A DNA stretch of 64,000 nucleotides from the NCBI RefSeq assembly GCF_000725345.1, contig NZ_CP008852.1, positions 2,509,693-2,573,692 of the forward strand. Direction: 5' to 3'. The position numbers and the translations under genes are program-made. Within the stretch, counting starts at the first letter, position 1. Each line of letters begins with the position of its first letter. Source of the DNA: Pelosinus sp. UFO1 (GTDB taxonomy: Bacteria > Bacillota > Negativicutes > DSM-13327). Below are positions 1 through 64,000 of the stretch, piece by piece. The notes under the pieces were generated by a model, which did no database searches, was not told the origin of the DNA, and was given only the letters and a program-made list of their open reading frames with translations.

Positions 1-576
1 TAAGGGACGCGTCTCATCCGCGTACACCCTATTAATCTTTCCTTCGGAAAAAGCCTGGCGAATTACACCTAAGGCCGTACCAAGGCCAGCAGTTGCTAAT
101 GATCCAGCATTACAATGGGTAAGTATTGAAACAGGTTCATTAAATAACTGAGCACCATATTGAGAAATTTTATAATTCATTTCACGATCTTCAGTAGCAA
201 TTGCAATAGCCTCTTGTTCTAACTTTAAAACAAGATCAGTAAGATCGCTTAACTTATCCGATTTATTAACAACTGACAACATTCTCTCTATAGCCCAAAA
301 TAAGTTTACAGCGGTAGGTCTTGTTTGCCTTAATTCTTCAGCTACTTCCTCAATACCAGCAAAAAAATCCTGACTGTTACAAAGTTCTTTTGCTCCTAGT
401 ACGAAGCCAAATGCCGCTGCTGCACCAATCGCTGGTGCTCCCCGTACTTCCAATCGCTTAATTGCTTCTGCTACCCTACGATAATTATGACATTCAATAT
501 ATTCTGCTGAATTAGGCAGCAGGGTCTGATTTAGTAAAAGCAAAGATTTATTCTTCCATTCCATTGTCTGTAACAA
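1..576 (-). CDS. mtnA: S-methyl-5-thioribose-1-phosphate isomerase, 3' end cut by window
   Basis: The first 192 residues are visible; the rest lies beyond the left edge. MtnA interconverts methylthioribose-1-phosphate and methylthioribulose-1-phosphate in the methionine salvage pathway. Family signatures are RGAPAIG (about residues 45-51), RPTAVNL (86-92) and the catalytic-Cys segment THCNAGS with Cys155; the catalytic Asp would lie outside the window. I chose TTG at 576 because an AAAGGAT Shine-Dalgarno sits about 9 nt upstream; the alternative ATG at 564 is about 21 nt away. The Shine-Dalgarno overlaps the stop of the upstream phosphorylase gene, so the two are probably translationally coupled. 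Confidence 0.9.
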   Translation of the reverse strand, partial: MLQTMEWKNKSLLLLNQTLLPNSAEYIECHNYRRVAEAIKRLEVRGAPAIGAAAAFGFVLGAKELCNSQDFFAGIEEVAEELRQTRPTAVNLFWAIERMLSVVNKSDKLSDLTDLVLKLEQEAIAIATEDREMNYKISQYGAQLFNEPVSILTHCNAGSLATAGLGTALGVIRQAFSEGKINRVYADETRPL

Positions 577-589
577 ATTACCACATCCT

Positions 590-1384
590 TTATAGTTTAA
601 AGCCGCCGTATTCGGCTAATGCCTGCTGACAACTACAATCTAAGGTAGTATCGATTAAAAGGATTGTATTCATAAGTAACTTCTTAAGCTTTTCTGTATT
701 TTCATTCATAATTTCAATAACTTCACCGTAAGTTATGGGCTTTGGCGAAATACCTGCCGCATAATTCGTAACCATAGCAATCGTAGAATAACACATTTCG
801 GCCTCACGAGCCAATATAACTTCCGGTACATTTGTCATACCTACCAAGTGCCCCCCCATTTGAGCATACATGGCAATCTCAGCTGGAGTCTCGAAACGAG
901 GTCCTTCTGTACAAACATAAGTCCCAGAAGAATGGATAACAATGCCGATCTTTTGCGAGACTGACAACAAGGTTTCCCGCAAAGTTAAACAATAGGGACT
1001 TGTTAAATCAACATGGACAACTCCTTTGTCGCCACCTTCATAAAAAGTACTCTTTCTAGTTTTAGTAAAATCAATAAACTGATCAATTAAAACGAAATCT
1101 CCCAACTTCATTGCAGTGTTTAATGAACCAACTGCAGCTGTAGCCAAAATTTTCTTTACTCCAATTTTTTTCATAGCCCAAATATTTGCTTGGTAATTAA
1201 TTAAGTGAGGTGCAATGGAATGCTTACTACCATGTCGTGGAATAAAAGCAATACTCCTCCCGGCAAAATCTCCAACCTTGTAAGAAACTAAACCATAAGG
1301 AGTTTTGATTTCATCTTGACGTACATTTTCCAAAATAGTAGGATCGTATACTCCTGTTCCACCAATAATTGCGATATTTATCAT
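590..1384 (-). CDS. MTA phosphorylase family enzyme, probable 6-oxopurine nucleoside phosphorylase
   Basis: 264 aa, a PNP/MTAP family 2 phosphorylase. Phosphate-binding features are GGTGVYD (8-14), RHG (50-52) and ATAAVGSL (81-88); MTNVPE (183-188) is the family motif. Classical methylthioadenosine phosphorylases have Asp residues (T-D-Y-D) that bind the 6-amino group. Here the segment is TNYAAG (206-211), with Asn207 and no second Asp, the pattern of family members that prefer 6-oxopurines such as hypoxanthine or guanine nucleosides. The gene lies just upstream of mtnA (13-nt gap), so a role in methylthio-nucleoside salvage, perhaps via methylthioinosine, is attractive but inferred. Substrate is less certain than family. 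Confidence 0.85.
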   Translation of the reverse strand: MINIAIIGGTGVYDPTILENVRQDEIKTPYGLVSYKVGDFAGRSIAFIPRHGSKHSIAPHLINYQANIWAMKKIGVKKILATAAVGSLNTAMKLGDFVLIDQFIDFTKTRKSTFYEGGDKGVVHVDLTSPYCLTLRETLLSVSQKIGIVIHSSGTYVCTEGPRFETPAEIAMYAQMGGHLVGMTNVPEVILAREAEMCYSTIAMVTNYAAGISPKPITYGEVIEIMNENTEKLKKLLMNTILLIDTTLDCSCQQALAEYGGFKL

Positions 1385-1447
1385 TTTTTGTCACCTACCT
1401 ACCTTTTTGTACTGTTAACTAGATATTTTCTATTATAAACTAGTGAA

Positions 1448-2089
1448 CTATTTAATGCCACAAATCGGTAATAAATCAGACATATTCCCCAGTATGTAGT
1501 CTGGTTCTTCAACTAAAATTGTTTCCCAAGCAACTCGCGACCACCGCACAGCAGCCGTTTTCACATTAGCTTGTCTAGCACTTATCAAATCAAAAGAGCT
1601 ATCACCTACCATCAAGCATTCCTCTGGTTCAACTTGCAATTTGGATAGCGCTGCGAGGACAGGTTCTGGATGAGGTTTATGATTCTGACACTGATCTGCA
1701 CCAATAATAACTGAGAAATAATGATCGAGATTAAACAATTTTAAGCCGCGTAAGGCTGTACTTTCTGTCTTCGATGTAACAATAGCCATAACAATCCCCG
1801 CCTCATATAACGATTGTAGTGCCTCTACTACTCCATTAAAAGTGGTAATCATTTGATCATGATTCTTTAAACTATATTCCCTATAAGTCTTAATCAATTC
1901 TTCCACTTGATCCGGACCTAAATATTCCATTGCAGTGCGTAGTGTTTTACCAAAAAACTCATAAATCTCACTATCAGCAAGTTCCCTATTATAATGTTTT
2001 CGAAAAGTATGCTTAAAAGAGCTAATAATTAAATCGGATGTGTCAAGAACAGTTCCATCTAAATCAAATAACACTGCTTTATATAACAA
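1448..2089 (-). CDS. ppaX: HAD-family phosphatase, PpaX-like pyrophosphatase
   Basis: 213 aa. HAD motif I is DLDGTVLDT near the N-terminus (nucleophile and acid/base Asp), motif II is the TSK near residue 105, and motifs III/IV are K(P)HP and GDSSFDLISA. The helical cap, the HKPHPEPVLAAL segment and the C-terminal PDYILGNMSDLL match PpaX, which hydrolyses pyrophosphate released by HPr(Ser) phosphorylation, and also resemble phosphoglycolate phosphatase. hprK is not visible here, so the substrate is inferred from overall similarity. It lies 63 nt upstream of the phosphorylase gene and could be co-transcribed with it. Confidence 0.75.
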   Translation of the reverse strand: MLYKAVLFDLDGTVLDTSDLIISSFKHTFRKHYNRELADSEIYEFFGKTLRTAMEYLGPDQVEELIKTYREYSLKNHDQMITTFNGVVEALQSLYEAGIVMAIVTSKTESTALRGLKLFNLDHYFSVIIGADQCQNHKPHPEPVLAALSKLQVEPEECLMVGDSSFDLISARQANVKTAAVRWSRVAWETILVEEPDYILGNMSDLLPICGIK

Positions 2090-2120
2090 AAGTAGCCCCC
2101 CATTATGCTATATTATAACC

Positions 2121-2150
2121 TAAAAGAAAAAGAGGCTCAAAGCCCCTTTT
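2121..2150 (-). terminator. Intrinsic terminator after the TIGR04086-like gene
   Basis: A hairpin at 2128-2150 (AAAAGGGGC / GCCTCTTTT on the minus strand, one G-U pair, 5-nt loop) is followed by a T-rich run. It lies 29 nt downstream of the membrane-protein stop and separates that gene from ppaX. Confidence 0.8.
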
Positions 2151-2178
2151 ACATGTTTCTTCTAGTTTTATAGAAACA

Positions 2179-2592
2179 TTACAAGTTTACTCCTACTATA
2201 CCACCCAAAATTCCAACTGCAATCCCGGCCATAACCTTATTTGCTAAAACAAATGGTGAAATAGATTCTTGACTCATTTCCATACCGATACCTACAGAAA
2301 TTAAAACATAGATGAATCCAATCATAATGCCGATAACCATTCCCCTAGATGAAGCTTTTTGTGTGGCATACACACTACCAATAAAAATACTAACCATAGT
2401 TACCCCAACCATAACATACTGCATATAATTATCAATATATGTATTCTCGGTCACTAAACTGACGAGAGACAGAAAAAGAGTACAGACCAGTGAAGTTATT
2501 ATACTAACAAAAACTCCCTTAACTATCAATGAAGCCATTCCTGGTCCCTGGGGTGTGGTATTGAATCGTGTCCGCCTAACATATTTAGACAC
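2179..2592 (-). CDS. Small four-helix membrane protein, TIGR04086-like
   Basis: 137 aa. A short basic N-terminus (about 20 residues) is followed by four predicted membrane segments, roughly residues 21-45, 57-75, 82-102 and 115-137, with glycines in the last two. The size and layout match the TIGR04086 family of Firmicute membrane proteins of unknown function. The gene has its own terminator and so seems to be monocistronic. No catalytic motif is visible, and I assign no function. Confidence 0.7.
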   Translation of the reverse strand: MSKYVRRTRFNTTPQGPGMASLIVKGVFVSIITSLVCTLFLSLVSLVTENTYIDNYMQYVMVGVTMVSIFIGSVYATQKASSRGMVIGIMIGFIYVLISVGIGMEMSQESISPFVLANKVMAGIAVGILGGIVGVNL

Positions 2593-2706
2593 AGGACTAT
2601 TCCCTCCCTAAAATAGGTATTCCTAGAATTGCTATTGTAATTTTATGCAGTGTAGGATTAATTATGCCTATATTATAGAATTTATAATATATTCAAATAA
2701 AAATTA

Positions 2707-3462
2707 TTATAAATTCCAACTTTTTAATATATCCATAATGCCATAATTAGTTAGGTCAAAATGAATTGGTGTAATCGAAATTTTTGACATGTTCACAGCA
2801 ACAATATCACTATCCGGATCATTTTCATTTTCGACAATGTTACCACCCATCCAATAGTAGGTGCGCCCTCTAGGGTCACGTCTAGGTTCAAAAATATTTG
2901 CATACTCCCTTACACCCAATTTAGTGACTGCTACGCCATCAATTTGTTCTGTTGGGAGTGCAGGTACATTAACATTCAATAAAGTATTTGGTGGTAATGA
3001 GCGTCGAGCTATATTCTGTATTAATTTGCTCGTATATTCAGCCGCTGGTGTAAAGTCATAAGATTCCCAAGAATCAAGTGAGACTGCCACTGATGGTACG
3101 CCATGCAAAGCACCTTCTATTGCAGCACTCACTGTTCCAGAATATAATACATCTGTGCCGAGATTAGGACCATGATTAATTCCCGATATTACAAAATCTT
3201 GTTTTTCACTAATTAAAGTTTCTAAAGCAATCTTTACACAATCGGCAGGAGTACCACCTATACGCCAGCCACAAAGGGAAGAACCTTCAGAACAATATTT
3301 ATCTACCCGTATAGGGCTATGTACAGTAATCGCTTGGCTAGTAGCACTACGTTCACTATCTGGTGCCACTACTACGACTTCGGCTATCTTAGAAAGTTCT
3401 TTCCAAAGAGCTTGAATACCAGCTGCATCAATTCCATCATCGTTTGTTAATAAAATACGCAA
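2707..3462 (-). CDS. surE: 5'-nucleotidase SurE
   Basis: 251 aa. SurE removes phosphate from nucleoside 5'- and 3'-monophosphates using a divalent metal. The N-terminal metal site RILLTNDDG is intact, followed by APDSERSATSQAIT, GTPADCVKIA, SGINHGPNLGTDVLYSGTV and the NVNVP motif. The frame opens back to 3531, but that would overlap queE by 50 nt. The TTG at 3462, directly before RILLTNDDG, has a GGGGGGATAGG Shine-Dalgarno and gives the usual SurE N-terminus and length. It follows queE with a 19-nt gap and is probably co-transcribed with queD-queE. Confidence 0.92.
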   Translation of the reverse strand: MRILLTNDDGIDAAGIQALWKELSKIAEVVVVAPDSERSATSQAITVHSPIRVDKYCSEGSSLCGWRIGGTPADCVKIALETLISEKQDFVISGINHGPNLGTDVLYSGTVSAAIEGALHGVPSVAVSLDSWESYDFTPAAEYTSKLIQNIARRSLPPNTLLNVNVPALPTEQIDGVAVTKLGVREYANIFEPRRDPRGRTYYWMGGNIVENENDPDSDIVAVNMSKISITPIHFDLTNYGIMDILKSWNL

Positions 3463-3481
3463 ACCTATCCCCCCACATTCA

Positions 3482-4216
3482 TTATAGTTGCCCGATGAAT
3501 TTATGTGTTTGCGGAATAACCCGTACATCATTTAAGGAACTAAGGGCTTGTTCTTGGTATAACAATACTGTATCCGGTTTAACCCCTTCGCAATTGTTAA
3601 TAGGCGTCACCGGTTGTATTATTAATGGAATATTTTTATCAACGCTTGCTATCAAATTTACAGCCTTGAGAAACTCCGTTGTATTGGTACTACCTGTAAC
3701 TACTATTTTAACAAAAACATTTCGAGTAGCAGCTAAACGTAAGAATTCACTATGCTCTTGCCACATTTCTTGTCGAATTATACTAGGTAACTTTATGTCC
3801 ATACTAATGATATCAATATGTGGCAAAACAAGTTCCAATTCATTAGGTAATGTACCATTGCTTTCTAAATAAATACGCCCCTTTATTTGGGGGAGGATTT
3901 CAGCAAGAACCTTTGCTTGACATAAAGGTTCTCCACCGGTAAAACTAACAGAATGGTGAGGTATTACTAACAAGCTATTAATATAGTTTGACAACTCTAT
4001 CACTGAAATTGGATTTACAATTGTCTGAAAATCGCGCCTGCCAGCCGTCTTTTCTATCTGAGCCGCGTTCACCATAGTTCTTGAGGAAGGTGTATCGCAA
4101 AATTCACACTCTAGATTACAACCTGCTAAACGCACAAATACTTGTCGATAGCCAACAAATTGTCCTTCCCCTTGAATCGAAGAAAATATTTCCACTACGT
4201 TTACGTTTTGAGACAC
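3482..4216 (-). CDS. queE: 7-carboxy-7-deazaguanine synthase
   Basis: About 244 aa, a radical SAM enzyme converting 6-carboxytetrahydropterin to 7-carboxy-7-deazaguanine in queuosine/preQ0 biosynthesis. The substrate-side [10 protein letters not shown], the cluster motif [10 protein letters not shown] (C-x3-C-x2-C) and SFTGGEPL are all present. I start at GTG 4216, which has an AGGAGG Shine-Dalgarno 7 nt upstream. The longer frame to ATG 4264 would run 46 nt into queD. Only 2 nt separate it from the queD stop, so the two are coupled. queC and queF are not in the window. Confidence 0.9.
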
Positions 4217-4218
4217 AA

Positions 4219-4596
4219 CTAAGCCTCCTGGGTATAAGCCGCTGCTGAATTCGGCGATTCCCATACTCTAACGGAACGTAATTTTACATCCGGATTAAAA
4301 ACTGCTGTTTCAGCCAGCTTTTCATATATGTATTGGGCAAGGTTTTCTGCCGTAGGGTTTATTTTGCAAAATGGCTCAATTTCATTAAGATAATAATGAT
4401 CTAAATTTAGCATAATATCATTTACTGCTGCCTTTAAATCACCAAAGTCGATTAACATTCCTAATTCATCTAGTTTACTACCATAAATATTTACTTCTAC
4501 CTTCCAATTATGACCATGTATGCGGCTGCACTTTCCTGGATAATTTCTAATACAATGAGCAGCTTCAAAATTAACTGCAATTGTTAATTCAAACAT
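4219..4596 (-). CDS. queD: 6-carboxy-5,6,7,8-tetrahydropterin synthase
   Basis: 125 aa, PTPS/QueD fold. It makes 6-carboxytetrahydropterin from dihydroneopterin triphosphate, the step before QueE. The zinc-binding His residues are in AAHCI and HGHNW, the catalytic Cys lies between them ([10 protein letters not shown]), and [12 protein letters not shown] is the conserved central helix. The length is normal. The Shine-Dalgarno is AAGGAGG, 9-10 nt before the ATG. It is the first gene of queD-queE-surE. I looked for a preQ1 riboswitch in the AT-rich leader and saw none. Confidence 0.92.
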
Positions 4597-4734
4597 TACG
4601 TTATCCTCCTTGTTTTTACAATAATTAATAATACTACATAGATTTAATATTATAAGAAAAACTAAAAATTATTATGATTAATAAACTATTCAAAATTCTA
4701 GTCATCTTAATTAAAACTTTATATTCAGTATGTG

Positions 4735-4765
4735 TAAAAAAAGATGAGTATATTACTCATCTTTT
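4735..4765 (-). terminator. Intrinsic terminator of the GT2 gene, overlapping its stop codon
   Basis: A perfect 12-bp stem at 4739-4765 (arms AAAGATGAGTA / TACTCATCTTT, 3-nt loop) is followed on the minus strand by seven T. The distal arm includes the first two bases of the GT2 stop codon. Confidence 0.9.
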
Positions 4766-6047
4766 ATTTAACAGCTTGCTTGCCTAAAAAATCTTCTTTA
4801 GTGAATTCATTTTTTTGTGTTAGCAATACATCCTTATAACTAATGCTCCGTGTATGCTGAGTATGGCTCCACTCACGATCATTACGATGTATAAAACCTA
4901 AAATAGTAATAGGTATCCAACTATAAACAAAAAGTGGATAAAAAATCAAATACCACCAAGATTTCCCTTTAGCACCAATTTGCGCTAAGACAAGTACTGG
5001 AAATAAGTATTGACCAACACCTATCGCTGTCATAACTTCTACAGGCAATACTTTGTTTATAATATTAGTATAAAAGGGGAAGATGGTATATACATAGCTC
5101 ATTAAAACAAAACTAGTCGATAAGATTAAAAAATAGGGTTGAAACAAATGTAATACTCCATCTAATATTCTAATATCACGTTGTTTAATTCCCTCATATA
5201 GCATACTTGGAATATATCTACCAGCTATATCAAAATGTCCTTGCGCCCAGCGTTTACGTTGCCGCCAAGACTGTTCAAAGGTTAATGGCTTTTCATCATA
5301 TACAATGGCATCATGTGCCCAGGTGGTCGGAATTCCTTTAAGCAGTACCTTCATTGTAAATTCCATGTCTTCGGTAAGGCAGGTTGCTCCCCAACCAAAC
5401 TTACGCAGTACTTCAGTAGATATACACATACCAGTGCCACCAAGAACACTTGATAACCCAATATTATATTTCGCTAAATGCCAAATATGGTTGACTACCC
5501 AAAATGAAATAGCAAAGGTACCTGCAATCCAGGTATCATGAGGATTTTTAGAATCAAGATATCCCTGAATTACTTTTTCACCTTTACATAATCGATTGTT
5601 CATTTCTAACAGAAAATTTCGATCCACTAAATTATCCGCATCAAATATAACTACACCATCATAATTACGTTGCAATTTAAAAAGCTTTGCAAACATCCAC
5701 TCCATGGCATACCCTTTACCACGTTGTTCTAGGTTAAATCGTTCATAAACAATTGCACCTGATTTTCGAGCAATTTCTGCTGTATTATCTTTGCAATTAT
5801 CAGCAATAACAAAAATATCATATAGCTCACGAGGATATTTTAATACATGGAGATTTTCCACTAATTGCCCAATTACCTGTTCCTCATTATGTGCAGCGAC
5901 AATAACAGCAAAGCTGTTTTTAGGTGTCAAAATTTTGATTTCTTTTTTGCGCCATATACCAAAAAAAGCGATAATAAAATAATATAAAGTAAAAAATACT
6001 ATAATAAGTTGTAACGGGATCATAATATAGTCAGAAATATAATTCAT
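4764..6047 (-). CDS. Membrane-bound processive family 2 glycosyltransferase
   Basis: 427 aa. An N-terminal membrane segment (about 8-30) precedes a cytosolic GT2 domain, and three or more membrane segments follow (about 300-390). Catalytic motifs are complete: AAHNEEQVIG, DNCKDNT, the DxD-type FDADN, LTEDMEF (acceptor base in the ED) and QRKRWAQGH, equivalent to the Q-x-x-R-W of BcsA/IcaA-type synthases. It probably builds a cell-surface polysaccharide from UDP-sugars and extrudes it. The sugar cannot be read from the sequence. The gene stands alone with its own terminator and an operator-like dyad upstream (6075-6099). Confidence 0.85.
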   Translation of the reverse strand: MNYISDYIMIPLQLIIVFFTLYYFIIAFFGIWRKKEIKILTPKNSFAVIVAAHNEEQVIGQLVENLHVLKYPRELYDIFVIADNCKDNTAEIARKSGAIVYERFNLEQRGKGYAMEWMFAKLFKLQRNYDGVVIFDADNLVDRNFLLEMNNRLCKGEKVIQGYLDSKNPHDTWIAGTFAISFWVVNHIWHLAKYNIGLSSVLGGTGMCISTEVLRKFGWGATCLTEDMEFTMKVLLKGIPTTWAHDAIVYDEKPLTFEQSWRQRKRWAQGHFDIAGRYIPSMLYEGIKQRDIRILDGVLHLFQPYFLILSTSFVLMSYVYTIFPFYTNIINKVLPVEVMTAIGVGQYLFPVLVLAQIGAKGKSWWYLIFYPLFVYSWIPITILGFIHRNDREWSHTQHTRSISYKDVLLTQKNEFTKEDFLGKQAVK

Positions 6048-6074
6048 GGATTTTTCTCCTTTAAAGCCTGTTTT

Positions 6075-6099
6075 TTAAAGTATATCTAGTATACTTTAA
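6075..6099. promoter_or_regulatory. Perfect 10-bp inverted repeat upstream of the GT2 gene
   Basis: Arms TTAAAGTATA and TATACTTTAA (perfect 10-bp match) are separated by 5 nt, 28-52 bp before the GT2 ATG. Each arm contains TATACT, a possible -10 element, so a bound protein would probably block or position RNA polymerase. The low GC content argues against a terminator. Confidence 0.5.
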
Positions 6100-6184
6100 C
6101 TTAAAACACACATAACATTCTAATTCTAATTCCAATAGATTGTCAAGATAAGAATCTTTTCTTATAACATTATAGTTCCTAAAA

Positions 6185-6228
6185 TCACAAAAAAATAAGC
6201 ATCCAATAATGCGGATACAATTATTTTT
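6185..6228 (-). terminator. Probable intrinsic terminator after pssA
   Basis: A two-part stem at 6191-6228 pairs AAAAATAA with TTATTTTT and ATCC with GGAT across a small internal loop. A T-run follows on the minus strand. It lies 13 nt past the pssA stop. Confidence 0.6.
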
Positions 6229-6240
6229 TCAATAATAGGA

Positions 6241-6918
6241 TTACGTAACAGATTTAGAATCGAATAACCCAAAAACAGTATTCAGAATCCCAAATAAAGC
6301 ATATGCAAAAAATGGTGAAAATAGGATTGCATCTTTTGTGATAAAAAGAATATAGCCCGATATAAAAATCGTTATTATAGCTGGAATAATTCTAATTTTT
6401 TCACCTTTGCCTTTAAAGTCAGGATATTTTATCGTACTAACCATCAAGTAAGCAAAGATAGTAACTATTATTGGAAATATCCATCCCTCAGGTTTAATCC
6501 CAAGCATAATAAATGTAGCTACTACACAACCAGCTGCTGGAATTGGTAATCCCATAAAATATCCTTTGACCGTGCCTGCATTAACATTAAAACGTGCTAA
6601 ACGTAATGCACCACAAGTTGCAAAAAACGCAGCAACAATATATCCAATAATACCAAAATCTTTTAATAAAAAGGCATATGCTAAAATTGCAGGCGCTACA
6701 CCAAATGATACTAAATCACACAAAGAATCTAACTCTTTGCCAAACTCACTACTCACCTTTAAATATCTAGCTACTCTACCATCTAATCCATCGCTAATCA
6801 TTGCTGCCACGACAAATAATGCTGCTCGATAGAACTCACCATTAAAGGTAGAAATAATTGCACATACACCTAAGACCAAATTTAAAGCTGTCAAAGCATT
6901 TGGAATTATGCTTCTCAT
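6241..6918 (-). CDS. pssA: CDP-diacylglycerol-serine O-phosphatidyltransferase
   Basis: 225 aa integral membrane enzyme that makes phosphatidylserine from CDP-diacylglycerol and serine. The CDP-alcohol phosphatidyltransferase signature D-G-x2-D-G-x-x-A-R-x8-G-x3-D-x3-D is complete at about residues 43-68 (DGLDGRVAR then GKELDSLCD). Seven to eight hydrophobic helices make up the rest. Its ATG overlaps the psd stop by 4 nt (ATGA), so the two consecutive enzymes of phosphatidylethanolamine synthesis are translationally coupled. Confidence 0.92.
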   Translation of the reverse strand: MRSIIPNALTALNLVLGVCAIISTFNGEFYRAALFVVAAMISDGLDGRVARYLKVSSEFGKELDSLCDLVSFGVAPAILAYAFLLKDFGIIGYIVAAFFATCGALRLARFNVNAGTVKGYFMGLPIPAAGCVVATFIMLGIKPEGWIFPIIVTIFAYLMVSTIKYPDFKGKGEKIRIIPAIITIFISGYILFITKDAILFSPFFAYALFGILNTVFGLFDSKSVT

Positions 6919-7553
6919 TGTAACAACCTCCCTATAACTGTCTCGCCACCCTTAACTCTGTCACCTTTTTTTACAAGGATTTCTACTGTTTTAGGTACAA
7001 TCACTTCTGTACATGATGCAAATTTTATCAAACCATATCGCTCACCCAGCTGCAAAATACTCCCAAGCGTAACCCAAGAAACAATACGCCTAGCTAAAAT
7101 ACCAGCTATCTGTGTTACTAATACTTTCATATTATCATTTTCTATTCCTATAGAGTGACGTTCATTTTCACACCCTACAGATTCCTTATAGGCAGGTCGA
7201 AACCGTCCACAAGTGTATTGCTGAAATTTTATTTCACCGGCAATAGGACTGCGATTTACGTGTACATCAAAAACCGATAAAAATATGGTCACCTTAAGGC
7301 CTACTTGATTTAAGAATTGGTCATCGTAAACTTCACAAACACTCATTACCTTACCATCTGCAGGTGATAAAACTAGACTATTATCATAAGGAATCTTCCT
7401 CTTAGGATTACGAAAAAAGAAAGTAATAAATCCCATTAAAACAGCAGGGATAATACTCCAATATGGATCGACAGTTACATAAATTACTACCGTAATAATA
7501 GCAAGAACAACAATGTATATGTAACCCTCTTTAACTATAGGCGCTTTAACCAT
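6915..7553 (-). CDS. psd: Phosphatidylserine decarboxylase proenzyme, short (PSD-A) type
   Basis: 212 aa. It decarboxylates phosphatidylserine to phosphatidylethanolamine using a pyruvoyl group formed by self-cleavage. Two N-terminal membrane segments (about 11-47) precede the soluble domain with SPADGKV (63-69), FLSVFDVHVNRSP (91-103) and GERYGLIKF (170-178). The processing site is normally Gly-Ser; here it is Ala179-Ser180 (FASCTE). The serine that becomes the pyruvoyl group is kept but the preceding residue differs. The rest looks intact, so I expect an active enzyme. Confidence 0.88.
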   Translation of the reverse strand: MVKAPIVKEGYIYIVVLAIITVVIYVTVDPYWSIIPAVLMGFITFFFRNPKRKIPYDNSLVLSPADGKVMSVCEVYDDQFLNQVGLKVTIFLSVFDVHVNRSPIAGEIKFQQYTCGRFRPAYKESVGCENERHSIGIENDNMKVLVTQIAGILARRIVSWVTLGSILQLGERYGLIKFASCTEVIVPKTVEILVKKGDRVKGGETVIGRLLQ

Positions 7554-7622
7554 TTATCCACCCCATCTTACTAACCATTTTTTTGTGCAAAACAACTGAG
7601 TTCACTTCATATTCTTTTTGCA

Positions 7623-8366
7623 TTATGTATCCTGCATTTTGTGCTTTTTACTAGCTACTACCTTCATAACAAAACGTGGTAAAGCCAGCATACGGATTGC
7701 ACGTTTAGGCTCTGACAATAATCGGAACAACCATTCTACATTAGCATGTTGCATCCAAACTGGTGCCCGACGTACAACTCCAGCCATTACATCAAATGTT
7801 CCACCTACTCCAATTGATACAGGAACATTTATTTGCTCTTTATATTCATTTAACCACTTTTCTTGTCTTGGTACACCTAAAGCAACTAATAATATATCTG
7901 GCTGACAAGCTCGAATGTCATTTATAATATCAGGTTCTTCTTTTTTAGTAAAGAAGCCATTACGTGTACCGACAATTTGTACACCTGGATAACGCTCTTG
8001 TGCTATCTGCTTCGCTTTTTCAGCGATACCAGGCGCTCCACCAAGCATATAAATCGTATATTTTTCTTTAGTAGCTTCAACTAACAAATTTTGTACTAAA
8101 TCGAATCCAGCCACACGTTCTGGCATGCTATCACCTTGGTAACGTGCCGCCCAAACCACCCCTGCACCATCAGGTACAACCAAATCTGCATGATTAATAA
8201 TATCCGCTAATTGTTTATCTTGATTAGCCATCATTATCATTTCTGCGTTAGGGGTGACAACTAGGTGGGACTTCTTTTGAAGAATAAATCCTTTAACTAC
8301 ATTTACTGCTTCTTTCATTGTCACAACATCAATCATCACATTTAAAACAGCTACTCTATTGCGCAC
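7623..8366 (-). CDS. tagA: WecG/TagA/CpsF family glycosyltransferase (GT26)
   Basis: 247 aa. GT26 enzymes transfer N-acetylmannosamine or a similar sugar onto undecaprenyl-diphosphate-linked GlcNAc, an early step of wall teichoic acid or related polymers. Signatures are TPNAEM (38-43), DLVVPDGAGVVW with the catalytic Asp, PERVAGFDL, and the C-terminal VGVGGTFDVMAG and RRAPVWMQ. The length is standard. Next to phospholipid genes and a class A PBP it fits cell-envelope synthesis. Whether the product is teichoic acid or another polymer cannot be decided here, so the symbol is provisional. Confidence 0.85.
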   Translation of the reverse strand: MRNRVAVLNVMIDVVTMKEAVNVVKGFILQKKSHLVVTPNAEMIMMANQDKQLADIINHADLVVPDGAGVVWAARYQGDSMPERVAGFDLVQNLLVEATKEKYTIYMLGGAPGIAEKAKQIAQERYPGVQIVGTRNGFFTKKEEPDIINDIRACQPDILLVALGVPRQEKWLNEYKEQINVPVSIGVGGTFDVMAGVVRRAPVWMQHANVEWLFRLLSEPKRAIRMLALPRFVMKVVASKKHKMQDT

Positions 8367-8435
8367 TATACATATAGTCTCCTTACTATTTTAAAAATCA
8401 AACTTTTAAATTATCTAATATATTGTATCACACTA

Positions 8436-10400
8436 TTACATGCTGGGCAATCGTGGTAACGGAAGTTTCCACCAAGGTGTTTTTTCTTTCTCCTTATCAG
8501 ACGGCTCTGGTTTTTCCTTTGGTTGATTTTTAGGACGAATTTGGGTATCAATAACTATAGGTTCTGTTCCCTTAACAAAGGCACTGTACTCGATCTCTAA
8601 ACACCCAGGTGTAGCCCTTTTACCAGAGTCCGTACAAATCGGTATATTAGTTACTACATTGGGGGGGATAATAAAAGTTGTCGGTTTAGTGCCACTGACT
8701 ACTTGTGTCATCATTTTTCCCCACAATCCCGCTACCTGGGTACCTGAAATGCCTACTGGTGTCCTATTATCATTTCCAACATAAATGCCAACTAATAATT
8801 CAGGCGTGTAACCCATAAACCAGGCTGTTTCATAATTATCAGTTGTTCCTGTTTTACCAGCTGCCATACGCCCAATATTAGCAGGTGTACCCGTACCATC
8901 TTCAATGACACTTTGTAACATGTTTGTTAGAATATAGGCAACCTCGCTACTAAGTACAGATTGCTGTGTTATATGTGCCTCTTCTAACAACTGATCATTT
9001 TCATCAAGTACTTTCAAAATCGATATTGGCCTAGATACTATACCGCCATTTGCAAAAGCAGTATAAGCAGTTGCCATTTCAAACAAATTAACACCTTGTG
9101 TTAAGCCACCCAAAGCGGCAGCTAAATTATTATCTTGTGGAACCAAAGTGGTGATCCCCATATTCTTCGCCAAATCAAGTACTTTATCAATTCCCACCTG
9201 CTGTCCAAGCTTCACAGATGCTACATTGACTGATAAGCGAATTGCTTTTTTTAAGGTGATTGGTCCATGGAATTTTTTATCATAATTTTGTGGAGCATAC
9301 CCGTTAATATTAATTGGTTGATCAATAATAACTGAATTGGCAGTCAATCCTTGACTAAGGGCAACAGCATATACGAATGGTTTAAAAGCAGAGCCTGGCT
9401 GACGTACTTCTACCATGGTTCTATTTAGTTGACTTTCTTCATAACTACGTCCACCTACCATAGCTTTGATATAACCCGTGCGAGGATCAAGTGCTAATAC
9501 CCCACCTTGATACTGGCCTAAGACTGCTTCGGCCCCCTGCTGGACAACACTATCTAGTGTTGTATAAACTTTTAAGCCGCCCTTATATACCCGGTTGGCA
9601 CCATACCGTCCAACAAGTTCATTTGCAACATAATCAAGAAAATAAGATGCCTGTACCACTCTTTTCTTTTTGCCGATTAATACGATAGGCTGTCTTTGTG
9701 CTTCTTCGGCTTGCTTTTGTGTAACATACCCTTCCTTCACCATACCCGCGAGGACAGTCTTCCTACGTTCCAAAGCTGCCTGATTATCAATATATGGCGA
9801 ATAAAGATTTGGTCCACGTGGCAACCCTGCCAACAACGCACTTTCTCCTAACGTAAGCTCACTTGCATGTTTCCCAAAGTATACTTGAGACGCTGCTTCT
9901 ACTCCATAGGCACCTTCACCAAAATATACTTGATTTAAATATGCCTGTAAAATTTCCTGTTTGGAAAACTTACGTTCAATGATAATAGCCCAAAAAGCTT
10001 CTTTTATTTTCCGTGTAAAAGTACGCTCCTGAGTTAAAAACATGTTTTTAGCTAGCTGTTGTGTTAACGTACTTCCCCCTTCTACTAAGCCACCTGACCG
10101 CAAATTAACCCAAATAGCACGAACAATACCGATAGGATCTATACCAATATGGTTAAAAAATCGACTATCTTCGTTAGCAACAATCGCTTGCTGCAGATAG
10201 GGAGATATATTATTTATTGAAACCACAATGCGATTTTCTTCAAACAATTTCGAAATAAGCTTTCCATTAGAATCAAAAACTTGGGTTGCTGCGACTAAAT
10301 TTAAGTTTTCCAAAGAATCAATTTGTGGTGTAAAAAAAGCACATCCATTATTTGCAAATAGGCTTACAATCAGTATAACGATAATACATAAACGCTGCAT
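8436..10400 (-). CDS. Class A penicillin-binding protein (PBP1A family)
   Basis: 654 aa bifunctional glycosyltransferase/transpeptidase for peptidoglycan. The GT51 domain has the catalytic Glu in EDSRFFNH (Glu77), then GGSTLTQQLAKN (108-119) and RKIKE. The transpeptidase has SxxK in PGSAFK (Ser337, Lys340), SVN (390-392) and KTGTT (516-520). The C-terminus is a Pro/Lys/Glu-rich tail (about 620-654). The N-terminus is unusual: almost no cytosolic residues before the hydrophobic stretch (4-16), which ends in NNGC with Cys20, an imperfect lipobox. A simple membrane anchor is the safer reading. Confidence 0.93.
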   Translation of the reverse strand: MQRLCIIVILIVSLFANNGCAFFTPQIDSLENLNLVAATQVFDSNGKLISKLFEENRIVVSINNISPYLQQAIVANEDSRFFNHIGIDPIGIVRAIWVNLRSGGLVEGGSTLTQQLAKNMFLTQERTFTRKIKEAFWAIIIERKFSKQEILQAYLNQVYFGEGAYGVEAASQVYFGKHASELTLGESALLAGLPRGPNLYSPYIDNQAALERRKTVLAGMVKEGYVTQKQAEEAQRQPIVLIGKKKRVVQASYFLDYVANELVGRYGANRVYKGGLKVYTTLDSVVQQGAEAVLGQYQGGVLALDPRTGYIKAMVGGRSYEESQLNRTMVEVRQPGSAFKPFVYAVALSQGLTANSVIIDQPININGYAPQNYDKKFHGPITLKKAIRLSVNVASVKLGQQVGIDKVLDLAKNMGITTLVPQDNNLAAALGGLTQGVNLFEMATAYTAFANGGIVSRPISILKVLDENDQLLEEAHITQQSVLSSEVAYILTNMLQSVIEDGTGTPANIGRMAAGKTGTTDNYETAWFMGYTPELLVGIYVGNDNRTPVGISGTQVAGLWGKMMTQVVSGTKPTTFIIPPNVVTNIPICTDSGKRATPGCLEIEYSAFVKGTEPIVIDTQIRPKNQPKEKPEPSDKEKEKTPWWKLPLPRLPSM

Positions 10401-10466
10401 TTCACCACTCCCTTCTTAGCTTTAGTATTCCAAATCTAGGCGAAATTTACGCGCAGGAATATACCC

Positions 10467-10495
10467 TTACATGTCGAATATGCAATTTATATGAT
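10467..10495 (+). promoter_or_regulatory. Candidate sigma-A promoter of the deacetylase gene
   Basis: TTACAT (10467-10472), 17-nt spacer, TATGAT (10490-10495). The ATG at 10491 falls inside this -10 box, which supports the later start at 10551. Confidence 0.5.
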
Positions 10496-10550
10496 AAATT
10501 TCGATAAATTTTTAAAATATAATTTACAGCAAAAGATTCAGGGGGAAATT

Positions 10551-11441
10551 ATGGTAAAAAAGTATAGTCTATTTAGTATTTTTGGCCTTATTGTTATTAT
10601 TTCATTTATTTGCTTCGTATCCACTCCTCTTTCACTTGCTATACCTGCCTTACAACAAACCTCTCCGCCGACCCCCGCTTCAGAAATAAGCTCTTCACCA
10701 GATGTGTACTATATTACGGAAACCGCGAATATTGTACCAACTAACGAAAAACCTGAGTATGATATTTTTACGAATAAAGAGCGAGAAGAACGACAATTAT
10801 CAACTGTCTTACCAATAATTGAACCTTACTACGAAAGTAAAAGAGTATACTTAACTTTTGATGATGGCCCTGACCCGGAAAATACCCCCTTGGTTTTAGC
10901 CATTCTTAAGGAAAACAACATAAAAGCAACTTTTTTCTTAGTCGGAACAGAAATTGAAAAATATCCTGATATTGTAAAGCAAATCTTCATGGAAGGACAT
11001 GCTATAGGTAATCACACTTATAACCACACTTACCGTGACTTATATCAATCGCCTACTACTTATACCGAACAACTAAATCTTAATGATACTATCATTAAGA
11101 ATATCCTAACTGTACGTCCTCGCATTTCTCGAGCACCCGGAGGTTCCGCTGGGCATTTTACTAAAGAATACTGGAGTGCTCTAAAGAGGCAAGGCTATAT
11201 AGAAGTAGGATGGAATATTAGCTCGGGAGATGCTTCTGCTGCAAAAGCAAATGACATCCTCAATAATATAATGTATCAAACAACTAAAAACACTTTTTTA
11301 TGGGATCACGCTATTGTGTTACTGCATGATGGGAGGGGACATGCTGAATCCGTCAAAGCATTACCTTCTGTTATTAAATTTTATAAAGAACAAGGTTTCC
11401 AGTTTCATGTTATAAACGCAAAGACACCGCCTGCCTGGTAA
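10551..11441 (+). CDS. Secreted polysaccharide deacetylase (NodB domain, PdaA/CDA type)
   Basis: 296 aa, exported carbohydrate esterase family 4 enzyme that removes N-acetyl groups from peptidoglycan or chitin-like sugars. The start is ATG 10551, with a GGGGG Shine-Dalgarno 5 nt upstream and the signal sequence MVKKYSLFSIFGL directly after. A proline/serine-rich linker leads to the NodB domain: TFDDGPDP (metal and base Asp), NHTYNHTY (metal His), SRAPGGS, VGWNISSGDA and LLHDGRG. All five CE4 motifs are intact. It is divergent from the PBP gene, so the pair shares a 150-bp control region. Confidence 0.9.
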   Translation: MVKKYSLFSIFGLIVIISFICFVSTPLSLAIPALQQTSPPTPASEISSSPDVYYITETANIVPTNEKPEYDIFTNKEREERQLSTVLPIIEPYYESKRVYLTFDDGPDPENTPLVLAILKENNIKATFFLVGTEIEKYPDIVKQIFMEGHAIGNHTYNHTYRDLYQSPTTYTEQLNLNDTIIKNILTVRPRISRAPGGSAGHFTKEYWSALKRQGYIEVGWNISSGDASAAKANDILNNIMYQTTKNTFLWDHAIVLLHDGRGHAESVKALPSVIKFYKEQGFQFHVINAKTPPAW

Positions 11442-11462
11442 AGCATACGGTGTCTTTTTCTT
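11420..11462 (+). terminator. Intrinsic terminator of the deacetylase gene, spanning its stop codon
   Basis: A 10-bp perfect stem AAAGACACCG / CGGTGTCTTT (11420-11429 with 11448-11457) has an 18-nt loop containing the stop codon, followed by a T-run on the plus strand. It may also help end guaB transcripts, although the minus-strand T-run is poor. Confidence 0.8.
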
Positions 11463-11473
11463 TATCATAATAA

Positions 11474-12949
<1,476 letters not shown>

Positions 12950-13086
12950 TTAGGACAAGTTATTTCAAATATAATAACATATTTAAACTTACCTAATCTA
13001 CTCTTTTTTATGCAAATTTAAAATAATATTGGTATTTCTATTTCTAAAAGTTATTAGATTTGCAAAAATAAAACTAATACTATAGA

Positions 13087-13125
13087 AAATAAAGAATCCT
13101 CATTGTATTTCAATGAGAATTCTTT
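13087..13125 (-). terminator. Intrinsic terminator after the tautomerase gene
   Basis: The stem pairs AAAGAAT+CTCATTG with CAATGAG+ATTCTTT (13091-13125, one mismatch, loop about 5 nt). A moderately T-rich tail follows on the minus strand. Confidence 0.75.
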
Positions 13126-13145
13126 ATTACTTACTACGAAATATA

Positions 13146-13331
13146 TTACTTATCTAACATTAAAACTCCAGCTTTTGCTATATTACTCTTAGCTGCGTCC
13201 CGAATAACAATTGTTACTGCATCAGCAGGACAATTGGCAGTTTCCGTAATTGCTTGTGTCACTTTTTTTGCCATTTCACGTTTTTGTTCAACGGTGCGTC
13301 CCTCTATCATATCAATTTGTACGATTGGCAT
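13146..13331 (-). CDS. 4-oxalocrotonate tautomerase family protein
   Basis: 61 aa. The tautomerase superfamily uses the N-terminal proline exposed after Met removal as catalytic base, and Pro2 is present (MPIVQIDMIEGRT). EQKREMAKKVTQAI and the C-terminal beta segment match the DmpI/YwhB subgroup, and the length is typical. Neighbours do not indicate an aromatic degradation pathway, so the natural substrate is unknown. It has its own terminator and a GGAGGATGG-type Shine-Dalgarno. Confidence 0.85.
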   Translation of the reverse strand: MPIVQIDMIEGRTVEQKREMAKKVTQAITETANCPADAVTIVIRDAAKSNIAKAGVLMLDK

Positions 13332-13407
13332 AATCCATCCTCCTCATAAATTTTATATATTTCAATTCGCTATTAATCGTGAGATCCCTGCCATTTATTT
13401 CATTTTT

Positions 13408-14088
13408 TTAGTATTTAATCTTATTTTGATCTTTGTGCCGCTTATACCACCATAATCCTACGTATACACCAATTACTACTATGACTAATACGATTAGACG
13501 TGTCATGTTTTCCCCAGCAAAAACGATGTCGTGGCCAATGAGAACTTTAATAATCACTGGCGGTAATTTACCTAAAATAGTTGCTAGCATGAAATCTTTA
13601 AAACTAATGCGGCTTATCGCTGCAACAGCAGTAATAATCCCTGAAGGTGCTAAGGGGAGTAACCGAGCAATCAGCAAAGCCTTAAATCCGTTAGCAGCAC
13701 TATAATCATCCACTTGTTTCAAATATTTGCTTTTTGTAATCCACCCCGCTATAATCTGCCTAAAAAAATAGCGTGCAAAAACAAACATAACGACTGCACC
13801 AATTACTTCTCCCGTCCATGAAATAACAATTCCCCAAAACAAGCCATAAATAATACCAGCTGCACCTGACAAAATCATAAAAGGAAATACAATTGTAAAT
13901 GTCATAACAATAAATAAAATAATTGTTACAACAATTGACCATGCACCAAAACTTCGTAGATACTCTGCCAACGAAACAATATCGCCATGTTTAAGGATAC
14001 TATATGAATGTTGAAAAAAAACTGGTTGCCAAAGATATGTTGCCCCAAGTAAAAAAATCAAAAACAGCCATCCGAAAAACCTAGCCAT
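13408..14088 (-). CDS. TVP38/TMEM64 (VTT domain) membrane protein
   Basis: 226 aa, DedA-like VTT family. An N-terminal helix (about 4-20) and a helix at 48-70 precede the core signature GAAGIIYGLFWG...GEVIGAVVMFVFAR (79-108) and the re-entrant motif RLLPLAPSGIITAVAA (142-157). Two C-terminal helices end in a basic cytosolic tail. Such proteins are implicated in lipid scrambling or transport; the exact role here is unknown. A paralogue lies at 52262-52966. Confidence 0.85.
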   Translation of the reverse strand: MARFFGWLFLIFLLGATYLWQPVFFQHSYSILKHGDIVSLAEYLRSFGAWSIVVTIILFIVMTFTIVFPFMILSGAAGIIYGLFWGIVISWTGEVIGAVVMFVFARYFFRQIIAGWITKSKYLKQVDDYSAANGFKALLIARLLPLAPSGIITAVAAISRISFKDFMLATILGKLPPVIIKVLIGHDIVFAGENMTRLIVLVIVVIGVYVGLWWYKRHKDQNKIKY

Positions 14089-14184
14089 CCTAACCCTCCA
14101 TGATACTAAACAATAAGTGTCTCCAATACTGTACTATACTAAAATTCTTAGTAAAAGGCAACCAAAAAAAAGCCAGGTATCCGC

Positions 14185-14385
14185 CTACTTACTATTTATT
14201 TCACGCTGAAAAATATCACAATCGCCGCCTAACCAATTAACACAATCACTGCACCTTTGAACAAAATCATCAGGAGATACATTTAGCAGCGAATATCCAT
14301 ACCCCATAGCGTTAATAATATGCTCAAACTCTTGACACTCAACGGCAATATCTCGCATTTTCTTTTCATCATGGATAGGTTTCAT
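14185..14385 (-). CDS. Small cysteine-containing protein of unknown function
   Basis: 66 aa, not recognised. It has four Cys: one in VECQEF and three in CSDCVNWLGGDC (C-x2-C-x7-C), which could bind a metal or form disulfides. No signal peptide or membrane segment is seen. The Shine-Dalgarno GGGTGATGG lies before ATG 14385. It stands alone between the VTT gene and recG. A short hairpin plus eight T just downstream (about 14162-14182) could be a weak terminator, but the stem is poor. Confidence 0.6.
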   Translation of the reverse strand: MKPIHDEKKMRDIAVECQEFEHIINAMGYGYSLLNVSPDDFVQRCSDCVNWLGGDCDIFQREINSK

Positions 14386-14530
14386 ATTACCATCACCCCT
14401 ATTATTAATGATTTATAATAGTGTGTGCTAATTATCAATATAATATTTTTTTTTAAAAAGCTAAATCTAGGTATAAAGAGGCTACATATGTGGCACAATG
14501 ATAATGTAAATTTTCTCCTCTCCCATAATT

Positions 14531-14562
14531 GGCGACCTTATGGTCGCCCCTTTTTATTTTTT
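14531..14562 (+). terminator. Orphan plus-strand intrinsic terminator
   Basis: A perfect 7-bp GC-rich stem GGCGACC / GGTCGCC with a 4-nt loop (14531-14548) is followed on the plus strand by CCTTTTTATTTTTT. No plus-strand gene lies upstream, and on the minus strand there is no T-run after the stem, so it does not look like a recG terminator. Confidence 0.7.
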
Positions 14563-14569
14563 CGTTTTG

Positions 14570-16615
14570 TCAATTGCTAAATATTCCACCAAATTCTTGA
14601 CCAAACCGCGTAATTAATGCCGGTCGTATATAATTAAAATCTTCAGACGTAGCCATTGTGCTTTCTGCAGCCTGTCTAGCCTCTAAAAAAACACCTATAT
14701 CATTTATAATGTCCGCGATTTTTAAATCCGGTAAGCCATGTTGTCTAGTTCCAAAAAATTGTCCAGGGCCACGCATCTTTAAATCTTCTTCGGCCAGTAC
14801 AAAACCATCATTCGTTTTCGTCATAATCCCAAGCCGTTCTTGTGTTTCCGAGTTTTTGTTATCAGAGAGCAAAATACAGTAAGATTGGTGCTCACCCCTG
14901 CCAATTCGTCCCCTGAGTTGATGTAGTTGAGCCAAGCCGAAGCGTTCTGCATTCTCAATAACCATAACCGTTGCATTTGGCACGTTGACTCCAACTTCAA
15001 TCACCGTCGTAGCCACCAAAACTTTGATTTCACCACGATAAAACCCATCCATAACTAGCTCCTTATCTTTACCTTTCATCTTGCCGTGTACTAGGCCACA
15101 AGGTATACCATCTAATTCGGTTTGCATTAATTCTTCATATAACTCTACTGCAGACTGGGCATTAATCTTTTCTGATTCTTCAACTAGAGGGCAAACTACA
15201 TAAGCCTGACGCCCATTCTTAACTTCATTCTTAATAAACTCATAGACTAACCGTCTACGATCTGATCCTCTTACAAATGTTTTTATTTTTTTACGCCCAG
15301 GTGGTAATTCTCTAATCGCAGAAACGTCGAGATCTCCATATACGGTTAAAGCCATCGTCCGCGGTATGGGTGTAGCTGTCATCACCAATACGTCTGGCGC
15401 ATTCCCCTTTCCCTGTAACTGAGCTCGTTGACGAACGCCAAAGCGATGTTGTTCATCTGTAACTACTAGCCCTAGACATTGAAACTCAACTGCTTCTTGA
15501 ATCAAGGCATGGGTACCTACTACCACATGTGTTAAACCGCACTGAATCTCTTGCAAGGCTTGCTCACGAACACGCCGCGATAGTTTACCTGTAAGTATTC
15601 TTACCTTAATTCCTAATGGCACAAATATACTTGATAATGTATGAAAATGTTGCTCTGCTAGTATTTCTGTGGGAACCATCATAGCTCCTTGATAACCATT
15701 TTCAACTGTTTTAGCTAACGCCAGAGCAGCAATGACTGTTTTGCCGGAGCCTACATCACCTTGTAGTAAGCGTTGCATGGGTTTCATATCTTCCATATCG
15801 AGCTTAATCTCTAACAATACCTTTTTTTGGTCATCAGTAAGGGTAAATGGTAATTGGCCTTTCACTTGTGTAGAAACACTACTGTCAGGTCCATGTTTTA
15901 TGCCAACAGTGTTACTTCTATTTTTCTTTTTGATATATAGCAGGCCACACTGTAGCAAATATAATTCTTCAAAGACCAGCCTTCTTCTCGCACGCTGAAG
16001 CATTTCCATACTTTGAGGAAAATGAATGTTTTCAAAAGCTTCTCTACGGTCTAGCAAAGAAAATTGAGTCAAAATCGTAGAAGGTAATACTTCATGAATA
16101 TCACAATAACCATGAAGTACCTGTTTAATGATCGTTCTTAAAAAGCGCTGATTAATACTTTCACTCGCGGCATACACTGGTACAATTTTTCCAGTATCAA
16201 ACTCTTCATCTGTAATGATCTCAATTTCCGGGTTTTGAACTTCCACTTGATATGTTTTTTTTACCTTACCGGTTATGAGAAGTTCTACACCAGGCTTATA
16301 CATTTTCTTCATATGGGGCTGATTAAACCATACTAACTGAGCTACTCCAGATGAATCATTTACTGCAATTTTGGTGATATGTAAGCCAGGACGAGGTTTA
16401 CTCTCCATACAGCCGATAACCCCAGCCCTAAAAGTCTCTACTTGTCCATCCGTTACATTTCTTATCATGGTAATTTGGCTACGATCATCGTAACGATGAG
16501 GGAAATGTTCAAATAGATGACCAATTGTAAACAATCCTAATTTAGCCAAAGAATTTGCTTTTATCGGACCTACACCCTTAATATATTGAATTGGATCTCT
16601 CCAGCAATTCCCCAA
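14570..16615 (-). CDS. recG: ATP-dependent DNA helicase RecG
   Basis: About 681 aa. RecG remodels stalled forks and Holliday junctions. The N-terminal wedge (OB) domain begins with IQYIKGVGPIKANSLAKLG. The helicase domain has Walker A GDVGSGKTVIA, motif II DEQH, TATPIPRTMAL, and motifs V/VI TTVIEVGVNVP and QLRGRIGRG. The start is uncertain: GTG 16624 has its Shine-Dalgarno directly abutting, whereas TTG 16615 has GAGGGTGG at a normal distance and is preferred. The C-terminal TRFGQEFGGIF is intact. Confidence 0.94.
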   Translation of the reverse strand: MGNCWRDPIQYIKGVGPIKANSLAKLGLFTIGHLFEHFPHRYDDRSQITMIRNVTDGQVETFRAGVIGCMESKPRPGLHITKIAVNDSSGVAQLVWFNQPHMKKMYKPGVELLITGKVKKTYQVEVQNPEIEIITDEEFDTGKIVPVYAASESINQRFLRTIIKQVLHGYCDIHEVLPSTILTQFSLLDRREAFENIHFPQSMEMLQRARRRLVFEELYLLQCGLLYIKKKNRSNTVGIKHGPDSSVSTQVKGQLPFTLTDDQKKVLLEIKLDMEDMKPMQRLLQGDVGSGKTVIAALALAKTVENGYQGAMMVPTEILAEQHFHTLSSIFVPLGIKVRILTGKLSRRVREQALQEIQCGLTHVVVGTHALIQEAVEFQCLGLVVTDEQHRFGVRQRAQLQGKGNAPDVLVMTATPIPRTMALTVYGDLDVSAIRELPPGRKKIKTFVRGSDRRRLVYEFIKNEVKNGRQAYVVCPLVEESEKINAQSAVELYEELMQTELDGIPCGLVHGKMKGKDKELVMDGFYRGEIKVLVATTVIEVGVNVPNATVMVIENAERFGLAQLHQLRGRIGRGEHQSYCILLSDNKNSETQERLGIMTKTNDGFVLAEEDLKMRGPGQFFGTRQHGLPDLKIADIINDIGVFLEARQAAESTMATSEDFNYIRPALITRFGQEFGGIFSN

Positions 16616-16696
16616 AATAACCACCCTCGTAAAATAACCATTTCGATTATTACATTTTCTCTACACTACAAAAGATTTTAGCACCTATATATTAAG

Positions 16697-16724
16697 AAAA
16701 TAGGCAAATTTGTTTGCCTATTTT
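16697..16724. terminator. Terminator overlapping the DUF1858 gene stop
   Basis: A perfect 12-bp stem AAAATAGGCAAA / TTTGCCTATTTT with a 4-nt loop is T-rich on both sides and so may act in both directions. The stop codon of the DUF1858 gene lies inside the distal arm. Confidence 0.8.
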
Positions 16725-16915
16725 TTCAAGCACAATTCATTTAATTCCTTTAGCAGTGCCTCAACATCAATATCATGCATTTTAGCTCCATTTTCAATTG
16801 TCTCAGTTGCTGCTCCCATGCATCCGATACATCCCATACCATGTTTAGCAAAAACCTCACGTACCAAGGGATGAGATCGAAGAAGTTCAATGATTGATGT
16901 TTGTCTAGTAATCAC
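16718..16915 (-). CDS. DUF1858 small redox disulfide protein
   Basis: 65 aa from GTG 16915, which has a GGGAGG Shine-Dalgarno 8 nt upstream; the frame runs back to 17023 without homology. The core is SIIELLRSHPLVREVFAKHGMGCIGCMGAATETI, with the CxxC motif (GCIGC) typical of DUF1858 proteins related to the hybrid-cluster-associated redox disulfide domain, then an acidic helix. It probably takes part in thiol/disulfide chemistry or Fe-S handling; the partner is unknown. It is divergent from rpmB. Confidence 0.8.
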   Translation of the reverse strand: MITRQTSIIELLRSHPLVREVFAKHGMGCIGCMGAATETIENGAKMHDIDVEALLKELNELCLKK

Positions 16916-17017
16916 GATATATACCTCCCATCTCTTATCTATATTATTATATGTTATTTCAATATTTATGTTAAATCTCCTGCCATATAGGTCAGATAAA
17001 GAATTATCCTTAAGTCC

Positions 17018-17047
17018 TTGCATTTAGTAAGCAATTTGTGCTAAAAT
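17018..17047 (+). promoter_or_regulatory. Candidate promoter of rpmB
   Basis: TTGCAT (17018-17023), 18-nt spacer, extended -10 TGCTAAAAT with the hexamer at 17042-17047. The start codon is 55 nt downstream. Confidence 0.5.
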
Positions 17048-17101
17048 ACTAATGTTATTGTAATAAGGATATCTTGTCCTTCATCAAAGGAGGTGGAATA
17101 C

Positions 17102-17293
17102 ATGGCAAATCTTTGTGAAATCTGCAGTAAAAGCCTAACTAGCGGCTCTAATGTCAGCCACTCTCACTTAAAAACTAAACGCACTTGGAAACCCAACATC
17201 CAACGGGTTAAAGCGGTTGTTAACGGTGAAACAAAACGAATTAATACTTGCACTCGTTGTTTACGTTCTGGAAAAGTTCAGCGTGCTATCTAA
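17102..17293 (+). CDS. rpmB: 50S ribosomal protein L28 (zinc-type)
   Basis: 63 aa. MANLCEICSKS and the C-terminal CTRCLRSGKVQ provide two CxxC pairs, so this is the zinc-binding (C+) form of L28. The central HLKTKRTWKPNIQRVKA is standard. ATG 17102 has a perfect AAAGGAGG Shine-Dalgarno; three residues of upstream frame were dropped. It is a single-gene unit with its own promoter and terminator, in a region otherwise read from the other strand. Confidence 0.97.
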   Translation: MANLCEICSKSLTSGSNVSHSHLKTKRTWKPNIQRVKAVVNGETKRINTCTRCLRSGKVQRAI

Positions 17294-17335
17294 TTTTATT
17301 TAAAAATCATTATAGATTATAATTAGGGCACAATA

Positions 17336-17362
17336 AAAAGACTGGGAAATTCCCAGTCTTTT
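17336..17362. terminator. Bidirectional terminator between rpmB and hslO
   Basis: A 13-nt arm pair AAAAGACTGGGAA / TTCCCAGTCTTTT is followed by T-rich tracts on both strands. It can end rpmB on the plus strand and hslO on the minus strand. Confidence 0.9.
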
Positions 17363-17369
17363 CTTTTTG

Positions 17370-18245
17370 CTATTCTCCTTTAATTAGGGTTAATACTAGC
17401 TCAAGATCGCCTTTGTTAAATTGATATTTTTCACTGCAAAATGGGCAACACACTTCCGCATGTCCATCGGTAACGAGAATATCATTAATTTCCATTTCAC
17501 CAAGACTAACAAGCACTTTCTGTACGCGTTCATAAGAACAAGGACACTCAAATTGCAGGGGAACTTCTTCATACATACTAACTGGTAAGCCTGCAAAAAT
17601 TCTATTGATAATACCTGCAGCATCAATGCCCTCACTTACCAATTGAGAAACTGGGGGTAGTGCTGCTATATTCTTCTCTATTTGGCTTAAAACTTCATCA
17701 TCTGCATCAGGTAAAGCTTGCACCATAAATCCACCTGCCGCTGTTACCGTTAAATCTGGTTGAACTAAAACACCTAAGGCTACCGTTGAAGGTGTTTGCT
17801 CTGATACTAATAAATAATTAGTGATATCCTCTGCTATTTCACCACTAACTAAATCTGCATTGCCAGTAAAAGGCTGTTTTAAGCCTGTAAATCTTGTAAC
17901 AGAAATTTGTCCATTACCAACGCCTGCCCCAACGTCAAGTTTATTACCACGTAAAGGCAAATCAACATGTGGGTTTCTTACATAGCCCCGTACACTTCCA
18001 CTAGCATGAGCATCCGTGACAATTTCACCAAGCGGCCCATCTCCAGAAATACGAATTGTAATACTTTCATCGGTTTTAAGATTGACAGCTAACAATAATG
18101 CTCCAGTCATGGTACGCCCTAGGGCTGCCGCAGCGACTGGATAACAATCATGGCGCTTTCTTGCCTCTTCAACTAATGTAGTAGTTACTGCGGCAAAAGC
18201 GCGCACCCCACCAACTGTAGTCGCTCTTATAATATGATCGCCCAT
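17370..18245 (-). CDS. hslO: Redox-regulated chaperone Hsp33
   Basis: 291 aa cytosolic holdase activated by oxidation of a zinc centre. The N-terminal substrate-binding domain has GALLLAVNLK and DGPLGEIVTDA. The C-terminal redox switch carries the four zinc cysteines as CPCSYERV (C-x-C) and CPFC (C-x2-C) with the expected spacing of about 30 residues. The length is normal. It is followed by a shared terminator and preceded by a phosphodiesterase gene 10 nt away, so the two are probably co-transcribed. Confidence 0.95.
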   Translation of the reverse strand: MGDHIIRATTVGGVRAFAAVTTTLVEEARKRHDCYPVAAAALGRTMTGALLLAVNLKTDESITIRISGDGPLGEIVTDAHASGSVRGYVRNPHVDLPLRGNKLDVGAGVGNGQISVTRFTGLKQPFTGNADLVSGEIAEDITNYLLVSEQTPSTVALGVLVQPDLTVTAAGGFMVQALPDADDEVLSQIEKNIAALPPVSQLVSEGIDAAGIINRIFAGLPVSMYEEVPLQFECPCSYERVQKVLVSLGEMEINDILVTDGHAEVCCPFCSEKYQFNKGDLELVLTLIKGE

Positions 18246-18255
18246 GATTCCCCTC

Positions 18256-18810
18256 CTATAACAATTCCGAGATTACTACTTGCCCTGTAATAACGTCTAT
18301 TACTTCAACAACACGATCCCTAAGCCTAGCAAACGTAGCAAGTCCATCAGGTCGCTTGGACATAGCAGGCGAACCCGGGTTCAAATAGACAATGCCATTA
18401 TGTTTTTCTAATGAGGCCACATGGGTGTGTCCAGTAATAAATAGATCTGCTTTAAACTTGCCTGCCATTTCTCTCTTCGTCTCTTCGTTAAAGTTATGCC
18501 CGTGATTTGCTACGATACGCAATCCATCAACCATAATATATGCATATGGTGATTGAATAGGCATAGTTAGAACCATGCTATCCACATCCGCATCACAATT
18601 GCCACAAGCCGCTATGATTGGGACTGGAGAATTATTTAACAATTCAGCTAGCCGTTTAGGATCATATTCTTTTGGAATATCATTGCGAGGACCATGATAT
18701 AGTATATCTCCAGCATGAATAATAAAATCACATTCGAAAAAATATTTGTTATATATTTTTTCCCAAGTATTCGCACAACCATGGGTATCACTAATAATCC
18801 CAATATTCAT
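18256..18810 (-). CDS. yfcE: YfcE/MJ0936-family metallophosphodiesterase
   Basis: 184 aa calcineurin-like phosphoesterase. Metal-site motifs are all present: SDTHG, HAGDI, GNCDAD, NHGHNF and GHTHV, with the NPGS signature near the C-terminus. The family hydrolyses phosphodiesters in vitro; the physiological substrate is unknown. It is followed closely by hslO. Confidence 0.85.
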   Translation of the reverse strand: MNIGIISDTHGCANTWEKIYNKYFFECDFIIHAGDILYHGPRNDIPKEYDPKRLAELLNNSPVPIIAACGNCDADVDSMVLTMPIQSPYAYIMVDGLRIVANHGHNFNEETKREMAGKFKADLFITGHTHVASLEKHNGIVYLNPGSPAMSKRPDGLATFARLRDRVVEVIDVITGQVVISELL

Positions 18811-18849
18811 TTAATCACCCACTATTTCCTTGGAAATATTTTACTATTT

Positions 18850-19314
18850 TTAGATTTGTTTTAATAAATTAGCCATTTCGATTGCTGTTACTGCAGATTC
18901 AAAACCTTTATTTCCAGCTTTTGTACCAGCGCGTTCAATAGCCTGTTCAATACTTTCCGTAGTAAGTACACCAAAGATAGTAGGAACCCCTGTAGCCATG
19001 CCGACGTGAGCGACTCCTTTGGATACTTCCGAGCAAACATAATCATAGTGAGAAGTGCTACCTCGAATGACTGTACCTAAGCAAATTACGGCATCATACT
19101 TTTTGCTGACGGCCATTTTTTGAGCTACTAGGGGTATTTCAAAGGCCCCTGGAACCCAAAGTACTTCTATATCTTCTTCCTTTACACCGTGTCTTTTAAG
19201 GCCATCCAATGCACCATCTAGCAATTTTGAATTGATAAATTCATTAAACCTTGCAACTACGACACCAATTTTCAGTCCTTCTGCTACTAATTGTCCTTCT
19301 ATAACTCTTATCAT
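18850..19314 (-). CDS. ribH: 6,7-dimethyl-8-ribityllumazine synthase
   Basis: 154 aa. It condenses ribityl-aminouracil with dihydroxybutanone phosphate in riboflavin synthesis and forms 60-mer or pentameric assemblies. Motifs are [33 protein letters not shown] and [11 protein letters not shown], with the catalytic His in the last-but-one segment. It is the last gene of the FMN-controlled rib operon, 3 nt after ribBA. Confidence 0.96.
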
Positions 19315-19317
19315 TTT

Positions 19318-20526
19318 TTATTCCTCCCCATATTGTTTTAGCATATGTCCTAATTTAGACTTTTTAACTGATAAATAACGCTGGTTAAATTTATTAGCTT
19401 TCATTTCTACTGGCATTCTTTCAGTAATAGTTAAGCCATATCCCTCTAATCCAGCTCTTTTCCTAGGGTTATTCGTCAATAAGCGAATGCTTGATAGACC
19501 TAGATCTACAAGTATCTGAGCACCAATACCATAATCTCTTAAATCTGGCGCAAAGCCTAAAATTTCATTCGCTTCTACGGTATCTTTTCCCTGATCTTGC
19601 AATGCATAGGCACGAATTTTATTGGCAAGACCAATGCCACGGCCTTCCTGCCGCATATACACTAATACTCCTGCTTCTTCTTGGCTGATGCGTTTTAAAG
19701 CACTTTCCAATTGTTCCCCACAATCACAACGTAATGATCCCAAAGCATCGCCTGTTAAGCATTCAGAATGTATGCGTACCATTACATCCTTTTTGCCAGC
19801 TACATCACCTTTTACCAAGGCAATGTGACATTGATTATCTAATTTGCTTTCGTAGGAAATTAAGCGGAAATTGCCATATTTAGTTGGCATTTTTGTTTCT
19901 GCACCACGTATAATAAATGTCTCATTTGCTTTACGATATTTTATCAACTCAGCAATAGTAATAATTTTTAAATTATGCTTAGCAACAAACTCCATTAAGT
20001 CTGGCACTCTAGCCATTGTACCATCTTCATTCATAATTTCGCAAATTACCCCTGCTGGATAACACCCTGCCATTTTGGGCAAATCAACTGCTGCTTCAGT
20101 ATGGCCTGCCCGTCTTAAAACACCACCTTCTACATAGCGTAAGGGGAAAATATGACCAGGTCTTCTAAAATGTTCAGGTAATGCATTCGGATCCAACATT
20201 GTTTTAATCGTCTCTGCTCTCTCATGGGCTGAAATTCCTGTTGTTACAGTATGTGCATCAACAGACACAGTAAAAGCAGTGCAATGATTGTCTGTATTCT
20301 CACATACCATAGCACCAATACCAAGCTCGTCTAATCTAGAGCCAATAACTGGCATACAAATAAGTCCACGTCCATAAGTCGCCATAAAATTAATGGCTTC
20401 AGGGGTAACTTTATCAGCAGCCATTAATAAATCGCCTTCATTTTCCCTATCATCGTCATCTACTACCACAATTATCTTGCCATTTTTTACATCTTCAATT
20501 GCTTCTAAAATAGTATTAAATTTCAT
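19318..20526 (-). CDS. ribBA: Bifunctional DHBP synthase / GTP cyclohydrolase II
   Basis: 402 aa. The N-terminal RibB domain (about 1-200; [11 protein letters not shown] and [11 protein letters not shown]) makes dihydroxybutanone phosphate. The C-terminal RibA domain (about 205-402) has the zinc ligands in [17 protein letters not shown] and the motif [13 protein letters not shown]. Both active sites are complete. The start is ATG 20526 with a GGAGG Shine-Dalgarno; 15 upstream residues were dropped. Within the rib operon it lies 28 nt after ribE. Confidence 0.96.
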
Positions 20527-20554
20527 TTTTACCTCCAAGTATTTCGACTTATTT

Positions 20555-21214
20555 TTATGATGTGAACCCATTTTGCTGTAAAAAATTCATACTGAGAGTA
20601 CTTGCTTTAGACTGTTTATCAGCAGTCTGTAATCCCAGCAATTTCTCTACATATTTTCCTATTACATCAGCTTCTAGGTTTACAGTGTCACCTGTTTTTT
20701 TAAATCCTAAGGTAGTGACAGATGCACTATGAGGAATCAAAGAAACTGTAAACCAATCTTGTCCATACTCAACAATTGTAAGGCTTATACCATCAATGGC
20801 AATAGAGCCCTTTTTTACGATATAACGCATCACTTCAGGCCCTGCTTCAATTTTTACGATAACAGCATTATCATTAACATCTTTAGCACGAATCATTCCA
20901 ATGCCATCAATATGCCCGCTAACTATATGACCACCAAAACGGTCACCAATGCTAAGAGTCCTCTCAAGATTCACAATTGCTCCGTTTTTTAAACTCGCTA
21001 ACGCAGTACTATCAACTGTTTCCGGCATAACATCAGCAGTAAAACAAGTATTATTATACTCAACTACAGTAAGACATGTTCCATTTACAGCAATACTATC
21101 ACCTAACTTAACATCACTAATGACCTTACTAGCCTGAATTGTTAAACGTACAGATTTAACACCACGGACAATCGCCTTGACTTTACCTAATTCTTCCACA
21201 AGTCCGGTAAACAT
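20555..21214 (-). CDS. ribE: Riboflavin synthase, alpha chain
   Basis: 219 aa. It dismutates two lumazines to riboflavin. The tandem-repeat barrel is clear: repeat 1 starts [10 protein letters not shown] with VNGTCLTVV, and repeat 2 has [12 protein letters not shown] and IDGISLTIV. Its start codon lies 32 nt inside the end of ribD, so translation is coupled. The length is at the upper end of normal because of a polar C-terminal tail. Confidence 0.95.
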
Positions 21215-22313
21215 CTCGTCCCTCCCGGTTGCGCATATAGGCGCTAATTAATATATCTTCCCCAACAGATTCTGTTTCTATATCTTCTAGCAAATTTGCC
21301 TTATTAACATCAGCTATTCCTTGACCAGCTATTGGTCCTGGTGCGCTATTACCACCAATAATCTTGGGGGCAATAAACCAATGTACCTTATCAACTAGAT
21401 TGCCCTCTAACACGGAAGCATTAATACTAGCGCCACCTTCAACTAATAAACTAGTAATTTGTCTTTTCCCTAATTCTTTAAATAATAAAGACAAATTAAC
21501 ACCATCTTGTTTGCTCTCAGCTACCAGAACTTCTACGCCACAAGCACGCAAAGCATTGACTCTTTCCCCTGGCGCCTTATCAGTAACGGCAATGATAGTT
21601 TTGGCTAAACCATCTGTTACTACATTAGCCGTCAGAGGTGTTCGTGCCATGCTGTCAACAATCACTCGAGTCGGATTCTTCCCCTGGTACGATAGTCGAG
21701 TCGTCAAACTAGGATTATCGGCTAATACAGTACCAATCCCCACCAGAATTGCATCACAAGTATCTCGTAAGGTATGTACGCGATTTCGCGCAGCAGGCCC
21801 TGTAATCCACTGGGAGTGTCCTGTGTAAGAAGCAATTTTTCCATCTAAAGACATTGCACTTTTCAAATGGACAAAAGGCAATTTTGTGGAGATCCACTTT
21901 ATGAAAACCTCATTTAATTTTGCAGCTTCCCTTGACAGCACACCTTCTACAACTTCAATGCCAGCTTTTCGCAACTTATTAATACCTTGTCCAGCTACTA
22001 AAGGATTTGGATCTACCATCGCGACAATTACTCTCGTAATACCCGCCAAGATTAATGCATCAGCACATGGTCCTGTCCTACCGTGGTGAGAACAAGGTTC
22101 CAGCGTAACATATATAGTTGCCCCCTTCGCCAATTCTCCAGCTTGCTGCAATGCATTAATTTCGGCATGGGGTGTGCCTGCTTGCTTATGCCATCCCTGT
22201 CCCACAACTCGTCCTTCCCGTACAATTACAGCCCCAACCATAGGATTTGGACTTGTCCGGCCAGTAGCGTATTGAGCCAAAGATAGCGCCTGCCTCATAT
22301 ACTCTTCATCCAT
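21183..22313 (-). CDS. ribD: Bifunctional riboflavin deaminase/reductase
   Basis: 376 aa. The N-terminal deaminase domain (1-145) has the zinc site H-A-E (TPHAEINAL) and PCSHHGRTGPC. The C-terminal reductase (150-376) has KSAMSLDGKIA, GIGTVLADNPSLT and LLVEGGASI. The start is ATG 22313 (MDEEYMRQ) behind GGAGGGG; an in-frame TTG five codons earlier overlaps that Shine-Dalgarno. It is the first gene of ribD-ribE-ribBA-ribH, directly downstream of the FMN riboswitch terminator. Confidence 0.95.
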   Translation of the reverse strand: MDEEYMRQALSLAQYATGRTSPNPMVGAVIVREGRVVGQGWHKQAGTPHAEINALQQAGELAKGATIYVTLEPCSHHGRTGPCADALILAGITRVIVAMVDPNPLVAGQGINKLRKAGIEVVEGVLSREAAKLNEVFIKWISTKLPFVHLKSAMSLDGKIASYTGHSQWITGPAARNRVHTLRDTCDAILVGIGTVLADNPSLTTRLSYQGKNPTRVIVDSMARTPLTANVVTDGLAKTIIAVTDKAPGERVNALRACGVEVLVAESKQDGVNLSLLFKELGKRQITSLLVEGGASINASVLEGNLVDKVHWFIAPKIIGGNSAPGPIAGQGIADVNKANLLEDIETESVGEDILISAYMRNREGRDVYRTCGRIR

Positions 22314-22324
22314 AATTGACCCCT

Positions 22325-22374
22325 CCAAAAAAATTAGGCTGTTAAAAAAGTTTAATACTTTTTAACAGCCTAAT
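22325..22374 (-). terminator. Regulatory terminator between FMN aptamer and ribD
   Basis: A long stem (22333-22374, arms ATTAGGCTGTTAAAAA / TTTTTAACAGCCTAAT) is followed by seven T on the minus strand, ending about 12 nt before ribD. A second hairpin, 22399-22424 (nine pairs incl. one G-U), sits between it and the aptamer. The layout indicates control by transcription termination. Confidence 0.88.
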
Positions 22375-22428
22375 AGAACATTAGAAAAATGCAATAGCTA
22401 TTAAGCCTTATCAAAGACTTAATAATAA

Positions 22429-22556
22429 CCTTTTTCCATCCAGACTATACTGTCGGCTCCGGAATTCCACCGGATCAGCCATACGGCTCGCGGGCTAATC
22501 ACCGCCGGTAAGGAGTTAAAAGATTTCTCTTTTTCACCTTGCCCCAAAGGCTCCTT
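22429..22556 (-). promoter_or_regulatory. FMN riboswitch (RFN element)
   Basis: The minus strand carries the conserved RFN blocks in order: GGAGCCTTTGGGGCAAGGTG, CCGGCGGTGAT, AGCCCGCGA, GGATCCGGTG-like, and CCGACAGTATAGTCTGGATG. FMN binding should favour the downstream terminator and switch off riboflavin synthesis. Confidence 0.97.
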
Positions 22557-22570
22557 ATTCAATTATGTAT

Positions 22571-22599
22571 ATGTTACCAGTATTCATGAAAATAATCAA
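22571..22599 (-). promoter_or_regulatory. Candidate promoter of the rib operon
   Basis: TTGATT, 17-nt spacer, TAACAT on the minus strand, overlapping the end of rpe. Predicted transcripts would start about 8 nt before the FMN aptamer. The -10 is weak. Confidence 0.4.
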
Positions 22600-23243
22600 G
22601 TGCCTTTAATTTCAAAAATTGCTTTTTTAATATCTTCTGATTGGTATACAGCAGATCCTGCGACCAAAATTGTAGCACCAGCAGCTATTACCTGGCGAGC
22701 AGTTACAGCATTAATTCCACCGTCAACTTGGATCTCTACAGCTAAATTCCTTTCGGAAATCATAGATTTTAACCTAGTAATTTTATCAAGCATGCTTGGA
22801 ATAAATTTTTGGCCACCAAATCCAGGATTTACGGTCATTAATAACACCATATCTACTTCACTAAGCACTTCTTCAATTACCGAAAGTGGCGTAGAGGGGT
22901 TAAGAGATACCCCAGCTTTTAGCCCATGCTCTTTGATGGTCTGCAAAACTCTATGTAAATGAGGGGCTGTTTCAACATGAATTGTTAAGAGATCAGCACC
23001 TGCTTTTGCAAACGCTTCAACAAAATCTTGCGGATTGCTCACCATAAGATGAACATCGAAAAATAATTTAGATACTTTGCGAATTGCCGCAACAACAGGA
23101 GGACCAAATGTAATATTAGGTACAAAATGTCCATCCATTATGTCAATATGAAGCATATCCGCACCTGCTACTTCTACTCGTTTTATTTCTTCAGCTAATT
23201 TAGAAAAGTCAGCTGAAAGAATTGATGGTGCTATTTTAATCAT
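22596..23243 (-). CDS. rpe: Ribulose-phosphate 3-epimerase
   Basis: 215 aa TIM barrel that interconverts ribulose-5-phosphate and xylulose-5-phosphate. Signatures are APSILSADF, the metal ligands in [10 protein letters not shown] (Asp and His), [17 protein letters not shown] and VDGGIN. It lies 3 nt after rsgA, the usual rsgA-rpe order in Firmicutes, and ends the long kinase/wall-growth operon. Confidence 0.96.
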
Positions 23244-23246
23244 AAT

Positions 23247-24122
23247 TTAAAATCCTTTCTTTTTTTCCTGAATTTCTGATAGTATTTCAATATATGAATT
23301 ATACCGCTGTTCATTAATACGCCCCTCTAATACTGCCTGTTTTATAGCACATTGGGGTTCTTTCATATGCAGACAAGTATTAAATTTGCATTCCTGTACA
23401 ATTGCTGCTATTTCGGGAAAATAATACATAAGATCATTTTTTTTCACATCATCAAACTCGGTAAAACTAAAACCAGGCGTGTCGACAACAAAGCCACCGG
23501 TAGTTAATGGTAACAGCTCTGCAAAGCGAGTCGTGTGCTTACCGCGACCAATTTTTTCACTAACTTCGCCTGTTACTAGTGTAAGCCCCTCTTCAATTGT
23601 ATTTAAAATCGTGGATTTGCCAGCCCCTGAGGGACCGGCAAATACGCTAATTTTATCAGAAAGGGCATCTCGTAATTCCCTAATACCAATTCCCAATTTA
23701 GCAGATAATGTAATAACCGTATAACCAATACTGCGGTACAATGCAAGAAGAGGTTCTAATTCTTGCATATCCGCCAAATCAGTTTTATTAATACAGATGA
23801 TTATATCTAAGTCCGACATTTCTGCCAGAACTAGAAATCGATCTACTAAAACTGCATTAATATTTGGATTTACTGCAGCAAAGGTAACAATAACTTGATC
23901 TATATTTGCAATCATTGGTCTTTTCAACATGCTACGGCGAGGTAATATTTTTTCAATTATCCCTTTATCATTTTCAGTAACATCATATTCAACTTCATCG
24001 CCTACTAAAAGTGAAAACCGTTCTTTTTTAAAGCGTCCTCGCAAAGTGCACATAATCACCTTGTCATTTGTTTTCACATAATAAAAACTATTATATGTTT
24101 TTAGTATCACCCCATGCTGCAC
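23247..24122 (-). CDS. rsgA: Ribosome small subunit-dependent GTPase A
   Basis: 291 aa, circularly permuted GTPase in 30S maturation. It has an N-terminal OB fold (about 1-70), then G4 NKTD, G1 GPSGAGKST and G3 DTPG in permuted order. The C-terminal zinc domain is CKFNTCLHMKEPQC. It lies 12 nt downstream of prkC; in B. subtilis the homologue also follows prpC-prkC and is a PrkC substrate, which is family knowledge rather than something visible here. Confidence 0.95.
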   Translation of the reverse strand: MQHGVILKTYNSFYYVKTNDKVIMCTLRGRFKKERFSLLVGDEVEYDVTENDKGIIEKILPRRSMLKRPMIANIDQVIVTFAAVNPNINAVLVDRFLVLAEMSDLDIIICINKTDLADMQELEPLLALYRSIGYTVITLSAKLGIGIRELRDALSDKISVFAGPSGAGKSTILNTIEEGLTLVTGEVSEKIGRGKHTTRFAELLPLTTGGFVVDTPGFSFTEFDDVKKNDLMYYFPEIAAIVQECKFNTCLHMKEPQCAIKQAVLEGRINEQRYNSYIEILSEIQEKKKGF

Positions 24123-24134
24123 TTGCTATGCCTC

Positions 24135-26009
24135 CTATATTGTTTGCTCTTGCAACAATACACCATTAATATACACTTGTACTCTAACTTGGCCTACACC
24201 ATCCACGGTTTTTTCAACCTTATCACCAGGCTTATGGACATTTTCATAAACAACACGTCGGCCATTTGTATCAGTTAAAACAACTTGGACTGCCTGGCGA
24301 GTGGCACCTTCAGGTACTGTTATTTGCACAACCGCTTTTTTAGTTGCACTACCGCCGCCTTTTGCTACTATGAAATCTACCGAAGCACCCTCTGTAATTT
24401 CCGCTGAAGGACTAGGATTTTGTCCAATAATAGTCCCAATTGGATACTTATCGCTAACTTCTTCAGTTACTTTACCCACTTTTAGTTTTAGACTCTCAAT
24501 TTGGGTGTTTACCGTATTTATCGGCGTACCACGAAAATCAGGTAAGGCAAATTTACGTGGACCAGCACCTTTACTTATAACAAGATCAACCGTAGAATTC
24601 TTATTGACTTGAGCCGGAGGGCGTGGCTGCTGATTAATAATTGTATCCGCTGGAACGTCAGCGTTAAACTGTTCATCAATTCTTCCTACGACTAAACCAG
24701 CATTTTTAATTTGCAGTTCTGCATCCCTTCGGCTGAGTCCTCTAAGATCAGGCACTATAGTAATCTCACCACCCTTGCTAATAACAAGATTAACCATACG
24801 CTGCTCTTTTACTACTGTATTTGCCTCTGGATATTGAGAAATGACGTTTCCAGCTGGTACTTTATCACTAAATGATTCTGATACTGTGACACGCAAGTTC
24901 TGCCCTGTTAAAATACTGCGGGCAACTTCTACTTGTTTGCCAACAACATTTGCAACGGTAACATCATTATTGCTCCAAAACTTACCAAAAGCAAAAAAAG
25001 CACCTATCATAAAGCCAAATAATAATAGCAATATTAAGCCCCATACTCGCTTCTTGGATTTATTACTTCTCGTTAAACTATTATTCTCTGGTTCGGCCCC
25101 AACCATATTTGCCTTGTTAGAAATGGGTTCCTCTATGCGTGGTAGTATCTGAGTAGGGAAATCCCCTCTTGACAGACGGCGGGTATGGTCATCCCTAAAA
25201 TAGTTTTGTACTGATTTTAAGTCAGCAATCATCTCGCTAATGTCAAATCGATTCGCTACATCTTTTGCCATTGCCTTAAGAACAATCGCCTCCAACAAAG
25301 GTGGAACTTCTGGTTTTAGTTCCCGTATAGGACGTGGTTCTTCTTGTAAATGTTTCAAAGCAATGCTGATTGGCGTTTCGCCATTAAAGGGTACTGTTCC
25401 CGTCAGCATTTCATAAAGAACAACACCTAATGAATAAATATCTGACTTCGCCCCAACCACTGTTCCTTTTGCCTGTTCAGGAGAAAAGTAATGTACTGAT
25501 CCTATTATTGTTGAAGTATGATGCATCGTAGCTGAGCTTACTGCTCTTGCAATACCAAAGTCAGTCACTTTTATACGCCCAGCGCGAGTCATAAGTATGT
25601 TATGAGGTTTTATATCACAATGTACTAAATTATTCTGATGCGCGTGTTCTAATGCTTCAGCGATATCTGCGGCAATCCGAACTGCCATTTCTATAGGCAG
25701 TGGTTCTCGTAAAATACGTTCTTTAAGAGTTTCACCTGATATATATTCCATAACAATATAGTGTACATCTTCATCTTTTCCGACATCATAGATATTTACA
25801 ATATTGTGATGAGATAAACGAGCTGCTGCTTGCGCTTCACGCCTAAAACGGGTCACAAATTCTTCGTCATTTGCAAATTGTGAACGTAAAACTTTAACTG
25901 CTACAGAGCGATCTAACAGTTTATCATGTGCCCTATAAACATCAGCCATTCCACCGCCACCAATATGCTCCAAAACAGTATATCTCTTATCAAGAGTTCG
26001 ATTAATCAT
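24135..26009 (-). CDS. prkC: PASTA-domain Ser/Thr protein kinase (PrkC/Stk)
   Basis: 624 aa, single-pass membrane kinase sensing cell-wall fragments. Kinase domain 1-270: GGGGMADVY loop (17-25), Lys39, catalytic HCDIKPHN (130-137) and DFG (150-152). The residue before the catalytic Asp is Cys131, not the Arg of HRD kinases. A juxtamembrane linker and one helix (about 325-345) precede three PASTA repeats and a C-terminal beta-rich domain of about 75 residues. The start is ATG 26009 with GGGGGTGAT 7 nt upstream; the longer frame would overlap pbpA. Confidence 0.93.
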   Translation of the reverse strand: MINRTLDKRYTVLEHIGGGGMADVYRAHDKLLDRSVAVKVLRSQFANDEEFVTRFRREAQAAARLSHHNIVNIYDVGKDEDVHYIVMEYISGETLKERILREPLPIEMAVRIAADIAEALEHAHQNNLVHCDIKPHNILMTRAGRIKVTDFGIARAVSSATMHHTSTIIGSVHYFSPEQAKGTVVGAKSDIYSLGVVLYEMLTGTVPFNGETPISIALKHLQEEPRPIRELKPEVPPLLEAIVLKAMAKDVANRFDISEMIADLKSVQNYFRDDHTRRLSRGDFPTQILPRIEEPISNKANMVGAEPENNSLTRSNKSKKRVWGLILLLLFGFMIGAFFAFGKFWSNNDVTVANVVGKQVEVARSILTGQNLRVTVSESFSDKVPAGNVISQYPEANTVVKEQRMVNLVISKGGEITIVPDLRGLSRRDAELQIKNAGLVVGRIDEQFNADVPADTIINQQPRPPAQVNKNSTVDLVISKGAGPRKFALPDFRGTPINTVNTQIESLKLKVGKVTEEVSDKYPIGTIIGQNPSPSAEITEGASVDFIVAKGGGSATKKAVVQITVPEGATRQAVQVVLTDTNGRRVVYENVHKPGDKVEKTVDGVGQVRVQVYINGVLLQEQTI

Positions 26010-26025
26010 GTGAACCATCACCCCC

Positions 26026-27438
26026 TTATTGTAATGCTGCCCTAAACACTTGACGGGCAATTGGCGCTGCAATGCTTCCCCCATAACCAGCATTTTCAAC
26101 AATTACCGCAATTGCAATTTGCGGATTATCTGCTGGTGCGAAACCAATGAACCAAGCATGTGAATCCCCCTGAGCATTTTCTGCGGTACCAGTTTTACCA
26201 GCTACTTTTATACCTGGTAAAGAAGCTGATTTACCTGTACCACTTTCAACAACTTTGACCATCATTTTACTAATATCCTCAGCTAATTGAGGGCTAGTCA
26301 CAGTAAGCCATTCTTCCTGAGAATATGATTTAATTACAGTACCATCAGGATCCGTTATCTTATCTACAAGATATGGCTTCATAATTACCCCCTTATTAGC
26401 AAAACTACTTGCTAGCATAGCCATCCGCAAAGGTGTAACCAATAAACTGCCCTGGCCAATGCCCGTTTGTGCTAAATCTCCGTTGCCCAACGAAGAAAAA
26501 TTCGGCAAATGAGAAGTAGCTTCTTGCAACTCTTGAGTGACAGGTTGTTTAAAACCAAATCGCTCAAAGGCATTCGCCATTTTGCTGCGTCCTAATTCTA
26601 AAGATATGGTACCAAAAAATACGTTAGACGAGACGGCTAATGCTTCAGCCAAGTTAATCTTACCATAGGACTCTAAATGACTTTCTTGCAAAGTATAATC
26701 TGGTGGTATCTTTAAAATACCCTCACAATCTATGGTTCTATTTAGGTCTATTACCTTCTCTTTTAATGCTGCCTCGGCAATCATAACTTTAATCGTAGAG
26801 CCAGGCGGATATAATCCCTGAGTCACCCGATTTAGTAAAGGACTATTTCCATCCGTGGAAATACTTTTCCACTCCTGGTCAATTTGATTAGGATCAAAAC
26901 TAGGTTTACTTACCGTGGCTAAGATTGCTCCCGTACGAGGATTTATCGCAATTACAGCTCCACGATGATTTCCTAGTGCTTTGTAAGCAATTTCTTGCAG
27001 TTTAACATCCAAGGTTAATACTACATTATTACCTGCCTTATTGGCAAATAAATGGCTGATTGCTCCTAAATGAGCCATTGCGTTATTACTCCCTGTTAGG
27101 TACGTATTGTAAGTACTCTCAATACCGCTTTTACCATAGGTTACACTATCATAGCCCACTACTTGGGCAGTAGTAACTTTATAGGGATATTTTCGATTAA
27201 ATGTTTCTCCTTCTTTTTGACTTAACGCCAACTTCTCACCATTTCTATCTAGGATCATACCATAGGGAATCATGCGAGCAGTTTCATTCGTTCGCCGATT
27301 TAGCGGATGAGTTGCTAAAAACTCACTCTGGATTACTTGTATATAGGACAAATAGATTAATAAAATAAGTAATAGACTCATCAACCCATAAGCTACTCTA
27401 CGTATGTTATTAGCTATCTCATTCATATCATTTCGCAT
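26026..27438 (-). CDS. pbpA: Class B penicillin-binding protein, PbpA-type transpeptidase
   Basis: 470 aa. An N-terminal anchor (14-34) and a short pedestal domain precede the transpeptidase with SxxK in PGSTIK (Ser214, Lys217), SSN (270-272) and KTGTAE (415-420). It is shorter than FtsI, as is typical of the PbpA proteins encoded next to RodA/FtsW and PASTA kinases. Its start overlaps the SEDS gene by 11 nt, so polymerase and crosslinker are made together. Confidence 0.93.
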   Translation of the reverse strand: MRNDMNEIANNIRRVAYGLMSLLLILLIYLSYIQVIQSEFLATHPLNRRTNETARMIPYGMILDRNGEKLALSQKEGETFNRKYPYKVTTAQVVGYDSVTYGKSGIESTYNTYLTGSNNAMAHLGAISHLFANKAGNNVVLTLDVKLQEIAYKALGNHRGAVIAINPRTGAILATVSKPSFDPNQIDQEWKSISTDGNSPLLNRVTQGLYPPGSTIKVMIAEAALKEKVIDLNRTIDCEGILKIPPDYTLQESHLESYGKINLAEALAVSSNVFFGTISLELGRSKMANAFERFGFKQPVTQELQEATSHLPNFSSLGNGDLAQTGIGQGSLLVTPLRMAMLASSFANKGVIMKPYLVDKITDPDGTVIKSYSQEEWLTVTSPQLAEDISKMMVKVVESGTGKSASLPGIKVAGKTGTAENAQGDSHAWFIGFAPADNPQIAIAVIVENAGYGGSIAAPIARQVFRAALQ

Positions 27439-28693
27439 GGTAATCTCTCACTTCCGATATGGAAAATAGCATACCTAGCAAAATAAAATTAGATACTATC
27501 GAACTACCACCATAACTGATAAACGGTAATGTAATTCCTGTTAATGGGAAAAATTTAATAACCCCACCAATAATTAAGAATATCTGTAGTGCCATAGAGG
27601 CTGCTAATCCACCGGCTACCATCATAGTAAATGGCATACTTGCCAAAAGGGATGCTCGAAATGCACGATAAATCAGAAGAATATATACTATAATTACCGT
27701 ACCTGCTCCGATTAATCCCATTTCTTCTCCGATAGCAGAAAAGATAAAGTCAGTATGAACTTCAGGAATCATCCCCGGAAAACCATAGGCAAGACCAGTC
27801 CCCATAATGCCTCCAGATCCCAAAGCAAATAAAGATTGGACAATTTGATAAGCTCTGCCATTTGGATCGGCCCAGGGATTTAGCCAAATATCCACTCGGG
27901 TTTGAATATGTCCGTATAATTTATAACAAATTACTGACCCCAATAAAAACAAAACGAGACCAATCACCACATAGCTTAGTCGCCCACTAACCATATACGC
28001 CATAAGAATAGCAATACCAAAATACAATAGTGCTGCCCCCATGTCACGTTGTAAGATAAACATAAGCATTGTAATACCCCATACTGCTAAAAGAGGTGCA
28101 GCAAATCTTGGATGTGGTAATACAAATGGCCCATAGTGTCTTGTAGCCTGAGTCAATAACTCACGTCTTTCACTTAAATAAGCAGCCAAAAATAAAACAA
28201 TAAAGATTTTTGCAAATTCGGAAGGCTGAAATCGAACAGGCCCCAAAACTACCCAGTTTTTATTTCCACCAATATCTACCCCAAAAATAATGGCTGTTAA
28301 TAATAAACTAACACCAATAAACCCACAAATATATTTAAAATAAGCCACCTGCTCTAGTCGCCTAGAAAGAAATACAGATACTAAAAATGCACTCAATCCA
28401 ACACCTACCCATAGCACCTGTAAGAGAAAAAGATCTGGTTTTATTCTAAAAACAGTGGTTAGCCCAATTCCCACTAGTAAGGCTGTTAAAGGTAGCAATA
28501 GAGGATCACCAGCATGTCCCATTCTACGCAACAGTGCATTTACTATCATAAATCCAGCAAAGATAGAACATATAGCTCCTAACGCAATATAATTAATGAC
28601 CCCGTGAGCCAAGCTAACAGCTGCTACACCATGTAACATAATGATACCAGCAACCACAAGCAAATTGCGCTCAAGTTGTCCTATGTTACTCAT
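27428..28693 (-). CDS. FtsW/RodA/SpoVE family peptidoglycan polymerase
   Basis: 421 aa, about ten membrane helices. SEDS signatures are GGNKNWVVLGPVRFQPSEFAK, LQRDMGAALLYF, YQIVQSLFALGSGG, HTDFIFSAIGEE and the C-terminal GITLPFISYGGSS. The catalytic Asp region (QRDMG) is intact. Its partner is the adjacent class B PBP. RodA-like (elongation) and FtsW-like (division) functions cannot be separated by sequence alone, although the neighbours favour the actinobacterial-style RodA role. Confidence 0.94.
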   Translation of the reverse strand: MSNIGQLERNLLVVAGIIMLHGVAAVSLAHGVINYIALGAICSIFAGFMIVNALLRRMGHAGDPLLLPLTALLVGIGLTTVFRIKPDLFLLQVLWVGVGLSAFLVSVFLSRRLEQVAYFKYICGFIGVSLLLTAIIFGVDIGGNKNWVVLGPVRFQPSEFAKIFIVLFLAAYLSERRELLTQATRHYGPFVLPHPRFAAPLLAVWGITMLMFILQRDMGAALLYFGIAILMAYMVSGRLSYVVIGLVLFLLGSVICYKLYGHIQTRVDIWLNPWADPNGRAYQIVQSLFALGSGGIMGTGLAYGFPGMIPEVHTDFIFSAIGEEMGLIGAGTVIIVYILLIYRAFRASLLASMPFTMMVAGGLAASMALQIFLIIGGVIKFFPLTGITLPFISYGGSSIVSNFILLGMLFSISEVRDYHAK

Positions 28694-28695
28694 AG

Positions 28696-29415
28696 TTATG
28701 CATCCTCTTCTTTAAGTAAGATAGTCGTAATATTATCGAATCCACCCGCATTTTTAGCTTGCATCACCAGTTGCTCTACTATAGAGCTAGGATCGCAGTC
28801 TTTTCTTTGCATTAATTTGCAGATTTCTTCTTCACTAACCATATTCGTTAATCCATCCGTACACATTAATACAACATCGCCTGCTTCTAAGGAAAGGGTG
28901 CCTGTATCAACGCTAATTAAACAACTCGTACCAACCGCACGAGTTAATATATTTCGTTTTGGATGATTCTGCGCGTCTTCTCTCGTTATACTACCGCTTT
29001 GCACTAATTCCCAAACCAGTGAATGGTCATTTGTTATTTGACGAAACTCTCCATTACGCAATAAATAGATACGGCTATCACCGACATGGCCCCAATGAAG
29101 CTTTTTCCCATCGATATATACGGCCGTTACCGTTGTCCCCATACCACTAAAATCTTCTTTAGATAGAGCCATCTGATAAATTGAGGTGTTAGCTTGAATT
29201 ATTGCTTGTTTGAGTAACAATTCAAGATTATCCTTCCCCACATGTTCTTGAATATAACCATTGACTGTTTTTACTGCAAGTTTGCTTGCAATTTCTCCAG
29301 CCACATGCCCTCCCATACCATCAGCCACAATGAACAAATGTGGTGGGCTACAGACATAACTATCCTCATTTGTCTCCCTAACCAAACCAATATCAGAAAT
29401 TACATGTGCCAGCAA
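28696..29415 (-). CDS. prpC: PP2C-type Ser/Thr phosphatase (PrpC/Stp)
   Basis: 239 aa. It reverses PrkC phosphorylation. Metal-binding motifs are complete: RETNEDSY, VADGMGGHVAGE, GHVGDSRIY, CTDGLTNMV and GGFDNIT. The cytosolic single domain has normal length for bacterial stand-alone PP2C. It is 2 nt upstream of the SEDS gene and 6 nt downstream of the FHA gene, within the same operon as its kinase. Confidence 0.95.
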   Translation of the reverse strand: MLAHVISDIGLVRETNEDSYVCSPPHLFIVADGMGGHVAGEIASKLAVKTVNGYIQEHVGKDNLELLLKQAIIQANTSIYQMALSKEDFSGMGTTVTAVYIDGKKLHWGHVGDSRIYLLRNGEFRQITNDHSLVWELVQSGSITREDAQNHPKRNILTRAVGTSCLISVDTGTLSLEAGDVVLMCTDGLTNMVSEEEICKLMQRKDCDPSSIVEQLVMQAKNAGGFDNITTILLKEEDA

Positions 29416-29421
29416 TACCCC

Positions 29422-29892
29422 TCACCCCTTAAAACTAAATGTAACCGATCCAACTTTAATTAGATCACCATTTCTCAACAAAGTTGCCTCGACAATAGGC
29501 TGACCATTAAGATATGTTTTATTAGTGCTATGTAAGTCAGTCAGCCAATACCCCTGTTGATTCTTATGAATACTAGCATGTTCATGTGATATAAAAGAAT
29601 CCTCAATTACGATTCCATTATTCTCGTTACGCCCAAGATATACCGTTCCTTCTAAAAAAAAACTAGTTTGCGCTAGATTAACATGCCCACTATCAACTAC
29701 TAATAATTTTGCCTCAGTAGAACCATCAAACTTATTCTGAACATTCTTTACTGATACTTTTTTATGCTCGGATAAATTTAAATCAGTATAAATTAATTTT
29801 ATGACTTTATATAAAAAATAATATAACAATCCAAATAAACTATATTGTAGTATAACGCCAATGCTATTTAAAATGAATACCTTGCTCGGCAA
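29422..29892 (-). CDS. fhaB: Membrane-anchored FHA-domain protein (FhaB-like)
   Basis: 156 aa. One N-terminal membrane helix (about 7-30) and a linker precede a C-terminal FHA domain (about 65-156). Its phosphothreonine pocket is YLGRNENNG, SFISHEHASI and STNKTYLNGQ. FHA domains bind phosphothreonine, here most likely products of the downstream kinase. The name follows the arrangement in actinobacteria, where FhaB acts with RodA and PbpA. Confidence 0.85.
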   Translation of the reverse strand: MPSKVFILNSIGVILQYSLFGLLYYFLYKVIKLIYTDLNLSEHKKVSVKNVQNKFDGSTEAKLLVVDSGHVNLAQTSFFLEGTVYLGRNENNGIVIEDSFISHEHASIHKNQQGYWLTDLHSTNKTYLNGQPIVEATLLRNGDLIKVGSVTFSFKG

Positions 29893-29893
29893 T

Positions 29894-30658
29894 TCAATTC
29901 ACCTCATATAAAATAACAGTATTACCTATTTTTATATGATCACCATTCGTTAATTCTTTGCAGCTAATTCGATGATCATTTACATAAGTACCATTTAGGC
30001 TTTTCGCATCATATATCACATGATTACCATCTTCAAATATCACATAGGCCTGTAACCTTGATGTATTTAAATCGGTGAGTGGCAGTTCATTACTAGCCCT
30101 ACGTCCAATATTCACCCTGTTGGTTGTCATATCAACCTTTACACCTGCATCAGGTCCTTCTAAAACACGTAATTCCCCATGTAAACAAGCTTGTTTTAAT
30201 ATATTACATTCCACTTTATCAAATATGCGAGTATCGGAAATTTCTTGTTGTTCTATATTCTCACTTACTACCCCTTTTTCATCAGGCAAGGGCTCGCTAA
30301 AGCAGCTTACTACACGAAAATTACCCTTGATAACAGACTCATCTTGATAAAACTCAATTATAGGCATACCTATGATCGTATATTTCCTTTGTTTCGCCTG
30401 CTCCATTAAGTGAGTAGATAATTCTTGGGAAATAGACTGGCTATAAGAAGATATTCGATTATAATCAATGTCGTTTAAATAAACCATATATAAATTAGGA
30501 ACATACGTTTTTGAAATACCGACTGTTTTCTCGTCCTCCATACTCCTAACCAATTGCTTACCAATTTCTATTGGCTGTAAACCACTAGAAAATTTACTAT
30601 TAAAGAATCCTTCGATATACTTCTCAAACATATTTTCCAGGCCTCGAACAAACTTCAT
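29894..30658 (-). CDS. fhaA: DUF3662 and FHA-domain protein (FhaA-like)
   Basis: 254 aa. The N-terminal DUF3662 domain (about 1-125) begins LENMFEKYIEGFF and has the family motif FSSGLQPIEIGKQLVRSMED. A linker precedes the C-terminal FHA domain (about 165-254) with NIGRRASNELPL, TSRLQAYV and LNGTYVNDHRI. It is the first gene of fhaA-fhaB-prpC-rodA-pbpA-prkC, 1 nt from fhaB. In actinobacteria FhaA links kinase signalling to peptidoglycan precursor export; the same role here is inferred. Confidence 0.88.
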   Translation of the reverse strand: MKFVRGLENMFEKYIEGFFNSKFSSGLQPIEIGKQLVRSMEDEKTVGISKTYVPNLYMVYLNDIDYNRISSYSQSISQELSTHLMEQAKQRKYTIIGMPIIEFYQDESVIKGNFRVVSCFSEPLPDEKGVVSENIEQQEISDTRIFDKVECNILKQACLHGELRVLEGPDAGVKVDMTTNRVNIGRRASNELPLTDLNTSRLQAYVIFEDGNHVIYDAKSLNGTYVNDHRISCKELTNGDHIKIGNTVILYEVN

Positions 30659-30760
30659 GACTATTACCTCACCAATTTAATCTATTTTATTATACTTTAT
30701 ATTACCATCATAGTCAAAATGAGGTACTTTTATCCTCAAAATCTTATCGAAATAATAAAT

Positions 30761-30790
30761 CGAAAAAGCAAGGCATTATCACCTTGCTTT
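30761..30790 (-). terminator. Intrinsic terminator of rlmN, spanning its stop codon
   Basis: Stem AAAGCAAGG / CCTTGCTTT (30765-30773 with 30782-30790), 8-nt loop, then TTC on the minus strand after the stem's own T-run. The rlmN stop lies in the loop. It separates the translation genes from the fhaA operon. Confidence 0.8.
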
Positions 30791-31834
30791 TGGACTATTA
30801 TTTACTACGTTATTTCTAAGCTGTCCACAAGCAGCCCGTATATCCGTACCCATTTCGCGACGTACTGTAACATTAATTCTTTTGTCAAGAAGATTTTTTT
30901 CAAACTGCTGAATTCTTTTATTATCAGGCCTTAATAATCCGCGTTCCATAACAGGATTAACGGGTATTAGATTGACATTAGCCAATCGCCCTTTCATCAG
31001 CGCCGCTAACTGCCCCGCATGCTCTATTTTATCGTTAACATCAGAAATTAATACATATTCGTAAGTCACCCGTCTACCTGTTTGCTCAGCATAGTAATCG
31101 CCTGCATCCATAACTTCAGATAATGAATAGCGATTATTAATCGGCATTAGTTGGGAACGAATTTCGTTAGTAGGTGCATGCAAAGAAATAGATAAGGTTA
31201 CTGGCAATCCCTCTCTAGCTAACTGATTCATTTCTGGCACTAAGCCTGAAGTGGATAATGTAATACTGCGATAACTAAGGTGAATACTATATTCTTCGTG
31301 ACACAATCGGATAAATTTTAGTACGTTGTCATAATTAGCCAACGGTTCTCCAGAGCCCATAATTACAATATTATTGACAGCAGCCTGTTCTTGCTGCAAC
31401 AAGCTATTAATATACAACACTTGTGCTAAGATTTCGCCACCTGATAAGTTTCTGATAACCCCATTTAATGTAGAAGCACAGAACACGCAACCCATGGCAC
31501 ATCCAACCTGAGTTGAAACACATACACTATTTCCATAAGGCTGACGCATTAATACAGTTTCTACTGCAGAACCATCATGAAAACTTACTAAGTATTTACT
31601 TGTCTTACCATCAGACGACTGTTGCACAGCTTGTGTTACCACCGTATGAATGACAAAATTATCCATCAGCAGGGCTCTATGATCTTTAGACAAATTCGTC
31701 ATATTATCAAAATCATAAACCCCGCACTGGTACATCCATTTTGCAATTTGCAAGGCCCGATACTTTGGTAAACCATAAGGGTGAATGACTTGAGCAATTT
31801 CATCTACAAACATACCGAAAATATCAATTTTCAT
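30779..31834 (-). CDS. rlmN: 23S rRNA/tRNA adenine-C2 methyltransferase
   Basis: 351 aa radical SAM enzyme methylating A2503 of 23S rRNA and A37 of some tRNAs. The cluster motif is CAMGCVFCAS (C-x3-C-x2-C), with GEPLANYDNV for SAM, STSGLVP, and the C-terminal catalytic Cys in IRAACGQL. The N-terminal helical domain and length are standard. It lies 10 nt after rsmB. Confidence 0.96.
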   Translation of the reverse strand: MKIDIFGMFVDEIAQVIHPYGLPKYRALQIAKWMYQCGVYDFDNMTNLSKDHRALLMDNFVIHTVVTQAVQQSSDGKTSKYLVSFHDGSAVETVLMRQPYGNSVCVSTQVGCAMGCVFCASTLNGVIRNLSGGEILAQVLYINSLLQQEQAAVNNIVIMGSGEPLANYDNVLKFIRLCHEEYSIHLSYRSITLSTSGLVPEMNQLAREGLPVTLSISLHAPTNEIRSQLMPINNRYSLSEVMDAGDYYAEQTGRRVTYEYVLISDVNDKIEHAGQLAALMKGRLANVNLIPVNPVMERGLLRPDNKRIQQFEKNLLDKRINVTVRREMGTDIRAACGQLRNNVVNNSPKAR

Positions 31835-31844
31835 TATTATTCAC

Positions 31845-33176
31845 CTATTTCACCCGTAGTAAGCGAGAAATAAAAAAACCATCTACCTGATCAATATGTG
31901 GCCATAACTGAACCATTTCCCCCTTATGCTCTTCTGAGGGAAAGAATTGGCCTGCATGCTGAAGTGTGAAATCCTGATTATCTAACAAGAAACTATCAAT
32001 AATATCTTGGTTCTCTTCAGGTTCTGTTGTACACGTACTATATACTAAAGTGCCACCTATTTTTACGCATTCAGCAGCGCTCTTTAAGATCGCCTTTTGT
32101 AAGACAGGTAAATCTTTAAACATAGATTCCGTTTTTCGCCAGCGTGAATCCGCTTTACGCCTTAATACACCAAGACCAGAGCAAGGTGCATCCACCAGTA
32201 CTCGATCTGCTTGCCTTAAGTACTGATCGCTTAAGGTTGTCGCATCAAGTACCTGTGTTTCAATAATGCTAATACCTAATCGTTTTGCATTCTCACTAGT
32301 TAGTGCTAATTTATGATCATAGATATCAGTTGATAAAACACGCCCCTTATTTTCCATCAACGCGGCTATATGGGTGCTTTTACCTCCAGGCGCACCGCAA
32401 GCATCAATAATAAACTCACCTGGTTCGGGAGCGAGGACATGAGCAACTAACATAGAACTCTCATCTTGTATTTGGAATAACCCTTCGTTTAAGGATTTCA
32501 AAGTGCTCAATGCTGGATAACTATGACATACAATACCTTCTGGGGTCCAACGAGAGGGTTCAGCACTTACTCCTTCTTTTGCTAAAATATCTAGAAGTTC
32601 TTCACGGGTAACTTTTAGCGTATTTGTACGTAAGGAAAGAAGTGGTGTTACGTTATTAATTTGACATAATTCTTCAGTAGCTTTAGGTCCTAGGCGCTTT
32701 AACCAACGAGCTACCATCCATTGTGGGTGAAAGTATTTTAAAGATAAAAAGCTAAGAATATCCTTCTCCCGATCTGGATATACCACCTTATCAGTTCCGC
32801 GACCCGCATTACGTAGGACAGCATTAACAAATTTAACAGTACCAGCATGTCCATACTTTTTAGTCAGTTCTACGGCCTGATTACAGGCTGCCGATACTGG
32901 CACTTTAGACAAAAAGAAGATTTGATACATACCCATACGTAAAATATTCAAAATAATTGGGGCTACTTTATCTAATGATCTGGTGACATAATGACCTATA
33001 ATCCAATCTAATGTCTTACCAGCTTTAATCGTACCATATACTAATTCTGTAACGAAACGACGATCTTGATCGGATATTTTATGACGATTGATCTCCCTTA
33101 CCAAAGCTATATTTGCATAAGCTTTATTATTTGTTACATCATTTATAACCTTTAGCGCAATCTCTCTAGCATCCAT
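31845..33176 (-). CDS. rsmB: 16S rRNA cytosine-967 C5-methyltransferase
   Basis: 443 aa. The N-terminal NusB-like RNA-binding domain (1-140) precedes the Rossmann methyltransferase with DACGAPGGKSTH, the substrate-binding PCSGLGVLRRK (first catalytic Cys) and STCTTEPEEN (second catalytic Cys). It occupies the canonical slot in priA-def-fmt-DUF116-rsmB-rlmN. Confidence 0.95.
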   Translation of the reverse strand: MDAREIALKVINDVTNNKAYANIALVREINRHKISDQDRRFVTELVYGTIKAGKTLDWIIGHYVTRSLDKVAPIILNILRMGMYQIFFLSKVPVSAACNQAVELTKKYGHAGTVKFVNAVLRNAGRGTDKVVYPDREKDILSFLSLKYFHPQWMVARWLKRLGPKATEELCQINNVTPLLSLRTNTLKVTREELLDILAKEGVSAEPSRWTPEGIVCHSYPALSTLKSLNEGLFQIQDESSMLVAHVLAPEPGEFIIDACGAPGGKSTHIAALMENKGRVLSTDIYDHKLALTSENAKRLGISIIETQVLDATTLSDQYLRQADRVLVDAPCSGLGVLRRKADSRWRKTESMFKDLPVLQKAILKSAAECVKIGGTLVYSTCTTEPEENQDIIDSFLLDNQDFTLQHAGQFFPSEEHKGEMVQLWPHIDQVDGFFISRLLRVK

Positions 33177-33202
33177 ATATTCACCTTTTACACCTTTATA
33201 TA

Positions 33203-33970
33203 TTAAGAAATGAAATCTTTTACCGCTTCCTCTACTCGTTTAACATCAATTCGTGTGTTGCAACAAGGCCCATTCGGCCTTTCATTTAACACACCAATAA
33301 CTGGAAGTGGAAAAACGTCCTGAATACCACTTGTCAAATCTCGTTCACAAGCAATGGCGAGCACTGCATGGGGACGAAGGGTTTTTATAACTTTTCGGGC
33401 TAATGTCCCTCCAGTAGAAATTGTTACATGTACCCCATATTTTTCTGAGATGGTTAGCAAATCTCCAACCTGACAAGCTCCACATTTACGACAATTGGCA
33501 ATATCATGAGTCACTTTATATTGGCATAATTCTTGCTGAATACAATGAGGTGTAAGAATTAATAATTTATCAGGTGAAACTTTAATGTGTTTCTGATGAA
33601 TTAAATAATTACTCACCTCAATAAAAGAACGTTCTACTCTTTCTTTTTCTACATCAAAAATTTTTCCAATTTGGATGGCCAGAGGAAATAGCAAGTTAAT
33701 TGCAGACCACGCTGGTCCTTGAAACAAAGATAAGGTAGAAAAACCTAAGATGGCTAAAATAATGCCGCCAACCCCAATCCCAATAGCCAATAAAACCATT
33801 CCTAACAAAACTCCAAGAACAACTGGCAGAAAAGTACTAATATTAGCGAGACCAGGAAAACTGACCATCCACAATCCATAGGTAGAAAGAGTGGCTAAAA
33901 ACAGACTAGCCAATATGAGCGCCAAAAACAATCGTTTCTTGGGACGAGCTATCACCTCAATCACTACCAT
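33203..33970 (-). CDS. DUF116 domain membrane protein
   Basis: 255 aa. Two to three N-terminal membrane segments (about 13-95) precede a soluble Cys-rich domain. Cysteines include CIQQELCQY, CRKCGACQ, CERD and PCCNTR, enough to hold an Fe-S or other metal centre. DUF116 proteins often sit between fmt and rsmB in clostridia and related groups. No function is established and I assign none. Confidence 0.85.
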   Translation of the reverse strand: MVVIEVIARPKKRLFLALILASLFLATLSTYGLWMVSFPGLANISTFLPVVLGVLLGMVLLAIGIGVGGIILAILGFSTLSLFQGPAWSAINLLFPLAIQIGKIFDVEKERVERSFIEVSNYLIHQKHIKVSPDKLLILTPHCIQQELCQYKVTHDIANCRKCGACQVGDLLTISEKYGVHVTISTGGTLARKVIKTLRPHAVLAIACERDLTSGIQDVFPLPVIGVLNERPNGPCCNTRIDVKRVEEAVKDFIS

Positions 33971-33977
33971 TCACCTT

Positions 33978-34919
33978 CTATTCTAATATGTCGCCAACAC
34001 GCAGCCCATAACCACAAGTAAAGTCACTTGCGCTCATACGCCTTTTACTGTCAGGCTGAATTTCTAAAACTTCTAGCATTCCCTGCCCTGCTTCTACTAC
34101 AAAACCATCTGCAGTAATCTTTGTTATTCTACCAGGATGAGTTACTACCTCGTCAGACGGATAAACCCTAGTCCGCCAGGTTTTTAGGTTTTTACCTTGG
34201 TAACAACAATAAGCACCGGGCCAAGGATTGAGTCCCCTGACTAAGTTATGTATATCTAACGCTGACGCTTGCCACTTAATACGCTCTAATTCTCTATTTA
34301 GCATAGAAGCATAGGTAGCAGATGCATGATTTTGTGCCGTACGCGGTGCTTTATTACCCGCAATTAATTTTATTGTTTCACTAAGAACGTTAGCACCAAC
34401 ACACTTCAACTTATCATGAATGTCCCCAGTCGTTTCCGTTTCTCCAATGGATACCTCTTCCTTTAGTATCATATCACCAGTATCCATTCCAATGTCCATA
34501 TACATAGTAGTAACACCTGTAATTTTATCCCCTTTAATAACGGACCAATGAATCGGTGCAGCTCCACGATAAAGAGGCAATAAGGAGGCATGCACGTTAA
34601 TACAACCTAATAAAGGTAAATCTAATATACTTTTAGGTAGTAATTGTCCAAATGCAACAACAATAATAATATCCGGTTTTAATAAAGATAATTCAGCTTG
34701 GAACGCAGCCTCTTTTACTTTAGCTGGTTGCAAAACAGGTAAACCATAACTTAGTGCTGCTTGTTTGACTGGCGATTCAGCTAATTTCTGCCCCCGCCCT
34801 TTGGGACGATCTGGCTGGGTTACTACTGCAATAACATTATAGTTATCTGCCATTAATTTATCCAAACAAGGGACGGCAAAATCTGGCGTCCCCATAAATA
34901 CCACACGTAAATTTGACAT
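33978..34919 (-). CDS. fmt: Methionyl-tRNA formyltransferase
   Basis: 313 aa. It formylates initiator Met-tRNA with 10-formyl-THF. The N-terminal domain has RVVFMGTPDFAVP, the folate-site HASLLPLYRGAAPIHW and the catalytic Asp in GMDTGDM. The C-terminal tRNA-binding domain begins about residue 205 (WPGAYC). The start is ATG 34919 with an AGGGG Shine-Dalgarno, 1 nt past the def stop; the longer frame would run through def. Confidence 0.95.
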   Translation of the reverse strand: MSNLRVVFMGTPDFAVPCLDKLMADNYNVIAVVTQPDRPKGRGQKLAESPVKQAALSYGLPVLQPAKVKEAAFQAELSLLKPDIIIVVAFGQLLPKSILDLPLLGCINVHASLLPLYRGAAPIHWSVIKGDKITGVTTMYMDIGMDTGDMILKEEVSIGETETTGDIHDKLKCVGANVLSETIKLIAGNKAPRTAQNHASATYASMLNRELERIKWQASALDIHNLVRGLNPWPGAYCCYQGKNLKTWRTRVYPSDEVVTHPGRITKITADGFVVEAGQGMLEVLEIQPDSKRRMSASDFTCGYGLRVGDILE

Positions 34920-34920
34920 C

Positions 34921-35376
34921 TTATTTACCCCTATGAATGGTTTGCGCTTTTTCAATAAATAATATGCCATCCAGATGATCAATTTCATGCTGTAAGGCTC
35001 TAGATAACAAACCAGTTCCTGTAATACTTATATTTTTCCCAAAACGGTTTAACCCAGTCACTGTAACTTCCGCAAATCGTTCTACTTCGCCAAAAACACC
35101 TGGTATACTTAGACAACCTTCATTTCCCAGTTCACAGCCTTCACTTTTCGTAATAACTGGATTTATTAGTTCAATCAACTCTTCATTTACATCAATCACG
35201 ATCACTCTAAGAGACACACCGACTTGGGGTGCTGCCAAGCCTACTCCATCGGCACTATACATTGTCTGTGCCATATCATCAAGAAGTTTCCTAATTCTTT
35301 TATCAACATGTAACACTGGCTCCGCTTTCGTTTTTAATACCTTATCGCCAGCTTTTCGAACTTCCATTATAGCCAT
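34921..35376 (-). CDS. def: Peptide deformylase
   Basis: 151 aa. It removes the formyl group from nascent chains. The three family motifs are intact: GVGLAAPQVG, EGCLSIPG (metal Cys) and QHEIDHLDG (metal His residues and catalytic Glu). The normal length for a type 1 enzyme and the position between priA and fmt are canonical. Confidence 0.96.
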   Translation of the reverse strand: MAIMEVRKAGDKVLKTKAEPVLHVDKRIRKLLDDMAQTMYSADGVGLAAPQVGVSLRVIVIDVNEELIELINPVITKSEGCELGNEGCLSIPGVFGEVERFAEVTVTGLNRFGKNISITGTGLLSRALQHEIDHLDGILFIEKAQTIHRGK

Positions 35377-35458
35377 AAAAACCTCCTAGTGGATAAATCA
35401 TGCCAAAATTCTATCATAGAAACATATAAAAATCCACGTTTAATATAAACAATATTTT

Positions 35459-37891
35459 TCACATAATACTAACTGGTTCAACATCAATAATAATATCTGG
35501 TCGCGAAGTTAGGCCCATCGCAACTATATGAGGCTTTACGTCCACAAGATTGTCTGTTTTTACAATGATATTCATACGAAAAATATCATTTACCTTAGCA
35601 ACAGGGGCTGGAAATGGCCCTATTACTTCTATATTTTTATTTTCTTTTACTAGACTTCGTAATTCTGTTATTAGCTTATCAGCTTGATTACGAGCCTTTC
35701 CTTCCTCATCAGCCTGAACTGTAAGTTTAAGAATTTGACCATAGGGTGGGTAAGAAAGGGCTTTACGAAAACCGATTTCAGCATCATAAAAGCTTCGGTA
35801 ATCATGCTCAGCACCCGCTTTTACTGCATAATGCTCGGGATTATAAGTTTGAACTACAACTTTGCCTGCCTTCTCACCACGCCCTGCCCGACCTGCGGCC
35901 TGAGTTAATAAGGCAAACACACGCTCTGCTGCCCTAAAGTCAGGTAAATTCAATATACTATCAGCTGCTATGATACCCACTGCCGTAACACTTTTTACAT
36001 CATGCCCTTTAGCTACCATTTGCGTACCAAGTAAAATATCATATTCGCCTTTTGAAAATCCATCTAAAATACGATCATAAGCCATCTTCCCGCCAGTAGT
36101 ATCTTGGTCCATCCGCACTATACGTACATCCGGAAATAGTTTCATTAACTCTTCTTGCAATTTTTGCGTGCCTGTGCCAAAGAATCGAATATAACGACTA
36201 CTGCATTCTGGACAAACATCGGGCACCTCTTCAACACATTGGCAGTAATGACACTTCAGTTTTTTACCTATAGAATGGTACACTAAAGAAATATCACAAT
36301 GCTTGCATCGTACAATATGCCCACATTCTCGACACATTACAAAGGTAGCATAACCACGACGATTCAATAAAATAATAGCCTGCTCACCACGGTTTATTGT
36401 CTCAGTTAGCAATTCTTGCAAAGGCAAGGAGATGACACTACGCCTTTTATTACGTAATTCTTCACGCATATCAACAATTGTAACAGCAGGCAACAACGCA
36501 TTTGCAATCCGCTTTGACATAGAGAGCATTGTATGGTGCCCCTCTAAAGCTTGATAATATGTCTCAACTGATGGCGTAGCACTTCCCATTATTACCACTG
36601 CACCTGCCAAATTTGCTCTCATTAAAGCTACCTGTCTCGTATGGTAGCGCGGTGTTTCCTCTTGCTTGTAAGTAAATTCATGCTCTTCATCCATTATAAT
36701 TATTCCGACATCTACCAAAGGTGCAAAAATTGCTGAACGAGCACCAATAACAATACCTGCTTCTTTTCTACGAAGACGCTGCCAAGCATCATAACGTTCA
36801 CCAGTAGATAGTTTACTATGCATGACTACCACATCATCACCAAACCTAGCCTTAAATCGTGAGACAATTTGGCTTGTAAGGGCAATTTCAGGGACTAAAA
36901 CAATAGCCTGACGGTAATTTTGACGAGCTACTGCCACTGCTTCAATGTAGACTTGGGTTTTACCACTTCCAGTAATACCATGAAGTAAAAAAGACTCAAA
37001 TTCCTTGGCTTGCATTTTTGGTATAATTTTTCCCAATACCTGCTGTTGTTCAGTCGTTAATGAAACGGTATTTTTTGTTTCAGATAAATCAGCATAACTA
37101 TCACGAACTATCTGAACTTTTTCAATTTTAACAATGCCCTCTTGTACCAATTTTTTGACAGTATCATAACTAGTATTACTTTTTTTCAGGTCATCGTAAG
37201 AAAGCTGCCCATACTCTATTAAATAATTCAACAAACGGCATTGTGCTGGTTTTCTAACTAAACTGCTAATAAGCGTTTTGGCGGATTCAATAGATACATC
37301 TAAATAGATTACACTTTTATAAAGATGTGTACCAGTCTTTTTTCCGATTGACTCTCCTACTATTACTTTCTTACGTAGTAAATATTGTATGACTTTTAAT
37401 ACACCAGCACCAAACTGTTTTTCTAATTTGGATGAAAGTACCGATCTCTGCTCATATATATATAATAATACTTGGTAATATTCTGCTGATTTAGCTAATA
37501 ACTCAGTTAATGTTTTCTGAATATCCTGATCAGTGCCTACTGAATAAAGTGTAACACTTTTTATGCCTGATTTCCCTGGAATAAACAAACGCATCGCATC
37601 AACTAAATTACAAAGATAATATTCACTAATACACCTAGCAGTATGCATCATATGCTCATCAAACCATATGTCATTATCCAATGTATCTAAAATAGGTTTT
37701 AGGTTAATTATATCAGAATCTTCACCCTGAGTAATATCAATAATAAAACCCTCTAATTTGCGATTGCCAAAAGGCACTAATACACGCCAACCTACAGCAA
37801 CGCAATCTAAGTGTTCAGGAATATGATATGAAAAAGCTTTGTTAATGTTTTTAGTTGTAAGATTTACTAAAACTTGTGCTATACGTTGCAT
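35459..37891 (-). CDS. priA: Primosomal replication restart helicase PriA
   Basis: About 810 aa. It reloads the replisome at stalled forks. The N-terminal 3'-DNA-binding domain is followed by the helicase with Walker A GITGSGKTQ, DEEH, TPSVETYY, and QMVAKGHD and AGRAGRG in the second lobe. The zinc-binding insertion has four CxxC pairs (CREC, CKHC, CHYC, CPEC). I start at ATG 37891 with a GGTGG Shine-Dalgarno; GTG or ATG codons slightly upstream are possible. Confidence 0.95.
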   Translation of the reverse strand: MQRIAQVLVNLTTKNINKAFSYHIPEHLDCVAVGWRVLVPFGNRKLEGFIIDITQGEDSDIINLKPILDTLDNDIWFDEHMMHTARCISEYYLCNLVDAMRLFIPGKSGIKSVTLYSVGTDQDIQKTLTELLAKSAEYYQVLLYIYEQRSVLSSKLEKQFGAGVLKVIQYLLRKKVIVGESIGKKTGTHLYKSVIYLDVSIESAKTLISSLVRKPAQCRLLNYLIEYGQLSYDDLKKSNTSYDTVKKLVQEGIVKIEKVQIVRDSYADLSETKNTVSLTTEQQQVLGKIIPKMQAKEFESFLLHGITGSGKTQVYIEAVAVARQNYRQAIVLVPEIALTSQIVSRFKARFGDDVVVMHSKLSTGERYDAWQRLRRKEAGIVIGARSAIFAPLVDVGIIIMDEEHEFTYKQEETPRYHTRQVALMRANLAGAVVIMGSATPSVETYYQALEGHHTMLSMSKRIANALLPAVTIVDMREELRNKRRSVISLPLQELLTETINRGEQAIILLNRRGYATFVMCRECGHIVRCKHCDISLVYHSIGKKLKCHYCQCVEEVPDVCPECSSRYIRFFGTGTQKLQEELMKLFPDVRIVRMDQDTTGGKMAYDRILDGFSKGEYDILLGTQMVAKGHDVKSVTAVGIIAADSILNLPDFRAAERVFALLTQAAGRAGRGEKAGKVVVQTYNPEHYAVKAGAEHDYRSFYDAEIGFRKALSYPPYGQILKLTVQADEEGKARNQADKLITELRSLVKENKNIEVIGPFPAPVAKVNDIFRMNIIVKTDNLVDVKPHIVAMGLTSRPDIIIDVEPVSIM

Positions 37892-37921
37892 TGTTACCAC
37901 CATTCCATGATACTTAATAAA

Positions 37922-37956
37922 ATTAAAAAGGGGGAATCTCACTGAGTCCCCCTTTT
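37922..37956 (-). terminator. Intrinsic terminator between metK and priA
   Basis: Strong stem AAAAGGGGGA / TCCCCCTTTT (37926-37956, 11-nt loop incl. one extra A), then a T-rich tail on the minus strand. It lies 64 nt past metK. Confidence 0.9.
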
Positions 37957-38020
37957 ATCATTAGCTATACCTATAAAATTCGTATGATGAGATAAAAACC
38001 CTGCAAGAAATTATTAAAAA

Positions 38021-39211
38021 TTAAAGATTTGCTTCCTTACGTAAAATTTCTGCTTTATCGGTGCGTTCCCAAGGCAAATCAATATCAGTACGGCCAAAGT
38101 GTCCGTAAGCTGCTGTTTGGCGATAAATCGGACGACGCAAGTCCAAGGTTTTTATAATGCCAGCTGGGCGCAAATCAAAATGTTTTTTAATCAGCTCGGC
38201 AATCAGTTTTTCATCTACTTTAGCCGTCCCAAAAGTCTCTACCATAATCGAAACTGGATGCGCCATACCAATAGCATAAGCTAACTGGATCTCACATTTA
38301 TCTGCTAATCCTGCAGCAACTACGTTTTTGGCAACGTAACGAGCCGCATAGGCAGCTGAGCGATCTACTTTGGTACAATCCTTACCAGAGAATGCACCGC
38401 CACCATGACGTGCCATTCCACCATATGTATCAACAATGATTTTACGGCCAGTCAAACCAGCATCGCCTTGAGGTCCACCTATTACAAAACGACCTGTTGG
38501 GTTAATATAGTATTTTGTATTTGCATCTAATAGATGAGCTGGAACAATTGGTACAATAACTTTTTCAATCAAATCTTTTTCAATAGTTGCTAATTCAACT
38601 TCAGGACCGTGCTGGGTTGAAATTACGATCGTATCGACACGAAGAGGTTTTCCATCTTCATATTCTACCGTTACTTGTGTTTTTCCATCAGGACGTAAAT
38701 AATCAACTTCTTCATTTTTACGGACTTCTGTTAAACGACGCGCTAACTTATGTGCTAAAGATATTGTCAATGGCATATACTCTGGAGTTTCATTGGTTGC
38801 GTAACCAAACATCATTCCTTGGTCACCAGCACCGATTGCTTCAATATCATCCATTTGTCCTTGTTTTGCTTCTAGCGCCTTGTCAACACCCATCGCAATA
38901 TCAGCGGATTGCTCACCTATGGAAACCAATACACCACAAGTGTCGCCATCAAAGCCATATTTTGCACGTGTATAGCCAATTTCTTTAATTGTATCACGTA
39001 CTATCTTAGGAATATCCACATAACAATTCGTTGTTATTTCGCCAACTACATGTACTTGACCTGTTGTCAACAAAGTCTCACATGCTACCCGTCCCATAGG
39101 GTCTTTCGCCATTATGGCATCTAATACACCATCTGAAATCTGATCCGCCATTTTATCAGGATGTCCTTCAGTAACAGACTCTGAAGTAAATAATACGCGT
39201 TTTTTTTCCAC
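38021..39211 (-). CDS. metK: S-adenosylmethionine synthetase
   Basis: 396 aa. It makes SAM from methionine and ATP. Signatures are [41 protein letters not shown] and the P-loop-like [20 protein letters not shown] 39211 ([11 protein letters not shown]) is chosen: the GGAGG Shine-Dalgarno overlaps the codons of the longer frame and is 8 nt before this GTG. It is controlled by the SAM-I riboswitch upstream. Confidence 0.96.
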
Positions 39212-39233
39212 AATTTTTACCTCCAATAATTAA

Positions 39234-39255
39234 TAAAAAAACTCCCCTAAGGGAG
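39234..39255 (-). terminator. SAM-riboswitch terminator
   Basis: CTCCC (39251-39255 side) pairs with GGGAG (39242-39246 side) around a 4-nt loop, followed by seven T on the minus strand. The same CTCCC can pair with an upstream GGGAG as an antiterminator. Confidence 0.85.
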
Positions 39256-39275
39256 GGTGATGTTACTGTCACTCT

Positions 39276-39377
39276 CCCATCTTGCGATCTTTACCGCAGG
39301 AATTGGCACCGTTTTTGGATATTCCAAATGGTTGCCGCGGTTTCATTGGGCCATTCCCTCCACCATCTCTTGATGAG
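39276..39377 (-). promoter_or_regulatory. SAM-I (S-box) riboswitch aptamer
   Basis: Minus-strand consensus blocks appear in order: CTCATCAAGAGATGGTGGAG, GGGAATGGCCCAATGAAACC, CGGCAACC, GGTGCCAATTCCTGCGG and GATGGGAGAG. Helix P1 pairs CTCATC with GATGGG. Confidence 0.97.
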
Positions 39378-39402
39378 CCAATATATAATTCTGCCAAATC
39401 AA

Positions 39403-39431
39403 ATTTTAAAGTAAAATAGAACAAAAATCAA
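39403..39431 (-). promoter_or_regulatory. Candidate sigma-A promoter of metK
   Basis: TTGATT, 17-nt spacer, TAAAAT on the minus strand; the predicted start is about 20 nt before the aptamer. The -35 abuts the coaBC stop. Confidence 0.6.
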
Positions 39432-39432
39432 C

Positions 39433-40629
39433 CTATTTTCGACATTCTATGTGAATTTTATCCAAAATAACTTCTGCTAGCCTTTTTTTAGACATTTGAG
39501 GCAATTCTTCTATACGACCATCACGGTACAACAATTTTGCTATATTCGTGTCCGTATTAAATCCGGCGCCAGGTATAGTAACATCATTAGCGACAATCAT
39601 ATCTAAATTTTTTCTTGTTAATTTATCTTGTGCATGAACTAGTAAATCCTGAGTTTCAGCAGCAAAACCAACCAATATCTGATGTTTCTTTAGGCGCCCA
39701 AGCTGTAGTAAGATATCCGGATTTTTCTCTAGTATCAGATGTAGCGTCTCACCAGTCTTTTTAATTTTATGCTCCGACATACTCTGTGGACGATAATCCG
39801 CTACTGCCGCTGCCTTTATCACAATATCACTTTCCGCAAAATGAGCCACTACGGCATCCTGCATCTGTGATGCTGATTGTACAAATTCTATTGTAACACC
39901 AGGTGGCGAAACCAAATGAGTGGGTCCCGATATTAAAGTGACTTTTGCTCCCCTGTGCGCAGCAACCTCCGCCAATGCATAGCCCATTTTCCCACTAGAG
40001 CGGTTACCGATATATCTTACGGGATCAATTGCCTCCTGCGTTCCACCTGCAGTAATTAATATCTTTTTCCCTGTAAAATCATGATTGGTTTTTAGTATCT
40101 CAATTACCTTTCCTACAATAGCCTCTGGTTCAGGTAAACGTCCTACACCCTCTGTACCACATGCTAGCTTACCACAATCTGGATCCATAAAGTAATAATC
40201 TAATTGAGTCAGCTTGCTAATATTTTGCTGAACAATGCTATTTAAATACATATTCGTATTCATAGCTGGCACCATTAAGATTGGTGCCGTTGTCGCCATA
40301 ACAGTAGTAGATAACATATCATCCGCTATACCATTGGCTATTTTACCAATAATATTTCCCGTTGCAGGAGCCAATAAAAATAAATCTGCTCTACTAGCTA
40401 ATGCAATATGTTCAACATTCCAATTGGTAGCTTCTGCCCACATATCAACTACAACCGGATGTCCACTTATTTCTCGGAAAGTCAACGGGGTAAGAAAGTT
40501 AGTCGCTGCCTTAGTCATAATAACATATATGTTGGCGCCCTGTTTTTTTAGACGGCTAACGACATCCACTACTTTATAAGCAGAAATACCACCAGCTACG
40601 CCAACAACAATATTCTTTCCCTTTAACAT
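39433..40629 (-). CDS. coaBC: Bifunctional phosphopantothenoylcysteine decarboxylase / synthetase
   Basis: 398 aa. Two steps of coenzyme A synthesis are fused. The N-terminal flavodoxin-like CoaC (1-190) has the active-site His in VEHIALAS, PAMNTNMY and the Cys in KLACGTEGVGRL. The C-terminal CoaB (about 190-398) has ITAGGTQEAIDPVR, NRSSGKMGYALA and the KI-KTGE segment. It lies 9 nt after rpoZ in the remA-gmk-rpoZ-coaBC unit. Confidence 0.95.
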   Translation of the reverse strand: MLKGKNIVVGVAGGISAYKVVDVVSRLKKQGANIYVIMTKAATNFLTPLTFREISGHPVVVDMWAEATNWNVEHIALASRADLFLLAPATGNIIGKIANGIADDMLSTTVMATTAPILMVPAMNTNMYLNSIVQQNISKLTQLDYYFMDPDCGKLACGTEGVGRLPEPEAIVGKVIEILKTNHDFTGKKILITAGGTQEAIDPVRYIGNRSSGKMGYALAEVAAHRGAKVTLISGPTHLVSPPGVTIEFVQSASQMQDAVVAHFAESDIVIKAAAVADYRPQSMSEHKIKKTGETLHLILEKNPDILLQLGRLKKHQILVGFAAETQDLLVHAQDKLTRKNLDMIVANDVTIPGAGFNTDTNIAKLLYRDGRIEELPQMSKKRLAEVILDKIHIECRK

Positions 40630-40638
40630 AACGACCTC

Positions 40639-40845
40639 CTACTTTATACCACTTTTGGTCCGTTCATAGGATATTTTATCTTGCGCTACTTCCTCTAAGG
40701 CAATGGTAACTTGCTTATTCGACTTGCTCTCAACCATGGGTACTGAACCGTCCATAAGTTCTCGAGCACGCTTAGCCGCAAGCACAACCAATGTATATTT
40801 ACTATCAACTTTAGTCACTAAAACATCTAATGATGGATGAATCAT
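40639..40845 (-). CDS. rpoZ: RNA polymerase omega subunit
   Basis: 68 aa. It supports RNA polymerase assembly. The family core YTLVVLAAKRARELMDG is present, with an N-terminal HPSLDVLVTKVDSK and a C-terminal TIALEEVAQDKISYE. The length and the position between gmk and coaBC are canonical. Confidence 0.94.
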   Translation of the reverse strand: MIHPSLDVLVTKVDSKYTLVVLAAKRARELMDGSVPMVESKSNKQVTIALEEVAQDKISYERTKSGIK

Positions 40846-40862
40846 AGTAGTCCCCCTAAGTT

Positions 40863-41480
40863 TTATTTATTAAAATTAGTTAATATTTCTTCCACTATAT
40901 TGTCATTACGTACCACTTGGCACTTTTCTGCAGTAATAATTGATAAAACCTTGTTTGTTGCTTCTTGCACCTCATCATTTACTACTATGTAGTTATAATT
41001 ATGTACGTATGTCAATTCATTATTAACACAACTGAGCCTTTTCTTTATCACATCCAAACTGTCAGTACCTCTTTTATGAATGCGATTCGCTAGCTCATCC
41101 AAGGACGGTGGTGCAATATAGATAAACACTCCTTGGGGGAATCTTTTTTTTATCTGCGTAGCTCCCTGTGCATCTATTTCTAAGACAACATCCTTACCAT
41201 TTTGTAATAAATCCTTTACTTGACGGCATGGTGTTCCATAAAAATTGCCATAAACTTCAGCCCATTCCAACAACTCATCATTTTTTATCATATTCTCAAA
41301 TTCTTCACGAGAAACAAACCAGTAATTAACCCCATGTTTTTCTCCTACACGTGCTGCCCGTGTAGTGGCAGATATGGAATAGTTTAATTCAGGATATCTA
41401 CGCAGCAATTCTTGACAAATTGTCCCTTTACCTGCTCCAGATGGACCAGATAAAACAAGTAAAATTCCCTCTTTTGTCAT
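40863..41480 (-). CDS. gmk: Guanylate kinase
   Basis: 205 aa. It phosphorylates GMP to GDP. The P-loop is VLSGPSGAGKGT, the GMP-binding residues are in SATTRAARVGE and GVNYWFVSREEFE, and the lid follows (RIHKRGTDS). ATG 41480 has a GAAAGGAG Shine-Dalgarno 8 nt upstream; seven codons of longer frame were dropped. Confidence 0.96.
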   Translation of the reverse strand: MTKEGILLVLSGPSGAGKGTICQELLRRYPELNYSISATTRAARVGEKHGVNYWFVSREEFENMIKNDELLEWAEVYGNFYGTPCRQVKDLLQNGKDVVLEIDAQGATQIKKRFPQGVFIYIAPPSLDELANRIHKRGTDSLDVIKKRLSCVNNELTYVHNYNYIVVNDEVQEATNKVLSIITAEKCQVVRNDNIVEEILTNFNK

Positions 41481-41504
41481 ACATGCTGCTCCTTTCATCA
41501 TCTG

Positions 41505-41771
41505 CTATTCTGCAGTGTCCTCGCTAGTTTCTTTGCTGGCAAGGCGATGAGCTACGGTTTCAGGCTGCACTGCGGATAAAATTACATGATCACTGTCAGT
41601 AATAATTACAGCTCTAGTACGTCTTCCATAAGTTGCATCAATTAACATTCCTCTGTCACGAGCTTCTTGAATAATTCTTTTAATTGGCGCCGATTCAGGA
41701 CTAACAATAGAAATGATTCTATTCGCAGATACAATATTACCAAAACCAATATTGATAAGTTTTATTTCCAT
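41505..41771 (-). CDS. remA: RemA-type regulator (DUF370)
   Basis: 88 aa DNA-binding protein that in B. subtilis activates matrix and osmoprotection genes. Signatures are [26 protein letters not shown] and the [18 protein letters not shown] segment. The order yicC-remA-gmk-rpoZ is conserved in Firmicutes. Its regulon in this organism is unknown. Confidence 0.94.
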
Positions 41772-41829
41772 AAAAAATCCCCCTTATTTTTTATATCGTT
41801 AGCATCTACCTATGGTTCTCTATTTGATT

Positions 41830-42714
41830 CTACTCTACATTTTGAATCTGTTCTCTGACTTTTTCAATTTCACTTTTAATTTCTACGACTATGTTGGCTA
41901 CTGTAAAATCATTCGCTTTAGAAGCAATTGTATTCGTTTCACGATTAATCTCCTGCACGATGAAATCTAATTTTCTCCCTACTGCCTCGTCAATATGTAA
42001 TGCAGTATGGAATTGTGCCAAATGACTTTTTAAACGCACTAACTCCTCGGTTATATTCGTTTTATCAGCAAATATCGCTGCTTCCTGTACCAATCTGCCG
42101 ACGTCAGGTTCTTCTCCTATCATCCCCAATAAATCACGCATACGTCCCAATATCTTTTCCCGGTACTCTACTAAAACTTGAGGAGCACGCTCTTCTACTG
42201 AATTAATATATGATTCAATCACTGCGATGCGCGCTATCAAATCTTGCTGAATATTTAACCCTTCTGTTATACGCATCTGCATGAGATTATTGACCGCTAT
42301 AGAAACGGCTTGAGACAATTTAGGCCACAAAGATAAAGCATCTTCTGTTACTTCCTCAGCTCGAATAACATCAGGATATTTTGCTATTTGATAAATTCTA
42401 TCCTTTACTGGCATAGCAAATAATTCTGATAATTCATCTAAAGCTTTATTATAAGCCACTGCTAATTCTTTGTCAATCCGAACAGCTCTTTTCTTTTCTC
42501 CATACTCGTCTATTGTTATAAAAACATCAATACGGCCTCTTACTAGTGCACTGGATACACTGCGCCGAATTTTATCTTCAAGTGGGCCTAAATTCTTAGG
42601 CATACGAATAACGATTTCATTATAACGATGATTTACAGCTTTAATTTCTACAATTAGTCTGTATTCATTATCCATATATTCGCCACGACCAAACCCAGTC
42701 ATACTTTTTATCAC
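41830..42714 (-). CDS. yicC: YicC-family endoribonuclease
   Basis: 294 aa. The N-terminal domain opens SMTGFGRGEY and has VEIKAVNHRY. The DUF1732 C-terminal domain includes RLVQEAAIFADKTNITEEL and KLDFIVQEINRETNTI with family-typical acidic residues. YicC proteins are RNases with a toroidal fold. GTG 42714 has an AAAGGAG Shine-Dalgarno 9 nt upstream; the frame extends a further 20 codons without similarity. It heads the remA-gmk-rpoZ-coaBC run. Confidence 0.92.
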   Translation of the reverse strand: MIKSMTGFGRGEYMDNEYRLIVEIKAVNHRYNEIVIRMPKNLGPLEDKIRRSVSSALVRGRIDVFITIDEYGEKKRAVRIDKELAVAYNKALDELSELFAMPVKDRIYQIAKYPDVIRAEEVTEDALSLWPKLSQAVSIAVNNLMQMRITEGLNIQQDLIARIAVIESYINSVEERAPQVLVEYREKILGRMRDLLGMIGEEPDVGRLVQEAAIFADKTNITEELVRLKSHLAQFHTALHIDEAVGRKLDFIVQEINRETNTIASKANDFTVANIVVEIKSEIEKVREQIQNVE

Positions 42715-42855
42715 ACTAAGCGGCTCCTTTCTTTGCACATTTTTATTATTAACGATAATATTACAATTATCCAAATCTCTTTAAATACTTCTCCATACTT
42801 TCCCTAAATCCCTTTTTCGCTCATTATCTAGGTATACCATTCTTTAAATAATCTT

Positions 42856-43455
42856 TTATTTTATCTTTGCAATATCAAAGTAGAAAGAATGTTCTATTTT
42901 ATCGTTTGTTTTAATCAGTAATATAATAGGAATATCAAGTACAATGTCTTTTTCTATAAAATAAAAGTAACATTGAGCAGTAAACGTATTTTGTCCTGAT
43001 TCTCCAGTATTCTTTTCGGCTTTAGAAGGAATTACCACCTGATACGCCTTAATTTCTTTCCCAGCCTGTTTAAGTACTACATTAGCGTTTTGAGTGAAAT
43101 CCTGCTTCCCCCCAAACAAAACTGTACTAAAGCTTAATAAACCTGAGTAATCTGCCAATATACTTTCACTATCTAACGCAGTAACATTACGCCCTAATAA
43201 ATTCTTTTCTCGAGCGTCTGTTGCTATGAGCAAAAAGGAAGTGTATAAATAGGAGCGTTCTGCTGTATCATTTAATTTTATCGCTTTCTCTTCATAAGAC
43301 ATCCATGGCAGCAAGAAATCCTTTAATTGATTTTGTGCATTCGATTTACCATAATCCTGCGCCTCTTTTATAACATCAATATTAACCGGAGATATTGCAA
43401 AAGCCTGACTAAATGATAGTAATAAAAAAATCACTGTCAAAGTAAAAAACCTCAC
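42856..43455 (-). CDS. Exported protein of unknown function
   Basis: 199 aa. A clear signal peptide (basic MRFF start, hydrophobic 5-15, probable cleavage after SQAFA at residue 20) leads to a mature domain with no motif I recognise. It carries a single Cys (QCYFYF), a long helical N-terminal part and a beta-rich C-terminal half, suggesting a soluble secreted or periplasmic protein. It lies between dapF and yicC, with its own intergenic spaces on both sides. No lipobox is seen. Confidence 0.7.
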   Translation of the reverse strand: MRFFTLTVIFLLLSFSQAFAISPVNIDVIKEAQDYGKSNAQNQLKDFLLPWMSYEEKAIKLNDTAERSYLYTSFLLIATDAREKNLLGRNVTALDSESILADYSGLLSFSTVLFGGKQDFTQNANVVLKQAGKEIKAYQVVIPSKAEKNTGESGQNTFTAQCYFYFIEKDIVLDIPIILLIKTNDKIEHSFYFDIAKIK

Positions 43456-43520
43456 TATAGCACCTCCCTACTCTTATGAGGTATATTATTACACCACAAA
43501 TAGAAAAATTCCTTTCAAAT

Positions 43521-43560
43521 AAAAAAATCCAACTCCTAATTTTTAGAGAAGTTGGACTTT
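43521..43560 (-). terminator. Intrinsic terminator after dapF
   Basis: Stem AAAGTCCAACT / AGTTGGATTT with a further short pairing across the loop (about 43525-43560), followed by seven T on the minus strand. It is 20 nt past the dapF stop. Confidence 0.85.
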
Positions 43561-43579
43561 TCTTTATTATCTAGAAAAC

Positions 43580-44416
43580 TCAAAGATACTTGCCACGAAA
43601 AACTTCTACTGCTGGGCCAGACATATAAATATGATTATCCAAACCCCATTCAATAAACAAAGTACCCCCATCTAATTCAATTGTAGCTTGCCGATCTGCT
43701 TTACCATTGAGTACCGCTGCTACTAATGTAGCACAAGTTCCTGTACCACAGGCCATAGTAACACCAGCACCGCGTTCCCAAACACGCATACGTAATTTTT
43801 GCTTATTTAATACTTGCACGAATTCAACATTCGTTTTCTTCGGGAAGATAGGATCTGTCTCAATTTTTGGTCCAATTACAGATAGATCAACTAAAGTAAG
43901 GTCATCAACAAATATTATACAATGAGGATTTCCCATAGATACGCACGTAATGTTGTATTCAACATCGCCAACTCGTAATATTTCGTTAATTACCTGTTCA
44001 TCAGCGTTCCCGTCCATTGGTATCTCACTTCGCTTAAGGCGTGGTTCTCCCATATCAACTCTTACGGTATCAAGTATACCATTGGTAAAAATTAATTCTG
44101 GTTTAATAATACCGGCTTTCGTTTCTAAAGTAATTTTTTTCTTATCTGTTAGGCCGTGCTCAAACACATAACGAGCCATGCACCGCGTGACATTACCACA
44201 CATTTCAGCCTCACTACCGTCTGAATTGAAAATTCTCATTTTAAAGTCAGCTATTTCCGACTTTAATAATATAACTAATCCATCTGCTCCTATTCCAAAA
44301 TGCCGGTCACAAACCTTAATCGCCATTTCTTCATAATTTTCAATACTTTCTTCCAATCCATTAACAATTACAAAATCATTTCCCAAACCATGCCATTTAC
44401 TAAAATTAAACTTCAT
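43580..44416 (-). CDS. dapF: Diaminopimelate epimerase
   Basis: 278 aa. It converts LL- to meso-diaminopimelate for lysine and peptidoglycan. The two catalytic cysteines are in AEMCGNVTRC and MACGTGTCATL, and the substrate loops GLGNDF and GNPHCIIF are intact. meso-DAP peptidoglycan is therefore expected. It lies 40 nt after the P-type ATPase gene and may be read with it. Confidence 0.96.
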   Translation of the reverse strand: MKFNFSKWHGLGNDFVIVNGLEESIENYEEMAIKVCDRHFGIGADGLVILLKSEIADFKMRIFNSDGSEAEMCGNVTRCMARYVFEHGLTDKKKITLETKAGIIKPELIFTNGILDTVRVDMGEPRLKRSEIPMDGNADEQVINEILRVGDVEYNITCVSMGNPHCIIFVDDLTLVDLSVIGPKIETDPIFPKKTNVEFVQVLNKQKLRMRVWERGAGVTMACGTGTCATLVAAVLNGKADRQATIELDGGTLFIEWGLDNHIYMSGPAVEVFRGKYL

Positions 44417-44456
44417 GTCCTATTCTCCTCATTTTAAACTTAAAATCTCAATTCTA

Positions 44457-47210
44457 TTAATGTACCCGCCCCAAAACGGAACGAGGCACCCGCCTCCGAA
44501 AAAATAGATGTTTAATCGCACCTATAATAAAAGTCCACCCAGAAATGCACAGCACTACTAACCAATCCGACAAACCAAGAGGAATCGTAGCAAAAATTTC
44601 CCTCATAAAGGGATGATACACAACTAACAATTGCATAAACACAGAACATACCGTGGCAAAAATCAGATATTTATTTTTAAACATGCCAATTTCAAAGATA
44701 CTAAACGTTTCGGACCGACAGTCAAAAACATGAAACATCTGACAAAAAACTAAAGTACAAAAGGCCATTGTTCTAGCCAGTGTTAAATCATTTTTCAAAA
44801 AATATACTCCTGCAAAAACCAATACTGTACTAATACCGATTTGAAAACCACGAGTAATGATTTTAAGGCTTAACCCACGAGAAAATACACTTTCTCGCGG
44901 CTGCCTTGGTGGTCTATTCATAATATCATGATTGTTAGGATCTACTCCTAAAGCCATAGCCGGTAGCCCATCAGTAACTAAATTAACCCATAAAATTTGT
45001 ACGGGCAACAAGGGTAAAGGCAATCCAGCGAGTGTAGCAATAAACATGGTGAGCACTTCGCCTAAATTACAAGATAGCAAATAGCGAATAAATTTACGTA
45101 TGTTATCATAAATACCGCGACCTTCTTCTACAGCAGCAACAATAGTAGCAAAATTATCATCCGCTAAAACCATCGCTGCTGCCTCTTTGGTAACATCAGT
45201 GCCTGTGAATCCCATCGCTATTCCAATGTCAGCTTCTTTGATAGCAGGTGCATCATTAACACCATCTCCAGTCATAGCTACAATATGCCCCTGACGTTTT
45301 AACGCTTTGACAATACGCAACTTATGCGTTGGGGATACACGAGCATATACGGTAACACTATTGATAATCTTAGCCAATTCGCCATCATTTAATTCATCGA
45401 GTTCATTACCAGTAAGAGCTTGGTTTTTCTCTTCTTTAAACATTTGCAGTTCCTTAGCAATTGCTACTGCGGTATTACGATGATCCCCCGTAATCATAAT
45501 CGTCTTTATTCCAGCTTGCCGACATAAAGCAATTGCAGGCTTTACTTCTTGTCTAGGCGGATCAATCATACCAATCAAACCAACAAAAACTAAATCCTTT
45601 TCCAAATCTTCGCTTACATGACTGGCCTCCATCTTTGTAATCTGTCGGTAAGCCACGGCCAATACCCTAAGAGCCTGATCTGTCATGTTTTCATTTTGTT
45701 CCAGAATTTCGTTTTTTATAGCCGCAGAAAGCGGTGATTCGATGCTATTATTCATATAATGTTGACACATATCTAAAATAACATCCGGAGCACCTTTGAC
45801 ATAAATAACATTTTTGTTATTTTTCTCATAGAGAACCGACATTCGGCAACGTTCTGATTCAAAAGGGATTTCAGCTAAACGCCGCTGATTTTTCTCCATT
45901 TCACTGCGCCAAATATCTGCCTTAGCTGCCGCAATCACTAACGCACCTTCTGTAGGATCCCCTTCAATAGACCACCCACTGGTAGTTGCACGTCGCCATA
46001 AGCCACTTATTCCTATATTATTATGCTTTAAAATACTATTATTACATAATGCACCTATTTCTAAGCACTGTAGTAAACATTTATCCCTTTTAGGATCAAA
46101 TTCCTGCTTATTGTATAAAAAATTCCCCTTTATTTCATAACCAGTCCCAGTTAGTTCATAATTTCGACCTACAACAAATACTTTTTGCACAGTCATAACA
46201 TTTTGTGTAAGAGTACCCGTCTTATCAGAACAAATGACCGTAGTACAACCTAGTGTTTCAACTGCAGGTAACTTTCTTATTATCGCATTCCGTTTTATCA
46301 TACGCTGCACACCTAATGCTAAAGCAACTGTAACGATGGCTGGTAACCCTTCTGGGATCGCAGCCACCGCCAAGCTAATACCTGCCATACACATTAAAAA
46401 AAGCGGCTCTCCTTTAAGTACGCCAGTTACAACAACAATCACACAAATGATTAAACATCCCCACACCAGCCATCGCCCTAAAGATTCTAATCTCAGTTCA
46501 AGAGGTGTACTTTCATGCTTCACATCCTGAATCATATCTGCAATACGGCCAACTTCAGTGGCCATCCCAGTAGCACAAACTACTGCCTTACCTCGCCCCT
46601 TAATAATGCTTGTTCCAGCGTACACCATATTCTTACGATCACCAAGGGAACTAGTTTCCCCAATTTGTTTATCTGCTACCTTTCTAACAGATAATGATTC
46701 ACCTGTTAATGTAGCTTCGTCCACCTCCATATTGTGTACATCGATTAATCTAGCATCAGCAGCAATTTTATCACCTGACTCTAAGACCATAATATCTCCT
46801 GGAACCATCTCACGGGCCGCTATTTGCTGTAAAATACCGTTACGAATAACATGACTCATCGGTGCAACCATCGTTCTTAACGCATCCATAGATTTCTCTG
46901 CACGATGTTCTTGAAGAAATCCTAATATAGCATTGATTAGCACAATAGACAAAATAGTTGCTGCATCAGCATATTCCCCTAAAAATGCTGAAATCAAAGT
47001 GGCAGCTAGTAAAACCAAAACCATAAAATCCTGGAATTGAGCAAAAAATCGTTTCCACCAAACGGGTTTTTGTTTTTCCACCAATTCATTATATCCAAAT
47101 TCAGCTATTCTACTTTTCACTTCACTAGAAGATAATCCATCTTCTTGATCCGTTCTCCAAAAATCAATTGCCTCTTGTGCTGTACGTGTATACCACTTGT
47201 CAGTATCCAC
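44457..47210 (-). CDS. Calcium-type P-type ATPase (SERCA/PMCA family)
   Basis: 917 aa membrane pump. An N-terminal cation-ATPase domain leads to M1-M2, the actuator TGES motif, M4 with [10 protein letters not shown], the phosphorylation site DKTGTLTQN, the hinge GDGVNDAPA, and M5-M10 with [14 protein letters not shown]4 (PEGL) and M6 (N-x3-D) are the pattern of Ca2+ pumps such as B. subtilis YloB. Ca2+ export is likely; Mn2+ is possible. It is divergent from rqcH. Confidence 0.92.
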
Positions 47211-47278
47211 TATGCCACCTCACTTACTATGTGTTTTCTTATTCATGTTATTCCAAACGGCCCCTAATTAGACCTAAA

Positions 47279-47307
47279 TTGACCGTGGAAACGCAAAATG
47301 GTATACT
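47279..47307 (+). promoter_or_regulatory. Sigma-A promoter of rqcH
   Basis: TTGACC (47279-47284), exactly 17-nt spacer, TATACT (47302-47307). The predicted leader is about 70 nt. Confidence 0.8.
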
Positions 47308-47383
47308 AGTGAAAATTATACTAAAGGTACATAGAGAAACCTATACCTATATCAGAATCAGTATATATAAATGGAGGAAGGGC

Positions 47384-49141
47384 ATGAGTCTTGACGGAGT
47401 ATCCTTATCAGCTTTACTTGCTGAATTAAATACAAAACTTACAGGCGGAAGAATTGACAAAGTTTTTCAGTCCGATAAATATACATTAATATTATGGATA
47501 AGACAATCGAATGAAAATCTACGCCTACTAATTTCAGTTAATCCAAAGCATCCTCGCATTCATCTGACTGCAGGCACTTTGGAAAATCCCGCTACACCTC
47601 CAGCCTTTTGCATGTTATTGCGAAAACATTTAGAAGGAGGGCGCATTGCTAGCATTCTTCAGCATAGTCTCGATAGAATCGCTTTAATGTCTATCGATTT
47701 CCGTAATGAAGATGGTACCATTATAACTAAATGCCTTATCTCTGAGTTAATGGGCAAACATAGCAATATTATCCTCACACAAGATCAGGTTATTATTGAT
47801 GCTATTAAAAGAGTTGGTCTAAGTATCAGTCGCACCCGACAGGTTTTACCTCGAATGGAATATACCTACCCACCTGGTCAAATGCGCCTGAATTTTTTCG
47901 AGACTCCTATACCTGTTTTTTTTAATACGCTTAAGACACTCCAAACAACTCCTGTCACCAAAGCCATTATTCAAACAGGTATTGGTGTCGGACCTATAAC
48001 TGCCAAAGAAATAATTTGGCGAGCTGGGCTACCTGCTGACATTCTAGTTGAAGCCTTAGATAATTCTGATATTATCGCTTTACAAGAAGCAACCGAGAGT
48101 ATTATTACTCATTTAAAATCAAAAGAAATAGAACCTACAGTAATTGTTAATGCCGAAAATCAGCTAGTTGGTATTGCATCTTTCAACTTAGAACATTTAA
48201 TACAAAAAAATACGAAACATCATTTTTTCACTATGAGTGAGGCTGTTGAATTCATAGATAGTCTTTCAGGGAAAAAAAAGCTTCCTGAACAAACTATTTT
48301 ATTCAAGATTGTCACAGAAGAGAGCAACCGCTTACAACGAAAAAAGATAATTCTTACTAAAGAATTATCTGATGCGACATCTGCGGATTCCTTTCGAAAA
48401 TTTGCTGATATTATCATGGCGAATCTTTATTCAATACCTGAAGATCAGAATCAGATCACCTTACCCGACTTATACCACGATTCCCCTGACGATAATCAAA
48501 TAAGTATAGTTATTGACACTAAACTTTCCCCATTAGAAAATGCCCAATCTTATTATTCAAAATATAATAAATTAAAGAGGGCACAGGAATTACTCAAAGA
48601 GCAGCTCTTCCAATGCATACACGAAACATCCTATCTAGAAAGCATTTTAGTTGCCCTTGAACATGCTACAAACAGTTCTGAGCTTGCCGATATTCGCGAA
48701 GAATTGATTAATAGCGGTTATCTTAAAAAGGCTAGCAAACGCCGCATTCCAATTCCTGCTTCCAAGCCACTAACAATCACCACGCAGGATGGCCTAACCA
48801 TTTTAGTTGGAAAAAATAATCGTCAAAATGACATTGTAACATTTAAACAAGCACAGCATAATGATATATGGTTTCATACAAAAGACATCCCAGGATCCCA
48901 CGTTATTTTACGCTCCGGCAGCCAAACCCCATCATTACAGTCGCTTCAATTAGCAGCACATTTAGCTGCCTATTATAGCAAAGCCAGTCAATCATCTAAT
49001 GTGCCAGTGGATTATACACAACGTCGTTATGTAAAAAAGCCCTCCGGTGCGAAACCTGGTTTTGTTATTTATGATCACCAAAGTACTATATATGTAACAC
49101 CAGATGAAAACCTGGTTAACTCCGTATTAAAAAAGTCCTAA
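47384..49141 (+). CDS. rqcH: Ribosome quality-control protein RqcH (NFACT family)
   Basis: 585 aa. RqcH binds obstructed 50S subunits and directs C-terminal alanine tailing of stalled chains. The NFACT-N domain begins MSLDGVSLSALLAEL with GGRIDKVFQ. A helical middle and coiled-coil M arms follow (about 350-450). The C-terminal NFACT-R domain has NDIWFHTKDIPGSHVIL and RRYVKKPSGAKPG. ATG 47384 has a GGAGGAAGG Shine-Dalgarno; the frame extends to 47168, but that part overlaps the ATPase gene and the promoter. Confidence 0.94.
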   Translation: MSLDGVSLSALLAELNTKLTGGRIDKVFQSDKYTLILWIRQSNENLRLLISVNPKHPRIHLTAGTLENPATPPAFCMLLRKHLEGGRIASILQHSLDRIALMSIDFRNEDGTIITKCLISELMGKHSNIILTQDQVIIDAIKRVGLSISRTRQVLPRMEYTYPPGQMRLNFFETPIPVFFNTLKTLQTTPVTKAIIQTGIGVGPITAKEIIWRAGLPADILVEALDNSDIIALQEATESIITHLKSKEIEPTVIVNAENQLVGIASFNLEHLIQKNTKHHFFTMSEAVEFIDSLSGKKKLPEQTILFKIVTEESNRLQRKKIILTKELSDATSADSFRKFADIIMANLYSIPEDQNQITLPDLYHDSPDDNQISIVIDTKLSPLENAQSYYSKYNKLKRAQELLKEQLFQCIHETSYLESILVALEHATNSSELADIREELINSGYLKKASKRRIPIPASKPLTITTQDGLTILVGKNNRQNDIVTFKQAQHNDIWFHTKDIPGSHVILRSGSQTPSLQSLQLAAHLAAYYSKASQSSNVPVDYTQRRYVKKPSGAKPGFVIYDHQSTIYVTPDENLVNSVLKKS

Positions 49142-49156
49142 ACAAACAATTTATAG

Positions 49157-49205
49157 AAAAAGACATTTCCTATCCCTACTACTGCGGGATAGGAAATGTC
49201 TTTTT
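49157..49205. terminator. Bidirectional terminator between rqcH and pyrR
   Basis: A perfect 20-bp stem with a 9-nt loop (49157-49176 with 49186-49205); its arms start AAAAAGACATTTCC. T-runs lie on both strands. It abuts the pyrR stop. Confidence 0.95.
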
Positions 49206-49769
<564 letters not shown>

Positions 49770-50693
49770 CTAATTATGTATTTTCCGTAACTCTCTTAAG
49801 ATTAGTTCCATATCCTCAGGCAAGTTCGCCGTAAATATCATATTTTCCTCAGTAACAGGATGAACAATCTTTAACTCAGCTGAATGCAACGCTTGCCCTA
49901 TAATAGAAAACTGTCTTCGATCAGGTCCATATTTGGGGTCACCAACTACTGGATGTCCAATGTAAGCCATATGCACCCTAATTTGATGCGTACGTCCCGT
50001 AAGTAACTTGCATTCTACCAGGGTGTAAGCCCCAAACCGCTCTATCACACGAAATTTTGTTGTTGCTTCTTTGCTATTTACAAACGTTACCGCCATCCTC
50101 TTACGATCTGTAGGATGACGACCAATAGGTGCTTTAATAACTCCCTGCTCTTCCTTAATATTACCATGCACTATAGCTAAATAACGCCGACTTGCTGAAC
50201 GTTCTTTTATTTGTTTTGCTAAACTTATATGTGCTCTATCACTTTTCGCAACTACCATAACTCCTGAAGTATCTTTATCTAAACGATGGACTATCCCTGG
50301 GCGGGCAACCCCATTTATCCCTGATAAATCTTCGCAATGCTCTAATAACGCATTCACTAAAGTACCATTATAATTCCCTACAGCTGGATGCACTACCATG
50401 CCTCGGGATTTATTAACAATAATAATATCTTCATCTTCATACAAAACTTCAAGCGGAATTTCTTCAGGCATTAGCTCTAGGGGTTTTATTCCGGGCATGG
50501 TGACTTCAACACCATCTAAATATTGCACCTTATAATTAGACTTTACTAATTTTCCATTTACAGTAACATCGCCATTAACAATCAATCGCTGCACTGTAGA
50601 ACGAGATACATCACTCATGTACTTAGTTAAAAACACATCCAAACGTTCGCCAATTTCGGCCTCATTCACCTTATAATGAATTAAATCAGTCAT
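49770..50693 (-). CDS. rluD: RluD-family 23S rRNA pseudouridine synthase
   Basis: 307 aa. The N-terminal S4 domain (about 12-75, ERLDVFLTKYMSDVSRSTVQRLI) precedes a catalytic domain with the catalytic Asp in HRLDKDTSGVMVVAKS and the motif GRTHQIRVHMAYIGHPVVGDPKYG. It overlaps lspA by 8 nt; lspA-rluD-pyrR is a common Firmicute order. Confidence 0.93.
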   Translation of the reverse strand: MTDLIHYKVNEAEIGERLDVFLTKYMSDVSRSTVQRLIVNGDVTVNGKLVKSNYKVQYLDGVEVTMPGIKPLELMPEEIPLEVLYEDEDIIIVNKSRGMVVHPAVGNYNGTLVNALLEHCEDLSGINGVARPGIVHRLDKDTSGVMVVAKSDRAHISLAKQIKERSASRRYLAIVHGNIKEEQGVIKAPIGRHPTDRKRMAVTFVNSKEATTKFRVIERFGAYTLVECKLLTGRTHQIRVHMAYIGHPVVGDPKYGPDRRQFSIIGQALHSAELKIVHPVTEENMIFTANLPEDMELILRELRKIHN

Positions 50694-51141
50694 TTTTTAT
50701 TTCATCCTCTTTATATAAATATATCATAGTAAAAATAATACAGCCAACACCGCATACAATGGCTGTATCGGCAATGTTAAATACTGGCCAAATCCGAAAA
50801 TCAAAAAAATCAACTACATAACCTGTTTTTATGCGATCAATAACGTTTCCAATTGCCCCTCCTACTAGTAAACCTGTGCCAAAACGTAATAATCCATATT
50901 GCTTGGGAATACGGGGGTAAAAATAAATCGCTGCCCCTACCAAACTAACTGCCACGAATAAAAAAAACAGGGTTTGATGTTCAAACAAACCAAAAGCAGC
51001 ACCTGGGTTCAAGACATAAGTAATATGAAAGATGTCCTGAATGACAGGAATAGACATACCAGGCAACATATGTACCAGGATGTAATTTTTTGAAAATTGA
51101 TCAATTAATACAACAATCAGTACTACTAATAATATTGGCAC
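50686..51141 (-). CDS. lspA: Lipoprotein signal peptidase
   Basis: 151 aa, four membrane helices. It cleaves prolipoprotein signal peptides. The catalytic Asp pair is in GNVIDRIKTGYVVDFFDF and FNIADTAI, and N-G-A-A-F/GAAFG is the third conserved block. GTG 51141 has an AGGAG Shine-Dalgarno 8 nt upstream; the 26-codon upstream extension looks non-coding. Confidence 0.94.
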   Translation of the reverse strand: MPILLVVLIVVLIDQFSKNYILVHMLPGMSIPVIQDIFHITYVLNPGAAFGLFEHQTLFFLFVAVSLVGAAIYFYPRIPKQYGLLRFGTGLLVGGAIGNVIDRIKTGYVVDFFDFRIWPVFNIADTAIVCGVGCIIFTMIYLYKEDEIKND

Positions 51142-51305
51142 AATTTTATCTCCTATCCAAAAATATATACTTTTTATCAAAAAACATTTGTCTTTTTTCC
51201 TACTACTGTATATCAGCAATAAAGTTCATATTATATATAATAAACAAAAATTGGTTAAACGTAAAGTTTTATACTAAATTATCCTTTACATCTAGCCAAC
51301 TCCTC

Positions 51306-51674
51306 TTATGCTTTTTCAATTTTGTCCAAAAATTTCAGCAAAGGAACAATTTTGACAATGAGAGGAGCACCTCGCATCCAAACTTGTTGCCTAAAAACCT
51401 CCACAATCTCTTCTTTCGTTGCACCATTACGTACCGCTTTTAATAATTCTAATTTAGCGCGTGTATCATCTTCACTATATACAGCAGTAGCTAAGGCCAT
51501 TAAATATCGATATTTAATGGGGATAACACCTTCACCCCATATTAAATGGTGATATTGGCTAATAAGATCCCCCATGTCTTCCCCTAGTTCATTAGCCCCT
51601 ACATTACAAGGCGGAAAAAAACCAAATTGGTCTTTAAATATTTGCCTAATTTCTTCTGCTTCCATTTTAGCCAT
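51306..51674 (-). CDS. Carboxymuconolactone decarboxylase (CMD) family protein lacking CxxC
   Basis: 122 aa. The helical CMD/AhpD-like core is recognisable (IPIKYRYLMALATAVYSEDD then RNGATKEEIVEVF). Active AhpD-type members have a C-x-x-C followed by His; here that position reads AVYSEDDTRAKL, and the only Cys is near residue 23 (PPCN). Peroxidase-reductase activity is therefore unlikely, and another or structural role should be considered. It is apparently monocistronic and preceded by the hairpin element at 51771-51889. Confidence 0.75.
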   Translation of the reverse strand: MAKMEAEEIRQIFKDQFGFFPPCNVGANELGEDMGDLISQYHHLIWGEGVIPIKYRYLMALATAVYSEDDTRAKLELLKAVRNGATKEEIVEVFRQQVWMRGAPLIVKIVPLLKFLDKIEKA

Positions 51675-51770
51675 CTCCCTTTGTTTCTCAAAAACATTAT
51701 TATCTCTAAACTTATTGACCTTATTATATTTTATACATTCCCCAAATACTGTGATTTATATCATAAGAAA

Positions 51771-51863
51771 AGACTTGGCTTAGGCCAAGTCCTCAGACGC
51801 AGGCAGAAGCCTTAGTCGTTCTTACTTGGAATCAAGGAAGTGTTATACTTTCTGATTCCGTAA
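51771..51863 (-). ncRNA. Candidate structured RNA or repeat: three consecutive hairpins
   Basis: On the minus strand: hairpin A (51828-51859, outer stem GGAATCA / TGATTCC plus inner AAGT / ACTT), hairpin B (51796-51817, GAC+AGGC / GCCT+GTC) and hairpin C (51772-51791, perfect GACTTGGC / GCCAAGTC) ending in a T-rich tail. Bounded upstream by another terminator (51867-51889), it could be a roughly 95-nt RNA or a mobile intergenic repeat. No promoter is evident. Confidence 0.3.
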
Positions 51864-51889
51864 AAAAGACTTAGCTTATGCCAAGTCCT
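51862..51889 (-). terminator. Terminator-like hairpin, near-duplicate of the one at 51771-51793
   Basis: Stem GACTTGGC / GCTAAGTC with one G-U pair, then TTTTTT on the minus strand. It matches 21 of 23 bases of the hairpin at 51771-51793. With the stronger terminator at 51930-51957 it forms a tandem pair behind the ferredoxin gene. Confidence 0.7.
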
Positions 51890-51921
51890 AGTAAATTCAT
51901 TTATTTGTATACGGAAATAAG

Positions 51922-51957
51922 TAAAAAAAAGAAAAGCCCAGAAATCTGGGCTTTTCT
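51922..51957 (-). terminator. Intrinsic terminator of the ferredoxin gene
   Basis: An 11-bp stem AGAAAAGCCCA / TGGGCTTTTCT (51930-51940 with 51947-51957) is followed by eight T on the minus strand. It lies 10 nt past the stop. Confidence 0.95.
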
Positions 51958-51967
51958 TATATTACAC

Positions 51968-52132
51968 TTATTCTGGGCTGATTGCTCCTACTGGGCATGT
52001 TGCTGCACATGAACCACAGTCGATACACTTTTCATCAATAACATATTGTGCTTCGCCTTCAGAAATAGCTTCTACTGGACAAACAGCAGCACAAGCGCCA
52101 CATGAAATACATTCGCTACTAATTTTATACAT
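51968..52132 (-). CDS. 2[4Fe-4S] bacterial ferredoxin
   Basis: 54 aa electron carrier of the clostridial type. It has two canonical cluster motifs, CISCGACAAVCP (C-x2-C-x2-C-x3-CP) and CIDCGSCAATCP, related by internal symmetry. MYKISSE and the ending VGAISPE frame them. The acidic, small protein probably serves low-potential redox enzymes in an anaerobic metabolism. The Shine-Dalgarno is AGGAGG about 8 nt before ATG 52132, and the gene has its own terminator. Confidence 0.96.
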   Translation of the reverse strand: MYKISSECISCGACAAVCPVEAISEGEAQYVIDEKCIDCGSCAATCPVGAISPE

Positions 52133-52261
52133 GAAAATCACCTCCTATGTAGATAACTGTATACTATTATACTATAGACTAGCAATAAATCACATAACTA
52201 ATATTATTTTAATACGATATTTTTTTACATTATGCTTAATTTTTAGCAAACTAATCTCAAT

Positions 52262-52966
52262 TCATTCTTCTCTGGAGAAAATTATCTTCTCTATCTCTTC
52301 TCGATAATGAAACAAAATAGCACCAATAACCACTAACAAAGAAGTTATTAAAATAGTTATGCTTATATTACGTGTAAGATTTTGACCAATGACAGAATAT
52401 AATATAATTGCAGGAGCTTGCCCAATTGCGGTTGCAATTACAAATCTGCAAAATGAAAGTGTCGTTAATCCAACTCCATAACTCACCACCTTAAATGGAA
52501 TAATCGGCGTTAAGCGCGTAATAAATACAACCCAAATACCATGCTTTCGCAGGTAAAGATCTATCATTTTTAAGTACTTACCCGTAATAAACTTTTCAAC
52601 TACCGGACGACCATACCATCTTGCTATAGCAAAATCCAGACTAGCTCCTAGCAATGCGCCAACCCAAGAATATATTGCCCCAAAAGCCCATCCAAAAATC
52701 CAGGCATTTGCAATTGTAATAACTAAACCCGGAACAAAGGGTACTAAAGATTGTAATGTCATAAGCATAATGCTACAAATTGGCGCCCACACACCATAAT
52801 CAAGAATAAATTGACGCAAACCATCAAGATTACGACGTTTTAAGTAAGTAACTCCATTTTCAAAGAATTCTCGTATTCCAGGTATATAAAAGTAAGCAAT
52901 AGCAGCAACGACCAAGACACCAACCCGGTACAAAATAGCTCTTGTTCCCATCATTGGTCTTGCCAT
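52262..52966 (-). CDS. TVP38/TMEM64 (VTT domain) membrane protein, second copy
   Basis: 234 aa. It has the same architecture as the 13408 gene: N-terminal helix (14-30), helices around 55-95 with PGLVITIANAWIFGWAFGAIYSW, the re-entrant RLTPIIPFKVVSYGVGL (155-171) and two C-terminal helices with a basic-acidic tail. The sequences differ enough to be old paralogues. Lipid transport or scrambling is known for the family; the function here is unknown. Confidence 0.85.
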   Translation of the reverse strand: MARPMMGTRAILYRVGVLVVAAIAYFYIPGIREFFENGVTYLKRRNLDGLRQFILDYGVWAPICSIMLMTLQSLVPFVPGLVITIANAWIFGWAFGAIYSWVGALLGASLDFAIARWYGRPVVEKFITGKYLKMIDLYLRKHGIWVVFITRLTPIIPFKVVSYGVGLTTLSFCRFVIATAIGQAPAIILYSVIGQNLTRNISITILITSLLVVIGAILFHYREEIEKIIFSREE

Positions 52967-53070
52967 AAATAGAACCTCCTAGCCTTATCTACCAACAATA
53001 CCTAGACTAAACATTTTACTCTTCTTTATATTATCTTATGCTTACATACAAACAATTCCTGCTAATATGC

Positions 53071-53101
53071 AAAAAACTGAGCTTAAGTTAAGCCCAGTTT
53101 T
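53071..53101 (-). terminator. Intrinsic terminator after the TraR/DksA gene
   Basis: Stem AAAACTGGGCTT / AAGCTCAGTTTT on the minus strand (53073-53101, one G-U, 5-nt loop), followed by TT and a mixed tail, 53 nt past the stop. Confidence 0.75.
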
Positions 53102-53154
53102 AATCATTTAATATGACTGAGTACTTTTTTAAAACGTTAATTATATTCTTATTT

Positions 53155-53805
53155 CTAACTATTTTTATCTTTATTATGTTCTAGTATATTTTCTTTCACA
53201 GGAATAGCATCTATAGGGTCAACAATTCCCTCATGTTCATCGCTAGCTGGGAATAGATCATTATAATCACTTGAACCGGGGAGATCTTGCGGAGAATCGG
53301 AGCTACCATAACGTAATACTGCCTGCAAAGCATCTTCACCATCAAAACCTACAAATTCATTCTTATCATCATCTAAAAAAGTTCGTTTGAATGGAGGCGT
53401 AAGAAGTTGTTCTTCTATCGGCCTGCGCGACAAGTCTAAACTATCATCTTCTTCTTGGCATTTTACGCACTCATTCGCCCAAGGAATTACCTCTAATCTA
53501 GAAACGGGTATCTTATTTCCACATTTACTACAATATTCGTAGTTCCCTTTTTTTATTTTTTCAAGAGCATTTTCTATTCTTTCTAATAAAACATGGGCAT
53601 TGTCTCGCAATGCGAGATCTTTGCTTCGTTCAAATAATTCACCACTAATATCAGCCGGGTGGTTATCATATACGGATAATTCACCGATAGAATCCGATAA
53701 ACTGTTTTCTAATCCGTTTTTTTCCAAGCGGGTAATCTGTTCAAGCAACCTTTTTTTCTCCAGATTCAAGTTTTTCATCAGTTCTTTACTTTTCTCAGCG
53801 TCCAA
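53155..53805 (-). CDS. TraR/DksA C4-type zinc finger protein (YteA family)
   Basis: 216 aa. An N-terminal coiled coil (about 1-35) precedes SVYDNHPADISGELFERSKD and a C4 zinc finger YCSKCGNKIP...CVKCQ (about 93-116). The acidic C-terminus contains FVGFDGEDALQAVLRYGSSDSPQD, typical of the Firmicute YteA type. It may bind RNA polymerase like DksA, but that is inferred. The start is TTG 53805 with a GGAGAGGG Shine-Dalgarno, so expression may be modest. Confidence 0.88.
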   Translation of the reverse strand: MDAEKSKELMKNLNLEKKRLLEQITRLEKNGLENSLSDSIGELSVYDNHPADISGELFERSKDLALRDNAHVLLERIENALEKIKKGNYEYCSKCGNKIPVSRLEVIPWANECVKCQEEDDSLDLSRRPIEEQLLTPPFKRTFLDDDKNEFVGFDGEDALQAVLRYGSSDSPQDLPGSSDYNDLFPASDEHEGIVDPIDAIPVKENILEHNKDKNS

Positions 53806-53816
53806 AGTACCCTCTC

Positions 53817-54344
53817 CTAATGAATAATCTTTGCTACATCTAGTACTCTTAACCTTTCCTTAGCAGGCGTATGCACTTCATTACTGTATCCCAGACAAAT
53901 AATTGCGACTGCTCTAAGCCTAGGAGGAGCTTCTACAGCCTTTTGTACCTGAACCTCGTCGAAAGCCCCTATCCAGCATGTAGCAAGTCCCAATCCATGA
54001 GCCGCCAATATCATATTTTCTGCTGCAACTGCAGTATCCTGCAAACAATATAATTGAGCTCCACGTTCTCCGTATTTTTCATTAGAGCGTGCTGGGTCTG
54101 CTAATATCACAATACTAACTGGCGACTCTTCTACCTGATTTTCTCCAAAACAAGCTTTTGCTACCTTTTGCTTCACTTCTTGATTCTTGACTACATAAAA
54201 ATACCAGGGTTGTAAATTACCAGCACTAGGAGCCCAACAACCTGCTTCTAAAATTCGTGTTAATGTAGGTTCTAGTATTTCCTGTTGTGTAAAATTTCGA
54301 ACACTATGACTTTCCCTCATACAATCAAATACATCTTTTGTCAT
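53817..54344 (-). CDS. Nitroreductase family protein
   Basis: 175 aa FMN-dependent oxidoreductase. RESHSVRNF binds FMN phosphate, APSAGNLQPWYFYVV is the family signature, and AAHGLGLATCWIGAFDE and the C-terminal IICLGYSN complete the fold. The electron acceptor is unknown. ATG 54344 has a GAGGAG Shine-Dalgarno at 8 nt; the two codons just upstream (GTG, ATG) are too close to it. It lies 11 nt before the TraR/DksA gene. Confidence 0.9.
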   Translation of the reverse strand: MTKDVFDCMRESHSVRNFTQQEILEPTLTRILEAGCWAPSAGNLQPWYFYVVKNQEVKQKVAKACFGENQVEESPVSIVILADPARSNEKYGERGAQLYCLQDTAVAAENMILAAHGLGLATCWIGAFDEVQVQKAVEAPPRLRAVAIICLGYSNEVHTPAKERLRVLDVAKIIH

Positions 54345-54362
54345 ATTCATCACTCCTCAACT

Positions 54363-54650
54363 TCAAAACTTATTATTTTTAACCTCTACAATATGAACGA
54401 TTTCAGCAACAAAATCTCCAATCCCTGGTATATTTAGCAAGATAATTTGATGCAATAAATTTAATACCAGGGCAAAAATAACAGTAGCTCCAATCGCTAT
54501 CCCTAGCCCCCTTGCTAGTCCAGCAATTAAGTTTATTAAAATAAGCTTACCTGGACGTTCTAATAGTTCCATATATTCAGCAATACGTAATGACTCTAAA
54601 TGACGTACTAACTTTTCTAACTGTTTATGAATTACATCCTTTTTTTCCAC
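54363..54650 (-). CDS. DUF5665-type small membrane protein
   Basis: 95 aa from GTG 54650 (GGAGGAA Shine-Dalgarno 6 nt upstream; an ATG five codons earlier is possible but overlaps it). A basic N-terminal amphipathic helix (KQLEKLVRHLESLRIAEYMELLERP) precedes one or two membrane helices (about 35-75, INLIAGLARGLGIAIGATVIFALVL). The layout matches DUF5665, a family often found near ileS in Firmicutes. Function unknown. Confidence 0.75.
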   Translation of the reverse strand: MEKKDVIHKQLEKLVRHLESLRIAEYMELLERPGKLILINLIAGLARGLGIAIGATVIFALVLNLLHQIILLNIPGIGDFVAEIVHIVEVKNNKF

Positions 54651-54686
54651 AAAACATTCCTCCATTTATATCATCTCCATAAGATT

Positions 54687-54718
54687 AAAAAAAAACCGGA
54701 ATAAAAATTCCGGTTTTT
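54687..54718 (-). terminator. Intrinsic terminator after ileS
   Basis: A perfect 12-bp stem AAAAACCGGAAT / ATTCCGGTTTTT (54691-54718, 4-nt loop) with a T-rich tail on the minus strand, 9 nt past the ileS stop. Confidence 0.95.
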
Positions 54719-54727
54719 AAATTACAA

Positions 54728-57514
54728 TTATAATTTTTCAACTACTGAACTACAGCGCTTGCATAATGTTTTATGTTCTTGCATGTTACCTACAGTATCA
54801 CTATAAATCCAGCAACGTTCGCATTTTTCGCCTTCCGCTTGTGATACGTCAATTGTCAAAGCCATATCTTCTACTTGGTAAGCGTTTTCTGGAGCTTTAC
54901 TCCTATCTTCTACAACTACTACCTTTGACACAATTAGAATATTGGCCCACTCTTCACTCATAGCAGATAACTGAGTAAAGACCTGTCCATCGGCATAAAC
55001 AACAACTACCGCATCTAGAGAGTGTCCGATTACCTTATTACGGCGAGCCGTTTCTAATGCTTTTGTAATCTCACTACGCATTGCCAAGATTGAAGTCCAC
55101 TTAGCTTCTAATTCCGCGTTTAAATATTCGCCATGAGCAATTGGCCAATTCGCTAATTGTACGCTTTCCGGCATATTTTGTTCTCTATGCATATGTTGCC
55201 AAACTTCTTCAGAGGTAAATGTAAGAACTGGGGAAACGAGACGAACTAACGTATTCAGTATTTCATACATGACAGTTTGAGCTGCACGTCTTTCTACTGA
55301 AGCAGGTAGAGCTGTATACACCCGATCCTTTAAAATATCCAAGTAGATTGAACTTAAGTCTACCGTACAAAAGTTATGTACCGTATGATAAATTAAATGA
55401 AATTCGTAATCTTCATAGGCTTTCGTAACTTTTTCACGAACTTGCTCTAACCTTAAAAGAGCCCAACGGTCAATCTCTAACAATTTTTCATAACTAACTT
55501 TGTCAGTGTCAGGATTAAAGTCATGTATACTACCTAAAATATAGCGGAAAGTATTACGAATTTTACGATATACTTCCGATAATTGTTTTAAAATATCATT
55601 GGAAACACGAACATCTGCTTGATAATCCGCAGAAGCCACCCATAAGCGCAGAATATCTGCACCATATTTTTTGATAACATCTTGCGGGAAAATAACGTTA
55701 CCCACTGACTTAGACATTTTACGTCCATCACCATCTACTACAAAACCATGAGTTAGGACAGCTTTATAGGGAGCGGTTCCCTTAGTTGCCACGGAAGTTA
55801 GCAAAGACGATTGGAACCAGCCTCGATGTTGATCGCTACCCTCTAAATATAAATCAGCAGGCCAAGCAAGTTCACTCTGCTGCTCTAGAACAGACGCATG
55901 ACTTGACCCACTATCAAACCAAACATCCATAATATCTGTTTCCTTACGGAAGGAATCGTGGCCACAGTGAGAGCAAGTAAATCCAGTTGGTAAAATTTCA
56001 GCTGCTGTTTTCGCCCACCAAGCATCTGAGCCTTCTATACGAAACAAATCTTTTACAGCAGTAATCGTCGTATCATTGATTACATGTTCGTTGCACTTTG
56101 CACAATAAAAAATTGGAATTGGTACTCCCCACACCCTTTGGCGTGAGATACACCAATCGTGACGGTCTGCTACCATATTATGAATACGATCTTCTCCCCA
56201 AGTTGGAACCCATTTGACTTCTTTTATTGCCTGCAGGGCGTCCTCTCTAAAACCATCTACGGATGCAAACCATTGTTCTGTTGCCCGATAAATTACTGGG
56301 TTTTTGCAACGCCAGCAATGTGCGTATTGATGTTTCACTTTGCCTTTACCAAGCAGCATGCCACGTGCAGCTAATTCCTTAATCACCGGCACATCCGCAT
56401 CATGAATTAACATTCCTTCAAAAATGCCACCTTCAGCCGTAAAGCGTCCTGCATGATCCACAGGATTGATAACTGGCAGTCCATATCTAATACCCGTCTC
56501 AAAGTCGTCTGGACCATGTCCTGGAGCTGTATGTACACACCCCGTACCTTGTTCAAGGGTAACATAATCAGCTAAGACAATAACTGATTGACGTTCGATA
56601 AATGGATGGGTAAAAATTACTCCCTCAAGAGCAGCACCTTTCATTGTTGATAATATTGTGTAATCTTCCAACTTATTATCTTTGGCTACCGCTTCGATTA
56701 ATTCAACTGCCAAAAGATATATTTCCCCCTGACATTCCACCCACGCATACTCAAGTTCCGGGTGAACAGCAATCCCAACATTAGCTGGCATGGTCCAAGG
56801 AGTAGTTGTCCAAATTACGCCATATACATTATCAGCACTTACTCCTACAGGTAAAGTACCTTTACTATCCACCAATGGAAATTTAACATATATAGTATGA
56901 GATTTCTTTTCGGCATATTCAATTTCAGCTTCCGCTAATGCAGTCTCACAGGAGGTACACCAGTACACTGACTTTAAGCCTTTGTAAATGTGACCTTTTT
57001 TGGCCATTTGTCCAAATACTTCGATTTGCTTTGCTTCATAAGCTGGCCGTAATGTTACATAAGGATTTTCCCAATCCGCACCAATGCCCAGACGTTTAAA
57101 ATCCTTACGTTGTGTGTCAACAAATTTCAAGGCGTACTCTTTACATTCACGACGTAAGTCTAATGGCTTTAATTCGTGTCGATTGAGTCCCAATATTTTT
57201 ATAGCAGCATGCTCAATGGGTAAACCATGGGTATCCCAACCAGGTACATAAGGAGTATTGTAACCACATAGCGATTTATATTTCAGAATCATGTCCTTTA
57301 GAATCTTGTTTAAGGCATGACCAATGTGAATATCCCCATTTGCATAGGGTGGTCCATCATGTAAAATAAATTTAGGTTTGTCGATCTGAGTTGTACGTTT
57401 CTCATAAATTTTTTGCTGCTGCCAATATTCTAGTAATTCCGGCTCCCTATCAGGTAAGTTACCTCGCATTGGAAAATCCGTTTGCGGCAAATTAAGAGTT
57501 TTACTATAATCCAA
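54728..57514 (-). CDS. ileS: Isoleucyl-tRNA synthetase
   Basis: 928 aa class I synthetase. [15 protein letters not shown] carries [14 protein letters not shown] carries KMSKS, and the large CP1 editing domain (about 190-400) contains [11 protein letters not shown] and the editing Asp region. The C-terminal zinc site is CERCW...CKRC. TTG 57514 ([14 protein letters not shown]) has a GGAGG Shine-Dalgarno 8 nt upstream and gives the standard length. The frame stays open to 57640, but that stretch is the T-box leader. Confidence 0.96.
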
Positions 57515-57787
57515 AATAACACCTCCAAAAAAATAAAACCTCTTCATCCCTAAAGGGACGAGAGGTTGTTTCCCGTGATACCACCCTAATGACTGCTTAC
57601 ACAGCCACTCAAAAACGAAATAACGCTCGTCAAACGGCAAAACTTAATTAAGTTTCAGTTTGCAGTTCAGGAGTGATATTCACTATGATTGATTTATTAG
57701 GCTCACACTCTTCCTAACTCGCTGCAAAATCACATATCCCAGCTACTGTCTCCATCATTACTTGTATAACTATGTACATATATAACG
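57515..57787 (-). promoter_or_regulatory. Ile T-box riboswitch leader
   Basis: The minus strand carries the T-box sequence AGGGTGGTATCACGG (57573-57587) and a terminator at 57537-57567 (AACCTCT...AGAGGTT, T-rich tail). The stem I region upstream has a candidate AUC isoleucine specifier at 57675-57677 within GAATATCACT. Uncharged tRNA-Ile should favour antitermination and read-through into ileS. This accounts for the 352-base gene-free stretch with the promoter and terminator to its right. Confidence 0.93.
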
Positions 57788-57793
57788 AATTTT

Positions 57794-57822
57794 ATTATAC
57801 CGAATTTAATTCTCTGCGTCAA
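57794..57822 (-). promoter_or_regulatory. Consensus sigma-A promoter of ileS
   Basis: TTGACG, exactly 17-nt spacer, TATAAT on the minus strand. The predicted start is near 57787, at the 5' end of the T-box leader. Confidence 0.9.
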
Positions 57823-57843
57823 ATTTTTCTTACCTATTAATTC

Positions 57844-57871
57844 AAAAAAATAGTTAACACATGTAACTATT
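57844..57871 (-). terminator. Intrinsic terminator of divIVA, spanning its stop codon
   Basis: Stem AATAGTTA / TAACTATT (57849-57871, 7-nt loop) followed by seven T on the minus strand. The divIVA stop lies inside one arm. Confidence 0.8.
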
Positions 57872-58316
57872 CATCCTCATTGGGTTCACCAAGTATTTCC
57901 AACTGAGCCTGTACCAAGGTTCGCATACGAACACGGTATACATCAACTTGCTTCTTTAGATCCTGATACTCATCAGCCATGCGCCTTACTTTATTGGAGG
58001 CTTCTTCTGCTAATTTTTGCGCGTTAATTTCAGCCTCTTTCAACATAAGTTCCGTCGTTTTCTTTGCATTAAGTTTGACTTCTTCAGCAGTTTCTTGTGC
58101 AATGATCAATGTATTATGCAAAGTAGTCTCCATATGCTGAAACTGCTCTAATTTACCTGTAAGTCTATCAATACTTTCTTTTAATTCAATGTTTTCTCGA
58201 TATAGCTGTTCATAGTCTTTTATTACGCGATCGAGGAACTCATCTACATCATCTTCATTATACCCTCGGAAACTTCTTTTAAACTCTTTATTATGAATAT
58301 CTAATGGGGTTAACAT
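57867..58316 (-). CDS. divIVA: DivIVA-family cell-division protein
   Basis: 149 aa. It senses membrane curvature and recruits polar and division partners. The N-terminal motif TPLDIHNKEFKRSFRGYNEDDVDEFLD is diagnostic, followed by a long coiled coil (about 28-140) and an acidic tail EPNEDE. It is the last gene of yggS-sepF-proC-ylmH-divIVA, just before the ileS promoter. Confidence 0.95.
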   Translation of the reverse strand: MLTPLDIHNKEFKRSFRGYNEDDVDEFLDRVIKDYEQLYRENIELKESIDRLTGKLEQFQHMETTLHNTLIIAQETAEEVKLNAKKTTELMLKEAEINAQKLAEEASNKVRRMADEYQDLKKQVDVYRVRMRTLVQAQLEILGEPNEDE

Positions 58317-58335
58317 GTATTATACCTCCACCTAT

Positions 58336-59121
58336 CTATATAAATCGTTTTAACAAAATACTGATTCGCCCTTTTTTAGTTTGACCTAATACTTCACAAA
58401 CTTCAACACGCCCACGGCCACGCATAGAAATAATATCTTTTTCTTTAATATTTTGGGCACTATTTTTGCTTTCTTGCCAATTAACTTTTAATTTACCAGC
58501 CACAATCTCGTCAGCCATCCTGCTACGAGAAGTCCCAAAGCCTGCTGCTGCAATAACATCAAGCCTAAGAGAAGCTACTGTTGTCTTAATTTCTTTCATT
58601 TTTTCTTCTTTAGGAACAATTGCAGATAGTTCTAGCTGGGAAACAACTATAGGTGCCGCACCAATCTTATTAAAGTTTTGCATAATAAAATTTAACAAGG
58701 AAGCATCCGCAAGGATTTGGCAGCCTTGTCCGCACATTATGATGTCACCAAGTATTTCCCGTTTAATACCAAGACCCATTAATGCTCCCAGTACATCTCG
58801 ATGAGTAATTTCATAATATCTTTCATCCCATTTTGCCGCTAAGACTTCTAGCCCAAAGTCAGGATTTCCTCGAAATTCTTCATTAACAAAAGCAGCTTTT
58901 ACTCGTTCTGCCCCATTATAACCACCACTTGACAAAAGTTCTAATCGATCATAATGAGCAGCGATTGATTCCGCTATACTATAACCAAATGGATCAAGGA
59001 ATTCTGTAACCTTATATCTTCGATTACGCAAAGCAGTTTCTGCCAAATCAAGTAGTCTAGCAGCTAAATCACCTTCGCCACTAGCTTGATAATACCGTAG
59101 GATTTTTTCCCGTTCATTCAT
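58336..59121 (-). CDS. ylmH: YlmH-family S4-domain RNA-binding protein
   Basis: 261 aa. The N-terminal YlmH domains include FLDPFGYSIAESIA and RGDVLGALMGLGI-like GALMGLGIKREILGDI. The C-terminal S4 domain (about 180-245) has SLRLDVIAAAGFGTSRSRMADEIVAGKLKVN. Recent work places YlmH in ribosome-associated quality control, which would pair it with rqcH in this window (known for the family, inferred here). ATG 59121 overlaps the proC stop by 8 nt; a longer frame inside proC was rejected. Confidence 0.93.
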   Translation of the reverse strand: MNEREKILRYYQASGEGDLAARLLDLAETALRNRRYKVTEFLDPFGYSIAESIAAHYDRLELLSSGGYNGAERVKAAFVNEEFRGNPDFGLEVLAAKWDERYYEITHRDVLGALMGLGIKREILGDIIMCGQGCQILADASLLNFIMQNFNKIGAAPIVVSQLELSAIVPKEEKMKEIKTTVASLRLDVIAAAGFGTSRSRMADEIVAGKLKVNWQESKNSAQNIKEKDIISMRGRGRVEVCEVLGQTKKGRISILLKRFI

Positions 59122-59935
59122 GCTTTTTTTTCCCCATATCTTGTGATCGTTTCGTAGCTGCTTGTACTGCATCAATTAAGGCTGCCCGCACACCATGTTG
59201 TTCCAAAGAATGGACTCCCGCAATGGCAGTTCCGCCTGGGGAAGTAACCATATCCCTTAGTTTCGCAGGATGTTCACCTGTTTCAAGAACCATTTTGGCA
59301 GCTCCTAATAAAGTCTGGGCTGCCATAATTAACGCATTATTCCGCGTCAAGCCCACCCTTACGCCAGCATCTGTTAAAGCATCAATCATAACAAAAGCAT
59401 AAGCAGGCCCACTACCCGATAATCCAGTTACTGCATCCATAGCATTTTCATCCATAATAATAGCTCTACCGACAGCTGCAAAAATAGTCAATACTAGCTG
59501 ACCATTTTCTTCACCGGCATATTGACCCAAGGCAAGAACCGACATACCTTCTCCTACTGCAACTGGAGTATTTGGCATAACCCTAATAATAGGAATTCGC
59601 GCTAATTTCGCTTCCAATACTCCAATCGTAATTCCTGCAGCAACGGATACTACTAGTGTTGATGGCAGGAGAAAGGGTGCAATAGCATCTAAAACACTAT
59701 TTATAATCTGAGGTTTTACTGTTAAGAACAATATATTTGAGGTTTTTATGATTTCCTGGATATTTAAGGTTGTATTAATACCAAATCGATCAGCCATATG
59801 ATCTAAGCGATCTCGTGTTACGTCATTCGCAGTAATTTGACTTGGCATCACTAATCCAGCTTTTAATATTCCATCAATCAATGATTCAGCAATCGCTCCG
59901 CTACCAATGAATCCAATCTTTTTATCTTGCAACAT
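59114..59935 (-). CDS. proC: Pyrroline-5-carboxylate reductase
   Basis: 273 aa. The last step of proline synthesis. The NAD(P)-binding motif is IGFIGSGAIAESLI, then VKPQ, RVMPNTPVAVGEGM, TGLSGSGPAYAF and the signature MVTSPGGTAIAGVHSLE. It lies between sepF and ylmH, where many Firmicutes have ylmG (yggT). Translation is coupled to ylmH by overlap. Confidence 0.95.
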   Translation of the reverse strand: MLQDKKIGFIGSGAIAESLIDGILKAGLVMPSQITANDVTRDRLDHMADRFGINTTLNIQEIIKTSNILFLTVKPQIINSVLDAIAPFLLPSTLVVSVAAGITIGVLEAKLARIPIIRVMPNTPVAVGEGMSVLALGQYAGEENGQLVLTIFAAVGRAIIMDENAMDAVTGLSGSGPAYAFVMIDALTDAGVRVGLTRNNALIMAAQTLLGAAKMVLETGEHPAKLRDMVTSPGGTAIAGVHSLEQHGVRAALIDAVQAATKRSQDMGKKKHE

Positions 59936-59962
59936 CTTCCAAATCCCCCATTTTTAAAAAAC

Positions 59963-60391
59963 CTATTTATTCCATGGCAAAAACTCTTTATCGCTACCTT
60001 CTTCATGAGGGCTATAAGTAACATCCACGTTATTAGGAGCACATAAAAAGATATTATTCCCAATTTTTTGTATACTTCCTGCTAAAGCATAAGTAGTTCC
60101 ACTGATAAAATCAATCATACGTTTGGCAACTTCTTTATCACAGTTTTCAAAATTCACTACCACTGGCTTGCGATTTTTCAGATGATCCGCAACATGCTGG
60201 GCATCATCAAAGGCAAAGGGCTCAACCACCATTACTTTCATTTGCTTTTGAGCCGTAGGCAGATTAACGATATTGCCACCTTTTTTCCCTTTTGCTAATT
60301 CATATTCTTCAGCCTTAGGTTTTAGTTCCTCTTCTGCCTCAACAGGTTCAAATAAGCCTAAACTTCCCCAAACCTTTTCCATAAACTTCAT
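59963..60391 (-). CDS. sepF: Cell-division protein SepF
   Basis: 142 aa. It organises FtsZ filaments at the membrane. The N-terminal amphipathic membrane helix (MKFMEKVWGSLGLF) and a charged linker precede the C-terminal domain with MKVMVVEPFAFDDAQHVADHL, VVNFENCDKEVAKRMIDF and GSIQKIGNNIFLCAPNNVDV. It is 17 nt after yggS. Confidence 0.95.
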   Translation of the reverse strand: MKFMEKVWGSLGLFEPVEAEEELKPKAEEYELAKGKKGGNIVNLPTAQKQMKVMVVEPFAFDDAQHVADHLKNRKPVVVNFENCDKEVAKRMIDFISGTTYALAGSIQKIGNNIFLCAPNNVDVTYSPHEEGSDKEFLPWNK

Positions 60392-60408
60392 CTTTTTTAT
60401 GCCTCCCT

Positions 60409-61110
60409 TTAATATTGACGCTGACCAAATATCCCAGTACCAATACGTACTAAATTTGAGCCTTCTTCTACACCTATCATATAATCATTCGTCATTCCCA
60501 TTGACAACCACTCTATATTTGTATGTGCCAAATTCGCAGTCTTTAGTTCCATAAATAATTCATACATGCTGCGAAATATTGGTCTCACAAGTTCTCTATT
60601 TTCATAAAAAGGAGCAATTGTCATTATTCCACATAACCGAACATGCTCTAGGTTACTAATAGCTCGTCCTAACATTAATGCGTCCTTAGAAGATATTCCA
60701 AATTTGGTATCTTCATTGGCCATATTAATTTGCATAAGAATATCCTGACGTTTACCAAGGATGCCAGCAACACGGTCAATTTCAACAGCCAATCTTTCGC
60801 TATCAACAGAATGAATAATATCAAAGAGTTCTACTGCTTGCCGAACCTTATTGGTTTGCAAATGACCAATAAGATGCCATTCTACTTGATGTCCAATAGT
60901 TTGGGCCTTCTTAGTTGCTTCTTGTATTCTATTTTCGCCAATTGCCATTACTCCTGCGGCTATCGCTTCTTGTATTGCTGGAGTTTCATGATTCTTAGTT
61001 ACAGCTACTAATTTAACAGAATTTCCTATATGTATTCGCGTACTACTTGTCCTATTTACAGCATTTGTAATATTTCCTATAATTTCGGTTAGGTTTTCAG
61101 ATATAGACAT
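60409..61110 (-). CDS. yggS: YggS-family pyridoxal-phosphate homeostasis protein
   Basis: 233 aa. Single-domain PLP-binding TIM barrel. The PLP lysine lies in KLVAVTKNHE, and IGENRIQEA, EWHLIGHLQTNKVRQA, MANEDTKFGI, GIMTIAPF and LSMGMTNDY are all family signatures. It is the first gene of yggS-sepF-proC-ylmH-divIVA, with a strong promoter containing a dyad (61185-61213) upstream. Confidence 0.95.
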   Translation of the reverse strand: MSISENLTEIIGNITNAVNRTSSTRIHIGNSVKLVAVTKNHETPAIQEAIAAGVMAIGENRIQEATKKAQTIGHQVEWHLIGHLQTNKVRQAVELFDIIHSVDSERLAVEIDRVAGILGKRQDILMQINMANEDTKFGISSKDALMLGRAISNLEHVRLCGIMTIAPFYENRELVRPIFRSMYELFMELKTANLAHTNIEWLSMGMTNDYMIGVEEGSNLVRIGTGIFGQRQY

Positions 61111-61132
61111 AGTAAATCCTCCATTATATGCA

Positions 61133-61146
61133 TTATTCGCGAATAA
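61133..61146. repeat. 14-bp perfect palindrome in the yggS leader
   Basis: TTATTCGCGAATAA lies 23-36 bp before the yggS start and downstream of the predicted transcription start. A CG-rich centre with AT flanks is compatible with a dimeric DNA-binding protein. Confidence 0.4.
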
Positions 61147-61184
61147 ACATTAATTTCCTCTTACAGTATATCCTAAACCAAAAA

Positions 61185-61213
61185 AATATATTGACATTAC
61201 AATGTTACGTCAA
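61185..61213 (-). promoter_or_regulatory. Sigma-A promoter of the yggS operon with overlapping dyad
   Basis: TTGACG, 17-nt spacer, TATATT on the minus strand. An imperfect inverted repeat (61191-61213; 9 of 11 arm pairs match, ends TTGAC / GTCAA) covers the whole -35 and spacer, so it is probably an operator. Confidence 0.75.
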
Positions 61214-61270
61214 AGATATGCCGACATAATTCCACTTTCTAATTCTAATCATAAAAGGAGTAAATTTCAA

Positions 61271-61303
61271 GAAAAAATCTTGTAAGCAGTTTGCTTACAA
61301 GAT
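61271..61303 (-). terminator. Intrinsic terminator of pgeF, spanning its stop codon
   Basis: A 12-bp perfect stem ATCTTGTAAGCA / TGCTTACAAGAT (61277-61303) followed by TTTTTC on the minus strand. The pgeF stop is within the stem. Confidence 0.92.
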
Positions 61304-62107
61304 AATCGCCGCACCTAATCGACCAGTGTGTCCATTTTCTCGCCGATAGGAGAAAAATAATTCATGATTGCAGGCAGTACATACTCCACTGACTACAATA
61401 TTTCTATTCTTAACACCTACTTGCTCCAATCCCATGCAATTGGCTCTCCATAAGTCTAGATACCACCTATCACCAGTGGGCCTAACTAGCTTCTCCCAAT
61501 CTTCGAACTGTTTTTTTAGCTTATTGATTACTACTTCATCAACCTCATAACAACAAGGTCCAATAGAAGGAGCAATACCAACTAAACAATCCTCTGGGTT
61601 TGTTCCATAATTAGTTTGCATGGCTAGTACTGCTTTTCCTGCAATATTTTCTACCGTACCTTTCCAGCCCGCATGAACGGCCCCCACAACTCCCTGCACA
61701 GGGTCTACTATTAACACGGGAACACAATCGGCAAATAATAGCATTAGAGGAAGTCCTGAAACATTTGTAATAAGAGCATCTGTATTTGGTATTGCTTCAT
61801 CATAGCTTTTTGCGCCCTTTCCAACATCCTCAGCTGTAATTACCTTTACGTTATCAGTATGAAGTTGTTGTGCTGTTACAATATGATCTGGGTTTATCCC
61901 AATTGCATGACAGAATAGTTGACGGTTGGCAACTACATCCTCATCCTTATCTCCTGTATGTAACCCCAAATTTAAGGACTGAAATGGATGTTGGCTCGTC
62001 CCGCCCAAACGGCCCGATACACCATGTTTGATAGATAATTTATTAAAATGAGTAAATGTTCCATACCACAATCCATTACTCCCATAATTTAAAGTAAATT
62101 TTTCCAT
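61295..62107 (-). CDS. pgeF: Peptidoglycan editing factor / multicopper polyphenol oxidase family protein
   Basis: 270 aa. The YlmD/YfiH/LACC1 family. Catalytic residues are in LGLHTGD (His), FADCVPVLI (Cys) and VGAVHAGWKGT (His). Family members act as purine nucleoside phosphorylases or adenosine deaminases, and E. coli YfiH edits UDP-MurNAc-peptides. Which activity applies is unknown. It lies just upstream of the yggS operon, as ylmD does in B. subtilis, but is separated by a terminator and a new promoter. Confidence 0.9.
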   Translation of the reverse strand: MEKFTLNYGSNGLWYGTFTHFNKLSIKHGVSGRLGGTSQHPFQSLNLGLHTGDKDEDVVANRQLFCHAIGINPDHIVTAQQLHTDNVKVITAEDVGKGAKSYDEAIPNTDALITNVSGLPLMLLFADCVPVLIVDPVQGVVGAVHAGWKGTVENIAGKAVLAMQTNYGTNPEDCLVGIAPSIGPCCYEVDEVVINKLKKQFEDWEKLVRPTGDRWYLDLWRANCMGLEQVGVKNRNIVVSGVCTACNHELFFSYRRENGHTGRLGAAIIL

Positions 62108-62125
62108 CGTACCACCACCCTCTCG

Positions 62126-63865
62126 TTATTCATTCTTACATACGCCACAACGTGTACATCCTGTAACACATGGAGCAGTAAACTTCTCTAATTCAGCCTC
62201 TTTCAATTCTTGCGCTAAGTAAGATGAATCTAATCCCATATCTAATTGTTGCCAGGGTAATATCTCATTCTGTTGATCTCGCTGCCTATATAAATAGTGT
62301 TCTTCTGAAAGAAAGTTCGCCTTCATTGCCTGTTTAAACCCCTTACTACCACCCCTTCTATGGGCTTCTAGTAAGGCTACAGCCAGGCGACGATCCCCTC
62401 TAGCTAATATAGCTTGAATATAAGCCTCTTTTGGTGACTCAACCAAAACTTCAATACCTTTTCTCTGGCGTAAACTAGAATTAATAAACTTCAGTCTTGC
62501 CTCGATCATTGAAACCTGAGCCATCGGCATCCATTGGAAAGGCGTAAAGGGCTTAGGAATAAACGGGTTAACGCTGAGTGTTAATTTCCCTTTACTACCT
62601 AGTGACTCCATATATTTTTTTATATTTTCAGCCATAATAACAATCTCTTCAATATCCTGTTGTTCTTCTGAAGGCAGCCCAATCATAATATACAAGCGAA
62701 TGTGAGGAATACCTGCTTTGATGGACATATTGATCGCATTAAATAAATGTTCATCACTAATCGTTTTATTGATAATACGACGTAAACGAATACTTGCTGC
62801 CTCGGGGGCCAGGGTAGTCGTCTTATGCTTACTCACAGCTAACCCATGAATTAAACCCTCTGTAAGGGAGTCTGCCCTCAAAGAGGCCACAGACATATTC
62901 ATTCCTTGCGCTAAAATCAAATTGCACAACTCATCAATCTCAGGGTAATCAGAAATAGCTGCGCCCATCAAGCCCACTTTATTACGAAACTTTTTTGCCT
63001 CTAAAATTGCTGTTTTCAATTTTTCCAAGGATCTGACACGAGGATTACGATAACAATATCCTGCCATGCAAAAGCGGCAATGCCGCCCGCAGCCACGAGC
63101 TACTTCAATTAAAAACATATCTCTAAACTCAGTATCAGGAGTTACAATGACCGTTTGTGCCTCATACTTATCTAAGTCCTGAATCCAGCGTCGCCCGACC
63201 TGATTCGGTATCCCCTCGGAATGTATAACCTTTTCAATTGTTCCATCTTCTTTGTATTTTACCTGATAAAAACAGGGTACATAAACACCAGAAAGTTGTG
63301 CCATTTGGAACAAAATTTCCTGCCGCGAGAGCCCGCGCCCCTTTGCATTGTAATAGGTATCGAGAATCTCATGAATTACCTCTTCCCCTTCACCAATGAT
63401 GCAAATATCTATGAAATCAGCTAATGGTTCCGGATTAAAGGTAGCACATGGTCCTCCGACTATAATAAAAGGATCTCTCTCACTACGGTCAGCAGCTAAT
63501 AAAGGTATCTTCCCTAGGGTTAAGATTTGCAAGAAATTAAAATAGTCCATTTCAAAGGTTAAGGAAAAGCCAATTAGAGGGAATTCATATAGCGGCCGCT
63601 GTGTTTCAACTGTCATTAAGGGTGTATTGGTACGAACATATTCTGGTTCTGTTTTTTTATCAGGTAAAAATAAGCGTTCACATGCTGTGTCGCCTCTTGA
63701 GTTAATTTGCTGGTAAATAATTTGAAACCCTAAATTAGACATACCTACATGGTACGTATTAGGATATACTAGCGCAAAACTCTGCTTCGATCCAGGAGCA
63801 AAAACCATTGCTCCCTGTTCCTCAGCTAAGGTTTTTTGTAGTTTTTCTTTTAAAAGCCATGTCAA
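62126..63865 (-). CDS. B12-binding-type radical SAM protein, TIGR03960-like
   Basis: About 579 aa. The N-terminal cobalamin-binding-like domain (VYPNTYHVGMSNLGFQIIY, GGPCATFNPEPLADFIDICIIGEGE) precedes the radical SAM core with CGRHCRFCMAG (C-x3-C-x2-C) and LAPEAAS. A short C-terminal segment ends in CVTGCTRCGVC (C-x3-C-x2-C-x2-C), room for a second Fe-S cluster. It resembles TIGR03960, of unknown function, often near TIGR03936 and rod-shape genes. TTG 63865 has GGAG 8 nt upstream; GTG 63874 is the alternative. Confidence 0.85.
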   Translation of the reverse strand: MTWLLKEKLQKTLAEEQGAMVFAPGSKQSFALVYPNTYHVGMSNLGFQIIYQQINSRGDTACERLFLPDKKTEPEYVRTNTPLMTVETQRPLYEFPLIGFSLTFEMDYFNFLQILTLGKIPLLAADRSERDPFIIVGGPCATFNPEPLADFIDICIIGEGEEVIHEILDTYYNAKGRGLSRQEILFQMAQLSGVYVPCFYQVKYKEDGTIEKVIHSEGIPNQVGRRWIQDLDKYEAQTVIVTPDTEFRDMFLIEVARGCGRHCRFCMAGYCYRNPRVRSLEKLKTAILEAKKFRNKVGLMGAAISDYPEIDELCNLILAQGMNMSVASLRADSLTEGLIHGLAVSKHKTTTLAPEAASIRLRRIINKTISDEHLFNAINMSIKAGIPHIRLYIMIGLPSEEQQDIEEIVIMAENIKKYMESLGSKGKLTLSVNPFIPKPFTPFQWMPMAQVSMIEARLKFINSSLRQRKGIEVLVESPKEAYIQAILARGDRRLAVALLEAHRRGGSKGFKQAMKANFLSEEHYLYRQRDQQNEILPWQQLDMGLDSSYLAQELKEAELEKFTAPCVTGCTRCGVCKNE

Positions 63866-63949
63866 TATGATCACTCCATTTAAAACGCTCTATACTTCTA
63901 GACAATATTGATTCTTAATCAAATAAATTACAAATTAAAATCCATTTTT

Positions 63950-64000
63950 TTACAAATGCGCTACACGTTGCTCCAACTCTTCATGTTTTGCATCATTAAA
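63950..64000 (-). CDS. C-terminal end of an unidentified gene, cut by window
   Basis: Sixteen codons and a TAA are readable on the minus strand, ending EELEQRVAHL. The frame is open to the window edge and lies 84 nt upstream of the radical SAM gene. Too short to identify; coding status is inferred from position and the absence of stops. Confidence 0.4.
   Translation of the reverse strand, partial: FNDAKHEELEQRVAHL

Follow-up and report, generated by a model that had tools for sequence, protein, structure and literature searches.

A dispersed 97-nt three-hairpin element behind intrinsic terminators in Pelosinus sp. UFO1, probably a non-autonomous relative of IS200/IS605 transposons

Overview

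Three successive hairpins on the minus strand of the window, the whole 64,000-nt stretch of the Pelosinus sp. UFO1 genome analysed here, together make up a single copy of a 97-nt element that is dispersed in the genome (51764-51860, 5'-CGGAATC...TCTTTTCTTA-3'). We consider it likely that the element is a non-autonomous transposon of the IS200/IS605 (Y1-HUH) kind, resembling the palindrome-associated transposable elements (PATEs), which inserts behind intrinsic terminators and is mobilised in trans as single-stranded DNA. The strongest support for this reading is that genuine IS200-type elements occupy the same kind of place. The landing rule of those elements is a more general result than the element in the window: it would provide a concrete rule for the landing of one of the most widespread groups of small transposons, just behind genes where least damage is done, and it would explain a class of three-hairpin intergenic repeats that resemble small RNAs.

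The window copy and its landing site

The limits of the window copy are exact (51764-51860, minus strand); they were derived from empty sites in a congener, G008, and the covariance model matches the complete copy with 118.1 bits. Hairpin A (51828-51859, minus strand, GGAATCA..TGATTCC) forms the left end and starts 1 nt inside the element. It is followed by the possible guide GTAAGAA (51819-51825, minus strand), by hairpin B (51796-51817, minus strand, GAC..GTC), which is the most variable part and is absent from some copies, for example L322, and by the right end (51764-51793, minus strand), in which the terminator-like hairpin C (GGACTTGGCCTAAGCCAAGTC, 51791-51772) leads into the tail TTTTCTTA, constant across copies. 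A re-reading of the sequence confirmed all coordinates that an earlier, sequence-only reading had given for the three hairpins, as well as its statement that C is identical at 21 of 23 bases to a second hairpin at 51889-51867. The stretch folds at -51.5 kcal/mol compared with -28.7 (sd 3.6) for dinucleotide shuffles (z = -6.4), the element has no coding capacity, and Rfam at its gathering threshold returned no family at the window element. The putative guide extends a stem in the predicted fold; it is complementary to the landing-site tail TTTTTAC with one G-T and is the exact complement of the right tail plus C (TTCTTAC). Guide and tail variants are paired in two subfamilies, the second having GTAAGGG in place of GTAAGAA and the tail TTTCTTTA, a pairing that may go back to a single event.

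The upstream gene encodes a ferredoxin of 57 aa (51968-52141, minus strand, from the ORF list, with two CxxCxxCxxxCP motifs in its translation). Its intrinsic terminator lies at about 51930-51957 (minus strand), and TTTTTTTTAC stands directly behind it. The landing site proper (51861-51889, minus strand) comprises the hairpin AGGACTTGGCATAAGCTAAGTC plus TTTTTTA, with the cut after the A. The orthologous site in G008 (L251) is empty and reads ...GGACTTGGCATAAGCTAAGTCTTTTTTATGATATAAATC, the cut being TTTTTTA^TGATA without target duplication; since this unoccupied site already has the same hairpin, the hairpin at 51867-51889 is the landing site and is older than the insertion. The proposal that the ends of a repeat had been duplicated therefore falls, C being the element's own right end. 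Judging from a weak element match at 51861-51964 (minus strand, 24.6 bits, rough E 0.0088), the landing hairpin probably formed the right end of an earlier copy that has since decayed; the left limit of that copy is uncertain because the match overlaps the ferredoxin terminator. Hairpin C thus resembles the second hairpin because the landing hairpin is itself of the C type, probably a remnant of this earlier copy. The order that fits the window is the ferredoxin terminator, T8AC, the decayed copy with the 51867-51889 hairpin and TTTTTTA, and the fresh copy from 51860 to 51764. Elsewhere in the window, an FMN riboswitch, a SAM riboswitch and a T-box leader are found on the minus strand at 22424-22555, 39274-39379 and 57551-57767, respectively.

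Distribution in the genome and the family

The genome, a single contig of 5.1 Mb, holds 135 copies by covariance model. The counts from this model cover ten genomes, all of one family: five carry 135, 122, 106, 73 and 31 copies and five others 2-5 each. A search of the genome with the whole stretch produced at least 43 long matches, and the 24-nt unit of the right-end hairpin has 123 matches at no more than two mismatches; its reversed control pattern has 0, and shuffles of the window gave 0 chance matches. From 491 kb assembled around the matches (about a tenth of the genome) 105 full copies were extracted and read, 93 of which have the same length, and at L002 the element stands in tandem with a 97-nt period. 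The dispersed-repeat alternative offered by the sequence-only reading was right, since the unit recurs in about 135 genome copies, and the search for further copies and relatives that it had suggested decisively found both a second copy and conservation. Its thought that the region might be the scar of a lost gene is not supported, as the same unit is found at about 135 sites and lies inside an ORF in one copy out of 105. In an exact pattern scan of genome contigs the only hits came from metagenome-assembled genomes, in ten stretches of which two bear the name Sporomusaceae; the plasmids and phages searched yielded no match.

Several further observations concern the distribution and state of the copies. 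Among the left ends listed, one (that of the window copy) falls between 1.707 and 2.823 Mb, the 1.1 Mb around the likely replication terminus, compared with about 100 in the rest of the genome; by the covariance model at least one further copy, at 1749146, falls in this sparse region. At G000 4698272 and 136872 and at G008 L242 only the two ends survive, in remnants of 22-50 nt that apparently result from a deletion between short repeats, a process described for PATEs too. Four congeners (L158-L161) share an old, altered copy without the usual left end, flanked in L160 by a gene for a six-cysteine SCIFF-like peptide and a radical-SAM maturase-like gene. Locus L155 contains two tandem M-box magnesium riboswitches (669-840 and 981-1158, minus strand).

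Empty sites, limits and longer relatives

Orthologous sites in G008 were available for most loci compared; many are occupied in both genomes and several are empty in G008, namely L251 (the window locus), L253, L249, L250 and L243, all without target duplication. The site at L253 reads TTTTTTTG^ATG when empty and TTTTTTTG-CGGAATC...CTTA-ATG when occupied. The element is therefore a 97-nt unit running from C to A, with unique limits and no target duplication. Its two ends, CGGAATCAG and TTTTCTTA, do not form an inverted repeat. A miniature inverted-repeat element (MITE) of a DDE transposon was rejected, terminal inverted repeats and target duplication both being absent.

A second, longer family of about 125-230 nt has the same ends and uses the same sites, with CGGAATCAGAAAGTATAAG at the left and a hairpin with TTTTTCTTA at the right, and at four loci (L225, L226, L241 and L247) the 97-nt family is present in one genome and the longer family in the other. 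The interior palindromes of the second family are unrelated (AACCACAAAGACACAA... in this genus, TGTCATTGCGACGAGG... in G001), and both families can form rows in which each copy stands behind the right end of the preceding one. Longer same-ended elements (L271-L300 and L321-L340) include palindromes with TGTCATTGCGA...GCAATGACA and AACCACAGAG...CTCTGTGGTT repeats. No autonomous element between the shared ends was recognised among the left-end loci read.

Conservation of the hairpins

In 33 diverse copies from several genomes, both-side changes occur at 11 of 29 pairs (6 of 12 in hairpin A, 2 of 7 in B and 3 of 10 in C), a figure reached by 3 of 500 shuffles. Cells with both-side changes number 30, against 14.0 in shuffles (0/500 reaching the observed value) and 5-15 in slid controls, and 89.5% of the cells are pairing, compared with 29-52% in slid controls. 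These compensatory changes support all three hairpins; the conserved structure fits RNA and single-stranded DNA alike.

The same structure could instead mark a family of genes for small RNAs, or of modules in 3' UTRs, maintained because they serve the host, for instance in RNA stability or as back-up terminators, and a small structured RNA with its own terminator had indeed been proposed from the letters of the window. Compensatory changes, a terminator-like right end and a position behind genes would all agree with it. However, Rfam holds no match, a hairpin-ended single-strand transposon would be expected to conserve its structure equally, the sites differ between close relatives and the empty ones are clean, the element lies beyond terminators that are already strong, and some relatives have only 2-5 copies, all of which makes a retained host function extremely improbable. 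If copies do affect the host, for example as back-up terminators, the effect is probably incidental.

Where the element lands

The insertion point follows a T-run plus purine and precedes A or T, in a single orientation. All 105 full copies have a T at position -4; 75 are preceded by TTAC and 23 by TTGC (TTRC in 98 of 105), where the C is the first base of the element. Left flanks of 45 nt fold at -8 kcal/mol or better in 86% of copies versus 18% of 471 control T5RC sites, and about 14% of copies stand without a strong hairpin in the left flank. The flank hairpins vary from copy to copy and are therefore terminators of the neighbouring genes. The upstream gene is on the same strand for 77 of 98 copies, its stop codon lying at a median distance of 68 nt, and the downstream gene is convergent for 69 of 96. 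Co-orientation with GC skew (85 of 105 copies) is confounded with gene orientation, which alone could produce the bias.

Group IIC introns likewise select intrinsic terminators for insertion (PMC4424553), and the element's RNA would end at its own terminator, so that retromobility by such an intron or its protein deserves mention. The distribution speaks against it: the group II model RF00029 has no match in the UFO1 genome, G002 or G007 and one in G008, but 5-11 in the copy-poor G003-G006, and the element itself is without an Rfam match. We regard retromobility as very unlikely.

Candidate transposases

The element inserts in a fixed orientation and without target duplication, and its ends are asymmetric and bear hairpins; these traits point to the IS200/IS605 family of HUH transposases, for which a lack of inverted repeats and of duplication, hairpins at the ends and trans mobilisation of elements that consist of ends only are established rules (PMC7290912, PMC3119063); on this comparison membership of the IS200/IS605 kind is probable. 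At the Y1 loci fetched from ten genomes, five of them incomplete, no transposase gene flanked by the element's ends was found. The copy-rich genomes of UFO1, G008 and G002 lack IS200-type TnpA, which is present in the copy-poor G003 and G005 and also in G001; the number of element copies does not track the presence of TnpA. The IS200-type copies read in G001, G003 and G005 sit behind terminators. Either the mover has been lost or a different HUH protein is responsible.

The complete UFO1 genome encodes a single Y1 protein, a RAYT-like (REP-associated tyrosine transposase) protein of 253 aa that scores 74.7 bits against the RAYT cut-off of 80. The element might thus be a REP-like repeat belonging to this resident gene: there is no other Y1 protein to turn to in the genome, a counterpart 96% identical exists in the copy-rich G008, and RAYTs have been proposed to act on palindromic repeats (PMC2817692). 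Against this, the ends of the gene (GGGGACGGTTCT...) differ from those of the element, as the flanks at L061 and L195 illustrate, and the protein falls just under the RAYT cut-off. The Y1 loci fetched from the copy-rich G001 and G007 include none with more than 50% identity to it except a 79-aa fragment in G007, the copy-rich G002 has no Y1 match, and the nearest element copy is more than 1 kb from the gene, in G008 only. Ownership by the RAYT-like gene is accordingly judged unlikely. RAYT-like Y1 genes (L061, L195, L208, L196 and others) have complementary ends of their own, such as GGGACGGTTCT...AGAACCGTCCC, which are lineage-specific.

Genuine IS200-type elements behind terminators

IS200-type elements were found in 75 of 200 genomes of Negativicutes. 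The 40 copies read comprise those of six genomes, each with several, and two from the family; in 39 of them the element immediately follows a hairpin that folds at -12 kcal/mol or better, versus 21% of background windows. One of the 40 is preceded by the right end of another IS200 copy, and some few of the sites are alike. The threshold of -12 kcal/mol was used because background folding is strong in the genomes that carry IS200. The classic IS200 of Salmonella and E. coli (66-69% protein identity) behaves similarly. E. coli IS200C lies behind a terminator and T-run at 9 of 9 distinct chromosomal sites, against 26% of background windows, including those behind carB, cutC, plaP, pqqU, aroA, pgm and potE; the pgm and potE sites are one bidirectional terminator entered from two sides, and the number of independent sites is therefore slightly below nine. 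The E. coli records were taken at even, non-random steps along their ranking, L482, a copy that lacks a left end, was excluded, and two repeats of one site were merged. Three of three plasmid copies (two of E. coli IS200C and one from Salmonella) are also behind terminators. A published survey reports that IS200 is over-represented between convergent genes (PMC9208149), an excess that fits landing at terminators. A terminator (GAACCCCATGGG...) that is apparently the same in two related species has a different IS200-type element behind it in each (L437 and L451) and is possibly a hot spot.

It is about as likely as not that terminators folded as single-stranded DNA are general landing pads for IS200-type elements, through the mimicry of the right end by hairpin and T-run, and that the modular cassettes of the Sporomusaceae exploit this rule, carrying unrelated palindromes and creating a new pad with each copy. 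The literature on terminator-targeting insertion sequences yielded only group IIC introns and REP-targeting elements; the landing rule was not found stated in the literature searched, which was largely open-access, and it may already be known.

Several families with different cargo, common only in the first ~20 nt and in a right end of hairpin and T-run yet found at the same sites in different genomes, could also be short cassettes moved between terminator-like hairpins by a recombinase of a new kind, and the Y1 loci fetched from the ten genomes included no matching transposase. Since IS200-type elements make the same target choice without a new enzyme, this explanation seems decidedly unlikely.

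According to the favoured IS200/IS605-like reading, a Y1 transposase would recognise single-stranded DNA in which a T-run and purine come after a hairpin, the target being a terminator folded as DNA. The same recognition would operate at the element's right end, hairpin C plus TTTTCTTA, where the transposase would cut and join the ends. As the right end mimics the target, each copy would end in a fresh landing site, giving rise to tandem and nested copies.

Comparison with known systems

Group IIC introns (PMC4424553) resemble the element in their insertion at intrinsic terminators and differ in consisting of a ribozyme plus a reverse transcriptase; no such intron was detected in the UFO1 genome. 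The RAYT/REP systems (PMC2817692) likewise involve extragenic palindromes in high copy number, for which a Y1 protein acting in trans is the presumed mover. The PATEs of Haloquadratum (PMC3119063) also lack inverted terminal repeats and target duplication, have palindromes near both ends, are too short for a transposase, reach high copy number and suffer core deletions between repeats; unlike them, the element is bacterial, lands strictly behind intrinsic terminators and has no autonomous element with matching ends among those found. Two features depart from the IS200/IS605 scheme: in IS608 the guide is 5' of the hairpin (PMC7290912), whereas here the complementary stretch follows hairpin A on its 3' side, and the C of TTRC is part of the element; both points were counted against this reading. 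With the IS200 group (IS200C of E. coli, IS200F of Salmonella and the IS200-type elements of Negativicutes) the element shares landing behind a terminator hairpin and T-run, a left-end hairpin near the boundary and a right end made of a hairpin plus a short AT-rich tail, although the members of that group have tnpA (~700 nt) and end sequences unlike its own. The target in question would be based on structure, any hairpin with a T-run, in contrast to the short fixed sequence described for IS608-type elements.
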